From Citrobacter sp. MGH106 (lineage in GTDB: Bacteria; Pseudomonadota; Gammaproteobacteria; Enterobacterales; Enterobacteriaceae): 64,000 nucleotides of DNA. Every line of letters begins with the position of its first letter. Within the stretch, counting starts at the first letter, position 1. Both the position numbers and the translations under genes were made by a program. The notes under the pieces were generated by a model. The model saw nothing but the letters and a program-made list of their open reading frames with translations. It was not told the origin of the DNA and made no database searches. Shown here piece by piece: positions 1 to 64,000 of this stretch. The DNA is taken from the NCBI RefSeq assembly GCF_001037495.1, contig NZ_KQ089822.1:1054001-1118000 (forward strand). The letters are read 5' to 3'.

Positions 1-671
1 ACCACGTCCGACAGCCCTTTCGGGGTGCCGGTAGCGATCATGTCGCCAGGTTGCAGGGTCATAAACTCGCTCAGGTAAGCGATCAGAAATGGAATGCTGA
101 AGATCAGATCGGCGGTGGTGCCTTGCTGGCGCAGTTCACCGTTGACCCAGGTGCGCAGTGCCAGATTATGTGGGTCTGGAATATCCGCTTTATCGACGAT
201 CCAGGGACCTATCGGCGTCAGGGTATCGCGGCTTTTTACCCGTAAATTGGGGCGATAGTAGTTTTCCAGATAGTCGCGGATGGCGTAGTCATTGCATACG
301 GTGTATCCGGCGACGTACTCCATGGCGTCGGCTTCACTGACTTTACGCGCGGTTTTGCTGATCACCACGACCAGTTCAGCCTCGTAGTGCATGTACTCGA
401 CGTTGTCCGGGCGCACCGACTCCTGCTGGTGGCCGATAAAGGTATTTGGCGCTTTGATAAACACCAATGGTTCGGTTGGTGGCTTAAACTCCAGCTCGCT
501 GGCGTGATCGGCGTAGTTCAGACCCAGCGCGAACAGCGTGCCGTCGGCGGGGGGGAGCCAGCGGAATTCGCCCTCATTTAGCAGCTTGCCGTTCTCTAAC
601 TGTACCTGGCCGCGTTCATCAACCTGAACGTCGTGATGTTGTCCCTGCCACTCAATACGTGCTTGTTTCAT
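1..671 (-). CDS. hpaG2: HpaG2, C-terminal-type half of HHDD isomerase/OPET decarboxylase (3' end off window)
   Basis: Fumarylacetoacetate-hydrolase-fold enzyme of the homoprotocatechuate branch of 4-hydroxyphenylacetate breakdown. The pair decarboxylates OPET and isomerises the product HHDD in the cytoplasm. The visible 223 residues match the second half of the fused E. coli C HpaG that I remember, including GTLFALGLNYADHASELEF and the acidic metal-ligand stretch HYEAELVVV followed by CNDYAIRDYLENYYRP. Its first ~38 residues (MKQARIEWQG...) are not part of the fused enzyme, so this is a separate gene rather than a frameshifted fusion. Its ATG overlaps the hpaG1 stop (ATGA), which indicates translational coupling. 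The C-terminus lies beyond the left edge. Confidence 0.9.
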   Translation of the reverse strand, partial: MKQARIEWQGQHHDVQVDERGQVQLENGKLLNEGEFRWLPPADGTLFALGLNYADHASELEFKPPTEPLVFIKAPNTFIGHQQESVRPDNVEYMHYEAELVVVISKTARKVSEADAMEYVAGYTVCNDYAIRDYLENYYRPNLRVKSRDTLTPIGPWIVDKADIPDPHNLALRTWVNGELRQQGTTADLIFSIPFLIAYLSEFMTLQPGDMIATGTPKGLSDV

Positions 672-1300
672 GCCAGCTCTCCTTCAGCAACCACCGGGTT
701 TTCCAGCGTCGGGAAGCCTTCGGCGAGAATGCGTACGCGATCGCCGGGTCTCAGCGGTACGCGGTTGTGCGGGGTCCCGATCAGAATAGCGTCGCCGGGT
801 TTAAGGGTGGCGAATTCGCTCAGGGCGCTCAGTAGCTCGGCGGAGGAGCGCTGGAGGTCTGCGGTGTTCCAGCTATCTGCTTCGCGACCGTTGATTTCAG
901 TGATGATGATCAGTTCATCGACGTTACTCGGCGTAGCGAGAGCGCCAATCGGACAGAAACCATCGCGGCATTTGGCTTTAATTGCCGGGCGATAGAAGCT
1001 CTCTTCCGGCAGGCTGACGTCATTAGCCAGCGCGTATCCTGCAATATAAGCAGCAGCTTCTTCTGCGGCTACTTTGTGGGCGGTTTTGTCGACAATCAGC
1101 GCCACGGTCGCACCGCTCTGTACTGTTTCATCCTTCGGGTAGGGGATGGTCTCGCCGTTACCGATAACGGTGTTGCGCGGTTTGATAAACCAGACCGGGG
1201 TCTTCGGCAGCGTTTTGTAGGGAGCCTGCTGAAACGCATTGCGCCAGGCATCAAGCTGGCTGCGATGGTTAAGGGCTACGGCGAAGATGGTACCTTTCAT
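668..1300 (-). CDS. hpaG1: HpaG1, N-terminal-type half of HHDD isomerase/OPET decarboxylase
   Basis: A 210-aa FAH-family subunit. It begins MKGTIFAVALNHRSQLDAW and contains SLPEESFYRPAIKAKCRDGF and LLSALSEFATLKPGDAIL, closely matching the first half of E. coli HpaG. It acts with HpaG2 in the meta-cleavage pathway of 4-hydroxyphenylacetate. It is the first gene of a leftward operon divergent from hpaR and ends in an ATGA overlap with hpaG2. A GAGG-type ribosome site precedes the start (ATTTACCACTCCTCTGG on the plus strand). Confidence 0.92.
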   Translation of the reverse strand: MKGTIFAVALNHRSQLDAWRNAFQQAPYKTLPKTPVWFIKPRNTVIGNGETIPYPKDETVQSGATVALIVDKTAHKVAAEEAAAYIAGYALANDVSLPEESFYRPAIKAKCRDGFCPIGALATPSNVDELIIITEINGREADSWNTADLQRSSAELLSALSEFATLKPGDAILIGTPHNRVPLRPGDRVRILAEGFPTLENPVVAEGELA

Positions 1301-1583
1301 TTACCACTCCTCTGGTATGGATTCAGGAATCAAAGAAAATTCATTAATATGTTAACGATTATCTTTTATGCTTTGTGGAAAGGTTTGGCAAACAGAAGTG
1401 AATGTTTTGTGAGCGGATTAACAATAAATTTACACAAATAAAATTTATTCCATATAAATCAATGGATAAATTATTTTGTGTGCTGTGTTGTACTTTTCAG
1501 GGACAGAAGCTGGTTGCGATCTGGTGCAATTAACGCTATTTATTAACTTATTAACAAACAGGTATGAGGTTCAGAGGTAAGTG
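1301..1583. promoter_or_regulatory. Divergent hpaG/hpaR control region with inverted repeat
   Basis: A gene-free 283-bp stretch between divergent hpaG1 and hpaR. It holds a perfect 9-bp inverted repeat, AATAAATTT (1423-1431) and AAATTTATT (1441-1449), with a 9-bp spacer. The 18-bp centre-to-centre spacing suits a dimeric MarR-type repressor, so it is a candidate HpaR operator. Just upstream, 1407-1425 reads TTGTGAGCGGATTAACAAT, with a CRP-like TGTGA half-site. Assigning HpaR or CRP to these sites is inference; no operator sequence is being matched from memory. Confidence 0.5.
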
Positions 1584-2048
1584 ATGCATGATTCATTAAC
1601 TATCGCGCTGCTGCAGGCGCGGGAAGCGGCGATGACACATTTTCGCCCCATCGTTAAACGCCATAATCTTACCGAGCAGCAGTGGCGTATCGTGCGTATC
1701 CTTGCCGAAAACCCGTCGATGGATTTTCACGATCTGGCCTTTCGCGCTTGTATTTTACGCCCGAGCCTGACCGGTATTCTGACCCGCATGGAACGCGATG
1801 GTCTGGTGTTGCGCTTAAAGCCGGTGAACGATCAGCGTAAGCTGTACATTTCGCTCACGCCTGCGGGTTCGACGCTGTATGAAAGGGCGAGGTCCGAGGT
1901 GGAAGAGGCCTATCGCCTGATCGAAGCTGAATTTACTGTCGAAAAAATGCGACAACTTACCGCGCTACTGCAAGAGTTTATTACGCTGGGTAATGGGACT
2001 GGGGGAGATAGTGAAGAGGAGTCTCTGGTGTCCCCTGCAGACATCTAA
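1584..2048 (+). CDS. hpaR: HpaR, MarR-family repressor of the hpa operon (C-terminus altered by prophage)
   Basis: Winged-helix MarR-family repressor of the homoprotocatechuate genes, relieved by pathway aromatics. Residues 1-135 (MHDSLTIALLQAREAA, HNLTEQQWRIVRIL, RACILRPSLTGILTRMERDG) match E. coli HpaR closely. The ATG at 1584 is chosen over a GTG at 1581 because GAGGT lies 6-10 bases upstream and the family starts MHDSL. The tail after LGN differs from E. coli: it runs through the prophage core (SLVSPA) and ends D-I-stop in phage DNA. Without the prophage the frame would continue into antisense argW as SPAGIEPATSP. The altered tail is outside the DNA-binding core, so the repressor is probably functional. 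Confidence 0.93.
   Translation: MHDSLTIALLQAREAAMTHFRPIVKRHNLTEQQWRIVRILAENPSMDFHDLAFRACILRPSLTGILTRMERDGLVLRLKPVNDQRKLYISLTPAGSTLYERARSEVEEAYRLIEAEFTVEKMRQLTALLQEFITLGNGTGGDSEEESLVSPADI
2026..2040. repeat. Left attachment core (attachment site with hpaR)
   Basis: TGGTGTCCCCTGCAG, identical to 49555-49569, the 3' end of argW including its encoded CCA. The flanks differ immediately on both sides (ctc/aag before, acatc/gaatc after). The core occupies codons for L-V-S-P-A near the end of hpaR. Confidence 0.92.
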
Positions 2049-2100
2049 TGGATTCGATAAGTGCAGGGGATTTATGGAGAATTTTTGATGTGAAGAAAAT

Positions 2101-2124
2101 TGTGCCCGCTGTTATGCCCGCAAA
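2101..2124. repeat. Integrase arm-type repeat, left end
   Basis: Contains TGTGCCCGC and TATGCCCGCAAA, closely repeated at the right prophage end (49420-49442). Paired ATGCCCGC boxes beside both attachment cores are what is expected for arm-type binding sites of a tyrosine integrase. The assignment is inferred from position and repetition. Confidence 0.6.
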
Positions 2125-2130
2125 GGGTGT

Positions 2131-2334
2131 TCACGATGCATTTTCAACTGGGGGAAGAGCGTGGTTTTTCCACTTGAGATAATCGGCATAAAGCCAGCGA
2201 GAGGATCTGCCGTACTTGATCGGAGGAGGGAGGTTACCCTTCTGGATTTGTTTATAGAAGTACCGGTCAGTGAAACCAGCATCTCCCATCATGAACTTCA
2301 TGTCAATGAGTGAGTCGTCTCGGAGTTCTCGCAT
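2131..2334 (-). CDS. xis: Excisionase, TorI/AlpA-like
   Basis: A 67-aa winged-helix recombination directionality factor. The core DDSLIDMKFMMGDAGF, then FYKQIQKGNLP and RSSRWLYADYLKWKN, aligns with E. coli TorI as I recall it (DSLVDLKFIMADTGF, RIKSGDLP, RARWLYRDH), the excisionase of CPS-53, which also sits at argW. The ATG at 2334 is chosen because homology begins there; an upstream extension to 2433 is proline-rich and unrelated. It lies at the distal end of the leftward PL operon, opposite int, and is the last gene before the left attachment site. TorI also inhibits the response regulator TorR, so a host-regulatory side role is possible. Confidence 0.85.
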   Translation of the reverse strand: MRELRDDSLIDMKFMMGDAGFTDRYFYKQIQKGNLPPPIKYGRSSRWLYADYLKWKNHALPPVENAS

Positions 2335-2471
2335 AGGTTTGGTCTCGCGTTTGGAAATCGAACCTGGAAGCCAGGAAAAAAGAAGCCCGGGCGAACCGGG
2401 CAAATGGGGGATAACGTGGCAGTGCATTCGCACCCAATAGCCAGCTCATAACTGGATATCAGTTGCGTTAT

Positions 2472-2651
2472 TCATGCTGAGTGAATTTCAACTTTTTCGA
2501 TGCGTAGTTGAGAGGCGTCGTCTTGCAATGTAAGAACGTTTTCCGCATCTTTTTTTGCTTTGAAGATTGCTTTTACTTCACCGTATTTCTCGTGCATGAC
2601 TGAGACAACCGCATCATCATCGTCAACGATTGCCCAAAACGAATAACTCAT
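2472..2651 (-). CDS. Small phage protein, 59 aa, unknown
   Basis: Reads MSYSFWAIVDDDDAVVSVM at the start and ends EKVEIHSA, and is preceded by GGAGAG seven bases before the ATG. It sits in the PL operon between xis and the DUF4222 gene, on the same strand. It has an acidic DDDD patch early and a Lys/Glu-rich middle (IFKAKKDAENVL). I do not recognise the family. Confidence 0.7.
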   Translation of the reverse strand: MSYSFWAIVDDDDAVVSVMHEKYGEVKAIFKAKKDAENVLTLQDDASQLRIEKVEIHSA

Positions 2652-2660
2652 AATCTCTCC

Positions 2661-2900
2661 TCATGCCGCCCGCATAGCGCGGAGGCGTTTTAAGTGTTCT
2701 GCTGTTTCGATTTCTTCGGCGATCCGCTCTGCCTGTGCTTTGGTAAGCGGCTCGAATTCTTGCTGAAAGCGGCCCATGCTGGCGATGCAGGTGCGACCGT
2801 TTCTGATGTAGTGGATGACTTCGTGGGTAGCGCGGAGGATTTTGCAGGGCGCCCCGTGGGGATCTGCGTACCAGGTATTAGGCTGGATTATCCTGAACAT
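2661..2900 (-). CDS. DUF4222-like phage protein
   Basis: 79 aa beginning [16 protein letters not shown], with [19 protein letters not shown] and a basic, helical C-terminus ([12 protein letters not shown]). The opening and the ~20-residue beta-rich core resemble the DUF4222 family of small lambdoid proteins found near xis; this is from memory and not a search. The start overlaps the upstream gene by 23 bp. Function is unknown. Confidence 0.6.
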
Positions 2901-3174
2901 TGGCTGACTCCTGCATCATGAGGAATACAATCATTGCTCCTCGCAAAGGATTGGCCTCAAATACTGGACTCACACCTTTAGCGTCAACACACCATTCGGT
3001 TAATTGGTCTAAGAAAGAAATTCTGTATTTTTCAATGATCGGCCATGCGTCTGTAGGGTTGTTGCAGTAGTCACCAATGGCAACATATCTTGCCGATGGA
3101 TTTGCCGACTTGTCCAGCAAGGCCATCGACACTGCGCTGTTAATCTCAAAGTCACTCAGCTTGCTGTAATCCAT
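2878..3174 (-). CDS. NinX/DUF2591-like phage protein
   Basis: 98 aa, [20 protein letters not shown], with [19 protein letters not shown] and a terminal helix [15 protein letters not shown]. The layout (helical start, a P..DAWPII block, NP-R-A terminal helix) resembles the P22 NinX family (DUF2591), and a second, longer member is at 14389 in the same phage. The ATG at 3174 is preferred over the GTG at 3177 because GGGAGG lies five bases upstream. It overlaps the stop of the zinc-finger gene (ATGA-type). Function unknown. Confidence 0.6.
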
Positions 3175-3392
3175 CACATCCTCCCAATCTTCTTACGTAA
3201 TTCCATATTGCTCTGGCAATCCACGCACATCGTGCATCCCGGATAAGCTTTCCGTCGCGCATCAAGTAACTTGTCACCGCATTCCTCACAGTGCGTTGCT
3301 GATACTGCTGAGTGGTTGAGTCTGTGAGCCTGAATAGCATGGTCGCGCATCATCTCTTCGAGAGCGCTGGCCTGATCGATGATTTCAGTCAT
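3174..3392 (-). CDS. DksA/TraR-family zinc-finger protein
   Basis: 72 aa with an N-terminal helix and a four-cysteine zinc site, CEECG ... CTMCVDC, separated by [13 protein letters not shown]; this is the hallmark of the DksA/TraR C4 finger. Short phage members lack the full coiled coil of DksA but can bind the RNA polymerase secondary channel and modulate promoters as TraR does. The same role here is inference. It is overlapped at both ends by neighbours in the PL operon. Confidence 0.85.
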
Positions 3393-3667
3393 GATTGCTC
3401 CTCAGGGAATTCAAATGGAGAAAATTCAACAATCTCCCACTCCCATCCAGGCGCAATCTCAGAACGACCATATTCGTCGTACTGCCCTTTGAACCAACTA
3501 CATTCAATGGCGTAGGTTCCATCAGTTGGTAGATGGTCATCGCGGTTTTCGATGATTTCCTTCTCAATAGCCTGTAAATCACTAATGGTGCAAGCGCCAC
3601 GAACTCCACAGATATATGGCTCGCAAGCATCATCCATTACGAGTAAATCGATAGTTACCTTGCTCAT
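3389..3667 (-). CDS. Phage protein of unknown function, 92 aa
   Basis: Acidic protein starting MSKVTIDLLVMDDACEPYIC and ending [10 protein letters not shown]. It has a mixed alpha/beta look, with a helix around residues 28-42 (SDLQAIEKEIIENRDD) and a tryptophan-rich strand (PGWEWEIVEF). It overlaps the zinc-finger gene by 4 bp (ATGA), so it belongs to the same operon. No family recognised. Confidence 0.65.
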   Translation of the reverse strand: MSKVTIDLLVMDDACEPYICGVRGACTISDLQAIEKEIIENRDDHLPTDGTYAIECSWFKGQYDEYGRSEIAPGWEWEIVEFSPFEFPEEQS

Positions 3668-3758
3668 AATCAGTGCTCCATGAACTGTCGGTTAATTCGG
3701 TTGAAGGTGAACGCGAGAAAATAAAAAGGCCGCCTAAGCGACCTGGTAATTAGTGGTT

Positions 3759-4106
3759 TCATGCTGCGCGCTCCGCGTTGTGTTTGAATGCCCACTTTCG
3801 GAAAGCTTTCTTCAGGTCGCCTTTTGTGTAACGCATGCCGCGGCGCGGATTGTGCCGGGAGTTACGCGCACGCTTTTCAATTGCCCCACTGAACAGGCAA
3901 CCGGTAGCGTCATCCATATTCATGAAGACACTTACGATATTCTTCATCCCATACTGAACGAGCACGACAGGCTTAATCTTCTCAGGGTGTTTCCACGCTT
4001 TTTTGTCACTGAACATCGCCATGCGCATATAAGTGCGAAAGTCATTCGATTTATCGCCGGCTTTCATTTTTCGGAGGTATACCGCGCCTTTTCTGTATTT
4101 GCTCAT
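3759..4106 (-). CDS. Basic phage protein of unknown function, 115 aa
   Basis: Strongly basic throughout (MSKYRKGAVYLRKMKAGDKS; RARNSRHNPRRGMRYTKGDLKKAFRKWAFK), suggesting nucleic-acid contact, but no motif is recognised. It overlaps the upstream 72-aa gene by 4 bp. An 91-bp gap separates it from the next gene downstream. Confidence 0.65.
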   Translation of the reverse strand: MSKYRKGAVYLRKMKAGDKSNDFRTYMRMAMFSDKKAWKHPEKIKPVVLVQYGMKNIVSVFMNMDDATGCLFSGAIEKRARNSRHNPRRGMRYTKGDLKKAFRKWAFKHNAERAA

Positions 4107-4321
4107 TGTTCGGCTCCAAACCGCCCGTTAAGGCGGCCAGTTTTGACGACGAACTCCAGGAGGCTAACTCCCAGAGCTTCTATTTTCTTGTGATGCTTGT
4201 TGATGATGGGAGGCACCGTTTCGTTCCAGTTAGGCTTTGGCTTCTTGCGCATGGCCTGCTGGATTTCCTCGGTGCAGCGACGGCAGGCTGCGCGGATGGC
4301 GTTTTCATTTGCTGGCGTCAT
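4103..4321 (-). CDS. Small phage protein, 72 aa, unknown
   Basis: Begins MTPANENAIRAACRRCTEEI and includes a basic, proline-rich segment (RKKPKPNWNETVPP). It overlaps both neighbours by 4 bp, and the coupling to the methylase gene suggests co-expression. Two cysteines (residues 13 and 16, C-R-R-C) could bind metal with partners elsewhere. No family recognised. Confidence 0.6.
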   Translation of the reverse strand: MTPANENAIRAACRRCTEEIQQAMRKKPKPNWNETVPPIINKHHKKIEALGVSLLEFVVKTGRLNGRFGAEQ

Positions 4322-4869
4322 GCTGTCTCCAGGCGATTGAGAAGTTTCGCTCCGAAAGTCATTAGTTCGTCCCGTTCCACAGTTGCGAAGTGGCAGTGTG
4401 TACGCGGGTACGGTCGCCAGATGATGAGCATCGAACCTTTATTATTTCCCGATACCGGCTTACAGGTGACCGGGTTGATAAATGCCAGCCGACCGGCGGT
4501 GATGAATCGCACTTCGCTGGCAGACTGAATAGCTTCCCGGAACCAGCCGACGGACGTATCAGCCGGAACCAGCATGACGGTGCCGATCTGGTTCTTGCTC
4601 TCCGTTGCAGCTTTCTTCACGAATGGCGTGATGTCGCTATAAGGTGGGTTGATCCAGACGTAACCAGGGATGGCGAGGTAACCGGCCCACGGCGTTTCCA
4701 GCGTGTTCTGATCGGCGGTAATAAACTTGCGGCACAGCGCGTTATGCGGCGCGGCGGCTGCGTCCAGTTGAAAGCAGAATTCAGCATCCAAAGCTGCAAA
4801 CAGTGCCGGTGGAGTGCGCCATAAATCACGCTGATCCGCCGGCGTGTTGCTGCCGGTATAATCGGTCAT
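4318..4869 (-). CDS. dam: Phage DNA N-6-adenine methyltransferase (Dam type)
   Basis: 183 aa. It has the WRTPPALFAALDAEF opening typical of phage_N6A_MT proteins and the catalytic motif NPPY (VWINPPYSDITPF). The enzyme transfers methyl groups from SAM to adenine N6. Phage copies usually modify GATC or related sites to protect phage DNA or mask its promoters; the specificity here cannot be read from sequence. It sits in the early leftward operon, overlapping both neighbours by 4 bp. Length fits the short phage family, which lacks a target-recognition insert. Confidence 0.88.
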   Translation of the reverse strand: MTDYTGSNTPADQRDLWRTPPALFAALDAEFCFQLDAAAAPHNALCRKFITADQNTLETPWAGYLAIPGYVWINPPYSDITPFVKKAATESKNQIGTVMLVPADTSVGWFREAIQSASEVRFITAGRLAFINPVTCKPVSGNNKGSMLIIWRPYPRTHCHFATVERDELMTFGAKLLNRLETA

Positions 4870-5324
4870 AATTCCTCCCGTTCAGGATTTCTCACGTCCC
4901 ACCCGTTGCGCTCAATATTCACCTGCAGGCGCTTATCACCGACCTCTTCGATACTCCTACCTGTAATCTCGGCAACTTCTGCGTTGGTGTAGCGCATGAG
5001 TATTGCTAACTCTCCCGTTGACCATTCACGCATAGTTAATCCTCCAGAGCGGGCCAGTGCGTCACGCTTGCTTCTGACTGAGTAAATGGAGCGACCGGTT
5101 GCCGTGGCTATCTCTTCCTCTGAGAACCGGCCAAAGAGATGAAGCTCGGCTGCCGTCCATGGTCTGCCTGTCATCTTGCTGATAAGTTGTGCGCCGATAC
5201 GTGATGCCTGGCGAGTGATTGCCGATTCGGAACGCTCTAGTTTTTCTGCTATTTCTGAGCGGGACATCTTCATCCCAACCTCGTGCAGAAACAGGTTTTC
5301 AAATGGTTGCCAAAGTTCGCTCAT
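4866..5324 (-). CDS. Repeated HTH/SANT-like DNA-binding protein
   Basis: 152 aa with three helical repeats. Residues ~18-48 hold an HTH (MSRSEIAEKLERSESAITRQ). Residues 56-87 and 101-132 form a clear duplication with a 45-residue period (W[TS]..EL....R[FY]...E[IV]A..TGRSI..V..KR). Such SANT/Myb-like repeats bind DNA, and similar phage proteins are often labelled AsnC-like. The ATG at 5324 is chosen over a GTG at 5333 that lacks a ribosome site. Its gene overlaps dam by 4 bp, so a partner or regulatory role with the methylase is possible but unproven. Confidence 0.65.
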   Translation of the reverse strand: MSELWQPFENLFLHEVGMKMSRSEIAEKLERSESAITRQASRIGAQLISKMTGRPWTAAELHLFGRFSEEEIATATGRSIYSVRSKRDALARSGGLTMREWSTGELAILMRYTNAEVAEITGRSIEEVGDKRLQVNIERNGWDVRNPEREEL

Positions 5325-5336
5325 TGAAAGCACCTG

Positions 5337-5819
5337 TTATTTGATGATTAGTGATGGCTTACCGACTTTTAACTGAGCGCCGGGGATATCAATTCCGGCC
5401 TCAATTTGATGCTTTATCGCCAGTTTGTCAGGCTTGATTGTCGTTTCATACTCGACAAAGTCAGGCGGGATAGCGTTGACGTCGGTGATTTCAACGGACT
5501 TTGACGGGGCGCGAACAGTTACCTGATGCAATCCGGCTTTCATGGATTTCTTCCCGGCAGTCTCAAGTGATCTGGCGACATATTCTTTAAGGCTAACCAC
5601 GCGGTTCTCAGATGTTTTTGCGCGATCGATAAGTCTACGAGCCTCTTCCTTGAGAGCCTCGGCATCAGCCAATTCGTTTTTGCAAACAGCAAGAATTTGC
5701 TCGACCTTCGCCTCTAGCTCCCACTCAATTCCATCAAGAGTGTCGGCAATCATTTCAGGCGGAATATCTGAGTCGGTAAGTTTGGCGAAGTCGTTGGCGA
5801 TCTGGTAAAGAGCGGTCAT
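5337..5819 (-). CDS. Gp157-family protein (siphovirus Gp157)
   Basis: 160 aa. The N-terminal half is a long coiled coil (roughly residues 30-85, EWELEAKVEQILAVCKNELA onwards) and the C-terminal half is beta-rich and ends GAQLKVGKPSLIIK. This is the recognisable layout of the Gp157 family, which is usually adjacent to phage recombination genes and was linked to phage-resistance phenotypes in streptococcal phage Sfi21. The start overlaps the recT stop by one base. The molecular function is unknown; co-expression with RecT suggests a recombination accessory. Confidence 0.8.
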   Translation of the reverse strand: MTALYQIANDFAKLTDSDIPPEMIADTLDGIEWELEAKVEQILAVCKNELADAEALKEEARRLIDRAKTSENRVVSLKEYVARSLETAGKKSMKAGLHQVTVRAPSKSVEITDVNAIPPDFVEYETTIKPDKLAIKHQIEAGIDIPGAQLKVGKPSLIIK

Positions 5820-6712
5820 TATGCGGCCTCCTCAAATTTGATTTTGCATTCTGAATAAATGGCTTGAATGTTTTGCTGTAACTTCATCCCGGCAGTGAGT
5901 CGGTACGCATCAGCAAAATGACGCTTCAGATCTGCCATGGTTTCGGCCTGAGCCATTTCTTCACACAGCGATTGCGCCTTATCCATGATTTCTTGCTGCT
6001 GCTTTCTGGCGTCCTCGCGAATATCTTCCTCTGACTTGTGCTGCATTACCGGCTCTTGGAAAACACCTTCATCTTCGTTGATGACGTGGATCGCGTTATC
6101 CAGGCGCTCAGCACGAGGCCAATACTTGCTAGCCCGCTTAACGATGGTCTTACGCGCCATTTCTTCCCAGAAGTTCTTCCATGGTCCATTCTTGGCCTTA
6201 CTGGTAGCTTCAGTTGCTTTGATTTCTGCCAGGCTCATTTCTTCTGTCAGGTAATCGCCGTCAGCAGTTTTAACCGTGCAGTAACCGCCGACTACGTCAC
6301 CGCGATCGCCGAATGCGTTGTATTTGTGCGTGGGTGCGGTATCAAGTCCGTTTGATTCGTACGTGTCGTTTGAATAAACCAGTTTGCACTGGCCCCACTT
6401 AATGGATCCGGTAGACTGCGCAAGATGGAGAAGTCCCATATAGCTGATATCAAGACACACCATGCCGTCGCGTGGGACCAGATAAGCCAGCTTGCTAGCC
6501 GGGTTAAGAGTGATGCCGATTGCCGCTACGTTGATGATGGCGTTCTGTGCGCTGGTAGGGTTTGATAGTGCCGTATTGGCTAAGTAGTCGTTGCGCTGGA
6601 AGTACTGAATAGCGAACTGGCTTTCCTTAGCCCATGTGACTGACTGGTCTGTAACCGCCCCAACAAAGAGCGGCTCCTGTTGTTTAACGAACTCAACAAT
6701 GCTGAGGCTCAT
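5819..6712 (-). CDS. recT: RecT-family single-strand annealing protein
   Basis: 297 aa. It contains the RecT core: NAIINVAAIGITLNPASKLA, YLVPRDGMVCLDISYMGLL, and the WKNFWEEMARKTIVKRASK region. It anneals complementary single strands during phage recombination and replication. Unusually, no RecE/Exo-like nuclease gene lies beside it: upstream are a 97-aa and a 278-aa unknown, downstream is Gp157. It may use host RecBCD or RecJ products, or one of the unknown neighbours may be a partner. The C-terminal ~80 residues are helical and acidic. Confidence 0.93.
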   Translation of the reverse strand: MSLSIVEFVKQQEPLFVGAVTDQSVTWAKESQFAIQYFQRNDYLANTALSNPTSAQNAIINVAAIGITLNPASKLAYLVPRDGMVCLDISYMGLLHLAQSTGSIKWGQCKLVYSNDTYESNGLDTAPTHKYNAFGDRGDVVGGYCTVKTADGDYLTEEMSLAEIKATEATSKAKNGPWKNFWEEMARKTIVKRASKYWPRAERLDNAIHVINEDEGVFQEPVMQHKSEEDIREDARKQQQEIMDKAQSLCEEMAQAETMADLKRHFADAYRLTAGMKLQQNIQAIYSECKIKFEEAA

Positions 6713-6717
6713 TGTTA

Positions 6718-7011
6718 CTATCCCTCATCAATATCTGTTTGGTGATTGGCGATTGTCTCTGCCATGTAGCGAATAAATTCGGCGGCCTTTTCCTGAAACT
6801 CGACGTCATCATCGAACGCCTTTGAAATTGCCTTCTTACTGGCTCCGCGTCGTTGCAGTTCGTCAACGCACAACGACTCCAGCTTGCTCTGTGGCAATCC
6901 TTTCTCAAGGTCATTAGCCAGTTCAGATTCACGCTCTTCTCTGGCTATTTTCTGATAATGGCGCGTCCAGTTCTGCGCCTCGATACGGTCTTGAGCGAGA
7001 TATGCAGCCAT
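6718..7011 (-). CDS. Small recombination-region phage protein, 97 aa, unknown
   Basis: Highly charged helical protein ([20 protein letters not shown], then [18 protein letters not shown]) immediately upstream of recT, five bases apart. Its position and size match accessory genes such as abc/arf in P22, which counter RecBCD, but I cannot confirm homology and leave the symbol blank. If RecT works without a dedicated exonuclease, a RecBCD modulator here would make sense; that is inference. Confidence 0.65.
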
Positions 7012-7097
7012 AATCGGCTCCTGAAATTTGGTTGTGCGCTTCCCGTCTGCGATAGCCGGACGAGTAGGGAAATGGGTGGGGGATATGGCGTATTTGG

Positions 7098-7934
7098 CTA
7101 GCTAATTGCTTCGTTAAGCATTTTCTCTATGGCCTGCTTGCCATCATTTATTTGAGCAACCTGCTTATCGAAATTCTCTTGGTAATGGGCGAGATTCTTT
7201 TCAGATGCAGAGAAGAGGCGGTCTTTGATTTTCTGTAACTCATCCCTGCTGAAAACGATACCCATCTTGCTGCACTTTCTGACATCATCAATGCTCAAAC
7301 CGTTTCCATTAAGCCTGTCCAGAGCAATGCGCTTGACGCACTGTCTAGCTTCTTCAATGCTCTTATAGAACTCAACCGTATCGGCACCACCACTGCCATC
7401 TGAATAACGATTCACTCGTAAAGCGATATCTCCGTTAGTGCTTCCTAAAAGAGATAGGCACTTGATGCCTTCAAAATTTTTGCGTCCGTAATAGTTGTCA
7501 ATTGAAGACATGAAATCTTCAAATCTTTCAATGGAAGGCACACTGTAATCACGACGAATGGCAAATTTAACCTGTCCGGTTATTACATCAGCGAAATGGT
7601 TTAAGTCAGCCTCATTGATATGATCAGAGAGCGCCTTGACCTGCTTAACCATTTCTCTCCAGAAGCTTAATGTGTTCTGTAGGTTGCTAATTTCCGAGTT
7701 GATCTTTTCAATTTTCAACTTCGCATCAGCAAGGGCTTTTTCTTGTTTTGCTTTTTCACGAGACGACCATGTTTCAACTGGCTGGTCATGTAGGCTCTTC
7801 ACCACAAACCGCTCGCCACCAGGGATTTCGTCACCCTGTTGCGTGACAAACACTTCCTGAACAATCGTTTCCTGATTGTTCAATGCACCAACGACAACGA
7901 CCTTACGGCCATCAGACAGAAATTTAGTTTCCAT
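7098..7934 (-). CDS. Coiled-coil phage protein of unknown function, 278 aa
   Basis: The N-terminal ~55 residues are beta-rich ([20 protein letters not shown]). Residues ~60-105 form a coiled coil ([20 protein letters not shown] onwards) and a second helical region ends the protein ([19 protein letters not shown]). The middle ([20 protein letters not shown]) is globular. No catalytic motif is recognised. It is in the PL operon between the 68-aa gene and the recT cluster, 86 bp from the latter. Confidence 0.65.
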
Positions 7935-7943
7935 GATTTTTCC

Positions 7944-8150
7944 TTAATGACTTAATCCGCCACCAACACCATTGAGATAAACCTCAACCAGAAGGTCACG
8001 AGTAAATGTGCGTTCGATGCCGCGATGGAGATACAACTTCCCACGTTTATGTGCTGATGCCGTCCATGTCGCATCTTTGTGCTTTACCAGCATTCCAGGC
8101 TGAACAGCACCGCGGTTAACTTCCTGCGTTCCGTAATGATGTAGGCTCAT
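7944..8150 (-). CDS. Small phage protein, 68 aa, unknown
   Basis: MSLHHYGTQEVNRGAVQPGM, then VKHKDATWTASAHKRGKLYL: short, basic and probably a small beta barrel. It overlaps the upstream 52-aa gene by 4 bp and is 9 bp before the 278-aa gene, so it belongs to the same transcript. No family recognised. Confidence 0.6.
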   Translation of the reverse strand: MSLHHYGTQEVNRGAVQPGMLVKHKDATWTASAHKRGKLYLHRGIERTFTRDLLVEVYLNGVGGGLSH

Positions 8151-8305
8151 GATTTACCCTCCACCTGCTGCAATATCCCGGCAATGTGCATCTGCCAGCG
8201 GTTCATTGTGATTTTCTCGCGAGGTTTATCGACTGATGAGAGTTGCCACTCGTTGTCGTTGAGTTTTGATGCGTGGTACTGCTTGCCGTTGTGGGTGACT
8301 GTCAT
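8147..8305 (-). CDS. Small phage protein, 52 aa, unknown
   Basis: MTVTHNGKQYHASKLNDNEW..., ending ILQQVEGKS. It is overlapped by 4 bp at both ends (ATGA with each neighbour), a strong sign of a real, coupled gene despite its length. It is basic with one likely helix. Function unknown. Confidence 0.7.
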   Translation of the reverse strand: MTVTHNGKQYHASKLNDNEWQLSSVDKPREKITMNRWQMHIAGILQQVEGKS

Positions 8306-8556
8306 GACTTAGCCTCCTGCTTTTCTTTGATGTCAGCGCGGAGGTGAATTTCACGACCATCGGGAAGTGAAAATACTTTTATGTCGTCGGTCTTCGCGAG
8401 GTAATGAGCTGTGGCATGAAGAACCTGGTCAGTAACATCAAACTTCTCGCCAATAAATTTCATTGCGCCAAAAGCAAAGTTCTTTGCTGGCTTTGCTCTT
8501 CCAGCGTATATGCGGTTGGTAAGTCCGCTGCGATTCACCATGATTGGATTGCTCAT
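8302..8556 (-). CDS. Small phage protein, 84 aa, DUF7446-like
   Basis: MSNPIMVNRSGLTNRIYAGR ... GEKFDVTDQVLHATAHYLA. The segment LTxRIYAG followed by G-K-DVT-vL-A resembles small phage proteins grouped as DUF7446; this is from memory. The ATG at 8556 is chosen because GGAG lies six bases upstream. Reading further upstream to 8625 gives a low-quality extension. It overlaps the 52-aa gene downstream by 4 bp. Confidence 0.6.
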   Translation of the reverse strand: MSNPIMVNRSGLTNRIYAGRAKPAKNFAFGAMKFIGEKFDVTDQVLHATAHYLAKTDDIKVFSLPDGREIHLRADIKEKQEAKS

Positions 8557-8691
8557 AATCATCTCCGCGCTTAAGCCGCGCCGCTGAGCTAAAGACCTCT
8601 GCATGCAATTTTCATCGCTGCACATTGTTAAGCGGTGGATAGCCGCCGTGATAACAGAGCACCCTCGTGAAGGCGCTGTGGTATCAGCAAT

Positions 8692-8712
8692 AAAAAACCC
8701 GCCGGAGCGGGT
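8692..8712 (-). terminator. Intrinsic terminator inside the PL operon
   Basis: On the minus strand, ACCCGCTCCGGCGGGT followed by TTTTTT. It lies after the 52-aa gene at 8725 and would stop PL transcripts not modified by N, separating the immediate-early from the delayed-early genes. Confidence 0.8.
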
Positions 8713-8724
8713 CTTAAATTTCAG

Positions 8725-8883
8725 TCAGTCTTTTATGAACTCATCCGTTACAACCGATTGTTCCCCCGAATACAGGACAGCGCCGACAACTTCAACGACG
8801 ATAACTGCTTGTGGATTAGCGTTATCGTTTAGCCATTTGATAAGCGGCTTCACTGCTTCTTCGAAACTTTGACTCTCTTCCAT
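8725..8883 (-). CDS. Small phage protein, 52 aa, unknown
   Basis: Begins MEESQSFEEAVKPLIKWLND and ends SVVTDEFIKD. AGGG-type ribosome sites lie upstream (CAGAGGGTAAGGCG before the ATG). Proteins of this size and pattern (S-F-EA-KPLI-WL-N-NP, ending FIKD) are common in early regions of lambdoid phages, but I know no function. It is followed 12 bp later by the terminator at 8692. Confidence 0.7.
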   Translation of the reverse strand: MEESQSFEEAVKPLIKWLNDNANPQAVIVVEVVGAVLYSGEQSVVTDEFIKD

Positions 8884-8929
8884 CGCCTTACCCTCTGTTT
8901 GTATCGTGAGCTAATAAAAAGGCCGCCAG

Positions 8930-9556
8930 TTAGGCAGCCTGTTCTGTTGGAAGTCCAATAAGCCGATTTAGGTCTTCAACCTTTAATGCCGGAAGTGTTT
9001 GCTTAGCGGTATCCACACCGTCGGGGATCAGCTCTTTGCTTTCAGGCCACACTTCAATCAGGCGTTTGATGGTTGTCACTGAATTCAGCGCCGCCCAGAC
9101 AGTGGTTTCGATATCTTTTTTTCTAGCTTCCAGTTTTGCTGCCGCTGCAAAAACCTCATCGAAACGGGTGGTTATTTCATGATCTGCTGCAAACAGGCAT
9201 CGGTCTCTTTCTGGGGTAAGAAGCTCGAAGGTTTTACCTTCGTTATCTTCGCCATATGAGCACCATCCAAGTCGCCTTCCGCCTATTGAGATGCAAATTG
9301 TCTGGTCCTTTCCGTCTGGACTGTAGATAGAAACTCCTGAATCAGTTAACTCCTTTTCAATTTGCTCAAATTTCTCGTACAGACGATCAAGCTTTTCAGA
9401 TTTCTCTTTCCCGCCGAGAGCAAAGACCCTGGCGTCACGGGCTATTTCTTGACGCTTAACCTGTAGCGCCTCAAGCTCTGCAATGACACCTGATTTGATT
9501 AGCGCGTTCTTTGCAATGCGCTCCCGGAAAGCATTTGTTAATCGTGTTGAAGACAT
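8930..9556 (-). CDS. Nmad5-like phage protein (putative nucleotide-modification associated)
   Basis: 208 aa beginning MSSTRLTNAFRERIAKNALI. It has an N-terminal basic helix, a coiled-coil segment about residues 28-70, a central beta region (ICISIGGRRLGWCSYGED) and a C-terminal helix. The RLTNA-R..I.KNA start and layout resemble the Nmad5 family, predicted from genome context to be linked to DNA base modification. This is a recalled resemblance, not a search. It is the second gene after N, so it would be made very early. No catalytic residues can be assigned. Confidence 0.5.
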   Translation of the reverse strand: MSSTRLTNAFRERIAKNALIKSGVIAELEALQVKRQEIARDARVFALGGKEKSEKLDRLYEKFEQIEKELTDSGVSIYSPDGKDQTICISIGGRRLGWCSYGEDNEGKTFELLTPERDRCLFAADHEITTRFDEVFAAAAKLEARKKDIETTVWAALNSVTTIKRLIEVWPESKELIPDGVDTAKQTLPALKVEDLNRLIGLPTEQAA

Positions 9557-9576
9557 ACCCTCACCTCATAAGTTAA

Positions 9577-9825
9577 TTAACGCGCCGTAACCGATTTGCT
9601 GCTGCGATGTCCTGCGGCGTATAGCGCAACATCCGGCAAACATGCAGATCCGCCTGTATTGCTGTCACGCAGACTACCGAGCGAAGTGGCGCGGTCTACT
9701 CGTGACATATCATGCTTAACTCCATGTAACGCGTTCTGAGCAGCCTCAGCGCGTCGTTTAGCCATCAGCTCACCACGTTTCAGATAACGCCGTGTAACGC
9801 TGTTGCTTGCGATAAATTTGGTCAT
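9577..9825 (-). CDS. N: N antitermination protein, P22 gp24-like
   Basis: 82 aa. The C-terminus LPDVALYAAGHRSSKSVTAR closely matches the end of P22 N as I recall it (LPGVALYAAGHRKSKQITAR), and DRATSLGSLRD aligns with the region before. Residues 11-30 form the arginine-rich RNA-binding motif (TRRYLKRGELMAKRRAEAAQ) that recognises boxB. N with host Nus factors makes RNA polymerase ignore terminators on PL and PR transcripts. GGAGGAC lies before the ATG. It is the first gene of the PL operon, preceded by nutL and a long hairpin leader. It is somewhat shorter than P22 N. Confidence 0.9.
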   Translation of the reverse strand: MTKFIASNSVTRRYLKRGELMAKRRAEAAQNALHGVKHDMSRVDRATSLGSLRDSNTGGSACLPDVALYAAGHRSSKSVTAR

Positions 9826-9838
9826 ATGTCCTCCAATG

Positions 9839-9920
9839 GTTGCTTTAGGGTGTGACGCTCAGATGTTTATCTTCTGAGTTGCTTTCTATGCAGCTGCATT
9901 TCGTCACACTCCAAAGCAAC
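9839..9920 (-). promoter_or_regulatory. Long structured leader hairpin upstream of N (RNase III-type)
   Basis: Two 19-base arms (9839-9857 and 9902-9920) pair with only two mismatches. They enclose two smaller hairpins, CTCAGA/TCTGAG (9858-9878) and ATGCAGCTGCAT (9888-9899). The structure begins 13 bases upstream of the N start codon and lies between nutL and N. Lambda has an RNase III-processed stem in the same place that couples N autoregulation to translation; an equivalent role here is inferred from position and shape. Confidence 0.7.
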
Positions 9921-9929
9921 TTCCTTTGG

Positions 9930-9973
9930 TCTCCCACAAGGGCGGGAGAAGCAACCCCATCATGTTAAAGAGC
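9930..9973 (-). promoter_or_regulatory. nutL (boxA and boxB)
   Basis: Minus strand boxA GCTCTTTAACA (9963-9973) is followed by a boxB hairpin with arms TCTCCC/GGGAGA (9930-9949) and loop GCCCTTGT. The same boxA and loop occur in nutR, which is strong internal support. Confidence 0.82.
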
Positions 9974-10019
9974 TGAGACTCAATTCCTTGTCTCGGTGGT
10001 GCGTCCTGCTGATGGGTTA

Positions 10020-10093
10020 AAGATACAGATAAAACTGTATTATCGTCAACAGATAAAACTGTATTATTTTTTGTTGGTAACATATGTACCTGT
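10020..10093 (-). promoter_or_regulatory. PL promoter with OL operators
   Basis: Two identical 14-bp operators ACAGATAAAACTGT lie at 10025-10038 and 10049-10062, with a weaker ACA...TGT match at 10080-10093. The minus-strand promoter has -35 TTGACG (10044-10049) and -10 TATCTT (10020-10025) with an 18-bp spacer, overlapped by the operators. CI would repress leftward early transcription here. Confidence 0.8.
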
Positions 10094-10124
10094 AATTTAT
10101 TGATATTTATTTTTGTATAGGCGT

Positions 10125-10149
10125 AAAAAAACCGGCCTAAGCCGGTTCT
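10125..10149 (-). terminator. Terminator of the cI transcript
   Basis: Minus strand AACCGGCTTAGGCCGGTT followed by a run of T, 22 bp after the cI stop codon. Confidence 0.82.
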
Positions 10150-10170
10150 TTCAGAGATGGCGGGTTGGCG

Positions 10171-10803
10171 CTAGCGCTTGCGTCGATAAATTCTGTGCTC
10201 AATCATAACGCCGATGATTGTTAGGGGCTGGATGCTGCTGTTTATTACAGGGTAATCATCGTTCAATGGCACAAGTTCAAAGTGCTGACACCCGTTCATA
10301 TCAGTAAAAGTAGGTCGATACTTTTTGAATGTGGCCTGATCGCCACCATTTTTAGCTACTACGAATTCGCCAGGAACCGGCTCAACTTCAGGATCGACGA
10401 TAATCACATCTCCGGCTTTGAAGTCTGGCTCCATTGAGTCACCTTCAATACGCAGGGCAAAGCTATGCTCTGACAAATCAAGATCGGTAAGGATGTATTC
10501 TAAGCTACCATCGAAGGCCTCTATAGGGTTCTTCTCAGCTAAGGCCCCAGCTTGCACATAACTAATCAAAGGAACTCTCCTGCTGTTCACTTCAGCTATT
10601 GGCATAAATGCGCCGCCATTCATCAACCAGTCAGCATCACAACGCAACGCCTTGGCTATACCAATTATATTCCGTGGCTTGAGAGTTTTCCCGTCTTCAA
10701 TGCTCTGCCATGACTGCTGACGGATTCCGGCCTTCTCAGCCGCTTCTGTCTGCGTCAATCCGAGCTCAATTCTTTTTTGTTTTACTCGTTCTGCAAGGCT
10801 CAT
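10171..10803 (-). CDS. cI: CI-type prophage repressor (HTH plus S24 autopeptidase)
   Basis: 210 aa. The N-terminal HTH (residues ~5-60, LGLTQTEAAEKAGIRQQSWQ) is followed by a LexA-like S24 domain. The likely autocleavage site is Ala85-Gly86 (VQAGAL), the catalytic serine is Ser123 (EGDSMEPDF) and the lysine is about Lys160 (ATFKKY). It maintains lysogeny by binding OL and OR, and RecA-stimulated self-cleavage after DNA damage would release it. Leftward from PRM, with AGAGG before the ATG. Its own terminator follows. Confidence 0.93.
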   Translation of the reverse strand: MSLAERVKQKRIELGLTQTEAAEKAGIRQQSWQSIEDGKTLKPRNIIGIAKALRCDADWLMNGGAFMPIAEVNSRRVPLISYVQAGALAEKNPIEAFDGSLEYILTDLDLSEHSFALRIEGDSMEPDFKAGDVIIVDPEVEPVPGEFVVAKNGGDQATFKKYRPTFTDMNGCQHFELVPLNDDYPVINSSIQPLTIIGVMIEHRIYRRKR

Positions 10804-10833
10804 AAATACCTCTTTCTGTGTGCCTTGATAGTC

Positions 10834-10892
10834 ACAGCTAAAACTGTAATTGACAAACAGAAATAACTGTCACAGAATACAGATAAAACTGT
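10834..10892 (+). promoter_or_regulatory. OR1-OR3 operators with PR and PRM
   Basis: Three 14-bp operators: ACAGCTAAAACTGT (10834-10847), ACAGAAATAACTGT (10857-10870) and ACAGATAAAACTGT (10879-10892), spaced 22-23 bp apart. PR has -35 TTGACA (10850-10855) and -10 CAGAAT (10873-10878), 17-bp spacer. PRM faces left toward cI, with a probable -35 TTGTCA on the minus strand at 10851-10856. The site nearest cro is identical to both OL sites. Confidence 0.85.
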
Positions 10893-10901
10893 GGAGGTGA
10901 T

Positions 10902-11117
10902 ATGGAAACAATTTCTCAGCGCCTCAAGCAAAAACGTGAAGAGATGAATCTGTCTCAATCCCAGCTGGCAACACTGGCAGGAATGAAACAGCAGTCCCTT
11001 CAGGCCATCGAGGCAGGGACAACGAAGCGTCCACGTTATTTGGTTGAGTTGGCTCGTGCGCTTAAGTGCGATCCGGAATGGCTGCTCTTCGGCGACAGTC
11101 GCCAAGCTCAGCACTAA
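10902..11117 (+). CDS. cro: Cro-type repressor
   Basis: 71-aa single-domain HTH protein (LSQSQLATLAGMKQQSLQAI as helix-turn-helix; ends CDPEWLLFGDSRQAQH). It lies immediately downstream of PR and divergent from cI, with GGAGGTGAT before the ATG. Its HTH resembles that of the phage's own CI (IRQQSWQSIEDG versus MKQQSLQAIEAG), fitting shared operators. It represses PRM and early promoters to favour lytic growth. Confidence 0.9.
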   Translation: METISQRLKQKREEMNLSQSQLATLAGMKQQSLQAIEAGTTKRPRYLVELARALKCDPEWLLFGDSRQAQH

Positions 11118-11127
11118 TAGAAACACC

Positions 11128-11169
11128 GCTCTTTAACATCGCTGCTCATCCTCTCCGCCCTTGTGGAGA
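11128..11169 (+). promoter_or_regulatory. nutR (boxA and boxB)
   Basis: BoxA GCTCTTTAACA (11128-11138) and boxB TCTCC-GCCCTTGT-GGAGA (11152-11169) lie just after cro. They share boxA and loop with nutL. Confidence 0.82.
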
Positions 11170-11179
11170 TAACAACTAC

Positions 11180-11209
11180 GCATCACAGGATGCGCATTAA
11201 CCATTTTTT
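11180..11209 (+). terminator. tR1-like weak terminator
   Basis: A short hairpin GCATC-ACAG-GATGC and, 10 bases later, a T-run between nutR and cII, the position of lambda tR1. The stem is only 5 bp and the T-run is displaced, so this is tentative. Confidence 0.35.
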
Positions 11210-11230
11210 ACACCAAAGGAATTATCACAG

Positions 11231-11533
11231 ATGGAAAACTCAATTAACCGCAACAAGGTCAATGCCCAGCGCATTTTGTCCTGGTTGCTTAACCAAATCG
11301 CCATGAAAGGTGGCAACAACGTAGCTAAAGAGATCGGCGTTGATAAAGCGCAGATAACCCGCTGGAAAGAAACGTGGCTGCCGAAGATGGCAATGCTGCT
11401 GGCTGTTCTGGAATGGGGTTTCGTTGATGACGATATGGCGCGATTGGCAAGAGAAGTCGCCGCAGTTCTCACAAAGAAAAAATCCCCGACGGTCGAGGTC
11501 GAGGATTCAGATCAAATCACCATGCAATTCTGA
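11231..11533 (+). CDS. cII: CII transcriptional activator
   Basis: 100 aa, clearly lambda CII-like: LLNQIAMKGGNNVAKEIGVD, KAQITRWKETWLPKMAMLLA, VLEWGFVDDDMARLAREVA and QITMQF at the end all align with lambda CII. It is a tetrameric activator of the establishment promoters for cI and int, unstable through FtsH. A matching CIII could not be recognised in the PL operon, and I could not find a clean TTGC-N6-TTGC site, so its targets are not located. Confidence 0.92.
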   Translation: MENSINRNKVNAQRILSWLLNQIAMKGGNNVAKEIGVDKAQITRWKETWLPKMAMLLAVLEWGFVDDDMARLAREVAAVLTKKKSPTVEVEDSDQITMQF

Positions 11534-11566
11534 GTCGAATAACTGGATCAATTCACAGGAGTAATT

Positions 11567-11971
11567 ATGCCTGGACTAAATGCACAAGTAAACCATGACA
11601 TTCGAGCCGGTGACCGATTCGAAACAGTCTACCCATTCATTTTTGTTTGTACGGATTACCAACTCTACAACGGCGATGTTCACACGGACGAGAGGTGGAT
11701 TGGCGGATGCAGGAAGACGTCAGAACCAGCTGATTGTGGATATGGCGAACAGACAGTTTATACGGCCGACAAAGAAGGAAAGAGAATCCTAGAGGTTCTT
11801 TCCGTTGCCGATATGCCAGGCCAATGGCAGAGACGAATCATTTATGCCTGCCATCTGATTGACCCCGATGGGCGAGAGAGGAAGGGCAGGAAAGCATACA
11901 CGGTAACAGAGGCCAGATTCCTCAAGATGACATCTGGTTACTTCACAGATTACGGACTGGAGGATGATTGA
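11567..11971 (+). CDS. Phage protein of unknown function, 134 aa
   Basis: Beta-rich protein beginning MPGLNAQVNHDIRAGDRFET, with GEQTVYTADKEGKRILEVLS and a C-terminal GYFTDYGLEDD. It lies between cII and the O-like gene, with GGAG upstream and a TGATG overlap with the next start. Not recognised. Confidence 0.65.
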   Translation: MPGLNAQVNHDIRAGDRFETVYPFIFVCTDYQLYNGDVHTDERWIGGCRKTSEPADCGYGEQTVYTADKEGKRILEVLSVADMPGQWQRRIIYACHLIDPDGRERKGRKAYTVTEARFLKMTSGYFTDYGLEDD

Positions 11972-12858
11972 TGGCCCGTTCAAGAAATATCAAACCAGGC
12001 TTTTTCACAAACGATGAGCTGGCCGAATGCTCTCCATATGCACGCCTACTTTTCGCCGGGCTGTGGACAATTGCAGACAAAGAAGGGCGGCTGGATGATC
12101 GCCCTAAAAAGGTTAAAGCAATGGTACTGCCTTTCGATGATGTGGACTGCAATGATCTGCTTCAGCAGCTTCACAGCCACAAATTCATCAACCGATATCA
12201 GGTAAATGGCGATTCATACATCCAAATAAATAACTGGAAGAAGCACCAGAACCCTCACTGCAAAGAAGCTGCTAGTGAGATACCAGAACCAGTAGAGAAC
12301 AATGACAGCACCGGACAAGAACAGTGCAAGGACGACAAAGATGAAGACAAGAAGGATACTGACTCACCTCAAGTCATTGAAAATAATGAAGCACAAGAAA
12401 AGCACCATGCAAGCACAGTACAAGAACCAGTAGAGAACAATTTAAATCCTGCTGATTCCCTTAACCTGATTCCTGATTCCCTCATCCCTCATACTGATTC
12501 CCTTTCTAACACCCAAGCCGCTGACGCGACTTGTGAGGGGGCTGAGGCTGATGTCCATAAAATTTCAAGTCGCTATGCATTCGAAGGAAATATCGTTCGG
12601 TTAAACCACAAGGACTACGAAGCCTGGAAACGCCTGTATCCGAACATTGACCTGAAGTACGAACTGGAAAAGCTGGATATCGAATTTAGCCATGAGAAGC
12701 CAAAGAACTGGTTTATCACTGCTAGCCAGAAACTTAGCTACCAAAACAAGCAGGCGGCACAACGCCCTGTCAGGAAAGTTGCAAACGGGCTTCAGTCTGA
12801 AGGTTTCGCAACGAAGGACTACGGAAAAACTGAAATGCCTGCATGGGCTCAGGAGTGA
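11971..12858 (+). CDS. O-like phage replication initiator
   Basis: 295 aa. The N-terminal ~95 residues (MARSRNIKPGFFTNDELAEC ... INNWKKHQNPHC) are a winged-helix type found in phage O/DnaT-like replication proteins. A long hydrophilic linker (about residues 95-190, EPVENN repeats and a DDKDEDKKD tract) leads to a C-terminal domain (RLNHKDYEAWKRLYPNIDLK). By analogy with lambda O, the N-terminus binds origin iterons encoded in the gene itself and the C-terminus recruits the helicase loader encoded next. The ATG at 11971 is preferred over TTG at 11968, with GGAGGA upstream. Confidence 0.8.
   Translation: MARSRNIKPGFFTNDELAECSPYARLLFAGLWTIADKEGRLDDRPKKVKAMVLPFDDVDCNDLLQQLHSHKFINRYQVNGDSYIQINNWKKHQNPHCKEAASEIPEPVENNDSTGQEQCKDDKDEDKKDTDSPQVIENNEAQEKHHASTVQEPVENNLNPADSLNLIPDSLIPHTDSLSNTQAADATCEGAEADVHKISSRYAFEGNIVRLNHKDYEAWKRLYPNIDLKYELEKLDIEFSHEKPKNWFITASQKLSYQNKQAAQRPVRKVANGLQSEGFATKDYGKTEMPAWAQE
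12452..12503. other. Candidate phage replication origin (iterons in the O-like gene)
   Basis: Four direct copies of CTGATTCC[CT] start at 12452, 12466, 12473 and 12494, at spacings that are multiples of 7 bp. They encode the DSL...IPDSL...TDSL linker. AT-rich DNA flanks them on the left. An 18-bp repeat, GAACCAGTAGAGAACAAT, occurs at 12286 and 12424. Iterons inside the initiator gene are the lambdoid pattern. Confidence 0.6.
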
Positions 12859-12860
12859 TC

Positions 12861-13715
12861 ATGACACTGGAAGAAAAAATATCGAGCCTCGAAAAGCGCA
12901 TTGCCGAGCTGAGCGAGCCTCCCGCGCCGATTGAAGATACTGACATCGTTATCAGCACGGAGAGTTGCGAAAAGCATGGTGATTTTGAGTGCAGGACGAG
13001 AATTTACACGGGAAGCATCATCAAAATTCCGCCAAGGCCAAGCATTTGCCCGGGCTGCATGCGCGATGAGCTTATCAAGCTGCAAGCTGAGAAGATCCGC
13101 ATAGATGAGGATTCTCGCAAGCGAAACGTTGAGCGGCTACTGGATAGCCTAGACATCCCAAACCGATTCCTGTCCTGCACCCTGCAGAACTACGAACCGG
13201 TGAACGATGACGCTAAGCGAGCATTGAAGGTTTGCCAGGCATATGCAAGCAGATGGCCTGAGCGTTTGCAGAAGGGAGGGGGTCTGGTTATGTGCGGAAA
13301 GCCAGGGACCGGCAAGAACCACCTAGCGCTGGCTATAGCTCGGCATGCAATCACTGAGCATCAAAGCTCGGCTGTATTCACCACCGCTCTGAAAATTGCC
13401 AGAGAGTACAAATCAACCTGGTCGAAGGGCTCAACACGTACTGAAGACGATGTGATCCGCTACTTCACCAAACCAGATCTGCTGATTATCGACGAGGTAG
13501 GGGTCCAGTTCGGTAGTGACGCTGAGAAGCTGATCATGTTCGAAATCATTAACACCCGCTACGAGCGCATGAAGCCAACCATCCTGATTAGCAACCAGAC
13601 CAAAGAAGAACTTTCGGCATTCATCGGTGAACGCGTCATAGACCGCATGAGCGACGGCGGCGGATGCACTCTGTCATTCACCTGGGATTCATACCGCTCG
13701 AAGGGGGCCGCATGA
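12861..13715 (+). CDS. DnaC-like helicase loader (AAA+ ATPase)
   Basis: 284 aa. Walker A GKPGTGKNH (about residues 146-154) and Walker B LLIIDEVG, with SNQTKEELSAFIGERVIDRM containing sensor and arginine-finger features of DnaC/IstB-type loaders. The N-terminal region has a coiled coil, then Cys36, His39, Cys44, Cys63 and Cys66, a plausible zinc site. It would load the host DnaB helicase at the phage origin and so takes the place of lambda P. The ATG at 12861 follows CAGGAGTGATC. It lies two bases after the O-like gene. Confidence 0.88.
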   Translation: MTLEEKISSLEKRIAELSEPPAPIEDTDIVISTESCEKHGDFECRTRIYTGSIIKIPPRPSICPGCMRDELIKLQAEKIRIDEDSRKRNVERLLDSLDIPNRFLSCTLQNYEPVNDDAKRALKVCQAYASRWPERLQKGGGLVMCGKPGTGKNHLALAIARHAITEHQSSAVFTTALKIAREYKSTWSKGSTRTEDDVIRYFTKPDLLIIDEVGVQFGSDAEKLIMFEIINTRYERMKPTILISNQTKEELSAFIGERVIDRMSDGGGCTLSFTWDSYRSKGAA

Positions 13716-14116
13716 TGGACAGCGTAAAGCAACGCATTCTTGACTACGTATCAGCTAACCAGCCAGCCAAGGTTGATCTGATTTACAAGGAAGTCGGCAT
13801 CTGCCGTAACCGGTACTACGAAGAGGCCAAACAACTCCGGTTCATGGGCAAGCTGCGCAGCGTACCTGGCATCGGTGTGTTCCCCGGAGAAGATGCCTAT
13901 CAGCGCTGGCTTAAAAGTGGTGGATACGAAGAAATCAGACGACGCGCTGTCGATGCAAACCTGAGTAGCCAGGAAGCGAAGGGAATGAAGAAACCGCGTA
14001 ACAGTGACGACCCGAAGATGTTCGCACCATACGACCCGGCGAAGAATGGAGTCGTGGCTGAGTTCATGCAGAGTGATGCGAGAAAGAGACTGATGATGGT
14101 TTACGGGAGGGCATGA
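13712..14116 (+). CDS. Phage winged-helix-like protein, 134 aa, unknown
   Basis: Begins MMDSVKQRILDYVSANQPAK, with VDLIYKEVGICRNRYYEEAK: a small winged-helix-like N-terminus. The C-terminal half is basic and ends in RKRLMMVYGRA. ATGA overlap with the loader gene and AAGGGGG upstream. It is probably a replication-region accessory, but the function is not recognised. Confidence 0.65.
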   Translation: MMDSVKQRILDYVSANQPAKVDLIYKEVGICRNRYYEEAKQLRFMGKLRSVPGIGVFPGEDAYQRWLKSGGYEEIRRRAVDANLSSQEAKGMKKPRNSDDPKMFAPYDPAKNGVVAEFMQSDARKRLMMVYGRA

Positions 14117-14307
14117 TGACTATCGCAAAAATAATTGGCGTTCTCTTGATGCTACTGTGGTTCGTTATTGTTCTACAGGCTTTCATGCGCGGAGTAACCG
14201 AAGGGAAAGATGCTTTTGGCTATTTCGTAGCAAGCGTATTCATGTGGCTGCTGGTTGCCGTTGCACCGATAGCAATCATCAAATTCGGATGGAGCTACAT
14301 CAGGTAA
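14113..14307 (+). CDS. Small two-helix membrane protein, 64 aa
   Basis: Two strong transmembrane segments (about residues 3-25, AKIIGVLLMLLWFVIVLQAF, and 37-57, YFVASVFMWLLVAVAPIAII) with a short charged loop (RGVTEGKDAFG). It overlaps the previous gene by 4 bp. It could be an early inner-membrane protein; function unknown. Confidence 0.65.
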   Translation: MMTIAKIIGVLLMLLWFVIVLQAFMRGVTEGKDAFGYFVASVFMWLLVAVAPIAIIKFGWSYIR

Positions 14308-14314
14308 ATCTGAC

Positions 14315-14395
14315 ATGACTGAACCTTACATAGCAGAGCTATCTGCAAGCGTGGCCGTGATAGTCGGCCTTTTTTATGCCCGGAGGAAATGGTGA
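14315..14395 (+). CDS. Possible 26-aa single-helix micropeptide
   Basis: MTEPYIAELSASVAVIVGLF then YARRKW: a membrane-like helix with a positive end. It overlaps the ninX start (ATGGTGA). Ribosome-site support is weak and a terminator hairpin lies within the frame, so this may be fortuitous. Confidence 0.3.
   Translation: MTEPYIAELSASVAVIVGLFYARRKW
14353..14375 (+). terminator. Intrinsic terminator before ninX
   Basis: GGCCG-TGATAGT-CGGCC followed by TTTTTT. It would be read through by N-modified polymerase. Confidence 0.65.
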
Positions 14396-14793
14396 AAGTT
14401 AAAACATCCGATTTGGTCGGAACGCAATTAGACGTTGCCGTGGCATTAGCTCTTGGCGGCGTAATTACTCGACCACAAGACGCGCAGGTTTACCTGAATG
14501 AAATGCACCAACTTTGCGGAGAAAGCGCCAAGAGGCATAGCCGATATGTTTTTTCTCCATCTACAGATTGGCAGCAATGCGGAGAGTTAATGGAAAGCCT
14601 TCCGGTAAGTTGCTACCAGTCCAAAGACCCATCTACAGGAAAATTCTTTCACTGGGTAGGTGTCAATGAGTCTGGTCATCCAGGGAAAAGGCGAGGGCTA
14701 ATTGCAGATAACCCCAGGGTGGCAATATGCCGAGCCGCTGTGTTCTCAAAACTCGGTGATGAAGTCGATTTACCAGACGAATTAAAAAATTAA
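14389..14793 (+). CDS. ninX: NinX (DUF2591) protein
   Basis: 134 aa. Begins MVKVKTSDLVGTQLDVAVAL; YVFSPSTDWQQCGELMES and NPRVAICRAAVFSKLGD match the P22 NinX family pattern. The ATG at 14389 or the GTG at 14392 could start it; GGAGG at 14382-14386 is better spaced for GTG. It is bracketed by two terminators, a common arrangement in nin regions. The function of NinX is unknown. A shorter relative is at 2878. Confidence 0.82.
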   Translation: MVKVKTSDLVGTQLDVAVALALGGVITRPQDAQVYLNEMHQLCGESAKRHSRYVFSPSTDWQQCGELMESLPVSCYQSKDPSTGKFFHWVGVNESGHPGKRRGLIADNPRVAICRAAVFSKLGDEVDLPDELKN

Positions 14794-14794
14794 C

Positions 14795-14819
14795 AGGCCT
14801 GCTTAGCGGGCCTTTTTTA
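14795..14819 (+). terminator. Terminator after ninX
   Basis: GGCCTGC-TTA-GCGGGCC (one G-T pair) followed by TTTTTT, two bases after the ninX stop. Confidence 0.82.
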
Positions 14820-14832
14820 TGAGGGTAGGATT

Positions 14833-15450
14833 ATGACTAGCAGAGAAAAATTTGAAGCTTGGTATCTGGAAAATTGGGGCCACACCGAAGATGACCATGA
14901 AACCATGTTTGAGCGCGACCCTGACAGCGATGAAGAATATTACCGTCTTGGCGTTCGTATGGCTCACGGGGCATGGCAAGCATCTGAGTTAGCATCACAA
15001 CAAAAGCTCACTGACATAGCAGTACAGCTCGCTAACGCCGAGAGCAAGTGCAGGGAGCTGGCGGCGGAGAATGAAAAGCGGAATATGCATAGTGAAGCTC
15101 TGGCGGTAGACAATGCAGCATTGCGTGAAGTGGTTGAGCGCATGGTTAACCAATTTGCAATGAGCGGTATTTCTCCAGAGGAGAAGTCAATCAATCCAGC
15201 TAAATCACTAATGTTTGATGCTAAATCAGCATTATTTATGCCGACCACCGACGCTTTCCTGGCTGAAGTGCGGGCCAGAGCACTCGACGAATTTGCCATA
15301 GCTCAGGATGAGCAAGCCAAAAAATATTATGAGCTTTCACCAGGATGCTCAGGCCAAAACGAATGCCAGTACGCTGCAGGACAGGCATGGTATTCCGCTG
15401 AATGCATACGCAAGTCAGCCGCCCAGCTTCGCAAAGGAGCCGCGCTATGA
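14833..15450 (+). CDS. Ead/Ea22-like mosaic phage protein, 205 aa
   Basis: Begins MTSREKFEAWYLENWGHTED. It has a short acidic N-terminal module, a coiled coil (about residues 58-105, KLTDIAVQLANAESKCRELA) and a C-terminal module with SAECIRKSAAQLRKG. This modular layout, freely shuffled between phages, is that of Ea22/ead-type proteins. ATGA overlap with the next gene. Function unknown. Confidence 0.7.
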   Translation: MTSREKFEAWYLENWGHTEDDHETMFERDPDSDEEYYRLGVRMAHGAWQASELASQQKLTDIAVQLANAESKCRELAAENEKRNMHSEALAVDNAALREVVERMVNQFAMSGISPEEKSINPAKSLMFDAKSALFMPTTDAFLAEVRARALDEFAIAQDEQAKKYYELSPGCSGQNECQYAAGQAWYSAECIRKSAAQLRKGAAL

Positions 15451-15635
15451 GCAAGTTAACGCGTGAATTAGTTGTAAAAGCAATGCTCAGCAGCATTGAA
15501 AATTACGTATTTGAGGTTATCGACTCTGTTGAGAATGAAGTTGGTGTGCTGACCGCAGAAGACCACTACATACTAAATTCTTGGGTCAGAAATGCCGTGG
15601 AAAAAGCAGCAACCGAACTGGAGGCAGCCCAATGA
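15447..15635 (+). CDS. Small phage protein, 62 aa, unknown
   Basis: MSKLTRELVVKAMLSSIENY, helical and acidic, ending in AVEKAATELEAAQ. It is overlapped by 4 bp at both ends, which fixes the start at 15447. Not recognised. Confidence 0.65.
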   Translation: MSKLTRELVVKAMLSSIENYVFEVIDSVENEVGVLTAEDHYILNSWVRNAVEKAATELEAAQ

Positions 15636-16060
15636 ACGATATCACAGCACTGGCGCAGCAACTTCGGGCGACGGCAGAGAAAGCCAACGAACACGGAGAG
15701 TTCAATATGGCGATGCATACTGTGGAAGTTCTGGCGCTGGTAGAGGCGCTGGAGAAGGCGCAGCAGCAAAAAGAAAGCGACTTTGAAATCAAAGCCCGGC
15801 TCTGCAAAGAGAGCAATGGACTACATGACAGATTGAGAGAAGCGGAGAAGCGCATCGGCGAGCTGGAGCGTATGGAGTCGTCACTTCGCCCGGTGGGCGT
15901 GATGAGCCAGAAAGCATATCACCGGCTGGAAAATAGAGAATCACGATTTATTGCATTATGGCCCCGCCCTGAAATCTATTTACCGCGCAAGCGTCCTGAT
16001 GATGGCGTAATTGTCTATGCGCGAATTGCCAACGCAGGCAGTGGCGTGAAGGGGGATTGA
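15632..16060 (+). CDS. Ea22-like phage protein, 142 aa
   Basis: Begins MNDITALAQQLRATAEKANE, with a coiled coil (about residues 30-80, ALVEALEKAQQQKESDFEIK and KRIGELERMESSL) and a short C-terminal domain (AYHRLENRESRFIALWPRPE). The start at 15632 is set by the ATGA overlap. Same modular class as the preceding genes; function unknown. Confidence 0.65.
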   Translation: MNDITALAQQLRATAEKANEHGEFNMAMHTVEVLALVEALEKAQQQKESDFEIKARLCKESNGLHDRLREAEKRIGELERMESSLRPVGVMSQKAYHRLENRESRFIALWPRPEIYLPRKRPDDGVIVYARIANAGSGVKGD

Positions 16061-16061
16061 T

Positions 16062-16298
16062 ATGGCTGACGTAACCAAAATGGAGTGCGTTCATTCCACT
16101 AATCCTGAGTGGTTTTCACCAGGTGATATTTATGATTCTGAGAAACGCGGACCTGATATTTGTATTTGTGGTGACAACCTCGTGTCCGACCTTAACCCGG
16201 AAGACTGGTACGAGATGAGCCAGCGAGTCGATGGGCTATGGTTTCTTACCGGCTTTCAGCAATCAGTCTTGTTTAGAACCGTGAGGACTAACCCATGA
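16062..16298 (+). CDS. Small phage protein, 78 aa, unknown
   Basis: MADVTKMECVHSTNPEWFSP, with CICGDN and tryptophan-rich stretches (PEDWYEMSQRVDGLWFLTGF). Cys9, Cys34 and Cys36 might bind metal. It overlaps the next gene by 4 bp. Not recognised. Confidence 0.6.
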   Translation: MADVTKMECVHSTNPEWFSPGDIYDSEKRGPDICICGDNLVSDLNPEDWYEMSQRVDGLWFLTGFQQSVLFRTVRTNP

Positions 16299-17179
16299 CA
16301 ACTAACCACCCTGCGCACGGTCCTGTATCACTCGATCGCCTGAGCCTTAATGACGCTATAGCCCATGCTGACGAACGCGCAGAAGCATTGTTTGGCCCGT
16401 GCGCGGCACAACACGCTCAATTAGCAACCTGGTTGCGTGAGCTACAGGAACGCCGCAAGGCTGATAGCGCTGATCCTGTTTCGTTCGACGAACTGAATGC
16501 AGCGGTGGCAGAGGTCACTGGCGGCAATCAACATGCCTGGAATGCCAATATTTACAAGGGACACCAGGAAGTTCCATTCATGAATTACAACTCGCTGGCG
16601 CGTATCGTTGATAAATATCGCGTCCCGCAGCCAGCGCCGGTAGTAGTTCCTGACGGTCTTCGACTGGCACTTAGTAATGCTGGTATAGCTGCTCCCGAAT
16701 CGGATGAAATGCTATCAGCTAAGAGTGAAAAGTTAATCCAGGCGTTAGTTACCTGGGTGAAAGAAAGAAAACCGTTCCAGTCAGCGCCAGCAGTGCCTGA
16801 AGAAGTTAGCTGGGAAGATGTTCCGGAGGAAATAACAGAAGACAACATGGAGGTTGCTCTGGCATGGGCGCATGGGTTCAACCAGTGCCGCGCCGCCATG
16901 CTTCAGGCGGGCAACTCTCCGGTAACTCCGGATGGTTGGTGTCGAACTTGCCGACCAGTGACGATGAATGATATGCGCTTTGTCGTCTGCCCAGAATGCG
17001 GAAATAAGCGCTGCCCGCACGCCAATGACCACAGACATGCATGCACCGGAAGCAATGAACCAGGACAGGAAGGTAGCGCGTACCAAGCAGCACCGCAACA
17101 GGAGGTGAAATCAGCTCTTGAACATGGAATGCAGCGTTACGCTGGTGCTATGCAAAAGCTGTCAGAAGGGGATAAGTGA
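16295..17179 (+). CDS. Ead/Ea22-like protein with C-terminal zinc ribbon, 294 aa
   Basis: The N-terminal half is composed of shuffled Ea22-type segments (SLDRLSLNDAIAHADERAEA; FDELNAAVAEVTGGNQHAWN). The C-terminal third carries a cysteine/histidine-rich ribbon: WCRTC, VVCPECGNKRCPHANDHRHAC, then SNEPGQEGSAY. That zinc-ribbon block is common as an exchangeable end module in enteric phage proteins. Function unknown, possibly nucleic-acid binding. Confidence 0.65.
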   Translation: MTTNHPAHGPVSLDRLSLNDAIAHADERAEALFGPCAAQHAQLATWLRELQERRKADSADPVSFDELNAAVAEVTGGNQHAWNANIYKGHQEVPFMNYNSLARIVDKYRVPQPAPVVVPDGLRLALSNAGIAAPESDEMLSAKSEKLIQALVTWVKERKPFQSAPAVPEEVSWEDVPEEITEDNMEVALAWAHGFNQCRAAMLQAGNSPVTPDGWCRTCRPVTMNDMRFVVCPECGNKRCPHANDHRHACTGSNEPGQEGSAYQAAPQQEVKSALEHGMQRYAGAMQKLSEGDK

Positions 17180-17220
17180 TGGCTAACGCAACGTCAAGCA
17201 ACATTACCCACTCTCAAAAT

Positions 17221-17310
17221 TAGTGTTATAATTATGTCACAGTCGGATTGAGCACCCGGCTGTGACCTCTGCATCTGATTGGGAAATTAGATGCGAAACA
17301 CAAAGAGTAC
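17221..17310 (+). ncRNA. Structured leader or small RNA upstream of ninB (candidate)
   Basis: In a 206-bp gene-free stretch, a perfect TATAAT (about 17226-17231) with a weak TTACCC 17 bp upstream is followed by two hairpins. The first is CACAGTCGG/CCGGCTGTG (9 bp with one G-T pair). The second is GCATCT/AGATGC with further internal pairing. The structure precedes ninB by ~75 bp. It could be a leader that affects nin-operon expression or an independent small RNA. Confidence 0.4.
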
Positions 17311-17385
17311 GACCTACCTTATCCCGTCAGCGTTATCAAATGCTGAGGGTTTTCTGCATTCTGCGGTTTCCTGTGGGGAGGCCGT

Positions 17386-17841
17386 ATGAACATCCCTCAA
17401 TGCGGCATCAAGCTGCACTCCGGCAACTTCGAAGCTATCGGCAAGATGCTTCATGAGCAACTCGCTTTCGGCCAACCTCTGCGCCTGCAGGTCAAAGCGT
17501 GGCGAGAGAAGCGTAGTCTGTCGCAGAACTCACTTTCCCACATGTGGTACCAGGAAATCAGCGCATACCTGATTAAATCCGGCCGCACTGACGCTACCCC
17601 TGAGTGGGTTAAGCGCAACCTCAAAAAGACCTACCTCGGCTGCGAGGAAGTCACCTATACCGACTTCATCACCGGCACCAAAGAAACCACCTGGGAACCT
17701 CGACACACGTCTCAACTCGATACCGGAGAGATGCACATCTTCCTGTGCAAAGTCGAAGCGTGGTGCGCCCAGTTTGGTCTGGCGCTGACAATTCCATCAG
17801 GTTGTGAATTCCAACAATTGCGCGATAAGCAGGAGGCGTAA
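17386..17841 (+). CDS. ninB: NinB recombination protein
   Basis: 151 aa. SGNFEAIGKMLHEQLAFGQP, VKAWREKRSLSQNSLSHMWY and MHIFLCKVEAWCAQFGLALT fit lambda NinB (Orf), a single-strand DNA-binding protein that substitutes for RecFOR in phage recombination. A TAATG overlap couples it to the DUF1364 gene. GGGGAG lies before the start. It groups functionally with the RusA resolvase two genes on and with RecT. Confidence 0.9.
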   Translation: MNIPQCGIKLHSGNFEAIGKMLHEQLAFGQPLRLQVKAWREKRSLSQNSLSHMWYQEISAYLIKSGRTDATPEWVKRNLKKTYLGCEEVTYTDFITGTKETTWEPRHTSQLDTGEMHIFLCKVEAWCAQFGLALTIPSGCEFQQLRDKQEA

Positions 17842-18131
17842 TGGCTGATTTACGTAAAGCAGCACGTGGGCGTGAATGCCAGGTGCGGATTCCCGGCGTA
17901 TGCAACGGCAACTCTGAAACAACAATCCTTGCGCATATCCGTCTTGCTGGCCTGTGCGGTACCGGAATTAAGCCGCCAGACCTGATCGCAACTATCGCAT
18001 GTAGCCGGTGCCACGATGAGATTGATCGCCGCACTCATTTGGTTGATGCGGAATACGCGAAAGAGTGTGCTCTGGAAGGTATGGCACGTACTCAGGTTAT
18101 GTGGCTGAAAGAGGGGCTAGTAAAAGTATGA
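17841..18131 (+). CDS. DUF1364 (NinZ-like) zinc/HNH-type protein
   Basis: 96 aa. [20 protein letters not shown], then [15 protein letters not shown] and [12 protein letters not shown]. The Cys/His pattern (C14, C21, H32, C54, C57, H58) looks like a degenerate HNH/zinc fold, which is what the DUF1364 family of nin-region proteins shows. A nuclease role in recombination is suggested by the fold and neighbours but not established. Confidence 0.8.
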
Positions 18132-18490
18132 ATACTTATCGGATCAGCCTGGCATGGCCTCCAAGCAATAACCGCTACTACCGGCATAACCGTGGACGTA
18201 CTCACATCAGCGAGGAAGGGAAGAAGTACCGCGATTTAGTGGCAGAAATCATTAAGGAAGAGATGCTTGATATCGGGATCACCTCACCGCTGAAAGTTCG
18301 CATCGAATGTCATATGCCAGATCTCCGCCGACGTGACCTGGACAACCTGCAAAAGGCCGCATTCGACGCGCTGACTAAAGCCGGGTTCTGGGCCGATGAC
18401 TGTCAGGTTGTCGATTACCGGGTCGTGAAAATGCCGATCGTAAAAGGCGGACGACTAGAATTGACCATCACCGAACTGGAGGTCGCATGA
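18128..18490 (+). CDS. rusA: RusA-family Holliday junction resolvase
   Basis: 120 aa. [20 protein letters not shown] at the start and the acidic catalytic region [20 protein letters not shown] then DDCQVV are diagnostic for RusA. It cuts four-way DNA junctions after recombination. ATGA overlaps with both neighbours fix the start at 18128. Works downstream of RecT and NinB. Confidence 0.93.
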
Positions 18491-18870
18491 GCACAGAAAC
18501 TGAAATCGAGCTGGGCAAGGTTGTCGCGTTCCCGACAAAGAAAGATGACCTTCAGGATGGGCTGGTGATTCAGCGCGAGGGGCAGAAGGTGATGTGCCTG
18601 CATTCGAATGTGTGGGTTAACGAAAAAGACAGGACGCTACGATGCCGGAGGTGTGAATCACTGATTGAGCCTTTTGACTTCCTGATGACTCTTTGCGACC
18701 AGGAGTCTCGTTACATGGAAAGCGTTAAGTACCTTCGCAGGGAAGAAAAGCAGCGTCGCCAGAACATTGAAAAGCTAATCCAGATTGAGAAGAACGCCAA
18801 GTCACGTATTCGTCGCGCTGGTGAAAAATCACCGCTCCCTCTATGGCAGAACGAGAGGGTAGAGGAATGA
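18487..18870 (+). CDS. Phage zinc-finger-like protein, 127 aa, unknown
   Basis: Begins [20 protein letters not shown] and has a [20 protein letters not shown] block (Cys/His zinc-binding pattern) followed by a basic coiled helix ([20 protein letters not shown]). Overlaps both neighbours by 4 bp. Nin-region protein, probably nucleic-acid binding; family not recognised. Confidence 0.65.
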
Positions 18871-18980
18871 CCTTCTCCGACTTCCTGCGTTACCAGTATG
18901 AAAGCATCAAGCGAGCTGAGCTACCGCCTATCGCCAGACACAGCCAGAAAACTAATCAGCCATTAGGAGCCGCAGCATGA
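18867..18980 (+). CDS. Very small nin-region protein, 37 aa
   Basis: [20 protein letters not shown], ending TNQPLGAAA. It exactly bridges the flanking genes with ATGA overlaps at both ends, which is strong evidence of a real translated frame. Function unknown. Confidence 0.65.
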   Translation: MTFSDFLRYQYESIKRAELPPIARHSQKTNQPLGAAA

Positions 18981-19600
18981 GAAAGCTAACACCAATCTAC
19001 TCCATGGTTAATTTTGTCGATGACGCGCATTTCCGCCGCGTTTGGAAGCACCCTAAGATGACCATCACCACTAAGCAACGTGCATGGGTGCAATACATGA
19101 TGTCTGTATGGGGACGAATTAACCGCGGCGACGATTCTCCTGCTGGAGCTATTAATGTAATTGGTCGACTGATGATTCGCACCTCCTGGAGCCCTGACAT
19201 GGGTGGGCATATAGAGAGAATGGTCAACTGGCTTTATAGCGACGAGGGAGGGGCGCTTAGAGGTGAGGAGCTCTATAAGAAAGCTCGCGAACTGGTCATT
19301 CCTCAGTCATCAGCCAGCAACATCATCGCTCTCGCCAAAGAATCAGATGATGCTGCTTTCGTGGAAAAGGTAATCGTTAAGCTGTTCCATCGGGAAAGCC
19401 CGGTTCGCGATTACGCCATTAAACGATATTGCGAAAGCAACTGCACTCAACATATCGCATCAGCAATTAGCCGCATGACTGGTGCCGACATCCAGCAATG
19501 CCGCCGCCGGGTAGTCTGGTGCGAGAAAGTATTCGAAGCGGAAATGTTTTATGCCATGAAGCGTGAAATGGAGAATGAGAATGCTCTCATAGCAGCCTAA
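18977..19600 (+). CDS. Q: Q-like late antiterminator
   Basis: 207 aa, MRKLTPIYSMVNFVDDAHFR. It is the last gene before the late promoter region and matches the position of Q in all lambdoid phages. Helical with a basic centre (SRMTGADIQQCRRRVVWC). It is not lambda Q; it resembles an alternative Q class seen in enteric prophages. It would load onto polymerase at the PR' segment and allow transcription of the lysis and structural genes past tR'. Confidence rests partly on position. Confidence 0.75.
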   Translation: MRKLTPIYSMVNFVDDAHFRRVWKHPKMTITTKQRAWVQYMMSVWGRINRGDDSPAGAINVIGRLMIRTSWSPDMGGHIERMVNWLYSDEGGALRGEELYKKARELVIPQSSASNIIALAKESDDAAFVEKVIVKLFHRESPVRDYAIKRYCESNCTQHIASAISRMTGADIQQCRRRVVWCEKVFEAEMFYAMKREMENENALIAA

Positions 19601-19623
19601 TGAAAAAATATTTGCCAAATATA

Positions 19624-19652
19624 TTGATTTCGCGAAATAGAAGTGCATAATT
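19624..19652 (+). promoter_or_regulatory. PR' late promoter (candidate)
   Basis: TTGATT (19624-19629), 16-bp spacer, CATAAT (19646-19651; or ATAATT with 17 bp), just after Q and before a leader terminator. This is the canonical site of Q action. Confidence 0.65.
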
Positions 19653-19762
19653 CAGTATATGCTCGGACGTCAAAGGCGAAAGAGCGCGGTGGTGAGGAAA
19701 TAAGTAAACATCGCACACCGGGTCGATAGATGCCTTGAGATGAAGCCACCAAAAATTAAGAG

Positions 19763-19787
19763 CCTCGCAGAAATGCGGGGCTTTTTG
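19763..19787 (+). terminator. tR' leader terminator
   Basis: GCCTCGCA-GAAA-TGCGGGGC followed by TTTTT, about 110 bp after the PR' start. It would stop late transcripts unless Q is present. Confidence 0.75.
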
Positions 19788-19794
19788 CATTCAG

Positions 19795-19869
19795 GGTCAG
19801 AAGCACAGAGGTTGTGCGTTCGGCTGTTAACCGATTGGTCGAAGGTTCGAATCCTTCCTGTCCCGCCAA
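19795..19869 (+). tRNA. Phage tRNA-Asn (anticodon GUU)
   Basis: 75 nt with encoded CCA. Acceptor GGGTCAG/CTGTCCC (one T-T mismatch), D-stem GCAC/GTGC with loop AGAGGTT, anticodon stem TTCGG/CCGAT (outer pair mismatched) with loop CTGTTAA giving GTT, T-arm GAAGG-TTCGAAT-CCTTC, discriminator G. Two mismatches leave some doubt about activity. It sits at the start of the late transcript, where several lambdoid phages carry tRNAs, and would be made with late genes. Confidence 0.8.
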
Positions 19870-19920
19870 ATACCTACCAGGACCATAAGAGCGAAAGCTC
19901 AACGCACTACCCTCATCTTG

Positions 19921-19944
19921 CCAGCATCGCCGCTGGCTTTTTTA
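19921..19944 (+). terminator. Terminator after phage tRNA
   Basis: GCCAGC-ATCGCC-GCTGGC followed by TTTTTT, 50 bp after the tRNA. With PR', tR' and the tRNA it fills the 447-bp gap between Q and the holin; I see nothing else there. Confidence 0.8.
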
Positions 19945-20047
19945 TTCGCGCCCATCCATACAGCTAACCACTTACTCCTTGAACGCAATGGGTGAGGCGC
20001 TTCTCTACAAACACACAGCTCCCGCTTCACTTGCGAGGAGAGAGACT

Positions 20048-20368
20048 ATGAAGATGCCCTACAAACAAGACTTCATCGCTGCTTTGCTAGCTGCCAAAGA
20101 GCAGGGCATTGGCGCGATTCTGGCATTCATCATGGCGTATCTGCGTGGCCGCTATAACGGAGACACGCTATCAAAGACGCTTATTGATGGGTTGATGTGC
20201 GCGATGTTTGCCTGGTTCGTAAGAGACATTCTCGTATTCATTGGGCTGAGTACAAACCTTGCCTATATCGGCAGTGTGTTTATTGGTTATCTCGGCACCG
20301 CTTCAATTGGATCGCTTATCAAGAAATTCACCGCCAAGAAGGTAGGAGTGGATGATGCAAGCAATTAA
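20048..20368 (+). CDS. S: Lambda S-type holin with dual start
   Basis: 106 aa. [40 protein letters not shown] and [20 protein letters not shown] match lambda S almost throughout. Three transmembrane helices; triggers inner-membrane holes that release the endolysin. The MKM start preserves the dual-start arrangement in which the two-residue-longer product is an antiholin and the shorter (from the ATG at 20054) is the holin. GAGGAG precedes the first ATG. Confidence 0.95.
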
Positions 20369-20834
20369 CCCTCAGCGGAAAGCATTCCTCGACATGCTGG
20401 CGTGGTCAGAAGGCACTGACAATGGCCGACAACCGACAAAGAACCACGGCTACGATGTGATTGTTGGAGGTGCGCTATTCTCCGACTACTCAGACCATCC
20501 TCGCCAGTTAGTCGACCTACCACGTCTGAAGATTAAATCCACCGCCGCCGGTCGTTATCAGTTGCTGGCGCGTTACTGGGATGCCTACCGGAAACAACTC
20601 GGTCTGAAAGATTTCTCTCCTGCCAGTCAGGATGCTGTTGCATTGCAGCAGATTAAAGAACGCCGAGCACTTGAGTTAATCGACTCTGGTGACATCCGTC
20701 AGGCCATCGATCGCTGCAGCAATATCTGGGCATCACTACCCGGGGCAGGATACGGTCAGTTTGAGCACAAAGCGGATAACCTTATCGCCAAATTCAAAGA
20801 AGCTGGCGGCACGGTAAACGAGCCAAAATCATGA
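20355..20834 (+). CDS. R: Lambda R-type endolysin (lytic transglycosylase)
   Basis: 159 aa. [39 protein letters not shown]-like [13 protein letters not shown] and [20 protein letters not shown] are those of lambda R. It cleaves the glycan bond forming 1,6-anhydromuramic ends; the catalytic glutamate is in the WSEGTDNG motif. No signal sequence, so export depends on the holin. ATG codons at 20352 and 20355; TAGGAG is better spaced for the second. Overlaps the holin gene by 14 bp. Confidence 0.94.
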
Positions 20835-21292
20835 GCAGGTTAACCGCAATCATCATTGCTGTTGTCGTCTGCATCATCGTGTCGCTTGGCTGGGCTGTTA
20901 ATCACTACCGCGACAACGCCGCCGAATACAAGAAGCAGCGCGATGAGAAAGCTCAGGCGCTGAATCTGGCTAACGCCACCATAACCGACATGACAACCCG
21001 GCAGCGCGATGTTGCTGCTCTGGACGCCAAATACACGAAGGACTTAGCTGATGCTAAAAAGCAGCTTGAAGATTTGCAGCGTTGCGTTCGTGATGGCAAG
21101 TGTGGGTTGCGCATCAACGCAAAATGTCCCGCGAACGGAACGGCCAGCACCGGCAGCCTGGGCGATGCTTCCGGCCCCCGACTTACAGACGCCGCTCAAC
21201 GGGATTATTTCACCCTCAGAGAGCGAATCGCCACAGTGACGAAGCAGGTCGGCTATCTGCAGGAATACATCAACACGCAGTGCCTGAAATGA
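20831..21292 (+). CDS. Rz: Rz spanin, inner-membrane subunit
   Basis: 153 aa with an N-terminal membrane anchor ([20 protein letters not shown]) and a long periplasmic coiled-coil domain, ending [12 protein letters not shown]. Lambda Rz-like i-spanin that joins with Rz1 to fuse inner and outer membranes in the last lysis step. Overlaps the endolysin gene by 4 bp. The Rz1 gene is nested inside in another frame. Confidence 0.92.
21051..21239 (+). CDS. Rz1: Rz1 spanin, outer-membrane lipoprotein (nested in Rz)
   Basis: 62 aa in a different frame entirely inside Rz. It has a signal peptide with a lipobox (VMASVGC, cysteine about residue 20) and a proline-rich mature part ([20 protein letters not shown]) followed by GIISPSES, as in lambda Rz1. 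The mature lipoprotein is ~43 residues on the outer-membrane inner leaflet. The nested arrangement is the lambda one. Confidence 0.92.
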
Positions 21293-21337
21293 TGGACAAC
21301 CCGCACTAAGAATAGAAGAGCAGTAAACGGCAATATC

Positions 21338-21364
21338 AGCCTCGCGAAATGCGGGGCTTTTTTT
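21338..21364 (+). terminator. Terminator after lysis cassette
   Basis: AGCCTCGC-GAAAT-GCGGGGCT followed by TTTTTT, about 45 bp after Rz. The stem resembles the tR' stem at 19763 (GCCTCGC...GCGGGGC). Confidence 0.8.
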
Positions 21365-21506
21365 GCCCGCAGTAAAACGCGCATCGCAGCGCATCACAAA
21401 CTCAGAACCTTTCAGGATGACCCTTGAGGAACCGGCTGGCTGTCGGAGCCTTCTGAGGGCCGTATTCCTGTGCGAACAAGGTTCATCACTCAAAGGAAAT
21501 ACCGAC

Positions 21507-22124
21507 ATGAAAAAATCGTTAACTGTGCTTTCTTCTGGTGAAGCTCCGACCATGAGCAGTCTTGAAATGGTCGATTACATTAATGCTGACCGAGAATCAA
21601 AAGCAAAGGCTGAAGGGTTATCTTTTCCCTGCCGGAAATACCGCAAACTTTCACATAAAAACCTCATGGCAAAAACGCCAAAAGTACTGGGAGAAACATC
21701 AGCTAAGTTTTTAGCCGATGATACCTATACCGCAGGCAATGGCGCTCAGGCATCGCGTCAGGTTTATCACTATCCGAAGCGTGAAGCTTGTTTGATAGCT
21801 ATGAGCTACAGCTACGAACTTCAGGCCCAGGTGTTTGACCATATGACCGAGCTTGAAGGAGGGAAGGATATCAACCTTCTCGATTTCTCTGGGCTGGCTG
21901 ACATGGCTATCAGCGAAATGCAAAATCGTGTCGCTTCTGCTGAGAAATTCTCCTTCGAAGAACATGGGCAGACCGGTAGCGCCCTGATGACGCGCCGCAA
22001 GAAAGAAAAGAAAGTAATCAAAAGAGCCGAGCAACTTGTGAAGGATCTGATTCAGTTCAAGTTGTGTGACATGGGGATTTCCCTGATGGTGAACCAGCAT
22101 GACGCCACAGGAATTTATCCATAA
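21507..22124 (+). CDS. rha: Rha-family phage regulatory protein
   Basis: 205 aa. MSSLEMVDYINADRESKAKA (residues 12-31) is an N-terminal HTH-like Rha segment; HYPKREACLIAMSYSYELQA then FDHMTELE is the conserved middle, and the C-terminal ~90 residues are basic and helical (TRRKKEKKVIKRAEQLVKDL). Rha proteins are phage regulators that interfere with growth in some host backgrounds (phi80, P22 relatives). Start at 21507 follows AAAGGAAAT. It lies downstream of the lysis cassette and a terminator. Confidence 0.78.
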   Translation: MKKSLTVLSSGEAPTMSSLEMVDYINADRESKAKAEGLSFPCRKYRKLSHKNLMAKTPKVLGETSAKFLADDTYTAGNGAQASRQVYHYPKREACLIAMSYSYELQAQVFDHMTELEGGKDINLLDFSGLADMAISEMQNRVASAEKFSFEEHGQTGSALMTRRKKEKKVIKRAEQLVKDLIQFKLCDMGISLMVNQHDATGIYP

Positions 22125-22305
22125 AAACGTGACCGCCGAGCTGATAAGGCTCGGTTATGACCAGAATGCGGCAATGACTGGCGCTGACATGGCATTAGAT
22201 CACTACCGGCGCTGCTCACAGGCCAGCAGGAAGGGGAAAATCTTCGACGATTGTCTTTACTACGCCAAGCAATGGGCTGGTAAGCAGAAGTCGAAACAAA
22301 AATAG
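22099..22305 (+). CDS. Small phage protein, 68 aa, unknown
   Basis: MTPQEFIHKNVTAELIRLGY, ending AKQWAGKQKSKQK. Basic and helical; its start lies inside the end of rha (26-bp overlap). Small proteins of this type often follow rha-like genes in enteric phages, but I know no function. Confidence 0.6.
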   Translation: MTPQEFIHKNVTAELIRLGYDQNAAMTGADMALDHYRRCSQASRKGKIFDDCLYYAKQWAGKQKSKQK

Positions 22306-22362
22306 AGAGCCACTTTCACAACGGTTCTTCATTACAAAGCTCATCTGCGGGTGGGCTTGATA

Positions 22363-22509
22363 ATGCTTACCCGACAAGAAGCAGAGATTTGGTCAACCTG
22401 AAAGGAAGGTGGTCATTATCTTAATGGCTGTGATTACAGCAAGTGGCGGCGCAACTCTGGGAAGCGTGGCAATGCTGCGAATATAAAGTTCTGCAAATGG
22501 TGTCAGTAA
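22363..22509 (+). pseudogene. Possible broken small gene with in-frame TGA
   Basis: From ATG at 22363 the frame reads MLTRQEAEIWST, meets TGA at 22399-22401, then continues open as KEGGHYLNGCDYSKWRRNSG and ends NIKFCKWCQ at TAA 22507. The downstream half is protein-like (C-D-Y, basic run, C-K-W-C) and has no start codon of its own, so a nonsense mutation in a ~48-codon gene is plausible. The rest of the 296-bp gap holds TTGACA near 22516 and a TATATAGATATAAC stretch whose spacing is poor for a promoter. Confidence 0.4.
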
Positions 22510-22601
22510 AGTGTCATTGACAGAGTTTTATATAGATATAACAACCCTCATGTCTCGGGCTTCCCCGGTGATGTATTTAAATTTGTAGAGGATTATTCCA
22601 T

Positions 22602-22823
22602 ATGCCTACTAAATGTATGTCAGTTGGCGGGTACCCAGTAGAAGTAGCTACACCAGAAGATGTGAATGGAGAGTCTTATACGCTTCCAGCAGCAACAACA
22701 TCCGCAATCGGCGGGGTGAAGAAAATGGCCAATCAGGCTGATACAGCGGCAACCGATGTAGCGGGTCTGGTAACGGACTTCAACGCATTGCTAGCCAAGC
22801 TTAAAGCAGCCGGGATGATGTGA
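22602..22823 (+). CDS. Head-fibre-like small protein, 73 aa
   Basis: MPTKCMSVGGYPVEVATPED, then SYTLPAATTSAIGGVKKMAN, and a C-terminal helix (VTDFNALLAKLKAAGMM). The YTLPAAT-S-IGGVK motif is typical of phage head-fibre/decoration proteins and fibre tips. Whether it decorates the head here is uncertain. GAGG precedes the ATG. Confidence 0.65.
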   Translation: MPTKCMSVGGYPVEVATPEDVNGESYTLPAATTSAIGGVKKMANQADTAATDVAGLVTDFNALLAKLKAAGMM

Positions 22824-23002
22824 TGAAAATAATCGAAGCTGTTCGACATGGCGATTTGTCATTTGTGCAAGTCAGGCATGCGGGAGTCCTGGTGACCATG
22901 CAGAAGGAGGGCGAACTTGTCGGCATCACGACGAAAGGTCGCGGGAATGTTCGGTTCGCAAAGTCACAAGCAAAATTCATTCATCAAATGTTAAACGGAT
23001 AG
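22823..23002 (+). CDS. Small phage protein, 59 aa, unknown
   Basis: MKIIEAVRHGDLSFVQVRHA, with TTKGRGNVRFAKSQAKFIHQ. Mixed beta then helix, basic. The ATG at 22823 overlaps the preceding TGA; a GTG at 22820 is an alternative. Not recognised. Confidence 0.6.
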   Translation: MKIIEAVRHGDLSFVQVRHAGVLVTMQKEGELVGITTKGRGNVRFAKSQAKFIHQMLNG

Positions 23003-23006
23003 TCAA

Positions 23007-23663
23007 ATGGCAAAGCTCACTGACAAGCAAGAGCTGTTTGCCCGTGAGAATAGGCCAACACCGGGCGATGGCTTTCTAGCAGAGTTTCATCCTTACAATC
23101 GCCTTATTCCAGCCGAAGGTGTTCACGACTGGGTTTACGAAAACATCATTTCAGAAACTGGAAAAATTCATAATCCTGACCACATTCATTTGGAATGTGC
23201 TGATATTGCTTTCCTGTGGGCGGCGCATGGCTTCACCAAGAAAGGGCGAACAGTCCTCGGGCAATGTGAAGAGGTAATGTTTCGCGCAGGAGGATGGCAG
23301 AAAGCAAGGATGGAGCAACAAATGCATGAGTGGTTTGGTCGTCAGCCTGATTATGTAATTACCCTTGCTGCCGATTACTGCTCGCAATGCAGTGACCTTG
23401 ATTTCTGCGCTCTCATTGAGCACGAGCTTTATCATATTGCACACGAAGCTGACGAATTCGGATCGCCAAAGTTTTATCGAGAAAGTGGATTGCCAAAGCT
23501 TTGCATACGTGGGCATGACGTTGAAGAGTTCGTGGGCGTAGTGCGCAGATATGGCGCAAGCCATGATGTTCAGATACTGGTTAATGCAGCCAATCACCCT
23601 GCTGAAGTTGCTCATCTTGATGTAGCAAGGGCATGCGGGACTTGTTTAATGAAGCTAGCTTGA
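23007..23663 (+). CDS. Putative phage metallopeptidase (HExxH)
   Basis: 218 aa. MAKLTDKQELFARENRPTPG opening and the zinc-protease motif HELYH (within ALIEHELYHIAHEADEFG), plus a later RGHDVEEFVGVVRRYG that could give the third ligand. This matches the family of putative phage metallopeptidases encoded near terminase genes. Cysteines (YCSQCSDLDFC) may form a second metal site. The substrate is unknown; roles in head maturation or host takeover are possible. It lies 31 bp before the small terminase gene. Confidence 0.78.
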   Translation: MAKLTDKQELFARENRPTPGDGFLAEFHPYNRLIPAEGVHDWVYENIISETGKIHNPDHIHLECADIAFLWAAHGFTKKGRTVLGQCEEVMFRAGGWQKARMEQQMHEWFGRQPDYVITLAADYCSQCSDLDFCALIEHELYHIAHEADEFGSPKFYRESGLPKLCIRGHDVEEFVGVVRRYGASHDVQILVNAANHPAEVAHLDVARACGTCLMKLA

Positions 23664-23694
23664 CGCTTTATTCAGATTGTCATGGAGGTAACCA

Positions 23695-24180
23695 ATGGCA
23701 GCACTATCGACAGAGGTAAAAGCCTTCATCGTTCAATCTTTGGCATGCTTTGAGCCACCGACAAAAGTGATTGAGCTTGTAAAGCAGGAGTTTGGAGTTG
23801 AAGTGTCGCGCCAGCAAGTCTCTCAGTACAGTCCCGGAAATGCCATGGCGGCCAACCTCAGTAAGAAGTGGGTGGAGCTATTCCATTCAACTCGCGAGAG
23901 ATTCCAGAGTGAAATCTCAAACATCCCCATTGCCAACAAGGCTTACAGGCTCCGTGTCCTTGATCGGATGATGGGTAATGCCGAAAAAATGAGGAACATC
24001 GCGCTTGCTGCGGAAATTATCGAGCAGGCAGCGAAAGAGTGCGGCGACGCCTATTCCAATAAGCACAAATTTGAGCACTCTGGCCCCAACGGCGGCGCTA
24101 TGGAGGTGATGAATTACACGCCAGAACATTACGCTGCTGCGAATAAAGCAATAGAGGGCAAACTAACCGGGCTGGATTGA
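23695..24180 (+). CDS. terS: Terminase small subunit (DUF2280)
   Basis: 161 aa. MAALSTEVKAFIVQSLACFE, then TKVIELVKQEFGVEVSRQQV is an HTH that recognises packaging DNA, followed by a helical oligomerisation region (RERFQSEISNIPIANKAYRL). This pattern is the DUF2280 small-terminase family. It lies one base before terL and would set the packaging start (pac or cos not located). Confidence 0.88.
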   Translation: MAALSTEVKAFIVQSLACFEPPTKVIELVKQEFGVEVSRQQVSQYSPGNAMAANLSKKWVELFHSTRERFQSEISNIPIANKAYRLRVLDRMMGNAEKMRNIALAAEIIEQAAKECGDAYSNKHKFEHSGPNGGAMEVMNYTPEHYAAANKAIEGKLTGLD

Positions 24181-24181
24181 T

Positions 24182-25858
24182 ATGAGCGAAATAATCGAAT
24201 GGGAAGATTTGACATTTCCTGAGCGCGTTGTGCTTAAGTCAAAATCCACAAAGTCATTCCTGAACCATACGAGAATATGGTTCGAAATTATCCAGGGTGA
24301 CCGTCTACTAGTTAACTGGCACCATCGGCTGATGGCCTCGAAAATTGATGATCTAATTTACCGCCGCTTAGAGCCAGGTAACTTGATTATCAACGTTCCT
24401 CCCGGTGGAACAAAAACAGAATTCTTCTCCATCCACCTTCCGTCGTATGTCAATGCACTGGTACAGGAAGGCAAGCTCAAGCGCTTCCGTAACCTGAATA
24501 TCTCGTTTGCTGACACACTGGTTAAGCGTAACTCACGCCGAACCAGGGACATTATCGCCAGCAAGGAATATCAGGAATTCTGGCCTTCTTCATTTGGTGT
24601 CAACCAGGCTGAAGAGTGGGAGATAAAGGACGACCGAGGTCGCTCAATCGGACAGACTGTATCCCGTTCCAGTAACGGGCAGATAACCGGCGGTCGTGGC
24701 GGATACTTCGGGCCTGAGTTTTCCGGCATGGTTATGCTGGACGACTACAACAAGCCAGTCGATATGCTGAGCGAGTCACGCAGAAACAGCGCTAACACGC
24801 TCCTGGTGAACACCATCCGCTCACGTCGTGGTGATAAGTCAAAAGAACATCCAACGCCGTTTGTAAGCATTCAGCAGCGCTTACACACTGATGACGCTAC
24901 CGGCTTCATGCTGGGTGGCGGCATGGGCGTTAAATTCCATCACGTAGCCATCCCGGCGATGATTGATGAGAAATACATCCAGTCTCTCGCTGAGCCGTGG
25001 CGCTCGTTGTGCTGGGAGACGGTTAAAGACACCGATTATGTAGAAGTGTCCGGCACACGATACTGGTCATACTGGCCTCAGATGGAAGACGTGAACGACC
25101 TCCTGCAATTGTGGGAGAAAGACCGTTACACCTTTCTGTCTCAGTACCAGCAAAACCCAATGGCACTCACCGGCGGCATTATCGACACCGGTTGGTTCCA
25201 GACCTATACCACGCTTCCTAAGTTGACTCACCGCGCCGTTTACGTTGATACCAACAGCGGCAAGGTTGAGGACTGGCTGGACTACACCGTGTTCACGCTG
25301 GTTGGCATGGGCGTGGATGGCAATCTCTACATCATCGATGTGGTGCGTGGACGCTGGGACCCGGAAGACCTGCTGAAGAAAGCTGAAGAGGTCTGGGAGA
25401 AATGGCGCATGCAAGGTTCAATGCGAATCATGCCAATGCGGCATATGGCTATCGAAGAGAAGCAGGCCGGACAAGGGTTGATTACCACGCTGAAGAAACG
25501 CAGCGCAACCCCTGGGCAACTCAGCATACCGGTTAAAGAAATACCCCGAGGTGCAGGCCAGAACAAACTGGTTCGATGCCTCAACGTCATCCCTCAGATA
25601 AAGACCGGCAAGGTCTACGTTCCCGCAACGCACACGCAAGATGGTGCGGCGATTATGCACACCTATTACGAGGACGGAACAATCGCTGGGACGACATCTT
25701 GGGTGCTTACGGCAATGACCGAGTGCGCAGCGTTCTCTGCTGATGACAGCCACGACAATGACGACATCCTTGATACATGGATGGACGCCATTGATGACAA
25801 CCTTATTTCCGGTCGCCAGCCAATGGTGATCGACCCAAGTCAACTCAGGAGAATTTAA
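24182..25858 (+). CDS. terL: Terminase large subunit
   Basis: 558 aa. The ATPase P-loop-like VPPGGTKTEF is at about residues 72-81, Walker B is GMVMLDDYN, and the C-terminal RNase H-type nuclease domain starts with AVYVDTNSGK and includes HDNDDILDTWMDAID. It powers DNA translocation into the prohead and cuts concatemers. Full length for the family; next to terS and portal as expected. Confidence 0.93.
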   Translation: MSEIIEWEDLTFPERVVLKSKSTKSFLNHTRIWFEIIQGDRLLVNWHHRLMASKIDDLIYRRLEPGNLIINVPPGGTKTEFFSIHLPSYVNALVQEGKLKRFRNLNISFADTLVKRNSRRTRDIIASKEYQEFWPSSFGVNQAEEWEIKDDRGRSIGQTVSRSSNGQITGGRGGYFGPEFSGMVMLDDYNKPVDMLSESRRNSANTLLVNTIRSRRGDKSKEHPTPFVSIQQRLHTDDATGFMLGGGMGVKFHHVAIPAMIDEKYIQSLAEPWRSLCWETVKDTDYVEVSGTRYWSYWPQMEDVNDLLQLWEKDRYTFLSQYQQNPMALTGGIIDTGWFQTYTTLPKLTHRAVYVDTNSGKVEDWLDYTVFTLVGMGVDGNLYIIDVVRGRWDPEDLLKKAEEVWEKWRMQGSMRIMPMRHMAIEEKQAGQGLITTLKKRSATPGQLSIPVKEIPRGAGQNKLVRCLNVIPQIKTGKVYVPATHTQDGAAIMHTYYEDGTIAGTTSWVLTAMTECAAFSADDSHDNDDILDTWMDAIDDNLISGRQPMVIDPSQLRRI

Positions 25859-27379
25859 GTGCGGTGGAAATGGTGGAAGAAAGAAATCGCCGCGCCTGAG
25901 CCGGTGAAAGAACCTGAAAAGGTTCAGATGAAAATTAACCCGATGGCTGTCGCTGAGATTCAGGCTAAGCCGCCGAGAGAGTTTAAGCAGTACAAGCCAC
26001 CAAAAGGAGTTATCCCGGATAGTATCGAGAAAGGCGTACTGGCTATGGACTCAACCCCATACGCAACGCTGAACGAAGCTTACACAGGATACACCTACGG
26101 CTACCCTGATAGCTTCCCCGGCTATCCATACCTTGCAACGCTGGCGCAGAAACCGGAATACAGGAAAATGGTCGGGACCATCGCCGAAGAGATGACACGC
26201 AAGTGGATCAAGCTCAAAACTGTTGGCGATGAGGATAAATCAGATCGCGTTAAGCAACTCTACGACGCGCTCGACCGGTTCCATGTTCGCGATAAGTTCA
26301 GAGAAGCAGCTGAGCATGACGGCTATTTCGGTGGAGGGCAGATTTACATCGATGTGCAGTCAACACGCGGAGTATCTGCCTGGACTGATGATGTTGAGTT
26401 GCAGTCCAAACTGTTCCTGTCTGACAAGAAGATTAAGCAGGGAAGCCTGAAGGGCTTCACTGTAATTGAGCCAGTCTGGACCTATCCCGGCGTGTACAAC
26501 ACAGCCAACCCGATGAGTCCTGACTTCTACAAACCAACAGAATGGTTTGTGATGGCAAAGACGGTGAACTCAAGCCGTATGCTGGACTTTGTTTCTCGCG
26601 AGGTTCCTGACCTGCTCAAGGCGGCCTACAACTTCCGTGGGTTGAGCCTGACACAGATTGCCGAGCCGTACGTGAACAACTGGTTGCGCACCCGAGACAG
26701 CGTCAGCGACATGATCCACTCGTTCAGCATCCCGGTCATCGGAACGAACATGAGCACCATCCTGCAAGGGGGAGGTGCTGAGTCGCTTCTGGCACGATTG
26801 CAGATGTTCAACCAGTGCCGTGATAACCGTGGGGTGTTTGCGAAGGATAACGACGCAACACAGGCGGAGACGGTGGAGTTCGTCAACGCACCTCTCGGCA
26901 CGTTGGACGCGCTACAGGCTCAGGCGCAGGAGCAGATGGCTGCAGTATCAAGCATCCCTCTGGTTAAGCTCCTTGGCATATCACCTGCCGGGCTTAATGC
27001 TTCCTCAGACGGTGAGATTCGCGTCTTCTACGACTACATCCACGCTCTGCAGCAGTCGATGTTCAAGGACAACCTGAAGCGCGTTCTGGACATCATTCAG
27101 CTATCCGAGTTTGGCGACATCGACCCTGAAATCTACTTCGAGTTCGAGCCTCTCTACGAGATGAGCGCGAAAGAGAAAGCGGAGATTCGGAAAATCGATG
27201 CCGACACTGACCTTGTTTATGTCACTGCTGGCGCGCTGTCTAACAACGAGGTGCGCGAGAAGATCGCCGAAGACCCTGAATCACCCTATCACTCACTGGA
27301 CCTAAGCGATGACATCGACCTCGAAGAAGAAGACGGCGAAGACATCGACCCAGAGGACGATACCGCCAGTCAGACCTAA
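25859..27379 (+). CDS. Portal protein (DUF1073)
   Basis: 506 aa starting at GTG immediately after the terL stop (CAGGAGA upstream). [31 protein letters not shown] and [20 protein letters not shown] are typical of DUF1073 portals. It forms the dodecameric ring at the capsid vertex through which DNA passes. The acidic tail ([15 protein letters not shown]) overlaps the start of the next gene by 71 bp. Confidence 0.9.
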
Positions 27380-28121
27380 CGCAGGTGTTGAGGCATGGTA
27401 TCGACGCCAGCTCGATAAGCAGATACGAGAGATGCAGAAGTCCGTTGTGTACTGGCTAACCGCAAACTACAAAGCGAGTGGAGCGGCGGTGGCAATGGAC
27501 GCATCTCCGGCTGTGTTTATGCGTGAAGCGATGAAAAAACTGGCTAATCGCTGGACGAAATCATTCGACAACATTGCGCAGAAGCTTGCCGACAGGTTCG
27601 CTGGCGATGCCATGAAGAACTCTGACGTGTCGTTGCATAACGCGCTGGAGACTGCTGGCTTCACGGTTGAGTTCAAAATGACCGCGCCGATGAATAATGC
27701 ACTACAGGCGACCATTGCCGAAAACGTCGGACTGATACGCTCCATCCCGGAGAAGTATTTCACCGAAGTCGAAGGTCTGGTGATGCGCTCTGTGGCTCGC
27801 GGTCGCGATCTGTCATATCTCACCGATGAATTGCAGAAGCGTTACGGCATCACCCGGAGACGGGCGGCGCTGATTGCTCGCGATCAGAACAACAAGGCCA
27901 CCTCCGTCATGCAGGCGGCTCGGCAGAAGTCACTCGGTATCACGCAAGGTATCTGGCGACACTCTCACGCTGGTAAAGAACCTCGTCCATCGCACGTGAA
28001 AGCGGACGGTAAGAAGTTCGATATCGACAAGGGAATGTATCTGGATGGCAAGTGGTTAATGCCAGGTGAGGAAATCAATTGCAGATGTACATGGTCACCA
28101 GTCATACCCGGTCTTAGCTAG
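27309..28121 (+). CDS. Head morphogenesis protein (Mu gpF / SPP1 gp7-like)
   Basis: 270 aa. The C-terminal region with [20 protein letters not shown], then [20 protein letters not shown] and [13 protein letters not shown], is the conserved Mu F-like domain of minor head proteins that act with the portal. N-terminus basic. The start at 27309 overlaps the portal gene by 71 bp without an obvious ribosome site, so a later start is possible. Confidence 0.85.
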
Positions 28122-28133
28122 ACGGAATAAACA

Positions 28134-29336
28134 ATGAAAACAACTGAACGGTTGGCATTTGACCGCGCATCCGTGCGCACGTTTGATGGCAACGGCAGGC
28201 TTCAGGTAAAGGTCAGCAATATCAGCAAGGCGAATGTTTGCCCCTATTTCGGGCGAGAGATTCCAGGCGCTGATAAGTTAGGGCTGGACCCCGAGAAGAT
28301 TTACTACCTCTGGCGACACCCTGACGAACTGAAGAAAGCCGTAGCAACATTCAACAACATCCCACTCCTTTCAATCCATACCCCTGACTTCCCCGGTGAC
28401 CCACCTCGCGAATATCGCGTAGGGGTTACTCACTCGAACGCTGACTTTGACGGAACGTATCTCACTAACGGCCTGTCCGTTTGGGACAACTCCGCTATCG
28501 CCGGTATCGAGACGGAAGAGCAGGAAGAATTGTCTTCGTCGTACCAATACGTCGCTGACATGACCCCCGGCACGACACCAAATGGTGAAGTCTATGACGG
28601 CATCATGCGGGAAATTATCGGGAACCACGTAGCGCTGGTCGAAACAGGCCGCGCAGGAAGCGACGTATTGGTCGCAGATTCTTTACCACCGGAGTTAAAG
28701 CACATGAGCAAACGCAAAGCTGCGGCTATTCGCGCCACGCTGAAGCCATTACTGGCAGCAGACGCGGATCTGGAAGCAGAAGTTCGCAAAGCACTTCTGG
28801 CTCTCGATGAAGCCGACAAAGAAGACAAGAAAGACAAGCCGGCCGAAGACGAAGAAACCGAAGAAGAAAAGGAAGAGCGCGAGGCCAAAGAGAAAGCCGC
28901 GCAGGACGAAGAGACCGAGGAAGAGAAAAAGGAGCGCGAGGCCAAAGAAAAGGCAGCCAATGACGAAGACGATGACAAGAAAGACGACAAAGTCTCCAAA
29001 ACGGCTATGGACTCTGCGATCCGCTTGGCAGCTGACAGCGCAACCAAAAAGGCCGCGCAGAACTTCCGCGAAATCCGTGAAGCTGAACTGGCTGTGCGCC
29101 CTCTGATTGGCGATGTGGTGGCGATGGACTCAGCGGCTGATGTCTACCGTACCGCCCTTGAGCAGTCCGGCGTCGACATCAAAGGCGTCCACCCGTCCGC
29201 GTTCCCGTCACTGGTGAAAATGGCGATCAGCCAGAAAGAAAGCTCACGTCCTGCCGCTTTAGCTCAGGATTCCGCATCAATTAGCGAGTTCGAGAGCGCA
29301 TTCCCGACCGCTGGCAAACTGAAACGAGGTTTCTAA
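28134..29336 (+). CDS. Prohead protease (DUF2213) fused to scaffold-like C-terminus
   Basis: 400 aa. The N-terminal ~190 residues are the DUF2213 protease-like domain ([40 protein letters not shown]). It is followed by a charged helical scaffold-like region with two 19-residue acidic/basic repeats ([16 protein letters not shown], about residues 238-276). An in-frame ATG at 28704 ([17 protein letters not shown]) is preceded by GGAG nine bases upstream, so a separate scaffold could be made by internal initiation, as in lambda C/Nu3. Upstream of cement and capsid genes. Confidence 0.85.
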
Positions 29337-29337
29337 C

Positions 29338-29820
29338 ATGGCAGGTTTTCAGAAGGTAATTAATCAGTACCCAGCCCCTGGTGTCGAAGGTGGCTTTGCG
29401 AGCACTAACCCACACGCAACATACCTCGCTGGCGAGGCGGCCCTGGTAGCTGGCACTGGCGGCCTGACTGTAGGTCGTTTCGCATGGGACGTAAACGGCA
29501 AAGCAACTAACGCAGGCACCGGCGCACCATCAGGGTTTGTGCTTAACGATGGTCAAGCGTCAATCACCGTATGGCTGGGTGAAGCGTCCATGCTGATTCA
29601 GCCTGGTCGCGAAGTCACCCTGGTGACTGCTGGTGATTTCTGGGCTCGAACTTCTACCGCAGCAACTCGCGGCCAGAAAATCTTCGCATCGCTGACAACC
29701 GGGCAAGTACAAACCGGTGCAGCTGGCGCAACCATTTCCGGTTACGTCGAGACCGTATTCTCTGCTGGTAGCGCTTGCGACGCTAACGAGCTTGTCAAAA
29801 TCAGCACCTGGAGCAAGTAA
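29338..29820 (+). CDS. Capsid cement/decoration protein (Gp24-like)
   Basis: 160 aa, beta-rich, [20 protein letters not shown]. Glycine/alanine-rich strands ([20 protein letters not shown]) and position directly before the major capsid gene fit the structural-cement family. It would bind the outside of the mature capsid to stabilise it. Overlaps the capsid gene start by one base. Confidence 0.8.
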
Positions 29821-30857
29821 TGAGCGAATTTCAGAAGCACTACTCAGCCGCAAGCGGCAAATACGGCATCATCCTGCCGGGCGCACGTGAATACCTGAAT
29901 CCTGACTTCGCCCAGAACTACCAACTGGCGATGGATGCGCAACCAACAATGGTTACCGAAAACAACGCAGGTATCCCGGCATACTTCACAAACTACGTTG
30001 ACCCTGAGCTGATCCGCGTACTGGTCACTCCGATGAAGGCAGCAGAAATCATCGGTGAAACCAAAAAAGGCGACTGGACCACCCTGAGCTCTCAGTTCCC
30101 GATCGTCGAATCAACCGGTGAGACCAGCTCTTACGGTGACTTCAACAACAACGGCATGACCTCAGCAAACGTGAACTGGGTTGCGCGTCAGTCCTACCAC
30201 TACCAGACCCACACCCGCTGGGGTGAGCGTGAACTGGATATGTACGGCGCAGCGCGTATCGGTTACGCCGCAGAACTGAACGTAGCGTCTGCTCTGGTTC
30301 TGAACAAGTTCCAGAACAAATCCTACTTCTTCGGCATCGATGGCCTGGCTAACTACGGGCTGCTGAATGATCCGTCTCTGTCTGCACCAGTTACTCCGGG
30401 CGCAACTGGCACTGGCGGGGCAATCACCTGGGACAGCAAAGACGGCCAGGCTGTTTACGACGATATCGCTGGCAAGCTGTATGCTCAGCTGGTTTCTCAG
30501 ACCAAAGGCCTGATTGAACGCACTGACTCAATGACACTGGCAATGTCGCCAACTGCGGAAGTCAACCTGACCAAGACCAACATGTACAACGTGAACGTGT
30601 CCGATCTGCTGAAGAAGAACTTCCCTAACCTGCGCGTAGAAACAGCTGTTGAATACTCCACTGATGCAGGTGAGATGGTTCAGCTGATCGCCGACCGTCT
30701 TGGTGAGCAGGACACGGCGTACGCAGCATTCACCGAGAAGATGCGCGCCCACGCTGTTGTGGTCGAAGAGTCTTCATGGAAACAGAAAAAATCTGGCGGT
30801 ACCTGGGGCGCGATCATTCGCCAGCCGCTGGGCATTGCTTCAATGCTAGGAGTGTAA
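29820..30857 (+). CDS. Major capsid protein (DUF2184)
   Basis: 345 aa. [40 protein letters not shown]-like [18 protein letters not shown] and [17 protein letters not shown] are typical of DUF2184 capsid proteins (HK97 fold). No delta domain; a separate scaffold is upstream. Strong codon bias (few rare codons) fits high late expression. Confidence 0.9.
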
Positions 30858-30860
30858 TTG

Positions 30861-31202
30861 ATGTCAGAGAAAATCGTCGTGGGGTGCAAACTCCCTAATG
30901 GTCTGGTTGTTGAAGTGGATGGCTATGCAGTCACCCTTAACGGTTCAAATTCAGCAATCGTTGTTGGTGGTTATGGACTGACCGAAGGCGTCGATAAAGA
31001 CGCTTTTGACAAATGGTTGGAGGTGCATAAAGACCAGCCATACGTGAAGAAAGAACTGGTCTTTGCTCAGGCCAAAGCAGCAAGCGCCCAGGCTAAGGCA
31101 GCAGAAAACGAGGATGTTAAATCTGGCCTCGAAGGTTTGCCTCAGGATAAACCAGCACCGGGAATCGAGAAAGACAAAGAGGCCATGAAGGCTAAGGGTT
31201 AA
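30861..31202 (+). CDS. Head-region protein of unknown function, 113 aa
   Basis: [20 protein letters not shown], then a helical alanine/lysine-rich C-terminus ([20 protein letters not shown]). The ATG at 30861 is preferred over TTG at 30858 because AGGAGTG lies 6-12 bases upstream. It is in the capsid-to-connector interval and is probably structural. Confidence 0.65.
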
Positions 31203-31204
31203 TC

Positions 31205-31648
31205 ATGGCTATCGTTGTCTTTGATATTGCCGCATTCCGCGAACGTTACCCGGAGTTCGACACCGTAAGTGACTCGTTGCTGAATGCGTATTTTGTTGAG
31301 GCAACGGTTTACCTTGATAACACGGATTGCAGTGTTGTGACGGATCCTGTTATCAGGGCCGTCTACCTCAACATGCTGGTTGCTCACCTTGCCGCACTGA
31401 ATTCAGGTGTGAATGGGAAAGCACCATCCGGGTTGGTTGGGCGCGTAGCGAGCGCATCAGAAGGTTCTGTATCCGTATCACTTGGCGAAGTTCCATCAAG
31501 CGGCGCTTCGTGGTGGTACCTGCAAACTCCTTATGGGGCTGCTTACTGGCAGGCAACAGCAGCATACAGAACCGCTAGCTACGTTCCCGGCGCTTCGCCA
31601 TCCAATTACCCTGGCCATTATTACCGGCGCGCTAACTGGCGGAGATAA
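31205..31648 (+). CDS. DUF4054 head-tail connector
   Basis: 147 aa. [20 protein letters not shown] and [20 protein letters not shown] fit DUF4054 adaptor proteins that attach beneath the portal. The tail [20 protein letters not shown] is basic and aromatic. Two bases separate it from the previous stop. Confidence 0.8.
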
Positions 31649-31650
31649 CC

Positions 31651-32103
31651 ATGACAACTTTCAGTGGGGGATCTGCGCTAGAGGCGAAATTAGCTGAGCT
31701 TGCCGAGAAAATTGGCGATGGAAAAACACTGAGGGTCGGGTTTCTTGAAGGGGCAACATATCCTGATGGTACATCCGTTCCGATGGTGGCCGCTGCTAAC
31801 GAGTTCGGTGACCCTGCTATGAACCGACCGGCGCGCCCATTTTTCAGAAACATGATCGCCGATAACTCGCCAGCATGGCCCAGAGATATGGCAAAGATTG
31901 CACAAGCCACTGGGTATGATGCCGACACGATGCTTGGAATGATGGGGGAGCACATCAAAGGGCAGTTGCAGGGCTCTATTCGTGACCTTATGGAGCCAGC
32001 TTTATCCCCGGTTACCATCGCCAAAAAGGGATTCTCAAAGCCTCTTATCGAGACATCACACATGCTAAACAGCGTCGACTACGACATTAAGGATGGCGTA
32101 TGA
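31651..32103 (+). CDS. Head-tail joining / tail completion protein, 150 aa
   Basis: Contains LRVGFLEGATYPDGTSVPMV and NRPARPFFRNMIADNSPAWP, a pattern shared with HK97 gp10-like and Mu gpG-type completion proteins. A basic, amphipathic C-terminus ends SVDYDIKDGV. ATGA overlap with the next gene. Confidence 0.7.
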   Translation: MTTFSGGSALEAKLAELAEKIGDGKTLRVGFLEGATYPDGTSVPMVAAANEFGDPAMNRPARPFFRNMIADNSPAWPRDMAKIAQATGYDADTMLGMMGEHIKGQLQGSIRDLMEPALSPVTIAKKGFSKPLIETSHMLNSVDYDIKDGV

Positions 32104-32468
32104 ACCTGCGCGGCATTGCAAACAGCCTTACAAGCACCATCAACCCGAATGTTACTGGAGTATTCCAGGTTAACACCGGCTTCACCACGCTCCCCGGCGG
32201 GAAGAGAGTTCCGTCATTTAACAGCGTTGATGTGACGGTGCAGTTGCAGGAGCTTTCATCTACAGACCTGCGGCAAGTGGATTCCGTCAACATTCAGGGA
32301 ATCCTGCGCAGCGCTTATCTGAACGGAAATTTCAACGGCGTGAACCGGCCCGAGCAAAAGGGTGGTGACATTCTGATGATTGGCACTGAGAAGTGGCTGG
32401 TTGTGAAAGTCCCAGAGCTTTGGCCTGACTGGTGTCGGGTGATCATAAATCTCCAGAGGTCATCATGA
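32100..32468 (+). CDS. Head-tail connector-like protein, 122 aa
   Basis: MNLRGIANSLTSTINPNVTG, beta-rich, with KGGDILMIGTEKWLVVKVPE near the end. Minor-capsid/connector size and position. Overlaps both neighbours by 4 bp. Family assignment tentative. Confidence 0.65.
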   Translation: MNLRGIANSLTSTINPNVTGVFQVNTGFTTLPGGKRVPSFNSVDVTVQLQELSSTDLRQVDSVNIQGILRSAYLNGNFNGVNRPEQKGGDILMIGTEKWLVVKVPELWPDWCRVIINLQRSS

Positions 32469-33016
32469 CGCCGACCCTCGATATCAAAGAACTGGACCTG
32501 CTAATTCCGCTCCAGGCGTTTCTGATGGAGATAACCGGTCTGAGCATCGATAACGTGCTTGATGGTCAGCAAAACCTGACCGCAATGCCACTCGGTGACT
32601 TTGTCATCATGACGCCGATGAAGCAGATTGGGCTATCAACAAACCGCGTAAATTATGTCGATAACGGCGTGTATGGCGACGGCATCCAGCATAACCAGCG
32701 CAGTACTCAATGGCCTTGTCAGATTGACTGCTACGGAGAGAGCGCGGCTGATAACGCTGCAATCATCGGTACGCTGATCCGCTCAGACTTTGCCTGTGAA
32801 TGGTTTCGCCAAAGTGGCGGAAAGCTATCCCCTCTTTACTGCTCAGACCCTCATCAGACGACGATGATTAACGGCGAGCAACAATACGAAAGCCGCTGGA
32901 CGCTGGAATTTATCGGTCAGTACAACCCGACCGTGTCAACGCGACAGGACTTTATGGACAGTATCACAGTCGGCGTAATTGCCGCAGATTTAAAATACCC
33001 ACCGGAGAGTGCATAA
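32465..33016 (+). CDS. Neck/tail terminator-like protein, 183 aa
   Basis: MTPTLDIKELDLLIPLQAFL; STQWPCQIDCYGESAADNAA and ESRWTLEFIGQYNPTVSTRQ resemble phage neck terminator proteins that cap the tail tube. ATGA overlap sets the start. Directly upstream of the sheath gene. Confidence 0.7.
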   Translation: MTPTLDIKELDLLIPLQAFLMEITGLSIDNVLDGQQNLTAMPLGDFVIMTPMKQIGLSTNRVNYVDNGVYGDGIQHNQRSTQWPCQIDCYGESAADNAAIIGTLIRSDFACEWFRQSGGKLSPLYCSDPHQTTMINGEQQYESRWTLEFIGQYNPTVSTRQDFMDSITVGVIAADLKYPPESA

Positions 33017-34495
33017 ATGGCAATCCCATTACGCAAAGATATCCAGATTAACCCTGGCGTTTTGCCTGCGGGCGGTTCAGCGCTTGATCTGAATGGCCTT
33101 ATCCTTACCGACAGCGGTTATGCTCCGGTAGGTACGGTAATTTCGTTTACCACCAAAGAAGATGTAGCAGCCTACTTTGGCAGCGCGTCTCCTGAGTTCA
33201 GCATGTCCGAGATTTATTTCCAGGGCTATGACAATTCTACCAAAACACCTGGCGCACTGTTGTTTGCCCGGTTCAACCCTGATCCGGCGGCGGCATGGCT
33301 TCGCTCAGGTTCAATGGCTGCTGTTACGCTTGACCAGCTCAAGCTGCTGAGTGGTGTTCTGACCCTGTCAGTTGATGGGACATCGCACACTTCAGCCAGT
33401 ATCGATCTGAGCACCGCAACTAGCTTTGCGCAGGCTGCAGACCTGATTGAAACCGGCATCGGATCCAGCGTAACCGTTGAGTTCGACACCACGCAGAAGC
33501 GTTTCATCATCACCTCTGCAACAGCAGGCGATGCCAGCACCATCACATACGCCACCGGCACTTTGTCGGCAGGTCTGAAGCTGACTGTTGCTACCGGCGC
33601 ATCACTGTCACAAGGTGCGGATGCTGCGGTAGTTACCGAAGCAATGCAGGCTGTGCTGGATGCCTCGCAGAACTGGGCCATCTTCACTACCTCTTTCACG
33701 CCGGATGAAGAACAGGCGCTGGCGTTCTCTGCATGGGTTAACGGGCAGAATTATCGATTCGGCTACGTGCCATTCACCCTGGAAGAGTCGGCGCTGGTAT
33801 CTGGTTCAACGGATACCCTGGCATACAAAATCATTACAACGTACGACTACTCGAACGCTATTCCGGCATACGGCAACCAAAGTCATGCGGCTAACGCTCT
33901 CGGCTATGCTGCCTCTCTCGACTTTGACCGTCAGGAAGGGCGTGTGCCGTTTAAATTCCGCTCTCTTGGCGGACTGCTGCCGGAAGTTACCACGTCAGCG
34001 AACTACGATGCTCTGATCGCCAATGGGTACAACTTCTACGGCGCGTACACGGCTAACAACTATGACACGCGCTACTGGGCCGATGGCACCGTAACCGGCG
34101 ACTTCAAATGGTTCGACTCCTTCTGCTTCCAGATTTGGCTGAACGCCAACCTGATGCAGGATGCGATAGAGCTGTTCCAGTCCAACCGCAGCATTCCATA
34201 TAACGCGCGCGGCAAGGCAATCATCGAGGCTTCATTCGCTGACACCCTGAATCAGGGCATTACGTTTGGCGGCATCCGTACAGGCGTTAACCTTTCAAGC
34301 TCTCAGATTTCTGAGATTCAGAATGCAGTCGGAGCGGATATCTCTTCATCTCTGATCGCGAAAGGCTACTACCTGTATATCGCAGACGCGACGCCTACCC
34401 AGCGTCAGGAGCGCACAAGCCCAAGTATGACCCTCTGGTACTGCGACGGCGGTTGCGTGCAGAAAATAACTCTCGCCAGCATTGAGGTGCAATAA
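33017..34495 (+). CDS. Tail sheath protein (DUF3383)
   Basis: 492 aa. [60 protein letters not shown] and [20 protein letters not shown] are DUF3383 features. It is the contractile sheath, which makes this phage a myovirus. An inserted beta domain about residues 90-205 ([20 protein letters not shown]) would lie on the sheath surface. The C-terminus is the conserved polymerising core. Confidence 0.88.
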
Positions 34496-34936
34496 ATGTC
34501 GAACACTATTACAAGCGCTGATGCAATCTTTGCCCTCACCGTTACCAACCTGTTTCCCAGTGCGCAGACTCTTGAGGGCTACGCTGCTGACGCGATGTTT
34601 GCGCTGGGCGATACAGAGATGGCCGTAGGGGTTCGTGGTGCCGACGGTAAGCTTTCCGGCGGGTTCGTGTTTGGTGAGTATCTCCAGACGATTACCATCA
34701 TGCCTGACAGCCCATCGCGGGATATGTTTGAGACCTGGCAGCTAACCTCGCTGACGTCGAAGGCTATCTTCCGCTGCAACGCGACAATCATCCTCCCGGC
34801 AATCAGCCGAAAATTCACGCTCACTAACGGCATCCTGCAGCGCGTTAAGGCTATTCCTGACGCGCAGCGCGTACTTCAGGCGATGACCTTCCAGATCAAC
34901 TGGGAAAGCATTACTCCAGAAGACTACAACGCATAA
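34496..34936 (+). CDS. Tail tube protein (DUF3277)
   Basis: 146 aa. SNTITSADAIFALTVTNLFP, AMFALGDTEMAVGVRGADGK and NGILQRVKAIPDAQRVLQAM fit DUF3277 tube proteins, the inner tube surrounded by the sheath. Starts right at the end of the sheath gene. Confidence 0.85.
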   Translation: MSNTITSADAIFALTVTNLFPSAQTLEGYAADAMFALGDTEMAVGVRGADGKLSGGFVFGEYLQTITIMPDSPSRDMFETWQLTSLTSKAIFRCNATIILPAISRKFTLTNGILQRVKAIPDAQRVLQAMTFQINWESITPEDYNA

Positions 34937-34944
34937 GGGATCAT

Positions 34945-35349
34945 ATGGCACGTAAAGAAATTTACTACACCGTCGAGGATAAAGGCCGTGACCAGGGCAA
35001 GGTGTTCTTCATTCGCGAAATGGCTGCTTCACAGGCTGAATGGTGGGCTATCCGCGCAGGACTGGCGATGGCTAAGAACGGCGTTAATCTTCCGGATAAC
35101 TTTTCAGATATGGGCATGGCAGGCATGGCAAAAGTCGGCCTCGAAATGGTGGCTCAGATTTCTCCAGACGAGGCACGGCCTTTACTGGATGAGCTGATGA
35201 AGTGCATCCAGTTTGTGCCAGACCCAACCAACCAGAGCATTAAGCGCGGATTAATCGATGACGACACCGAAGAAGTGGTGACTCGACTGAAGCTACGTAG
35301 CGAGGTGTTCAAGCTTCACGTTGATTTTTTCGCCACCGTCGCAGGTTAG
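34945..35349 (+). CDS. Tail assembly chaperone, short (unshifted) form
   Basis: 134 aa, mostly helical (MARKEIYYTVEDKGRDQGKV; MGMAGMAKVGLEMVAQISPD). Sits between tube and tape measure, the fixed site of G/GT-type chaperones. A -1 slippery heptamer lies just before its end (see 35325), so a minority of ribosomes would make a longer product that includes the frame at 35364. Both forms coat the tape measure during tail assembly. Confidence 0.82.
   Translation: MARKEIYYTVEDKGRDQGKVFFIREMAASQAEWWAIRAGLAMAKNGVNLPDNFSDMGMAGMAKVGLEMVAQISPDEARPLLDELMKCIQFVPDPTNQSIKRGLIDDDTEEVVTRLKLRSEVFKLHVDFFATVAG
35325..35331 (+). other. Programmed -1 frameshift site TTTTTTC
   Basis: The heptamer lies in the X_XXY_YYZ register of the upstream frame (gaT-TTT-TTC). 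A -1 shift continues as RHRRRLDIPPVMGSDVAGL into the next frame without a stop, whereas the unshifted frame ends at TAG 35347. Confidence 0.82.
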
Positions 35350-35363
35350 ACATCCCGCCAGTA

Positions 35364-35561
35364 ATGGGGAGTGATGTTGCCGGGTTGGTAAATTATGAAA
35401 ACGTGCCAAGCACGATCGCAACCATCGTCTCCTCAAAGCTTGCGACCCTCTATGAACTGGACACTGTCTACGGAACAGAGGATTTGTGGCGTTTGCTGGA
35501 AATTAACACCGTGGATAATTACAACCAGATGGTCATCAACAGGGCGCAGGAGAGTGGCTGA
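35364..35561 (+). CDS. Tail chaperone frameshift extension (T-like frame)
   Basis: The open frame extends upstream of this ATG to the slippery site and would form the C-terminal ~77 residues of a fusion product starting at 34945. The part from the ATG is 65 aa (MGSDVAGLVNYENVPSTIAT ... NRAQESG), helical. I expect expression mainly as the fused GT-like protein; no convincing ribosome site precedes the ATG apart from a weak GGGG run after it. Confidence 0.75.
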   Translation: MGSDVAGLVNYENVPSTIATIVSSKLATLYELDTVYGTEDLWRLLEINTVDNYNQMVINRAQESG

Positions 35562-37324
35562 TGGCGACGATTATTGATTCACTGGTCGTTACCCTCGGCC
35601 TCGACCCATCCGGATTTAAAAAAGGTCAGGATGAGGTTAAGAAGGGCCTGAACGATACCAGAAAGAACGCGGACCAGACCGCAAAAGATATGGAGGCTGC
35701 CGGTAAAAGGGCGGCCTCTTTCTTTGGGTCAATTCGCACTGAGTTGCTGGCGCTTGTAGGCGTAACCCTGTCAGCGCAGGGTATCAAGACATTCATCACA
35801 TCCATGACATCGGATCTGATGCGGCTCGGCATTGAGTCCCGTGCGCTGGACATCTCTGCCAAGTCTCTTGATGGATGGGAAAGAGCGGCGACCGCTGCTG
35901 GTTCCAGTGCTGAGAAAATGGCTGGCACTCTGGGTTCATTTCAGAAAGTGCTCACTCAAATCAGGACCGGCGGCGGACAGGATGATCCGCTTTTCGGTGC
36001 GCTTGCTGCTTTCGGTGGTGCTACCGGCGCGAACTTCGATTATCAGAACGATAACTCCGAAGCGATCATGCGTAAGATTGCCGCCAACTGGGGCAAATTA
36101 AGCAAAGATGCGCAGCGAAGATTCGGCGGTATGTTCGGATTCGACAATGCGACCCAGCAAGGCCTGGCTAATGGTAGTCTGGTTCAGGACGCCGACCGGT
36201 TCGCCAAGATTTCCAAAGCGACTGACGAAGCCACCAAAAAGGCGCTGGAGTTCAACCGCCGCCTTGAGGAGATGAAGCAAAACTTTGCCGCTGCATCTCA
36301 GGTGCTTTACGAGGCCATGATCCCCTATGTCGAAAGGATCATACCGCTCATCGCCAAGTTCGGAGACTGGATTGCCAGTCATGGCCCAGAAATCGAAAAG
36401 TTCTTCTCTGATTCCGCGGATGAAATCAACAAGGTTGTCGATGCAGTCGGCGGCCTGGAGAACGCGTTAGAGATTCTGCTGGCCTTTGTTGTGGGCAAGT
36501 GGGCGCTTGGGATGGTTGGCGCGATAGCTAGCGTTGGTGGCTCTCTCGGTGGTCTTGCGGCAAACCTCGTTGGCATTGTTGCTAAAAACCCCTGGCTACT
36601 GATGCTAGTCCCCGCGAACAACACCCCTAACACCACAGAGGAGCTTTCCTCGATTGGTGGAGTTGGTAGCAACGTCCCGAAAACTGACATGGAAAAGCTT
36701 CAGGCCGGATGGAGCTACGATGACAGCAAAGGCGGCTGGATTTCTCCCAAATCTGCCCCGCGAGGAATCAGGAATAACAACCCTGGCAACCTCAACTTTG
36801 CAAATCAGGCAGGGGCCACGAAGGAAGGAGGTCAAGGCGGCCGGTTTGCTGTGTTCGAGTCGATGGAGCATGGAGTAGCGGCTCTCTATAAGCAGCTACA
36901 GATTTACTTCAAGAAAGGGGTGAATACCCTTTCATCCATCGTCAAAACATACGCCCCAGCATCCGATGGGAACAACGTCGATGCGTACGTGTCAGCCCTC
37001 TCAAAGGCAACCGGAAAGGGGGCTAATGAGGCTATTGATGCCGGAGACACCACCACCATCGCAAAACTGATGAAGGGGATCGTCGACCATGAGAACGGGA
37101 AAGGCTACATCAGCTCGTCCGATATCATGGGCGGCATTCAGTTAGGTGCCGGCTCATCAGCCGCGCGTAACGCTCCTGCTCAATCAGGCAGCCAGACAAC
37201 CATCAGTATTGGCAAAATCGACATGCAGACATCTGCGGGTAACGCCAATGCGCTTGGCATGGACATCCAGAGAAACCTTCAGAGAAACCGCCTGGTGACA
37301 CCGGCAATGACAGGGCAGGGTTAA
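35561..37324 (+). CDS. Tape measure protein with C-terminal glycan-hydrolase-like domain
   Basis: 587 aa. The N-terminus is coiled coil (GFKKGQDEVKKGLNDTRKNA). Hydrophobic helices lie at about 300-350 (LEILLAFVVGKWALGMVGAI). A domain at about residues 402-480 begins GIRNNNPGNLNF and includes GRFAVFESMEHGVAALYKQL and VKTYAPASDGNNVDAYVSAL; this is the lysozyme-like domain seen in some phage tail and virion proteins. Length sets tail length (short, of the order of 90 nm by the usual ~1.5 angstrom per residue rule). The glycan domain may open the peptidoglycan during DNA entry. Confidence 0.85.
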   Translation: MATIIDSLVVTLGLDPSGFKKGQDEVKKGLNDTRKNADQTAKDMEAAGKRAASFFGSIRTELLALVGVTLSAQGIKTFITSMTSDLMRLGIESRALDISAKSLDGWERAATAAGSSAEKMAGTLGSFQKVLTQIRTGGGQDDPLFGALAAFGGATGANFDYQNDNSEAIMRKIAANWGKLSKDAQRRFGGMFGFDNATQQGLANGSLVQDADRFAKISKATDEATKKALEFNRRLEEMKQNFAAASQVLYEAMIPYVERIIPLIAKFGDWIASHGPEIEKFFSDSADEINKVVDAVGGLENALEILLAFVVGKWALGMVGAIASVGGSLGGLAANLVGIVAKNPWLLMLVPANNTPNTTEELSSIGGVGSNVPKTDMEKLQAGWSYDDSKGGWISPKSAPRGIRNNNPGNLNFANQAGATKEGGQGGRFAVFESMEHGVAALYKQLQIYFKKGVNTLSSIVKTYAPASDGNNVDAYVSALSKATGKGANEAIDAGDTTTIAKLMKGIVDHENGKGYISSSDIMGGIQLGAGSSAARNAPAQSGSQTTISIGKIDMQTSAGNANALGMDIQRNLQRNRLVTPAMTGQG

Positions 37325-37325
37325 C

Positions 37326-38129
37326 ATGGCTTTTTCACTGAACGAAACAACGCTACTCAGCGCGATAAACAGCGGCAATATCTTCTCGATCATCAACAGC
37401 ACTCTCTCACCCGGTTACGGAATTTATCTCAAGTCGGGATTGAGAGCGCTGTCACCTTCTTCATTTCTGGGTATTGAGTACGGTGCGGATGCCTCAGTTG
37501 TGTCCGCGCCGATCGAGAAGGGTTCGTACAGCTCATTCAACAAGGTAAAGCGGCCGCCGGTTATTCGCGTTCTTTTCACGCTTGAAGGGTGGACCGGGTT
37601 TAGTGGAAGCATCCCAAACCTTACCAACTTCACCCTTACCAGCCGATCGGACATGCTGGCGGCGCTGGATGCGATGGTTGCGGATGCGCAGGTTTACGAC
37701 ATTGAGACGCCGGATACGACGTATGAGGATTATGACCTTGTCCGTTATAACTACCGGACATCAGATCGCGATGTGACCCTTCTCACCGTTGAGGCTATTT
37801 TCCAGTCCGTGCTGGAAGAGGCGGAGGTCACACTGACCAGCACTACCGCCAATAGCAACACAACGGCCAATGCCACGAGCAAGGCTGCCAGTACAGTGAC
37901 GGAAAAGGCGAACTCAACCGCGACAAACTCCACGCTTGAAGACGTGAAGGGCGCGCTAACCGGCCTGAAAGAGTCGGTATCAAGCGCATCTACCACTGTA
38001 GCGACATCGGTAAGTAATGCGGTGAGCAGCGCAACATCAGGTGCTACGAGCGCCATTAATGGGGCGGCTACATCTGCAATAAACAACCTCGCTACGACGG
38101 TTGATGAGCTGGTTGCGGGGTTATCCTGA
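37326..38129 (+). CDS. Baseplate-proximal tail protein, 267 aa
   Basis: The N-terminal ~165 residues are globular ([40 protein letters not shown]). The C-terminal ~100 are Ser/Thr/Ala-rich ([20 protein letters not shown]) and likely extended. Located between tape measure and plug genes, the site of the first hub component in minimal contractile tails. I cannot assign a family with certainty. Confidence 0.65.
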
Positions 38130-38434
38130 TGCAGAACATATCCCTCAAGCCTTTAAAGGCGCAGGAAGTGAGCGTAAACCTCGCAGGGCAGTCAGTAACG
38201 CTGCGTATCGTGCAGCGGTCCACCGGCCTGTTCATGGACATTGGAGTTGATAATCTCTGGATAGCGCAGGGCGTTCTCTGCCTGAACTGCAACAAGATTG
38301 TCCGATACCCCTACCTGAAGTTCAGTGGTGAGCTTTTCTTTGCCGACACAAAAGGAAGCCTTGACCCGGTTTACGATGAGCTAGGAACGCGATTCAAGCT
38401 CTTCTACGCCACAGCAGAAGAGATGGCGACATGA
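38129..38434 (+). CDS. Baseplate plug protein (Pam3 gp18-like)
   Basis: 101 aa, beta-rich. [40 protein letters not shown] and [20 protein letters not shown] match the small plug family of the Pam3-type simple baseplates. One-base overlap upstream, 4-bp overlap downstream. Confidence 0.78.
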
Positions 38435-39285
38435 CGTACAAAAAGAGAGCGCTTAAATTTGAGTTCACGCTAAAAGACGGAGAGTTTGACGAATCTGGCA
38501 ACAACATCCTCACCATAGACAACATTAAGGCGGAAATTGAGATCGGGGCGTATGGCGGAATCACCGGCACCACGCTTGAGGCTCGCGTGTATGGACTGAG
38601 TATCGATAACATGGCTCTGCTCAGTTATAAGGGCATCCAGTTGAATGGTGCCAAGCAGAACATGATGAAGGTATGGGCCGATGACCGCCCGGTGTTCTTT
38701 GGGTCGATAACAAACTGTTTCGCGGATCTTAACCAGATGCCGGATGCGCCGCTGATTATCAGCGCGTTTTCAACCGGTTTTGACCAGTCGATTACCGCCG
38801 CGCCATTCTCAAAAGAGGGTGTTGCCAGCGTCAACGAAATCATCACCACGATCGCCGCGAGCATCGGCTATACCGTCGTTAACAATGGTGTACTGGCGAA
38901 GCTTGAAAATCCGTACTTTGAAGGGAATCCAATCTCCCAGATTCAACAGTGCGCCCACGCTGCAGGGATCGAGATAGACTTCCGGCTTGGCGCTATCTAC
39001 ATCTGGCCGCAGGGCGGAAGTATTGACGACACCATCCCCCTTATTTCTCCTCAGCACGGGCTCATAGGGTATCCAGTGTTCAGCAACTACGGCATTAACT
39101 TACAGTGCCAGTACAGCGATCTGATATTGAGAGGGCGCAAGATTCAACTGGAAACGTCATTGCCAAATGGCAGCGGTGTTTACACGGTACAGTCAGCGGT
39201 ACACCACCTGTCGACCTGGACCGAGGGCGGTCCTTGGTCAACCATCGTCTGGGCGTCTATTGGTCAGCTTACTGTGAGGCAATGA
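38431..39285 (+). CDS. Baseplate hub protein, 284 aa
   Basis: [20 protein letters not shown] and [20 protein letters not shown], then [20 protein letters not shown]. This resembles the hub (gp27/gpD-like) component of small contractile tails. It forms the trimer that joins tube to spike. Order plug-hub-spike is conserved here. Confidence 0.75.
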
Positions 39286-39983
39286 TGAATTTATTCACTA
39301 ACCGCCCGCAGGACACATCGTCAGAAGCAAACGCGCAGCAGTTCCTGATGCATCAGTTTCTCATGGGCAAAGCGTTCATCACTCTCGCCCTGGTGACTGC
39401 CGTCAATGACAGCGGAGAGGTGGTATCAGTTAAGCCAATGGTCGACGGTTTCACCGGTGGCGGCGATCGCATTCCTTCCGGCGTGATTAGCGGTGTTCCG
39501 GTATGGAGGCTACAGCGTGGGGCAAGCGCCGTAATTATGCCACCTGTAGAGGGTGATATTGGCCTGATCGCAATCTGCGACCGAGACATCACGGCAGTAA
39601 AAGCAACAAAAGACGCCGCGCTACCTGGCTCAAACAGGACACACAGTTATTCTGATGCCATTTATCTCGGCGGAGTGCTGAATGCAGAGCCAAGCCAGTA
39701 TGTGAAGTTCGCCAATGATGGGATCGACATAGTTTCCCCTCTGGTCGTTCAGGTGAACGGGAATGCAGTCGTCGTTAATGCCGATGAGAAAATATCTCTC
39801 AATGCTCCAATCATTGAGGCGAACGGACAGCTTACGCAGGGCTCAGGAAGCTATGCCGGAGATGCAACGTTCGGTGGATCAATTACTGCAACTGGAGAGG
39901 TCACTGGCAACGGCATTCACCTCTCCTCTCACCGACATGGTGGTGTAGAATCTGGGAGTTCAACCACACAGGGACCGCAGTGA
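39282..39983 (+). CDS. Membrane-puncturing spike protein (Gp138/gpV-like)
   Basis: 233 aa. OB-fold-like N-terminus (MGKAFITLALVTAVNDSGEV; IPSGVISGVPVWRLQRGASA; PPVEGDIGLIAICDRDITAV) followed by a beta-helical stalk (VNGNAVVVNADEKISLNAPI). The C-terminus ends HRHGGVESGSSTTQGPQ; the H.H.G pattern is typical of spike tips that bind a metal ion. ATG at 39282 overlaps the hub stop; a second ATG at 39285 is possible. Confidence 0.82.
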   Translation: MMNLFTNRPQDTSSEANAQQFLMHQFLMGKAFITLALVTAVNDSGEVVSVKPMVDGFTGGGDRIPSGVISGVPVWRLQRGASAVIMPPVEGDIGLIAICDRDITAVKATKDAALPGSNRTHSYSDAIYLGGVLNAEPSQYVKFANDGIDIVSPLVVQVNGNAVVVNADEKISLNAPIIEANGQLTQGSGSYAGDATFGGSITATGEVTGNGIHLSSHRHGGVESGSSTTQGPQ

Positions 39984-40348
39984 TGAAAAGCATAATATTT
40001 GTATTGTCATGGGTTGCTCTTATGTCCTCACCTCTGGCCCTGGCCCAAGGTGATAAATTGGAAGATATTTGTTACCAAAGCATGAGATACAACGTTTCTG
40101 TCCAGATGGCAGCCAATTCTCTTTCTGGGCAAGTCAGATCGCATTACGAAGATGAGGCCTTTGATTCTGGTAAATGGCAAGGAATCAGCCATGAAGAGAC
40201 GGAAAGGATGATACGGATGGCAGAAAACAACCAATCTTCAATGCAATTCGCGATTCGTTATCAGGGAGATGACTCATTCGCGAATGCTTACAGAAGTGGA
40301 TATATAAACGACTGCAAGCAGAACCCAGAGAAATATATCTCAAATTAG
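39983..40348 (+). CDS. Secreted moron protein, 121 aa, unknown
   Basis: A clear signal peptide (MKSIIFVLSWVALMSSPLAL, cleavage near ALA-QG at ~21) precedes a ~100-residue mature domain with two cysteines (DICYQSM and INDCKQNP) that could form a disulfide in the periplasm. It interrupts the baseplate operon between spike and wedge genes and is followed by its own terminator, the mark of a moron. Possible roles are superinfection exclusion or host-envelope modification; nothing in sequence decides. TGATG-type overlap with the spike gene, no separate promoter seen. Confidence 0.75.
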   Translation: MKSIIFVLSWVALMSSPLALAQGDKLEDICYQSMRYNVSVQMAANSLSGQVRSHYEDEAFDSGKWQGISHEETERMIRMAENNQSSMQFAIRYQGDDSFANAYRSGYINDCKQNPEKYISN

Positions 40349-40366
40349 CATCCGCTAATCCAAAGA

Positions 40367-40388
40367 AACCCGCCGCAGCGGGTTTTTT
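40367..40388 (+). terminator. Terminator after the secreted moron
   Basis: AACCCGC-CGCA-GCGGGTT followed by TTTT, in the middle of the tail operon. Q-modified polymerase would pass it. Confidence 0.8.
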
Positions 40389-40404
40389 ATTGCCCGGAGT
40401 TTAC

Positions 40405-40764
40405 ATGCTCACTAAATCATTCCAGCTGGTGACTGAAAAGTGGGACATCTCACTGGACGACACCGGCAGCATCGCTATCACCTCAAATCCCTACGCAGTG
40501 GCTCAGGACGTAGCCTGCGCGTGCTCAACTTTTCTCGGTGAGGCATGGTACGACACCACTCTGGGAATCCCATATTACGAGCGCATTCTCGGTCACTGGC
40601 CAGGTACTCAGTTAATCAATACGAAGATGGCTACCGAAGCCAAAAAGCTTCCATACGTCCAGTCAGCGTTCTGCACAACCACCGTAGGGAAAGTTGACCG
40701 CCTGGCATCAGGCGTCATGACAATCACCGATACGAACAACATCCAGACCACAATCCAATTCTGA
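40405..40764 (+). CDS. Baseplate wedge protein (gp25-like/DUF2634)
   Basis: 119 aa. KWDISLDDTGSIAITSNPYA, AQDVACACSTFLGEAWYDTT and LGIPYYERILG match the gp25-like wedge family, including the lead-in to the conserved EPR-like region. The ATG at 40405 follows CGGAG. Adjacent to the J-like gene as usual. Confidence 0.82.
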   Translation: MLTKSFQLVTEKWDISLDDTGSIAITSNPYAVAQDVACACSTFLGEAWYDTTLGIPYYERILGHWPGTQLINTKMATEAKKLPYVQSAFCTTTVGKVDRLASGVMTITDTNNIQTTIQF

Positions 40765-40772
40765 GGTAACAA

Positions 40773-42005
40773 ATGGCTGAAGTAACAGTTAGCACAGCCG
40801 TCCCCTCTGTCACGTTTTCCGATACCGGCATTGCCGTTCCTGATGAGATAGACATTCTCAATGGGCGTTTAACTGACCTTGACACCGCTATGGGCGGCGG
40901 GATGAGTAAGAGCCTTACCACGCCTCAGGGCCAGATCGCCATGAGCGACACGGCTATCATCGGCGACAAGAACGACAATCTGGCATGGCTGGTTAATCAG
41001 ATTAACCCTGACTTTGCTGAAGGCCGTATGCAGGATGCGATCGGACAGATTTACTTCATTGACCGGATTGCGGCGATAGGGACAACGGTAACGGCCACGG
41101 CTACCGGTCTGGTGGGTACGGTAATCCCGGCTAACAGCATCGCTCAGGACGCCAGCGGCTATCTCTATTACTCACTAGCTGATGCGGTTATCCCGGCATC
41201 CGGTGCTGTTGATATCGTTTTCCAGAATCAAGCAGCAGGGCCGATCGCCTGTCCTATTGGCGCACTTAATACCATCTACCGCGCCATCTCAGGCTGGTCT
41301 GGCATCACCAATGTTACCGCTGGCGTGCTCGGCAACGAGGTGGAGAGCCGGGCTAACTTTGAATACCGTCGTAAGCAGTCGGTCGCCGGTAACGCGAATA
41401 ATCAGCTCGGCGCAGTTTATGCGAACGTCCTCGCGGTACCTGGAGTGACTGATGCATACGTGACGCAGAACAACACCGGCCTGACAGTGGAGAAGGGCTT
41501 CACAGACTTTGAGCTTGAACCTCATTCACTCTACGTCAGCGTGTACGGAGGAGCATCGGCAGACATCGCAAAGGCGATCTGGCAGAAGCTCCCTCCGGGC
41601 CCGTCAATGGTCGGCAACACGAGCTATACCGTTGTCGATGACGTTAACTACGTCCAACCCTATCCAGAGTACGAAATCAAATGGCAAACGCCGTCGGCGG
41701 TCAGCGTTTACTTCAAAGTAGAGCTTGCCAATAACAACGCGCTGCCAGGCGATATCGTAAACAGAGTTCGCACCGCCGTTCTCAGCGCATTCAATGGCGA
41801 GGACGGCGGCACTCGGGCAAGGATTGGATCGACTATCTACGCCGGTCGCTACTATGCCGGTGTTCAGGCTATCGACAGCGATAACGTGGACATCTTCAGC
41901 ATCACTATCAGCAGAGACGGCACCACTTACCAGACCTCTGCGTCCTTTGGCATCGATGAGGTGCCAACGCTTGATGCAACCAACATCTCGGTGACACTGG
42001 CATGA
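40773..42005 (+). CDS. Baseplate J-like protein
   Basis: 410 aa. SVTFSDTGIAVPDEIDILNG, the NEVESRANFEYRRKQSV motif (analogue of E-D.D-RRR in J proteins), and VNRVRTAVLSAFNGEDGGTR. Forms the wedge arms of the contractile baseplate that connect hub and sheath. ATGA-type overlap with the next gene. Confidence 0.9.
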   Translation: MAEVTVSTAVPSVTFSDTGIAVPDEIDILNGRLTDLDTAMGGGMSKSLTTPQGQIAMSDTAIIGDKNDNLAWLVNQINPDFAEGRMQDAIGQIYFIDRIAAIGTTVTATATGLVGTVIPANSIAQDASGYLYYSLADAVIPASGAVDIVFQNQAAGPIACPIGALNTIYRAISGWSGITNVTAGVLGNEVESRANFEYRRKQSVAGNANNQLGAVYANVLAVPGVTDAYVTQNNTGLTVEKGFTDFELEPHSLYVSVYGGASADIAKAIWQKLPPGPSMVGNTSYTVVDDVNYVQPYPEYEIKWQTPSAVSVYFKVELANNNALPGDIVNRVRTAVLSAFNGEDGGTRARIGSTIYAGRYYAGVQAIDSDNVDIFSITISRDGTTYQTSASFGIDEVPTLDATNISVTLA

Positions 42006-42589
42006 TAAACGTCGCGGATACCATCCTGACGCAGTATGCCGACAGCCCGAAACTTAAATCCCTGATTTACTCGCTCAATGAAGCCGTAGGTATAGAAGGT
42101 TTTCTCGATGATTTCTATGACGTGATCTGGAATATCGAGACGGCAGATACCTACGGACTGGACGTGTGGGGGAAGATCGTGGTTGTCGGCAGGCAGCTGA
42201 CGGTAACAGAGAACAAGATTTACTTCGGCTTCAACGAGGCATCGTCAGACCCAGCACTCGTTGATGACCCGCAGCCATTTAATCATGCGCCTTTCTATTC
42301 AGGCGAGCTTTTAACCTCAACCGTAACCCTCACGAATGACGTTTACCGCAAATTGATCATGATGAAGGCTGCGGCCAATATCTCTGATTGCACCATTCCA
42401 AATCTGAATAAGTTGCTGATGTTTATGTTCGGAACAAGTGGTAAATGCTATGTCAGAAATGATGGTGAGATGGTCATGAGTTACGTGTTTGAGTTCCCTC
42501 TGTCAACGGCGGAGTTAGCCATTGTTCAAAGCTCAGGTGCGCTTCCTGCCCCGATTGGGGTAACAGTTAATATCGTTCAGCAGGTATGA
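42002..42589 (+). CDS. DUF2612 baseplate protein
   Basis: 195 aa. ADTILTQYADSPKLKSLIYS, IWNIETADTYGLDVWGKIVV and IYFGFNEASSDPALVDDPQP, typical of DUF2612 (gpI-like) proteins that link wedge and fibres. Overlaps the J-like gene by 4 bp and is followed at once by the fibre gene. Confidence 0.85.
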   Translation: MINVADTILTQYADSPKLKSLIYSLNEAVGIEGFLDDFYDVIWNIETADTYGLDVWGKIVVVGRQLTVTENKIYFGFNEASSDPALVDDPQPFNHAPFYSGELLTSTVTLTNDVYRKLIMMKAAANISDCTIPNLNKLLMFMFGTSGKCYVRNDGEMVMSYVFEFPLSTAELAIVQSSGALPAPIGVTVNIVQQV

Positions 42590-42590
42590 C

Positions 42591-43826
42591 ATGAACTCTT
42601 CTGATATTCCTTCTCGCCAGATTAAAGCATTTGCCATTAACGGTCTCAAAAACGCTATAGCCGTTGATTCAAGCACTACAACAGATAATTCAGGAACAGC
42701 CACCTTTGATAAAGGGTTCCCTCCAATAACAATGCAACCATTAAGTGCAGGAGGTATACCGCCATCAGGGAAAGATATGAATGGCATTTTATATACAATC
42801 ACACTTAAACAGCAATGGGCAGACTCAGGTGGGGCTTATCCATTCAACCAATCATTTTCTACATCGATTGGTGGTTATCCTCAGGGGTCTGTAATTCCTG
42901 CAACAAATATGTCTGGACAATGGCTCAATCTTTTAGATGGTAACGCTACTAATCCAGAAGCAACAGATTCCTCAACAACTGGATGGGTTCCATTAAGTTT
43001 CTATGGCTCAACAAGCATATCAGGACTATCTGGAGTAAGCATTACCCTTACATCACTTCAGGCAGCTAGGGACATACTTGTCCTTGCAGGATCATTAACA
43101 GCCAACATTAATATAATTCTTCCTTCGTGGGTTAAAATATGGAGGGTTATTAATAATTGCTCTGGTAATTTCCAGGTCACACTGAAAACACTTACCGGAA
43201 GTGGAATTCAATGCCCTCAGAAAAAGACGACTCTTATTCGCGGTGATGGTTCAAATATTTTAAGTGACGTATCCATTCAGAGAGGCTGTCAAACATTCAC
43301 CACCAATGGGTCATTTACTGTTCCTGATGGGGTTACCACTATTTACGTCTCTGGTAGCGCAGGAGGTGGTGGCGGTGGAGGTGGGTATTCATCATCTAAT
43401 AGTGGGCAGGGTGGTGGGGCTGGACAGTCAATAATGAAACAGCCTTATCAGGTCAGCCCTGGCGATGTGATTGCGATAACAATAGGATCGACTGGTTCTG
43501 CTGGCGGAGTTGGGGCGGCAGGTGGTCAGGGTGGGAACACAGTAATTGGAGCGCTGGCCACTCTAAATGGAGGTGGAGGAGGTAATCCAGGTGCGGCATC
43601 TGAAGGTGGAAAATCAGCAGGCCTACCAGGAGGGAATGGTGGAATAGCTGGCGAGGATGCAATTGGTTCTGTTCCTGGTTCTGGTGGTTCTTGTCTTATG
43701 GGACCTGGCGGTAGTCGTCGCGCAGCTGCTGGAATCGCTGGAATTAATGGCGGTGGAGGAGCTGGTGGATATGTGAATGCTCCTGGCGGTACGGGTGGGA
43801 CTGGGATTGTCATTATTGAATACTAA
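42591..43826 (+). CDS. Tail fibre with glycine-rich adhesin C-terminus
   Basis: 411 aa. The N-terminal ~140 residues are a baseplate-attachment domain common to enteric prophage fibres (PSRQIKAFAINGLKNAIAVD; FDKGFPPITMQPLSAGGIPP). From about residue 235 a receptor domain has many glycine-rich loops (SAGGGGGGGGYSSSNSGQGG; GGTGGTGIVIIEY), the design of Gp38-type polyglycine-sandwich adhesins that bind outer-membrane proteins. No fibre chaperone follows. AT content rises compared with the baseplate genes. Confidence 0.85.
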   Translation: MNSSDIPSRQIKAFAINGLKNAIAVDSSTTTDNSGTATFDKGFPPITMQPLSAGGIPPSGKDMNGILYTITLKQQWADSGGAYPFNQSFSTSIGGYPQGSVIPATNMSGQWLNLLDGNATNPEATDSSTTGWVPLSFYGSTSISGLSGVSITLTSLQAARDILVLAGSLTANINIILPSWVKIWRVINNCSGNFQVTLKTLTGSGIQCPQKKTTLIRGDGSNILSDVSIQRGCQTFTTNGSFTVPDGVTTIYVSGSAGGGGGGGGYSSSNSGQGGGAGQSIMKQPYQVSPGDVIAITIGSTGSAGGVGAAGGQGGNTVIGALATLNGGGGGNPGAASEGGKSAGLPGGNGGIAGEDAIGSVPGSGGSCLMGPGGSRRAAAGIAGINGGGGAGGYVNAPGGTGGTGIVIIEY

Positions 43827-43836
43827 CTGGTGAACT

Positions 43837-46425
43837 ATGAGTATCTCTGAAACTATTAAAGCGCAAAAATATGCGGCAATCGCAGAAGTATCAGCAGCCG
43901 AATGCGCCATATATGCGAACGTACTAAAAGGTGCACCAAACTATGCAGCAGAGGCTGCCGCCTCTGCCTCTGCTGCTGAACAGTCAGCATCTTCGTCTGC
44001 AGCGAGCTCATCTAATGCACAAGAGTATGCCAGTTCTGCATCCTCTTCGGCTCTTAGTGCCTTTGAATCAGCACAAACAGCTGGAAATGCAGCTGCGGCT
44101 GCTGTAGGGCAGTGCATCCGTGTTCCAACCGGGGAGTTAACAAGTCCATTACCTGTAGCCGCTGACAGGAAACAATCTGCGCTAGTTTTTGATGCTGATG
44201 GAAATTCTTCCATTAAACCCCTCTCTGGATTTGCTTTGCTTGATAGCGATGGAAAAATACCTGCATCTCAAATTCCATCTATTGCGATATCACATATATT
44301 TGTTGTATCAAGAGAATCCGAAATGCTAGCTCTTGATGCTTATACTGGGGATGTGGCGAAAAGGACTGATCTTGGCTTTTCATTAATGTTGAGTCAGACG
44401 CCAGCCAGCACTTTAGGTAACTGGGTAAGACTTAACGATGACGTTTTGGCAGAACTGGCTCAGCCAACTGGCTCAGATCTGATTGGCTCGCCTTACGGAA
44501 CTCTTACTGACGTCGCAGAAGATGTCCAAAGTAAAGTTAATCAGATAGACCTGTCTGGCGCTAAAGGTTTGGCACTGGTCGGCGTGTGTCCAGATGTTTC
44601 TACCTTGAGAACTTTATCCGTTCCGGCAGGCAAAAAGGTAATGTTGCTGGGCTACTATTCGTCAAAGCCAGGAGTTGGTGGAGGGCTTCTTTACGCTTCT
44701 TCTGATACATCATTATCAGATGATGGTGTAAGGGTTTTTGTAACCAATGATGGAACAAGACTGATTAGAGAAACAAATGGCGACCTGTATGCGTCCTGGG
44801 CAGGGGCAATCGGTGACTGGAACGGCACGACAGGAACTGATAATAAGGCAGCAATTGAAAGACTCATTGCTGCGGCAGGAACTTCTTATCGTTGGGTTAT
44901 AGACCTGAATAATGTTGGAGTTAGCTCTGTAGTAATTAATGGAAGGAACGGATGGAAGGGACACATAGAGGGAAGTGTGTTCAATATCTCGGCTAAGCCA
45001 TCTTCATCTGCCGTAGACAGAAGGTCACAAGATGGAGGTGTCTTTCCAACCTTTAAAATAACAAACTCAGATAACTGGAAATTAACTGGTGGTTATATTG
45101 ATAACCGGTATCGAGAGGCTTTCTACATAGAAACATGCAACGGGTTTGTATGGTCCTGTGATGTAAAAGGAAGTGGAATTAACGACAATCTAAATGGAAA
45201 CTATTTAAGATATTGTAGTAATTTTAAAATTGAAAACGCCACAATCTATAAGTCTGGAGCAATTCCCATAACGGGTTATTATTCATGGGTTCAAGCTTTG
45301 TTGTTGTGGGATTGTCATTTTTTCGGTATCACTAACATCATATCCAATGAGAATGCAGGGAATGGCATCTACATCGGTAGTAACGTGACGGATTATTATA
45401 TTGACGGTTTTCAGACGAATAAAAATGCAATGTCTGGGATTCAGTTGGCGTGGTCTAGTTTTGGCACCTTCCCGCAACGAGGTAGCATTTCAAATGGAGT
45501 GATTTCTGGCAACAGAGCTGATGGTATTGATATTAACAACACCATGGCTAGTGGTATCGTTAGGATTGATCTGTCAGTAAATAACATAACGCATAGCAAT
45601 AATGGTTATAACACGGACGGAACAGTTACTGCTGATGGGTCAGGACTAGGAACATTTATAAATGTTTCCCACTGGGGCGTGACAGGATGCAGTGCGACTT
45701 CACCTGCCAGAGCTGGTTTGTTTATTAGTTCTTGCGAAAATTTTCGCGTTGATAATAGCTTTGTTAATAAACAGCAAACTTCAAATAGCGAAAATCACGG
45801 TTTCTATATTGAAAACTCAAACAACTTCGATGTGGATATTGATGTTATTGTAGATTCATCAAATACCGGCATGTACAGCATTAGAACGTATGGGGTAATT
45901 GAAAATGGTACATTCAGAGGTAGATACACAGGCAGAGCAGTCATAGGAACAGATTCTACGTATATAAACTGCAATGCAGAAAATGCAGTTTTTATATCTC
46001 CAACTACCGTTAATGTTCTTTTCCCATTCAGAAAATGCAACATAGTTTGTTCTGGAACAAATGCAGCTGGTATTTATTCATCCGTAAATGGGTGTCGTTT
46101 TGTATCAAATGCTGGGCATGGAGGGGTTGTATATGGCAGTGGAATTTCAATTGATAACTCTGAAATTACAGGAACTGATGCCGGGCTGTGGGTTAATGAC
46201 GGATTTAACAGGATAAGTGCGAGAGGAAACAAAATTTCAGGAGGAACAAGCTCTGGACTTAGGATTAATACAGGAAGCAAGCATATCATTGAAAACAACA
46301 GTCTATCTTCAACAGGTGGAAACAGTGTCATCATAAGTAACGCTACTGCCGTTACCTACATTGGTAATGATGACTCAACAAGCCCAACAAACTTTTCCGG
46401 AACGGCGTTCACTTTGAATAATTAA
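43837..46425 (+). CDS. Tailspike with right-handed beta-helix
   Basis: 862 aa. The N-terminal ~90 residues are helical and Ala/Ser-rich (EAAASASAAEQSASSSAASS), then an adaptor (VFDADGNSSIKPLSGFALLD; IPASQIPSIAISHIFVV), a head-like module (SVPAGKKVMLLGYYSSKPGV) and a region ending DNKAAIERLIAAAG that introduces a pectate-lyase-like parallel beta-helix (repeated short N-N-G-I rungs, e.g. NENAGNGIYIGSNVTDYYID). Such spikes bind and often cleave O-antigen or capsule. Strongly AT-rich, suggesting recent exchange. Followed by inverted repeats and the polymerase cassette. Confidence 0.85.
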   Translation: MSISETIKAQKYAAIAEVSAAECAIYANVLKGAPNYAAEAAASASAAEQSASSSAASSSNAQEYASSASSSALSAFESAQTAGNAAAAAVGQCIRVPTGELTSPLPVAADRKQSALVFDADGNSSIKPLSGFALLDSDGKIPASQIPSIAISHIFVVSRESEMLALDAYTGDVAKRTDLGFSLMLSQTPASTLGNWVRLNDDVLAELAQPTGSDLIGSPYGTLTDVAEDVQSKVNQIDLSGAKGLALVGVCPDVSTLRTLSVPAGKKVMLLGYYSSKPGVGGGLLYASSDTSLSDDGVRVFVTNDGTRLIRETNGDLYASWAGAIGDWNGTTGTDNKAAIERLIAAAGTSYRWVIDLNNVGVSSVVINGRNGWKGHIEGSVFNISAKPSSSAVDRRSQDGGVFPTFKITNSDNWKLTGGYIDNRYREAFYIETCNGFVWSCDVKGSGINDNLNGNYLRYCSNFKIENATIYKSGAIPITGYYSWVQALLLWDCHFFGITNIISNENAGNGIYIGSNVTDYYIDGFQTNKNAMSGIQLAWSSFGTFPQRGSISNGVISGNRADGIDINNTMASGIVRIDLSVNNITHSNNGYNTDGTVTADGSGLGTFINVSHWGVTGCSATSPARAGLFISSCENFRVDNSFVNKQQTSNSENHGFYIENSNNFDVDIDVIVDSSNTGMYSIRTYGVIENGTFRGRYTGRAVIGTDSTYINCNAENAVFISPTTVNVLFPFRKCNIVCSGTNAAGIYSSVNGCRFVSNAGHGGVVYGSGISIDNSEITGTDAGLWVNDGFNRISARGNKISGGTSSGLRINTGSKHIIENNSLSSTGGNSVIISNATAVTYIGNDDSTSPTNFSGTAFTLNN

Positions 46426-46443
46426 TCACCCACTAGGCAAAGC

Positions 46444-46485
46444 CGCGCCATTGTATATGCAATGGATCACCACCACAATGGCGCG
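46444..46485. repeat. Perfect 11-bp inverted repeat between convergent genes
   Basis: CGCGCCATTGT (46444-46454) and ACAATGGCGCG (46475-46485), with an extra CAATGG in the loop that can pair with CCATTG instead. No T-run follows in either direction. It lies between the ends of the tailspike and polymerase genes and may be a bidirectional transcription stop or mRNA-end stabiliser. Confidence 0.55.
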
Positions 46486-46494
46486 CATAACCAA

Positions 46495-47733
46495 TCATCT
46501 TTCAGTAAATGACTTTCTCCTGCCACGAGACACAAACGCCACAATATTAATTAAAATATATAAAGAAAACGCAATAAATAGATGTTCGGGCAACAAGTAA
46601 CCCATGCTGACTGGTATTATTCCGACGCCGCAAGAAAAAATAAATGGGATAAAAACATAAATGTTATTGTCTTTTAATAACATGTTGTGGAAGTATTTTG
46701 CAATTACTCCTTTAACGGCTCCAGAAATAGCAAGGTAAAGTGGTGTATATAACCCAAAGTCAGCATAGTATTCCCCATAGCCAAATGCAGGGGCGCCCTG
46801 GTTCCTGTAGAATTCTATCGGATATAGTACCTTTGCTATGTAAAGATAGCCAAAATCTTCTGGTTTTGACGGTAGCAATGCACGTGGAATTCTTGAGTAG
46901 ATCTCAGATTCTAACATAAGCCTACCGTACTCAAAACTCCAGTCTTTAGTCATCAAAAGAACTGCGTTTCTTGTGTAATCTGAATAATAAGCCATATTAA
47001 TAAACACATTATTGTTGTTATCATAAGTGTAAATGAAAAATAGTGAAACAAGCGCAGCAAGAAACCCACACGCAATCAAAAGATATTTGATTTTTATTTC
47101 TTTCCTCAATACATAAGACTGAAACATCAAGTATGATACAAATGCTATAATTAATGGACCTTTATTTCCGTGTATCAGTATGAGTAAAACATTCGATATA
47201 ATAATTATTGATGAGTATAATGTTTTTTTGTTTAATAAGTAAAATGAAAAGAGTAGAGCTATCTGAGACAAAACAATTGATGTGTAAAAATATACACCAT
47301 ACCCAGTTCGTGTTTGTTCATAAATTCTCCTAGGCTGAAGCAATAGATCTTTAAATTCCAAAATAACTGGCAAGTAAAACACAATAGACATAATTGTAAA
47401 CAGGAACGCAAAAAAAGAATACCTTCCAATTTTTATGTTAACTACGCAATCTTTTTTATATGGTGGTATTTTTATGTCTTGACTATAAAGGTAAAATACA
47501 GTAAAGAATAATATGCTTATCAGATAGCATGTATAGAAGAATATATATCCCACTGTGTTTATCGAGTCTTTTGTTATTGATAAATACACAATCTCAAAAA
47601 CATATAATATTGGAAATGTAATAAGCAAGTATGGTGTCATTATGTTTATTACTTTCCTTTCCTTCCTTAAACACAGGAAGTATATAAAAATAACAAATAA
47701 AATAGACATAGCAACAAATGTGAATGCCACCAT
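46495..47733 (-). CDS. Wzy-like O-antigen polymerase (serotype-conversion candidate)
   Basis: 412-aa polytopic membrane protein with about ten to twelve hydrophobic helices and a long hydrophilic periplasmic loop at about residues 235-325 (TYDNNNNVFINMAYYSDYTR; IPRALLPSKPEDFGYLYIAK), with GYGEYYADFGLYTPLY before the last helices. This is the architecture and motif of oligosaccharide repeat unit polymerases. AT-rich and rich in ATA/AAT codons, unlike phage core genes. It lies on the minus strand where P22-type phages keep gtr genes, and its start overlaps the stop of the upstream membrane gene (TAATG). It likely polymerises host O-units with a new linkage; substrate unknown. No gene name assigned because Wzy sequences are not comparable across serotypes. 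Confidence 0.78.
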   Translation of the reverse strand: MVAFTFVAMSILFVIFIYFLCLRKERKVINIMTPYLLITFPILYVFEIVYLSITKDSINTVGYIFFYTCYLISILFFTVFYLYSQDIKIPPYKKDCVVNIKIGRYSFFAFLFTIMSIVFYLPVILEFKDLLLQPRRIYEQTRTGYGVYFYTSIVLSQIALLFSFYLLNKKTLYSSIIIISNVLLILIHGNKGPLIIAFVSYLMFQSYVLRKEIKIKYLLIACGFLAALVSLFFIYTYDNNNNVFINMAYYSDYTRNAVLLMTKDWSFEYGRLMLESEIYSRIPRALLPSKPEDFGYLYIAKVLYPIEFYRNQGAPAFGYGEYYADFGLYTPLYLAISGAVKGVIAKYFHNMLLKDNNIYVFIPFIFSCGVGIIPVSMGYLLPEHLFIAFSLYILINIVAFVSRGRRKSFTER

Positions 47734-48137
47734 TAAAAAAACACTCCAAGTATTAACAATACAAAAATAAATATACTTATGAGTATTAATTTTGATGTGC
47801 TTAACTTACGAGCTAAATACACGGCATCTGGCATTTCACTGTTGAAATCTTTCACAATACAATATCCCTTTATGATAACTACAGAAGTTGCACATATTAC
47901 AGTTAACCAATTTATTGTAAAATATAGATACAATTGATTCAAGGGCAATCTTACTGAAATAAATGCATAAAAATTTTCCGCATACAATTTTATTGAATGA
48001 TCAGCAAAAGTATAAATCACTGGTATCGGTAAGGTGAAGATCTTTATAAAAAGCGAACTATAGTGACAAATTTCCATATAAACAATGACATATGCGAAAA
48101 AAGATAGCATTACGCCATCAACAATACGCGATCCCAT
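47733..48137 (-). CDS. Small polytopic membrane protein, candidate polymerase inhibitor
   Basis: 134 aa if started at ATG 48137 (MGSRIVDGVMLSFFAYVIVY); an ATG at 48110 is another option. Three to four transmembrane helices; the last is SKLILISIFIFVLLILGVFF at the C-terminus. It is the first gene of a two-gene cassette and its stop overlaps the polymerase ATG, so both are translated together. Phages D3 and epsilon15 pair a new Wzy with a small inhibitor of the host Wzy (Iap); the same role here is inference from pairing, size and topology. Reading upstream to 48203 runs into the int terminator hairpin and is rejected. Confidence 0.65.
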   Translation of the reverse strand: MGSRIVDGVMLSFFAYVIVYMEICHYSSLFIKIFTLPIPVIYTFADHSIKLYAENFYAFISVRLPLNQLYLYFTINWLTVICATSVVIIKGYCIVKDFNSEMPDAVYLARKLSTSKLILISIFIFVLLILGVFF

Positions 48138-48147
48138 AAGATGATTA

Positions 48148-48212
48148 GTGTCCGGTGTTTTGAGACAAAAACGGGACACACAAAGCTTTGCATCGGTTTG
48201 CAAGGCTTTGTG
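48148..48212 (-). terminator. Two adjacent hairpins downstream of int
   Basis: Hairpin one pairs CACAAAGC..TTGCA with TGCAAAGCTTTGTG (48179-48212). Hairpin two pairs GTGTCC.GT.TTTTG with CAAAAC.GGACAC (48148-48179). On the minus strand they follow the int stop by ~10 bp and include a T5 run. They probably end the int message before the membrane cassette. Confidence 0.55.
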
Positions 48213-48220
48213 CTGCTTCC

Positions 48221-49390
48221 CTATGACACCTTCTCATCAAGCCAGTCAGCCCACCACTGCATCATCTCGCGGCGCGTGTCGAGATAGGCGGCATGGTTAT
48301 AAACAGATCTGGTACCACCGCTGACGTGGGCCAGCTGCATTTCTATAGCATCACTGTTCCAGTGCTTTTCATTCAGAACTGTACTGAACTGGTGCCTGAA
48401 CCCGTGACCGCTTGTCTGTCCTTCATAGCCAATGCTACGAATTACGCCAAGAACAGCGTTCTCGCTGATTGGCTTCTTCCTGTCGTTTCTGCCGGGGAAG
48501 CAAAGCGAATACTGACCGGTTATATGCTGCAATACTTTGAATAGCTCAACGACCTGATCTGACATAGGAACGATGTGGAGCTTTCTTCCTTTCATTACCG
48601 ATGGATCGATGCTGATTATCCTGTTCTCGTAATCTATTCCTGACCATACCAGCGATCTCATCTCGACGGTTCGCATGGCTGTATAGTGCAATACCTGCGC
48701 GGCAATCTTCATTACTATCCAACCACCGTACGCATTAATAGACCGCTGGAATTCATGTATACGATGCATAGGAAGGAAAGGGTAGTTGTTCTTGCGATAT
48801 CCTTTCATGGCCCCAGAAAGGTCTGGGGATGGATTGTATTTTGCTCTTCCGGTTACGATCGCATAACTGAAAACCTCACCGCATCTTCGCCTCGCTTTAT
48901 CAGCGCGTTCCATTGCGCCCCTGTCCTCGAACAGCCTGATGACCTTCAACAGAATCATTGGCTCGACTTCCTCCATGCGTAAATGGCCGATGATCGGAAG
49001 TATGTCATCCGTGAACATACTCATCATCTCGTCAGCATATCCTTTCGACCACACCTTTGATTTGTGAGCATGCCATTCGTGGAAAATGTCACCGAACGAA
49101 TCAGCTACAGCCTCTTTCTCTTTCTTCTTTATAGCCTGCTTCTGCTCGGCAGGGTCAACCCCGTTAAGCAGCTTCATTTTTGCTTCAGACTGTTTTGCCC
49201 TGGCTTCAGTGAGGGTGATCTCCTGATAAGGGCCGATTACCAGCGTCTTTTCTTTTCCGTCGAACCGGTACCGCATACGCCAGACCTTTTTACCAGACGG
49301 CGGCACGAACAAAAACAGGCCGCCGGAGTCAGCAAGACGGTACGACTTGTCGGTGGGTTTGGCGGCGTCGATCTGCTTAACGGTAAGCAT
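48221..49390 (-). CDS. int: Tyrosine integrase, IntS-like
   Basis: 389 aa. MLTVKQIDAAKPTDKSYRLA, then LADSGGLFLFVPPSGKKVWR and IGPYQEITLTEARAK match the N-terminal arm-binding domain of the P4/IntS class. The catalytic domain has an arginine in YTAMRTVEMRSLVW, HGFRHQFST (H-x-x-R) and the nucleophile tyrosine in SVYNHAAYLDTR. It recombines attP with the argW 3' end. Its start lies ~165 bp from the attachment core, with arm-type repeats between. Confidence 0.94.
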   Translation of the reverse strand: MLTVKQIDAAKPTDKSYRLADSGGLFLFVPPSGKKVWRMRYRFDGKEKTLVIGPYQEITLTEARAKQSEAKMKLLNGVDPAEQKQAIKKKEKEAVADSFGDIFHEWHAHKSKVWSKGYADEMMSMFTDDILPIIGHLRMEEVEPMILLKVIRLFEDRGAMERADKARRRCGEVFSYAIVTGRAKYNPSPDLSGAMKGYRKNNYPFLPMHRIHEFQRSINAYGGWIVMKIAAQVLHYTAMRTVEMRSLVWSGIDYENRIISIDPSVMKGRKLHIVPMSDQVVELFKVLQHITGQYSLCFPGRNDRKKPISENAVLGVIRSIGYEGQTSGHGFRHQFSTVLNEKHWNSDAIEMQLAHVSGGTRSVYNHAAYLDTRREMMQWWADWLDEKVS

Positions 49391-49442
49391 GCGGGCATAA
49401 TTCCGTGGTCATTTTCCAGTGTGCCCACAATATGCCCGCAAA
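49391..49442. repeat. Integrase arm-type repeats, right end
   Basis: TGTGCCCAC plus TATGCCCGCAAA (49420-49442) in the same orientation as at 2101, and an inverted GCGGGCAT (49391-49398) overlapping the start of int. Int binding here could also autoregulate int. Confidence 0.6.
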
Positions 49443-49554
49443 ATAATGTGGTAGTCAATTCCGGTTCGTTCTGGTCGGTTGTGTATGTATTGTTTGTATG
49501 ATGTGGGTTTTGGTCGATTTCGTTCGTGAGGGTGGAGGCTGGTTCTGGTCGAAG

Positions 49555-49569
49555 TGGTGTCCCCTGCAG
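49555..49569. repeat. Right attachment core (3' end of argW)
   Basis: TGGTGTCCCCTGCAG, identical to 2026-2040. It is the tRNA 3' end, so the complete tRNA is kept after integration. Confidence 0.92.
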
Positions 49570-49629
49570 GAATCGAACCTGCAACTAGCCCTTAGGAGGG
49601 GCTCGTTATATCCATTTAACTAAGGGGAC
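49555..49629 (-). tRNA. argW: tRNA-Arg (anticodon CCU), argW
   Basis: 75 nt with encoded CCA. Acceptor GTCCCCT/AGGGGAC, anticodon loop CTCCTAA giving CCT, T-arm GCAGG-TTCGATT-CCTGC. It reads the rare AGG codon. Its position beside yfdC and next to a CPS-53-type integrase identifies argW. The prophage sits at its 3' side and restores the full gene. Confidence 0.95.
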
Positions 49630-49703
49630 GAAGCGGCACGAGTATAGCGTTTTTTACTTCCAACGGTAAGTCTCAGGCCGCCCGACTGCTCAAACAGTCG
49701 CCA

Positions 49704-50645
49704 TTAAGACTGTTTTTTCTGGTTTTTCTGTTGTTGCTCTCGCTGTTTGGCCTGCATTCGGGCCTCTTCCTTTCGCTTATTGCTCATGTCATTGCGAATC
49801 TGTGCGTGGCTCATTAGTGCGAAGATAAATGTCCCGCCACAGATATTTCCGGCAAGCGTCGGTAAGGCGAAGGGCCAGACGAAGTCTCCCCAGTGCAGCG
49901 TACCGTTAAAGACCAGATAAAGGATTTCAACTGAGCCAACGACGATGTGCGTGGTATCACCCAGTGCAATAAGCCAGGTCATCAGGATAATGACCACAAT
50001 CTTTGCCGCTCCTGCTGCGGGGAACATCCAGACCATCGTTGCAATTAGCCAGCCGGAAATAATTGCGTTAGCAAACATCTCTCCGGGGCTGTTTTTCATC
50101 ACATCCATACCAATTTTGACGAAAGCATCGCGGGTGGTTTCATCAAAAATTGGCATATATTCAAACGCCCACGCCGCAATCCCTGTGCCGAGAATATTAC
50201 CTAGTAGCACTACGCTCCACAGGCGCATCAACAGGCCAAAATTACCGATGGTGGGATTTTGCATTACCGGTAATACGGCAGTAACGGTATTCTCGGTAAA
50301 GAGCTGCTGGCGAGCCATAATTACGATGATAAACCCGAAGGTATAGCCCAGGTTCTCCAGTAAAAATCCACCGGGAACGCCCTCAAGCTGTACGTGAAAA
50401 ATACCCTTTGCCAGTAATGAGGCGCCCATCGACAACCCGGCCGCAATAGCTGACCACAGCAGCGCCATCGCGTCACGTTCCATCTCTTTTTCTCCGTCCT
50501 GGCGGATATGCTCGTGAATTGCCATTGCGCGGGAGGGAAGTCGATCCTCATCGAGTTCGATTTTCTTACCACTCATTTTTTCTTCGCTTTCAACTTCGAG
50601 TTCGTCACTGTGTCGATCGATTTTTTCTTTTTCGATGTCATTCAT
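49704..50645 (-). CDS. yfdC: YfdC, FNT-family inner-membrane transporter
   Basis: 313 aa. Acidic N-terminus (MNDIEKEKIDRHSDELEVES), then the formate/nitrite-transporter-type membrane region (SAIAAGLSMGASLLAKGIF; WGDFVWPFALPTLAGNICGG). Nearly identical to E. coli YfdC as I recall it. The ATG at 50645 is chosen because the E. coli protein starts there; an upstream start at 50666 is less likely. Substrate unknown. Confidence 0.93.
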   Translation of the reverse strand: MNDIEKEKIDRHSDELEVESEEKMSGKKIELDEDRLPSRAMAIHEHIRQDGEKEMERDAMALLWSAIAAGLSMGASLLAKGIFHVQLEGVPGGFLLENLGYTFGFIIVIMARQQLFTENTVTAVLPVMQNPTIGNFGLLMRLWSVVLLGNILGTGIAAWAFEYMPIFDETTRDAFVKIGMDVMKNSPGEMFANAIISGWLIATMVWMFPAAGAAKIVVIILMTWLIALGDTTHIVVGSVEILYLVFNGTLHWGDFVWPFALPTLAGNICGGTFIFALMSHAQIRNDMSNKRKEEARMQAKQREQQQKNQKKQS

Positions 50646-50930
50646 ACCAGGATCCTGAAAAAGCACGTATAGCTAAAGCGTAGCGGTTTTATCCTGTTAT
50701 TCGCGGGAGAAAATCTGAAATCGCAAAAATGGTAACGTTTGTTTTTATCGGGTTCGATAGAATAGAAGGCCCGGTGTCTGTGTTACCAGGCTATGATCAA
50801 ATCAGTAAGATAGGGTATATAGACATCGTTTGACGTGCTGTTACAATCGCTCACATCTATACAGGCGGATACGTTATCGTTCCGTCACGGATGGCAATCA
50901 GCGATAGCCATAATATACAGGGAGACACTT

Positions 50931-51686
50931 ATGAAGCTTCGCCTGTCGGCGCTTGCGCTGGGAACCACACTTTTGGTGGGGTGTGCGAGCTCCGGTACAG
51001 AACAGCAAGGGCGCTCGGATCCGTTTGAAGGGTTCAACCGCACCATGTACAACTTCAACTTTAATGTGTTGGATCCGTATGTTGTTAGACCGGTGGCAGT
51101 CGCCTGGCGTGATTATGTTCCTCAGCCGGCACGAAATGGTTTAAGCAACTTTACTGGCAACCTTGAAGAACCAGCCGTAATGGTCAACTATTTCCTGCAA
51201 GGCGACCCCTATCAGGGAATGGTGCATTTTACCCGTTTCTTCCTGAATACCTTGTTAGGTATGGGTGGGTTTATTGATGTTGCGGGTATGGCGAATCCAA
51301 AACTGCAGCGCGTTGAACCACATCGTTTCGGTAGTACATTAGGCCACTATGACGTCGGTTACGGACCGTATATGCAGCTTCCGTTCTACGGAAGTTTCAC
51401 AGTTCGTGATGATGGTGGTGATATGGTCGATACCCTGTATCCGGTACTGTCCTGGCTGACCTGGCCGCTGTCGGTGGGTAAATGGACAATCGAAGGGATT
51501 GAAACCCGTGCGCAACTGCTCGATTCCGACGGCCTGCTGCGCCAGTCTTCTGATCCTTACATCATGGTGCGTGAAGCTTACTTCCAGCGTCATGACTTTA
51601 TCGCTAACGGTGGGAAACTCAAACCAGAAGAAAACCCGAACGCGAAAGACATTCAGGATGACTTAAAAGACATTGATTCCGAGTAG
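50931..51686 (+). CDS. mlaA: MlaA (VacJ) outer-membrane lipoprotein
   Basis: 251 aa. Signal peptide with lipobox LLVGC, then SDPFEGFNRTMYNFNFNVLD and PFYGSFTVRDDGGDMVDTLY, typical of MlaA. It forms a ring in the outer membrane that, with OmpC and MlaC, returns mislocalised phospholipids to the inner membrane. The start after CAGGGAGACACTT gives a normal lipoprotein signal. Divergent from yfdC with ~285 bp between, which holds their promoters. Confidence 0.96.
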   Translation: MKLRLSALALGTTLLVGCASSGTEQQGRSDPFEGFNRTMYNFNFNVLDPYVVRPVAVAWRDYVPQPARNGLSNFTGNLEEPAVMVNYFLQGDPYQGMVHFTRFFLNTLLGMGGFIDVAGMANPKLQRVEPHRFGSTLGHYDVGYGPYMQLPFYGSFTVRDDGGDMVDTLYPVLSWLTWPLSVGKWTIEGIETRAQLLDSDGLLRQSSDPYIMVREAYFQRHDFIANGGKLKPEENPNAKDIQDDLKDIDSE

Positions 51687-51699
51687 GAATGAGACAAAT

Positions 51700-51730
51700 A
51701 AAAAGGTGAGCTAAAAAGCTCACCTTTTTT
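51700..51730. terminator. Bidirectional terminator between mlaA and fadL
   Basis: GGTGAGCT-AAAA-AGCTCACC flanked by A-run on the left and TTTTTT on the right; serves both convergent genes. Confidence 0.9.
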
Positions 51731-51744
51731 ACGTCTGAAGAGAA

Positions 51745-53025
51745 TCAGAATGCGTAGTTGAAGTTGGTACCAAACAGCCAGGCTTTACCTTCAGAGTCGA
51801 AAGTATACGGGCCTTCTTTGACGGTCACTTTCTGTCCGTGCATATAAGAAACGCCGACGTCGATAGAGGCATCGTCATTGAATGCATAAGTCGTTCCCGC
51901 ACTCAGCCACAGGCGATCCTGGTCTGGAATGGAGATGGAACGCTTGCTCGCAGGAACCGGGCTATCGTCATAGGCAATACCGGTACGGAAGGTCCAGCTT
52001 TTATCCATATAGTATGTGGTACCCAGCGCGATGCGGTAAGAATCTTTAAAGCCTTCTTCTTTATAGAACAGGGTCTGTCCATTTGAACCTGTCGCTTTCA
52101 GTTCCTGGAACTGACTCCAGCTGGTATAAGCCATGCTGTAGTGGATAGCCCACTGTGGTGCAACACGGTTGTAGCCAGACAGTTCCCACATTTCCGGCAG
52201 GTTAAGTGTCAGAGAGCCTGGGACGGTAGCATTGGTTGTTCCCCATGGGAACGCGGTGCCTGCACCAGGTAAAGCATTTGCCTGGGTGCGGATGCCGCTT
52301 TTGTAATCGCCATCGAAATCAATTTTGACTTCAGAGCGATACGTTAAACCGTAGCGGTTATTTTTATCCAGCTCATACAAGATGCCGGCGTTCCAGCCAT
52401 AACCCCATTCGTCCCCTTTCAGGCTGGCAATTTTGTTGCTGACCTTCGGCAATGCGGCGGTCTGCTCACCGGAATAACGTTCAATTTTTGCGTCGGCATA
52501 CACGGCATTAAAGCCGACACCGAAACTCCAGCTATCATTCAGACGGTAGGCACCACTCAGGTTAAGGTTGACCGTTTTCAGGTCGGTCTTCCCACCATAT
52601 TCACCAACGATATAGCTGTCGTTAAATTCAGTCGCCAGGCCGTAGTTTGATGTAACAGAAGCCCCCCAACCAAACTGTTCGTTAATAGGCATCACAAAGT
52701 GAGCATTGGGGACCCAAGCCGTAGGGGCGATATTATCCGCGTCGGTACTACGACCGGTGTACGGTGATTTACCTGAAATATTAACGTCAGGATCGATATA
52801 CACCGCACCCGCTGAGAAAGTGGGGCGATCGAACATCATAATCAGTGCCGGGTTACGACTGGCGTTGCCTGCATCATCTGCGATAGCGCCTTCACCCGAA
52901 TATGCCCGGCCAAGGCCAGAGGAAGAAAATTCGTTTAACTGAAAGCCTGCAGACCAGGCCTGTGTGGAGATAATTGCCACTGCGACTGCGAGAGCAGACT
53001 TTGTAAACAGGGTTTTCTGGCTCAT
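51745..53025 (-). CDS. fadL: FadL long-chain fatty acid outer-membrane transporter
   Basis: 426 aa. Signal peptide [23 protein letters not shown], hatch-region start [20 protein letters not shown] and C-terminal beta strand [14 protein letters not shown] with terminal Phe. It imports long-chain fatty acids and is the phage T2 receptor in E. coli. It is about 20 residues shorter than the E. coli protein I recall, mainly in one loop ([20 protein letters not shown]), a surface-exposed variable region. The ATG at 53025 is better spaced from GAGG than the one at 53031. Confidence 0.96.
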
Positions 53026-53396
53026 GACCATAACCTCATCGATTTATTTTTATACAAACAATGTTACATGCCGTAACAGGAGCGCGAAGTGTAGGGTCTG
53101 AGGTACTACTTAGAAATCAGACCAGTGGCGTGAGTATAGGTCTGACCAGATAGAATGTTGCAAGTATGTTTATAAAATTTTTCAATTATGATCTTAAAAA
53201 CGCGATCCAGCTGGCAAAAATGCGGAGATGCGCACTCACCTGTTTGGGCGATTTTTGTTTTAGATCATTTTTAAGTGTGATTTCGGTCACTTATCTCATT
53301 TCGCACAATTAACGACTGGAGAGGTGAATAATGGGAGCGTAAAATATCCCCATCGTTTATCTGGCACCTCAGGTGCGAATACAGAGGAAATCTACA
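53026..53396. promoter_or_regulatory. fadL/yfcZ intergenic control region with FadR and CRP-like sites
   Basis: Two FadR-type sites: AAATCAGACCAGTGG near 53114-53128 and TATAGGTCTGACCAGAT at 53135-53151, matching the CTGGTC.GACC core. FadR represses fadL in the absence of fatty acids. TGTGATTTCGGTCACT at 53276-53291 fits the CRP consensus. The rest of this 371-bp stretch is unassigned. Confidence 0.72.
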
Positions 53397-53681
53397 ATGA
53401 GTAAATGCAGTGCTGATGAAACCCCGGTTTGCTGCTGTATGGATGTTGGCACCATCATGGACAACTCCGATTGCACCGCGTCATACAGCCGTGTTTTCGC
53501 GAATCGCGCTCAGGCAGAAGAAACGCTGGCCGCTCTGACCGAGAAGGCCCGTGGTGTAGAATCTGAACCTTGCCAAATCACCTCTACTTTTACTGAAGAG
53601 GCTGAAGGTGTACGTCTGGATATCGATTTTGTCTTCGCCTGTGAGGCCGAAACCCTGATCTTCCAGCTGGGTCTGCGTTAA
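53397..53681 (+). CDS. yfcZ: YfcZ, conserved small protein
   Basis: 94 aa, MSKCSADETPVCCCMDVGTI, ending LIFQLGLR; almost the same as E. coli YfcZ. Cysteine cluster CCC near the N-terminus. Function unknown. The ATG at 53397 matches the family start. Followed by a strong terminator. Confidence 0.93.
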   Translation: MSKCSADETPVCCCMDVGTIMDNSDCTASYSRVFANRAQAEETLAALTEKARGVESEPCQITSTFTEEAEGVRLDIDFVFACEAETLIFQLGLR

Positions 53682-53691
53682 TCCCTTCTTC

Positions 53692-53725
53692 AAATGCCCT
53701 TGTCACCTCCAGACAAGGGCATTTT
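53692..53725 (+). terminator. Terminator after yfcZ
   Basis: AAATGCCCTTGTC-ACCTCCA-GACAAGGGCATTTT. Confidence 0.92.
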
Positions 53726-53814
53726 CGTAACAACCAGTGATTATTCACTGTGTCATAGCTCCCACTTTCTTTTCTCTCCGCTTGGCTAAATGTAAAAAAT
53801 TGGTTAAGACTGTG

Positions 53815-53831
53815 ATCAGGTCAGACCACTT
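53815..53831 (+). promoter_or_regulatory. FadR operator upstream of fadIJ
   Basis: ATCAGGTCAGACCACTT, a match to the FadR consensus core (TGGTC-GACC type), 27 bp before the fadI start. Repression by FadR, relieved by long-chain acyl-CoA, is the known control of fadIJ. Confidence 0.75.
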
Positions 53832-53857
53832 ATTTTTATTTTTTACAGGGGAGTGTT

Positions 53858-55168
53858 ATGAGTCAGGCTTTACCGCTGGTTACCCGTCAGGGCGATCGCA
53901 TCGCCATTGTAAGCGGGCTGCGCACGCCATTTGCCCGTCAGGCGACTGCGTTTCATGGCATTCCCGCCGTTGATTTGGGGAAAATGGTCGTAGGTGAGCT
54001 GCTGGCACGTAGCGAAATACCTGCAGATGTCATTGAGCAACTGGTTTTTGGTCAGGTAGTACAAATGCCTGAAGCGCCCAATATTGCCAGGGAAATCGTG
54101 CTGGGCACCGGAATGAATGTTCATACGGATGCTTATAGCGTAAGCAGAGCTTGTGCTACCAGTTTCCAGGCGGTGGCGAATGTCGCGGAAAGTCTGATGG
54201 CGGGCACGATTCGTGCGGGAATTGCCGGCGGTGCGGACTCCTCGTCAGTCTTGCCTGTTGGTGTGAGTAAAAAGCTGGCGCGGGTGCTGGTGGATGTCAA
54301 TAAAGCCCGAACCACCGGTCAGCGCCTTAAACTCTTTTCCCGACTGCGTTTGCGTGATCTGATGCCGGTTCCACCAGCTGTCGCTGAGTATTCCACTGGC
54401 TTACGCATGGGGGACACGGCTGAACAAATGGCAAAGACCTATGGCATTACGCGTGAGCAGCAGGATGCATTGGCGCATCGTTCCCATCAGCGAGCGGCTC
54501 AGGCCTGGGCGGAAGGTAAGCTGGCGGAGGAAGTGATGACCGTCTATGTCCCACCGTTTAAAGATCCCATTTCAGAAGATAACAACGTTCGTGGTAACTC
54601 TACACTGGCGGATTACGCGAAATTGCGCCCCGCGTTTGACAGAAAACATGGCAGCGTAACGGCAGCAAACAGTACGCCGCTGACTGACGGTGCGGCCGCC
54701 GTGATTTTGATGACGGAATCCAGGGCAAAAGAGCTGGGTCTGGTGCCACTGGGCTATTTGCGCAGTTTTGCCTTCACTGCCATCGATGTCTGGCAGGACA
54801 TGCTGCTTGGTCCGGCATGGTCAACGCCACTGGCTCTGGAGCGGGCGGGTCTGACAATGGCCGACCTGACGCTTATCGACATGCACGAAGCTTTTGCCGC
54901 TCAAACACTGGCGAATATCCAGCTTCTGGGTAGTGAACGTTTTGCCCGGGAAGTACTGGGTCGATCGCATGCGACAGGTGAAGTGGATGACAGCAAATTT
55001 AATGTACTGGGCGGCTCTATTGCTTACGGGCACCCCTTTGCAGCCACCGGTGCACGGATGATCACCCAAACCCTCCATGAGTTACGACGTCGTGGCGGTG
55101 GATTTGGTTTAGTGACCGCGTGTGCGGCAGGTGGTCTGGGTGCAGCAATGGTTCTGGAGGCAGAATAA
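53858..55168 (+). CDS. fadI: FadI, 3-ketoacyl-CoA thiolase (beta subunit)
   Basis: 436 aa. The thiolase active-site Cys lies in [15 protein letters not shown], His in [15 protein letters not shown] and Cys in [12 protein letters not shown]. Cleaves 3-ketoacyl-CoA in the anaerobic beta-oxidation complex with FadJ. GGGGAG before the ATG. TAATG overlap with fadJ. Confidence 0.97.
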
Positions 55169-57315
55169 TGGAAATGACATCGGCTTTTACGCTACATGTA
55201 CGTCTGGATAACGTGGCGGTTGTCTCCATTGATGTGCCCGAAGAAAAAATGAATACCCTGAAAGCTGAGTTTGCTACTCAGGTTAGGGCCATCCTGAAAC
55301 AAATTCGCGAAAACAAAGATCTGCGCGGTGTCGTGTTCATTTCAGCGAAACCCGATAATTTTATCGCCGGGGCGGATATCAACATGATTGGTAACTGCCG
55401 CAGTGCGCAGGAAGCTGAAACACTGGCCCGTCAGGGACAGCAGATTATGGCGGAAATTAATGCGTTGCCGATCCCGGTTATCGCCGCCATTCACGGTGCG
55501 TGTCTTGGGGGCGGCCTCGAGATGGCTCTGGCGTGCCACAGTCGCATCTGTACTGATGACGCAAAAACTGTACTGGGGCTGCCAGAAGTTCAACTGGGTT
55601 TGCTGCCGGGTTCTGGCGGTACGCAGCGATTACCACGTCTGATTGGCGTAAGCACCGCGCTGGACATGATCCTGACGGGTAAACAGTTACGTGCAAAACA
55701 GGCGTTGAAAGTTGGGTTAGTGGATGAAGTCGTGCCGCAAACTATTCTGCTTGAAGCGGCCGTTGAACGGGCTAAAAAGGACAGTCTGGCGCACCGAAAC
55801 TTGCCTGTGCGCGAACGAATTTTAGCTGGGCCGTTGGGTCGGACGCTGCTGTTTCGTATGGTAAGTAAAAAAACGGCGCAAAAAACGTCAGGCAACTACC
55901 CCGCGACGGATCGAATCCTCGAGGTAATAGAAATTGGCTTGGCTCAGGGGAGCAGTAGTGGGTACGACGCTGAAGCCCGTGCGTTTGGTGAGCTGGCGAT
56001 GACGTCGCAGTCACAGGCATTGCGTAATATCTTTTTTGCTAACACTGAAGTGAAAAAAGATCCTGGTAGCGATGCCCGGCCCGGCTCGTTGAACAGTGTT
56101 GGGATCCTGGGAGGCGGTCTGATGGGCGGTGGTATTGCGTACGTGACAGCCTGTAAGGGCGGTTTGCCAGTGCGCATTAAAGATATCAATACTAAAGGAA
56201 TCAATCACGCCCTGAAGTACAGCTGGGATCAACTTGATACAAAAGTTCGCCGCCGGCATATCAAAGCGGGTGAACGTGACAAACAGTTGGCGCTGATTTC
56301 GGGTTCAACCGATTTTCACGGTTTTGCTCATCGCGATGTTGTTATTGAGGCCGTGTTTGAAGATCTGTTGTTAAAACAACAGATGGTGGAAGAAGTTGAG
56401 AAGAATTGTGCCCCTCATACTATTTTTGCCTCTAACACTTCATCTTTACCGATTGGCGACATTGCTGCAAATGCCGCCAGGCCGGAGCAGGTTATTGGCT
56501 TGCACTTCTTCAGCCCGGTGGAAAAAATGCCGCTGGTGGAGGTCATTCCGCATGCCACGACCTCTGAGCAGACGATTGCCACGACCGTTAAATTAGCGAA
56601 AAAACAGGGCAAAACGCCGATTGTGGTTCAAGACAAGGCCGGGTTTTACGTTAACCGTATTTTAGCGCCTTATATCAACGAAGCGATTCGTATGCTGACC
56701 GAAGGTGAGCGTGTCGATAATATTGACGCCGCGCTGGTGAAATTTGGTTTCCCGGTAGGACCAATCCAACTTTTGGATGAGGTCGGAATAGATACAGGCA
56801 CTAAAATTATACCAGTGCTGGAAGCCGCTTACGGTGAACGTTTTAGCGCACCTGCAAATGTTGTCGCTTCAATTTTGAATGACGATCGCAAAGGTAGAAA
56901 AAATGGTAGAGGTTTCTATCTTTATGGTGCGAAAGGGCGTAAAAGCAAAAAACAGGTTGACCCTGCCATTTATGAGCTTATTGGTGCGCAGGGGCAGAGT
57001 CGACATACCGCCTCGCAAATTGCAGAGCGATGCGTCATGTTAATGCTCAATGAGGCAGCGCGCTGTTTCGGTGAGGGGATTATCCGCAGTGCGCGTGATG
57101 GTGACATCGGCGCTGTATTTGGTATTGGATTCCCGCCATTCCTCGGCGGCCCGTTCCGGTATATGGACTCTCTCGGGGCGGGTGAAGTGGTTGCAACTCT
57201 GCAACGGTTGGCTACGCAATATGGCTCCCGGTTTACACCGTGTGAGCAGTTATTGCAGATGTCGGAACGTGGTGAAGGTTTCTGGAAGTATGGGGAAACT
57301 GACCTGAATACTTGA
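55168..57315 (+). CDS. fadJ: FadJ, multifunctional fatty acid oxidation alpha subunit
   Basis: 715 aa. The N-terminal enoyl-CoA hydratase domain has [13 protein letters not shown] and [20 protein letters not shown], and the central 3-hydroxyacyl-CoA dehydrogenase domain has the NAD motif [14 protein letters not shown] and [15 protein letters not shown]. Hydratase, dehydrogenase and epimerase steps of anaerobic beta-oxidation. Start at 55168 overlaps the fadI stop (TAATG). Full length. Confidence 0.97.
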
Positions 57316-57523
57316 GGTCAAAGGTAGGATGAATCCGCACTGAATGTATGGGTCGTGCTCAAAATGTAAACAAAGATTGACTATACTTACGCCGTTGAGG
57401 TAAAAAACAGCGTTTCATTCAGTGAATGGATAAGGCACAATGCCGGCCACCACATAGTTGCGACGGCCAATAGGGGCTTTGCGTCAACGTGTTGGTGATT
57501 CTGGTTAACAAAAGCGGTGCAAT

Positions 57524-58009
57524 ATGCAAGTTTTTATCATGCGTCACGGCGACGCGGCCCTCGATGCCGCCAGTGATTCGGTTCGTCCCTTAACCTCCTG
57601 TGGTTGTGACGAATCTCGCCTGATGGCGAACTGGCTGAAAGGTCAAAAAGTGGATATCGAACGTGTTCTGGTGAGCCCGTTTCTACGAGCCGAACAGACG
57701 CTGGATGTGGTAGGGGAGTGTATGAACCTGCCAGCTAGTGTGGATGTTTTGCCGGAGCTGACTCCCTGTGGCGATGTCGGTCTGGTCAGCGCCTATTTGC
57801 AGGCACTGGCCAACGAAGGTATCGCAACGGCGCTGGTGATCTCTCACTTGCCTTTAGTGGGATACCTCGTGTCTGAGCTTTGCCCTGGTGAAACACCGCC
57901 GATGTTTACCACATCTGCGATTGCCAGCGTAACGCTTGATGAGAGCGGTAAAGGCATTTTCAACTGGCAAATGAGCCCGTGTAATTTGAAAATGGCAAAA
58001 GCGATTTAA
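57524..58009 (+). CDS. sixA: SixA, phosphohistidine phosphatase
   Basis: 161 aa. MQVFIMRHGDA with the catalytic His of the RHG motif, and VISHLPLVGYLVSEL with the second His. Removes phosphate from the HPt domain of ArcB and from NPr of the nitrogen phosphotransferase system. Full length. About 210 bp downstream of fadJ, with its own promoter region. Confidence 0.95.
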   Translation: MQVFIMRHGDAALDAASDSVRPLTSCGCDESRLMANWLKGQKVDIERVLVSPFLRAEQTLDVVGECMNLPASVDVLPELTPCGDVGLVSAYLQALANEGIATALVISHLPLVGYLVSELCPGETPPMFTTSAIASVTLDESGKGIFNWQMSPCNLKMAKAI

Positions 58010-58065
58010 CCGAAGTCGTGTCAGGTGTCGTAAGCCGCATAAGGCGAAGTCGCCATCTGGAAAAA

Positions 58066-58093
58066 TAAAAAGAGCCGCAGATGCGGCTCTTTC
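58066..58093. terminator. Bidirectional terminator between sixA and smrB
   Basis: AGAGCCGCA-GA-TGCGGCTCT flanked by A-run and TTTC; between convergent genes. A REP-like fragment (CGTAAGCCGCATAAGGCG) precedes it. Confidence 0.85.
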
Positions 58094-58105
58094 TGTTTCT
58101 GTTGG

Positions 58106-58657
58106 TCAGGGAAGTTCTGGCGGCAACCACTCTTCCACTTCAATCAGTACCAGTAGTGCGGCATCACCGCCATACTCTTTTGGCGCCTGATGGAAGGCCA
58201 TTACATGCGGGTGTTGCGCCAGCCATAGTGGCGTTTGCTGCTTAAGAATGTGCTTGCCGTGACCGTGCATTACGCAGGCGCAAAACACATGTTCACGACG
58301 ACAGGCGGCAATAAGCGCGCCTAACTCCTGCTTAGCCTGCTGCTGCGTCAGTCCGTGTAAATCTAAAAACAGCTCCGGGGAGTAATCGCCACGGCGCATT
58401 TTCTTCAGCTCAAAATGGCTGACATCGGCACGCAGGTACCTCACCGGACCGTCCGTATTCAGCAGCGGTTGAAACTCATCAGAGAAATAGTGGCTGGCAT
58501 CAGCCTGTTCCTGCAGCAGTCTCTTGACCGGAACTTCGGTATTTTTTTTACGTTGTGGCCGATGGACTATAGTGTCCTGCTTTATTTGGCGAGTGCCGGT
58601 CATCAGCTGGCGAAACAGCGCCTGATCCTCCTCGCTAAGCGATGTTTTCTTTTTCAT
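58106..58657 (-). CDS. smrB: SmrB, ribosome-rescue endonuclease
   Basis: 183 aa. Smr domain with [12 protein letters not shown] (DLHG motif) and HGHGKHIL. Cuts mRNA at the front of collided ribosomes so stalled complexes can be rescued. Basic N-terminal extension ([19 protein letters not shown]). Divergent from prmB. Confidence 0.95.
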
Positions 58658-58823
58658 TCGAGAGTCTCATCTTTTATTTTTCGTTAGTTTAACCCGACTC
58701 GACAGGCATCCGATCGCTTAAAACGCAATTTTAACGCTCAGGCTCTGTGTGAATGCTGATTTATCGCCGTCTTCGTGGCAAACTAGCCGCCGAATTTAAT
58801 GCGAGCATGCCCTGGAGGAATAC

Positions 58824-59756
58824 GTGGATAAAATTTTCGTTGATGAAGCAGTGAGTGAACTGCATACCATTCAGGACATGTTGCGCTGGGCGGTCAGCCG
58901 TTTTAGCGCGGCGAATATCTGGTATGGCCATGGCACGGATAATCCATGGGATGAGGCGGTACAGCTGGTGCTGCCGTCTCTTTACCTGCCGCTGGATATT
59001 CCTGAAGATATGCGTACTGCGCGTCTGACTTCCAGCGAGCGCCACCGTATTGTTGAGCGTGTTATTCGTCGCGTCAACGAACGTATCCCGGTTGCTTACC
59101 TGACCAACAAAGCCTGGTTCTGTGGACATGAATTCTATGTCGATGAACGCGTGTTGGTCCCTCGCTCACCGATTGGCGAGCTTATCAACAATCGCTTTGC
59201 CGGTCTTATCAGCGAACAGCCGCAGCATATTCTGGATATGTGTACCGGCAGTGGTTGTATTGCTATCGCCTGTGCGTATGCCTTCCCGGAAGCTGAAGTG
59301 GATGCGGTGGACATTTCCACTGATGCGCTGGCAGTCACTGAACACAATATTGAAGAGCATGGCTTGATCCATCACGTCACGCCGATCCGTTCCGATCTGT
59401 TCCGCGACCTGTTGAAAGTCCAGTATGACCTGATTGTGACCAACCCACCGTATGTCGACGCAGAAGATATGTCCGATCTGCCTAACGAATATCGTCACGA
59501 GCCGGAGCTGGGTCTGGCATCCGGTAGTGATGGGCTGAAACTTACCCGTCGCATTCTGGGTAACGCCCAAGACTACCTGTCGGATAACGGTATTCTGATT
59601 TGTGAAGTCGGAAACAGCATGGTACATCTGATGGAACAATACCCGGATGTACCGTTTACCTGGCTGGAATTCGACAACGGTGGTGACGGCGTATTTATGC
59701 TGACTAAAGAGCAGCTGATTGCCGCTCGCGAACACTTCAGCATCTATAAAGATTAA
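58824..59756 (+). CDS. prmB: PrmB, 50S ribosomal protein L3 glutamine methyltransferase
   Basis: 310 aa starting at GTG (GGAGGAATAC upstream). SAM-binding [14 protein letters not shown] and catalytic NPPY ([13 protein letters not shown]). Methylates Gln150 of L3. Nearly the same as E. coli PrmB. In the prmB-aroC-mepA-yfcA-epmC string. Confidence 0.96.
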
Positions 59757-59794
59757 TACACGCGCACAAACACAACATTCATAACGGAGCCGTG

Positions 59795-60880
59795 ATGGCA
59801 GGAAACACAATTGGACAACTCTTTCGCGTAACGACCTTCGGCGAATCACACGGGCTGGCGCTCGGTTGTATTGTTGATGGTGTTCCGCCTGGTATTTCTC
59901 TGACCGAAGCCGATCTGCAGCACGATCTCGACAGACGCCGTCCAGGAACTTCGCGTTACACGACCCAGCGCCGTGAGCCGGATCAGGTGAAAATCCTCTC
60001 TGGCGTGTTCGAAGGCGTAACCACCGGGACCAGCATCGGTTTGTTGATTGAAAATACCGATCAGCGTTCGCAGGACTACGGCGCGATTAAAGATGTTTTC
60101 CGTCCGGGTCATGCTGACTATACCTACGAGCAGAAATACGGTTTGCGTGATTACCGTGGCGGCGGGCGTTCATCCGCTCGCGAAACGGCGATGCGCGTGG
60201 CGGCCGGGGCTATAGCCAAAAAATACCTGGCGGAAAAATTTGGTGTCGAAATTCGCGGCTGTCTGACCCAGATGGGCGATATTCCCCTGGAGATTAAAGA
60301 CTGGTCTCAGGTGGAACTTAACCCGTTCTTTTGCCCCGATCCGGATAAAATTGAAGCGCTGGATGAACTGATGCGCGCGCTTAAAAAAGAGGGTGATTCC
60401 ATCGGGGCAAAAGTGACTGTTGTCGCCAGTGGTGTGCCAGCGGGCCTCGGTGAACCTGTTTTTGACCGCCTGGATGCAGACATCGCTCATGCGCTGATGA
60501 GCATTAACGCGGTAAAAGGCGTGGAGATTGGCGATGGTTTTGACGTTGTCGCACTGCGTGGTAGTCAGAACCGTGATGAAATCACCAAAGAAGGTTTCCA
60601 GAGCAACCATGCTGGTGGCATCCTGGGGGGGATCAGCAGCGGGCAACAAATTGTTGCACATATGGCGCTGAAACCGACTTCCAGTATTACCGTTCCTGGG
60701 CGCACTATTAACCGATTTGGCGAAGAAGTCGAAATGGTAACCAAAGGACGTCACGATCCGTGCGTTGGGATCCGCGCAGTGCCGATCGCAGAAGCGATGT
60801 TGGCGATTGTACTGATGGATCACCTGCTGCGTCAGCGGGCGCAAAATGCGGATGTGAAGACTGACATTCCACGCTGGTAA
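59795..60880 (+). CDS. aroC: AroC, chorismate synthase
   Basis: 361 aa. [40 protein letters not shown] and [20 protein letters not shown] are the family signatures. Converts EPSP to chorismate with reduced FMN, the last common step of aromatic synthesis. The ATG at 59795 (MAGNTIG) is the known start; ACGGAGCC precedes it. Confidence 0.97.
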
Positions 60881-60883
60881 GAC

Positions 60884-61708
60884 ATGAAAAAAACGGCACT
60901 TGCGGCACTGGCTCTGTTCGCCAGCTCCGCCTGTCTGGCGGCGATGCCCTGGCAGAAAATTACCCACCCGGTTGCGGGTAGCGCACAGTCGATCGGTGCT
61001 TTCTCGAATGGTTGCATTGTCGGGGCAGATACACTGCCCGTGCAATCAGAACATTATCAGGTGATGCGCACCGATCAACGGCGCTATTTCGGTCATCCTG
61101 ATCTGGTGAGGTTTATTCAGCGTCTGAGTACCCAGGCCAATAATCTGGAGCTGGGCACGGTGTTAATTGGTGATATGGGAATGCCTGCTGGCGGACGTTT
61201 CAATGGTGGGCACGCCAGTCACCAGACAGGACTGGATGTCGATATTTTCCTGCAACTGCCAAAAACGCGCTGGACGCAGTCGCAACTGCTGCGACCACAG
61301 GCGCTGGATCTGGTCTCTCAGGACGGTAAACGTGTTGTATCGTCACTGTGGAAGCCGGAGATTTTCAGCCTGATCAGGCTGGCTGCAAAAGATAATGATG
61401 TAACGCGTATTTTCGTGAATCCGGCGATTAAACAGCAACTTTGTCTGGATGCGGGAACTGACCGGGACTGGTTGCGTAAAGTGCGACCGTGGTTCCAGCA
61501 TCGTGCTCATATGCATGTGCGGTTACGTTGCCCTGCCGACAGTCTTGAGTGCGAAGACCAACCTTTACCTCCACCAGGTGATGGCTGTGGCGCGGAGCTG
61601 CAAAGCTGGTTCGAACCTCCTAAACCTGGAACAACAAAGCCTGAGAAGAAGACACCGCCTCCGTTGCCGCCTTCCTGCCAGGCGCTATTGGACGAGCATG
61701 TACTCTAA
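60884..61708 (+). CDS. mepA: MepA, penicillin-insensitive murein endopeptidase
   Basis: 274 aa. Signal peptide ([19 protein letters not shown]), zinc ligands in [15 protein letters not shown] and the late MHVRLRC. LAS-family periplasmic enzyme cutting D-Ala-meso-DAP crosslinks. Proline-rich C-terminus ([19 protein letters not shown]). Three bases after aroC and overlapping yfcA by one base. Confidence 0.96.
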
Positions 61709-62517
61709 TGGATATTTTCGCCGATCTGTTTATGGTGTCTCCGCTGCTGTTGGGCGTACTGTTTTTTGTGGCAATTCTGGCTGGATTTATTGACTCGCTG
61801 GCGGGGGGCGGTGGCTTACTCACTATCCCTGCGTTAATGGCGGCAGGCATGCCGCCGGCACAAGCGCTGGCAACTAATAAGCTTCAGGCCTGTGGGGGAT
61901 CGATCTCCGCATCTCTCTATTTTATTCGTCGTGGCGTGGTCAATCTGGCGGAGCAGAAGCTCAATATCGCCATGACCTTTATCGGTTCAATGAGCGGCGC
62001 GTTACTGGTTCAGCATATGCAGTCGGACATCTTGCGCCAAATCCTGCCGGTTCTGGTGCTCTGTATTGGCCTCTACTTTCTCATGATGCCTAAACTGGGC
62101 GAAGAAGACCGGCAGCGTCGGCTTTATGGCTTGCCGTTTGCACTGGTTGCCGGGGGCTGTGTCGGTTTTTATGATGGCTTCTTTGGGCCGGCAGCCGGGT
62201 CGTTTTACGCACTGTCCTTCGTCATGCTGTGTGGCTACAACCTGGCGAAGTCAACGGCGCATGCCAAAGTACTCAATGCCACCTCTAATCTCGGTGGGCT
62301 GTTACTGTTCGCCCTTGGCGGCAAAGTGATTTGGGCGACCGGTTTTGTGATGCTTATCGGCCAGTTTCTTGGTGCGCGGATGGGATCTCGACTGGTGCTT
62401 AGTAAGGGACAGAAGCTCATTCGACCAATGATCGTCATTGTCTCTGCAGTGATGAGTGCCAAGCTAATTTACGATAATCATGGACAGGAGATTCTCCACT
62501 GGCTGGGGATGAACTAA
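61708..62517 (+). CDS. yfcA: YfcA, TSUP-family membrane transporter
   Basis: 269 aa, about eight transmembrane segments. GFIDSLAGGGGLLTIPALMA is the TSUP/TauE signature with the second repeat at GFYDGFFGPAAGSFYALSFV. Probably exports or imports an anion; substrate unproven. Coupled by one-base overlaps to mepA and epmC. Confidence 0.94.
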   Translation: MDIFADLFMVSPLLLGVLFFVAILAGFIDSLAGGGGLLTIPALMAAGMPPAQALATNKLQACGGSISASLYFIRRGVVNLAEQKLNIAMTFIGSMSGALLVQHMQSDILRQILPVLVLCIGLYFLMMPKLGEEDRQRRLYGLPFALVAGGCVGFYDGFFGPAAGSFYALSFVMLCGYNLAKSTAHAKVLNATSNLGGLLLFALGGKVIWATGFVMLIGQFLGARMGSRLVLSKGQKLIRPMIVIVSAVMSAKLIYDNHGQEILHWLGMN

Positions 62518-63065
62518 TGAACAATACCCATCACTACCAACAGTTAATTGATATTTTTAACGGCTGCTTTGCCGATGAATTTAATACCCGTCTGATTAAA
62601 GGCGACGATGAACCCATCTATCTTCCAGCTGATGCGGAATTACCGTATCACCGTATTGTTTTCGCCCATGGTTTTTACGCCAGCGCGTTACACGAAATTT
62701 CACACTGGTGTATTGCTGGAAAAGCGCGTCGTGAGCTGGTTGATTTTGGTTACTGGTACTGCCCGGACGGGCGGGATGCGAAAACACAGTGTCAGTTTGA
62801 AGATGTAGAAGTGAAGCCACAGGCATTTGACTGGTTGTTTTGCATGGCGGCGGGGTATCCGTTTAACGTCAGTTGCGACAACCTGGAAGGGGACTTTGAG
62901 CCGGATCGCGTGGTATTCCAGCGTCGTGTTCATGCCCAGGTGATGGAGTATCTGGAAAAGGGGATCCCCGAACGTCCGGCGCGCTTCATTAAAGCGTTAC
63001 AAAATTATTATCACACGCCTGAACTTAAGGCGGAACAATTCCCGTGGCCCGAAGCGCTCAACTGA
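62517..63065 (+). CDS. epmC: EpmC (YfcM), EF-P hydroxylase
   Basis: 182 aa. HGFYASALHEISHWCIAGKA contains the HEISHW metal-binding motif; then DFGYWYCPDGR. Hydroxylates the beta-lysylated Lys34 of elongation factor P. Matches E. coli length. Confidence 0.94.
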   Translation: MNNTHHYQQLIDIFNGCFADEFNTRLIKGDDEPIYLPADAELPYHRIVFAHGFYASALHEISHWCIAGKARRELVDFGYWYCPDGRDAKTQCQFEDVEVKPQAFDWLFCMAAGYPFNVSCDNLEGDFEPDRVVFQRRVHAQVMEYLEKGIPERPARFIKALQNYYHTPELKAEQFPWPEALN

Positions 63066-63097
63066 AGCCGATGCCACGTTTACAATGAGGAAAGAAG

Positions 63098-63376
63098 ATG
63101 ATCGCGGAGTTTGAATCACGCATTCTGGCATTAATCGACGATATGGTAGAGCACGCCAGCGATGATGAGCTTTTTGCCAGTGGGTATTTGCGTGGGCACC
63201 TGACGCTGGCCGTTGCTGAACTGGACGGTGGCGAGGACCATTCCGCTGAGGCATTGTACGCCAATGTCACCAGCAGCCTGGAAAAAGCTATCGGTGCTGG
63301 CGAACTCTCGCCTCGTGACCAGGCGCTAGTGAAAGAGATGTGGGATGCTCTGTTCCAGAAGGCCACAGTAAAATAA
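63098..63376 (+). CDS. yfcL: YfcL, small conserved protein
   Basis: 92 aa. [20 protein letters not shown] and [20 protein letters not shown] match E. coli YfcL. Helical, acidic; function unknown. Last gene of the string before a REP-like terminator. Confidence 0.92.
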
Positions 63377-63385
63377 TTTACGGTG

Positions 63386-63430
63386 GATTGTGCCGGATGC
63401 TGACGCAGGAGTGTCTTATCCGGCACAATC
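63386..63430. repeat. REP element between yfcL and mnmC
   Basis: A 13-bp perfect inverted repeat, GATTGTGCCGGAT and ATCCGGCACAATC, with a GC-rich loop holding GACGCAGGAGTGTC. The TGCCGGATG...TTATCCGGCA core is the enteric REP consensus. Probably also an end-of-transcript hairpin for both convergent genes. Confidence 0.8.
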
Positions 63431-63436
63431 ATTACC

Positions 63437-64000
63437 TCATGACTTTATTGCTTTTCCCTTCAATAATTTTCTCACCCATAAACGATTCGGATTTAACGCA
63501 GCCAGAGTTCCTGCATCCATCGGGATAGGTTCATGACTCATTTGCGCCGCAAGGATTTCTGCGCACAGCGGGGCGGTACACAGTCCTCGCGAACCCAGTG
63601 CGCCCAGCATAAATAAGTCAGGGTAAACTGGCGCACTCGCAGCAGTCTCTTTGTCTTCTGCAAGATGTGCGTACTGACTGAGCGTAGCGTGATAGTCCGG
63701 TACATTGCCGACCATCGGTAAGTGATCGCGTGTGGCGCAGCGAACGCCACAGCGGGCGGCATTGTCACTGATATCCACCTCTTGCACCCATCCGGCATTT
63801 GGCAAACAGTTGATTAAACGCTGGCGATTTTGTTGCTGATCGTCCTCGCGATAAACCGTCTCTTCACAACCGCGATGATAGCTCGCCCCGATACAATGAT
63901 GCTGATTCACCGGATTTTGCGGTGTGAGATAGCCGTCGTAGCACAGCACCTGACGCAGAGCAGAGAGTGAAGGCGAGGTAGGAATATGGCTCACCTGACC
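63437..64000 (-). CDS. mnmC: MnmC, C-terminal part of tRNA 5-methylaminomethyl-2-thiouridine enzyme (5' end off window)
   Basis: About 187 residues of the FAD-dependent oxidoreductase domain, ending [21 protein letters not shown] as in E. coli Mnm[21 protein letters not shown] is the dinucleotide-domain end. The frame is open to the right edge, so the ATG at 63994 is internal. Modifies the wobble uridine of tRNAs for Glu, Lys and Gln. Confidence 0.93.

What the first reader, a model, noticed from the sequence alone, without database searches (positions are those of the whole stretch)
46495..48137. Two-gene O-antigen polymerase cassette: possible serotype switch
A Wzy-like polymerase and a small polytopic membrane protein are joined by a TAATG overlap on the minus strand between the tailspike and int, where P22-type phages carry gtr genes. 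Both are AT-rich relative to the phage core. In phages D3 and epsilon15 a new Wzy-beta is paired with a small inhibitor (Iap) of the host Wzy, which changes O-antigen linkage and blocks rebinding by the same tailspike. I infer the same logic here: the small protein would silence the host polymerase and this Wzy would replace it. The small protein has no recognisable family to me and may be a new inhibitor.
Basis: partly seen in the sequence, partly recalled or inferred. Interest (0 to 1): 0.78.

Follow-up and report, generated by a model that had tools for sequence, protein, structure and literature searches.

The report
Phage-borne O-antigen polymerase switch cassette
A virus living in this enterobacterium carries a spare sugar-chain polymerase beside its own host-recognition spike, probably to rewire the coat sugar that the spike recognises, and relics beside a related polymerase gene in Salmonella suggest that this gene came from such a virus.

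Summary
The cassette is real: a 412-aa Wzy-like gene (46495-47733, minus) overlapping a small ORF by TAATG, 31% GC in a 50% GC prophage, between tailspike and int. It is 47-49% identical to Wzy(B) of Salmonella groups A/B1/D1, the unlinked "rfc" alpha(1-2) polymerase, and to copies on other phage contigs that face a tailspike with the same receptor-binding domain. The host's own O-antigen locus resembles Salmonella's galactose-initiated type and holds an intact Wzy matching the alpha(1-6) wzy remnant of group B1. So the lysogen most likely switches, or mixes in, the polymerisation linkage, as epsilon15 does. The small "polytopic protein" is conserved only in its last 40 residues, a single-TM peptide before Wzy in all five ectopic copies with upstream DNA held; an inhibitor role is plausible, not shown. 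Unexpected: the Salmonella rfc locus still carries this peptide and a decayed tailspike fragment, so that polymerase most likely came from such a phage; my searches found no printed statement of this. Linkage, expression and inhibition remain untested.

The parts
46495..47733 (-). wzy: O-antigen polymerase of the Salmonella Rfc/Wzy(B) family, 412 aa
   Evidence: 47-49% identity over 84-98% of its length to three Salmonella records; 47-49% to five homologues and 38% to a sixth, in-cluster one; ten hydropathy peaks, two of them overlapping
47733..47855 (-). conserved single-TM peptide of about 40 aa (possible GTG start at 47855), overlapping wzy by TAATG
   Evidence: similar to short ORFs upstream of wzy in L009, L018, L019: scores 60, 58, 67; 0 of 2000 shuffles each. 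AAGGGA 9 nt before the GTG
47856..48137 (-). upstream in-frame extension (94 codons) that makes the 134-aa ORF; no relatives found; translation unproven
   Evidence: no relatives; one chance-like hit with three stops; open by chance in 66 of 20,000; terminator-like hairpin inside
43837..46425 (+). tailspike, convergent with wzy, 69 bp away
   Evidence: phrog_7992 tail spike 3e-82; Beta_helix just over cut-off
44536..46425 (+). receptor-binding part of the tailspike, shared with L018, L019, L010 and large Salmonella phages such as kuttervirus GG32
   Evidence: 62% and 60% to L018 and L019, 61% over 629 aa to L010, 61% over the whole query to 22 Salmonella-phage records
46426..46494 (.). gap between the convergent genes; 10-bp inverted repeat GCGCCATTGT/ACAATGGCGC with a 20-nt loop
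   Evidence: the terminator scan did not list it (its loop limit is 8)
48154..48210 (.). 57-bp conserved DNA after int, left edge of the exchanged block
   Evidence: 91% to L019 4981-5037
48221..49390 (-). integrase of the tRNA-Arg prophage
   Evidence: Pfam integrase domains; 90% DNA identity to L018 over 1230 bp that include it
49555..49629 (-). tRNA-Arg(CCT), attachment site; att core 49555-49569 repeated at 2026-2040

Best explanation
A temperate phage carries a serotype-conversion cassette next to its tailspike. In the lysogen the phage Wzy, a member of the Salmonella Rfc/Wzy(B) family, polymerises the host's own Und-PP-linked O units with a different linkage (most likely alpha(1-2), as Rfc does) in place of, or beside, the resident alpha(1-6)-type Wzy of the rfb locus. 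The changed polymer is no longer, or less, recognised by the co-inherited tailspike, which protects the lysogen and its progeny phage from re-adsorption. The 40-aa single-TM peptide encoded just ahead of Wzy most likely helps the switch by blocking the resident Wzy, as Iap does in epsilon15. Shown here: homology, gene order, co-occurrence with one tailspike domain, an intact resident Wzy of another family. Inferred: activity, linkage, receptor change. Positional support only: the inhibitor role.
For: Wzy 47-49% identical to Salmonella genes, one annotated O-antigen polymerase and next to thrS; Reeves 2013 (PMC3715488, passages and one section) describes the rfc-locus wzy(B) as alpha(1-2). Host rfb: WbaP 90%, WbaN 75%, WbaU 70% to the cluster of a Salmonella-like genome (G351), so probably the same Man-Rha-Gal backbone; the host Wzy (L014:388-1563) matches the gap between wbaV and wbaU there in two collinear pieces (36.2 and 33.1 bits; best of 100 shuffles 23.9; DNA 83% over 54 bp), which is where that paper puts the remnant of the alpha(1-6) wzy(D3). 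Same layout in epsilon15. Spike receptor-binding part and wzy occur together in three virion types, whereas an E. coli prophage at tRNA-Arg with tail DNA 85% identical and a spike N-terminus 46% identical (222 aa) has an unrelated spike remainder and a GtrA-family gene, a GT2 gene and a DUF6311 gene instead of wzy. 0 of 23 Salmonella-phage records with this spike domain carry the Wzy, as no phage record does.
Against: No experiment or expression data. At 48% identity the linkage could differ. Promoter-like sites are not in excess (13 against 9.5, sd 3.6). The host O unit differs from Salmonella's (dideoxyhexose synthase 43%, wbaV-like 27%, wzx without match, an extra acetyltransferase and a 402-aa protein). 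Phage and host Wzy are not wholly without similarity (25% over 116 aa, E 0.012 for the pair; alignment score 107 against a best of 95 in 200 shuffles). The peptide has no significant similarity to the epsilon15 inhibitor or Wzz ends and is intact in G351, where the resident wzy is a remnant. The receptor of this spike domain is not known to me.
Confidence: 0.72

Rival explanations
1. The Wzy works, but the small peptide is its partner (folding, stability, Wzz docking, translational coupling), not an inhibitor; the switch, if any, is by competition and the lysogen makes mixed linkages.
For: The peptide precedes Wzy in all five ectopic copies whose upstream DNA is held (window, L009, L018, L019, L025) and stays an intact ORF in G351, where the resident wzy is a remnant. 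No significant similarity to Iap.
Against: No such peptide was found at the one in-cluster homologue of this Wzy family (L026, 38%; E limit 0.01), so Wzy of this family need not have it; but that is one case. Between the two Salmonella loci the peptide differs in 3 of 43 codons, all non-synonymous, against 9 non-synonymous and 9 synonymous of 408 in wzy (Fisher p 0.10 for the non-synonymous share): at most a weak hint of relaxed constraint.
Confidence: 0.35
2. Passenger: the cassette is silent or without effect and the lysogen's O antigen is unchanged.
For: No clear promoter; conversion genes of prophages are often phase-varied or silent (general knowledge).
Against: Both frames are open, with ribosome-binding-like sites, and the Wzy keeps invariant blocks such as HGNKGP, YSDYTRNAVL and GAPAFGYGE with its relatives.
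Confidence: 0.2
3. A gtr-type glucosylation module, as in other prophages of this slot.
For: Same genomic slot; L018 keeps a truncated GtrA there.
Against: No GtrA or glycosyltransferase match for either protein in Pfam, PHROGs or NCBIfam; sequence kinship is to Wzy.
Confidence: 0.01

Closest known systems
Salmonella wzy(B) at the rfc locus (groups A, B1, D1)
   Same: Same protein family (48-49% identity), a related peptide ORF ahead of it, a related tailspike (as a decayed fragment) behind it.
   Different: In Salmonella it is a chromosomal piece between direct repeats next to thrS; here it sits in a prophage beside an intact tailspike.
Salmonella phage epsilon15 conversion module (wzy-beta, alpha-polymerase inhibitor)
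   Same: Tailspike plus, convergent wzy minus, small membrane-protein ORF directly upstream of wzy.
   Different: Proteins not similar in sequence (Wzy E 0.49; peptide: 168, 279 and 668 of 2000 shuffles as good for window, L019, L009). Its O-acetylation inhibitors (PMC3715488) were not looked for here.
Pseudomonas phage D3 wzy-beta and Iap
   Same: Phage-borne replacement polymerase; Iap is a 31-aa peptide that mimics the second TM of Wzz (PMC12004945, passages).
   Different: No significant similarity of the peptide to the C-end of the host Wzz. The D3 Iap itself was not compared: it is not annotated in the stretch fetched.
Phage-encoded Wzy of Acinetobacter capsule (K127 and others)
   Same: A prophage-borne polymerase that changes a surface polysaccharide (titles and abstract starts only).
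   Different: Capsule, not O antigen; not compared in sequence.
gtr modules of P22-type and tRNA-Arg prophages; phage Kapi1
   Same: Same slot; Kapi1 is a P22-like phage at argW that uses and alters the O antigen (PMC8787464, passages).
   Different: gtr modules add sugar branches; this one would change the linkage between repeat units.

Membership tests
Wzy O-antigen polymerase, Rfc/Wzy(B) family | Significant full-length similarity to a known member | tested here: met
   E 2e-114, 49% over 95%; NCBIfam TIGR04370 only at E 0.14, 11.2 bits against a cut-off of 40
Wzy O-antigen polymerase, Rfc/Wzy(B) family | About 10-14 TM segments (PMC12004945, passage) | tested here: inconclusive
Wzy O-antigen polymerase, Rfc/Wzy(B) family | Polymerises O units through an alpha(1-2) linkage | not testable with these tools
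   needs LPS analysis or an enzyme assay
Two-gene linkage-switching cassette (epsilon15/D3 type) | Phage-borne Wzy of another family than an intact resident Wzy | tested here: met
   host Wzy L014:388-1563 intact, 391 aa; pair 23 bits, E 0.012
Two-gene linkage-switching cassette (epsilon15/D3 type) | Small membrane peptide gene next to wzy on the same strand | tested here: met
   TAATG overlap; similar ORFs in L009, L018, L019, L025
Two-gene linkage-switching cassette (epsilon15/D3 type) | Peptide inhibits the resident Wzy | not testable with these tools
   bench only
Alpha-polymerase inhibitor of epsilon15 | Sequence similarity to it | tested here: not met
   168 of 2000 shuffles reach the score for the window peptide
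Iap (D3) | Similarity to the second TM of Wzz | tested here: not met
   last 50 residues of host Wzz: window 1148, L009 57, L018 1322, L019 105 of 2000 shuffles reach the score
GtrA/GtrB/GtrC | GtrA or glycosyltransferase domain | tested here: not met
   no such match

The most novel reading that the evidence does not exclude
The alpha(1-2) polymerase that defines Salmonella groups A, B1 and D1 is a stranded phage conversion cassette: wzy, a 40-aa peptide and a tailspike, of which wzy, the peptide ORF and a decayed spike fragment remain. The window is the same step caught alive in another genus: an intact alpha(1-6)-type locus plus a prophage with the alpha(1-2)-type Wzy. The peptide is a new kind of polymerase inhibitor that made the switch complete before the old wzy decayed, and the tailspike domain, also present on kuttervirus GG32 without an assigned receptor in what I saw, reads the alpha(1-6) form.
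Probability: 0.4. Interest if true: 0.87.

Novelty: new variant of a known kind. Interest (0 to 1): 0.75.

Why it matters
Reeves et al. 2013 conclude that groups B1 and D1 arose by gain of an alpha(1-2) wzy outside the main cluster; the passages I read name no source. A tailspike fragment and a shared peptide beside that wzy point to a phage, and the window shows the deduced intermediate state in another bacterium. It makes an old question testable: was a very common Salmonella O-antigen linkage a phage's receptor-masking device? It also pairs a spike domain with a polymerase, which gives a way to predict receptors of orphan spikes, and offers a new family of very small membrane peptides tied to ectopic polymerases.

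Tried and rejected
Profile libraries gave nothing usable for either protein; Tetraspanin (E 0.22), phrog_37565 (0.073) and TIGR04370 (0.14) are chance-level or far below cut-off. tblastn against 50,697 phage records: none for either protein, nor with the Salmonella Bredeney copy; the peptide protein: none of 72,556 plasmid records. Single-sequence scans of viral contigs found none; only alignment queries found two (same two; a DNA pattern for the peptide gave the same two contigs). Genome-contig scans gave none, although a Salmonella-like genome with the gene turned up elsewhere (G351): these scans depend on short patterns and their negatives are weak. The only hit for the 134-aa protein among 197 relatives besides the own genome (G130, E 1.6e-4) has three stops inside and is taken as chance. 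PDB searches: no match for Wzy or tailspike. I considered that O27 conversion by a phage explains the Bredeney copy; Reeves 2013 attributes O27 to an in-cluster wzy, so I dropped that. GtrA for the small protein: rejected. The window's own spike does not match the Salmonella fragment L009 significantly (E 0.60) but does match L025 (E 8e-7). One line at the end was a dummy comparison and is not used.

Full report
Observation. GC is 31.1% against 50.2% for prophage 2041-46425. The prophage runs from a 15-bp att core at 2026 to its copy at 49555 in the 3' end of tRNA-Arg(CCT). It has a tail sheath (phrog_205, 7e-102) and a baseplate J protein, so it is a contractile-tailed phage, not P22-type. 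The flanking host DNA is about 81% identical to Salmonella and to E. coli; the host is another enterobacterium that I could not name.

The larger gene. Profile libraries are blind to it, but tblastn on 72,556 plasmid records gives three hits, 47-49% identical. By gene content these records look like chromosome or prophage fragments rather than plasmids. One holds thrS, infC, rplT, pheST and the gene annotated O-antigen polymerase, the place of the rfc locus (wzy beside thrS in PMC12074656, passages). The other two carry the taxid of serovar Bredeney and hold wzy facing a tailspike; their two spikes are identical. Two further phage contigs came from an alignment scan of IMG/VR. In the protein matrix of seven, the window copy is 47-49% identical to the five Salmonella and phage copies and 38% to an in-cluster gene of another genus (L026); those five are 84-98% identical to one another. 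In the tree, midpoint-rooted for drawing, the phage copies L018, L019 and L010 group together (91/93); the window copy and L026 have long branches, so only the separation of these two from the other five is firm (100/99). Among 392 genomes of the family 3 have the gene: the own one, G351 and G244; among 197 relatives, with the window protein as query, only the own one.

The tailspike linkage. In the window, L018, L019 and L010 the wzy is convergent with a tailspike and 29-69 bp from it. Over its last 629 residues the window spike is 62% and 60% identical to those of L018 and L019 and 61% to L010, while the N-terminal parts differ: L019 has the P22 head-binding domain (5e-66) and P22-like ejection proteins; L018 lies beside a tail protein related to the central tail fibre J. 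So one spike domain plus wzy occurs on three virion types (L010 and L019 are 95.6-97.0% identical over 6.9 kb, and count as one). The same spike domain is in 34 phage records at E up to 1e-5: 22 Salmonella-phage records (17 differently named phages) and one record labelled Enterococcus phage over the whole query at 61%, one Salmonella record over 12%, and 10 Klebsiella-phage records, of which the six shown match over about 17%. None of the 50,697 phage records has the Wzy. In the one of these that I opened, kuttervirus GG32, no wzy is annotated within 6 kb on either side. An E. coli prophage at tRNA-Arg (L012) has DNA 85% identical to window 41189-42850 and a spike whose first 222 residues are 46% identical to ours, with no alignment beyond that; beside it lie a GtrA-family gene, yfdH and a DUF6311 gene. 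Spike domain and conversion genes thus change together in this comparison.

The host. The own O-antigen locus (L013, L014), about 0.37 Mb from the prophage Wzy, has rml, ddh, a dideoxyhexose synthase, wzx, transferases, manCB, wbaP, then gnd, ugd, wzz. Against the cluster of G351, a genome 98.7% identical over 9.2 kb to the Salmonella fragment L009: WbaP 90%, WbaN 75%, WbaU 70%, manC 83%, manB 76%, rml and ddh 77-96%, dideoxyhexose synthase 43%, wbaV-like 27%; wzx, the acetyltransferase, a 402-aa protein and the Wzy have no counterpart (gnd, ugd and wzz lie outside the stretch of G351 fetched; names wbaU, wbaN, wbaV follow gene order and PMC3715488). Two pieces of the host's 391-aa Wzy match the gap between wbaV and wbaU (53% over 34 aa, 45% over 33 aa, DNA 83% over 54 bp; best of 100 shuffles 23.9 bits against 36.2 and 33.1). 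Reeves et al. 2013 (passages and section 11) put the remnant of the alpha(1-6) wzy(D3) between wbaV and wbaU in group B1. The host thus carries an intact relative of the alpha(1-6) polymerase and the prophage a relative of the alpha(1-2) one, the state which that paper deduces for the step from B2 to B1. The linkages in the window's host are inferred, not measured. Phage and host Wzy show weak similarity at most (25% over 116 aa, E 0.012; score 107, best of 200 shuffles 95).

The small protein. Only the last 40 residues have relatives: 39-42-aa ORFs directly upstream of wzy in L009, L018 and L019 (0 of 2000 shuffles reach the window scores 60, 58, 67) and in L025. A GTG at 47855 with AAGGGA ahead of it would give a 40-aa product. 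L010 and L011 begin inside wzy and could not be checked. L026, the in-cluster relative, shows no match at E 0.01. A terminator-like hairpin at 48119-48103 (3 such sites found, 0.9 expected, sd 1.0) lies inside the longer frame, after int, which speaks for the short form. In epsilon15 the inhibitor gene has the same place, but no significant similarity; the ends of the host Wzz are not significantly similar either (of eight comparisons the lowest shuffle counts were 57 and 74 of 2000). Inhibitor and partner roles both remain open; I lean to inhibitor by position and by its absence at the in-cluster gene.

Salmonella rfc. By blastn L009 is homologous to the P22-like contig L019 from upstream of the peptide ORF through wzy into the 3' part of the tailspike (11172-12863 against 5375-7093, 75.7%). 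Translated, the piece after wzy gives tailspike C-terminal stretches with stops and frame changes (E 1.6e-16 to L018's spike, 3e-14 to L019's; the window's spike only 0.60). G351 has the same (L019 spike residues 650-740, E 6e-20; window spike E 8e-7; peptide 93% identical to L009's), between direct repeats of 162 bp at 99.4%. Charity et al. 2025 (PMC12074656, passages) describe 113-bp repeats and excision of this wzy segment in S. [quoted passage not shown] A virion gene fragment beside the chromosomal wzy is best explained by arrival with a phage. Only two Salmonella loci were examined. Searches that could have shown a printed statement of this (11 papers listed, 10 of 22 listed; also on phage P27, 0) and the passages read gave none; Wang et al. 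2002, the key older paper, is not held and was not read, nor was Collins and Hackett 1991.

Receptor. Sorensen et al. 2021 (PMC8432352, passages) list receptors for three GG32 spike types (TSP1-1, TSP2-1, TSP3-1); the 1109-aa spike that holds our domain is by gene order and length (my recall) the fourth, TSP4, for which the table seen gives no receptor in GG32. I predict the alpha(1-6) polymer. That is inference.

Verdict. A real, probable linkage-switching cassette of a known kind in a new version: a Wzy family not seen in the phage records searched, a new peptide family, tied to one spike domain, and with a trail to the chromosomal polymerase of Salmonella.

Noticed in passing
L009 10497-12865; L025 6446-8489: The Salmonella rfc locus holds a 42-aa peptide ORF before wzy and a decayed tailspike fragment after it; in L025 162-bp direct repeats flank the block.
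   Followed up: yes
L018 1-5319: Prophage contig with an integrase 90% identical to the window's, a truncated gtrA, an acyltransferase-3/SGNH (OafA-like) gene and the wzy in a row: several kinds of O-antigen modification in one block.
   Followed up: partly
L019 671-6793: P22-like contig with GtrA and GT2 genes and a third membrane-type ORF, an IS-like transposase ORF, and the wzy: both conversion types in one phage.
   Followed up: partly
L027 4549-7878 (phage GG32): A kuttervirus spike whose receptor-binding part is 61% identical to the window's tailspike; no receptor for it in the paper passages seen.
   Followed up: partly
CP101362.1, OX345037.1, OX345447.1: PLSDB 'plasmids' that look like chromosome or prophage fragments of Salmonella.
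   Followed up: no
L026 7941-9143: An in-cluster Wzy of the same family (38%) in another enterobacterial genus, a possible source family for the phage gene.
   Followed up: partly
window 19794-19868: tRNA-Asn(GTT) inside the prophage.
   Followed up: no
G000 C2:503430 and four places on C1: Five Wzz-domain matches over the cut-off in the own genome, one on a second contig of 751 kb.
   Followed up: no
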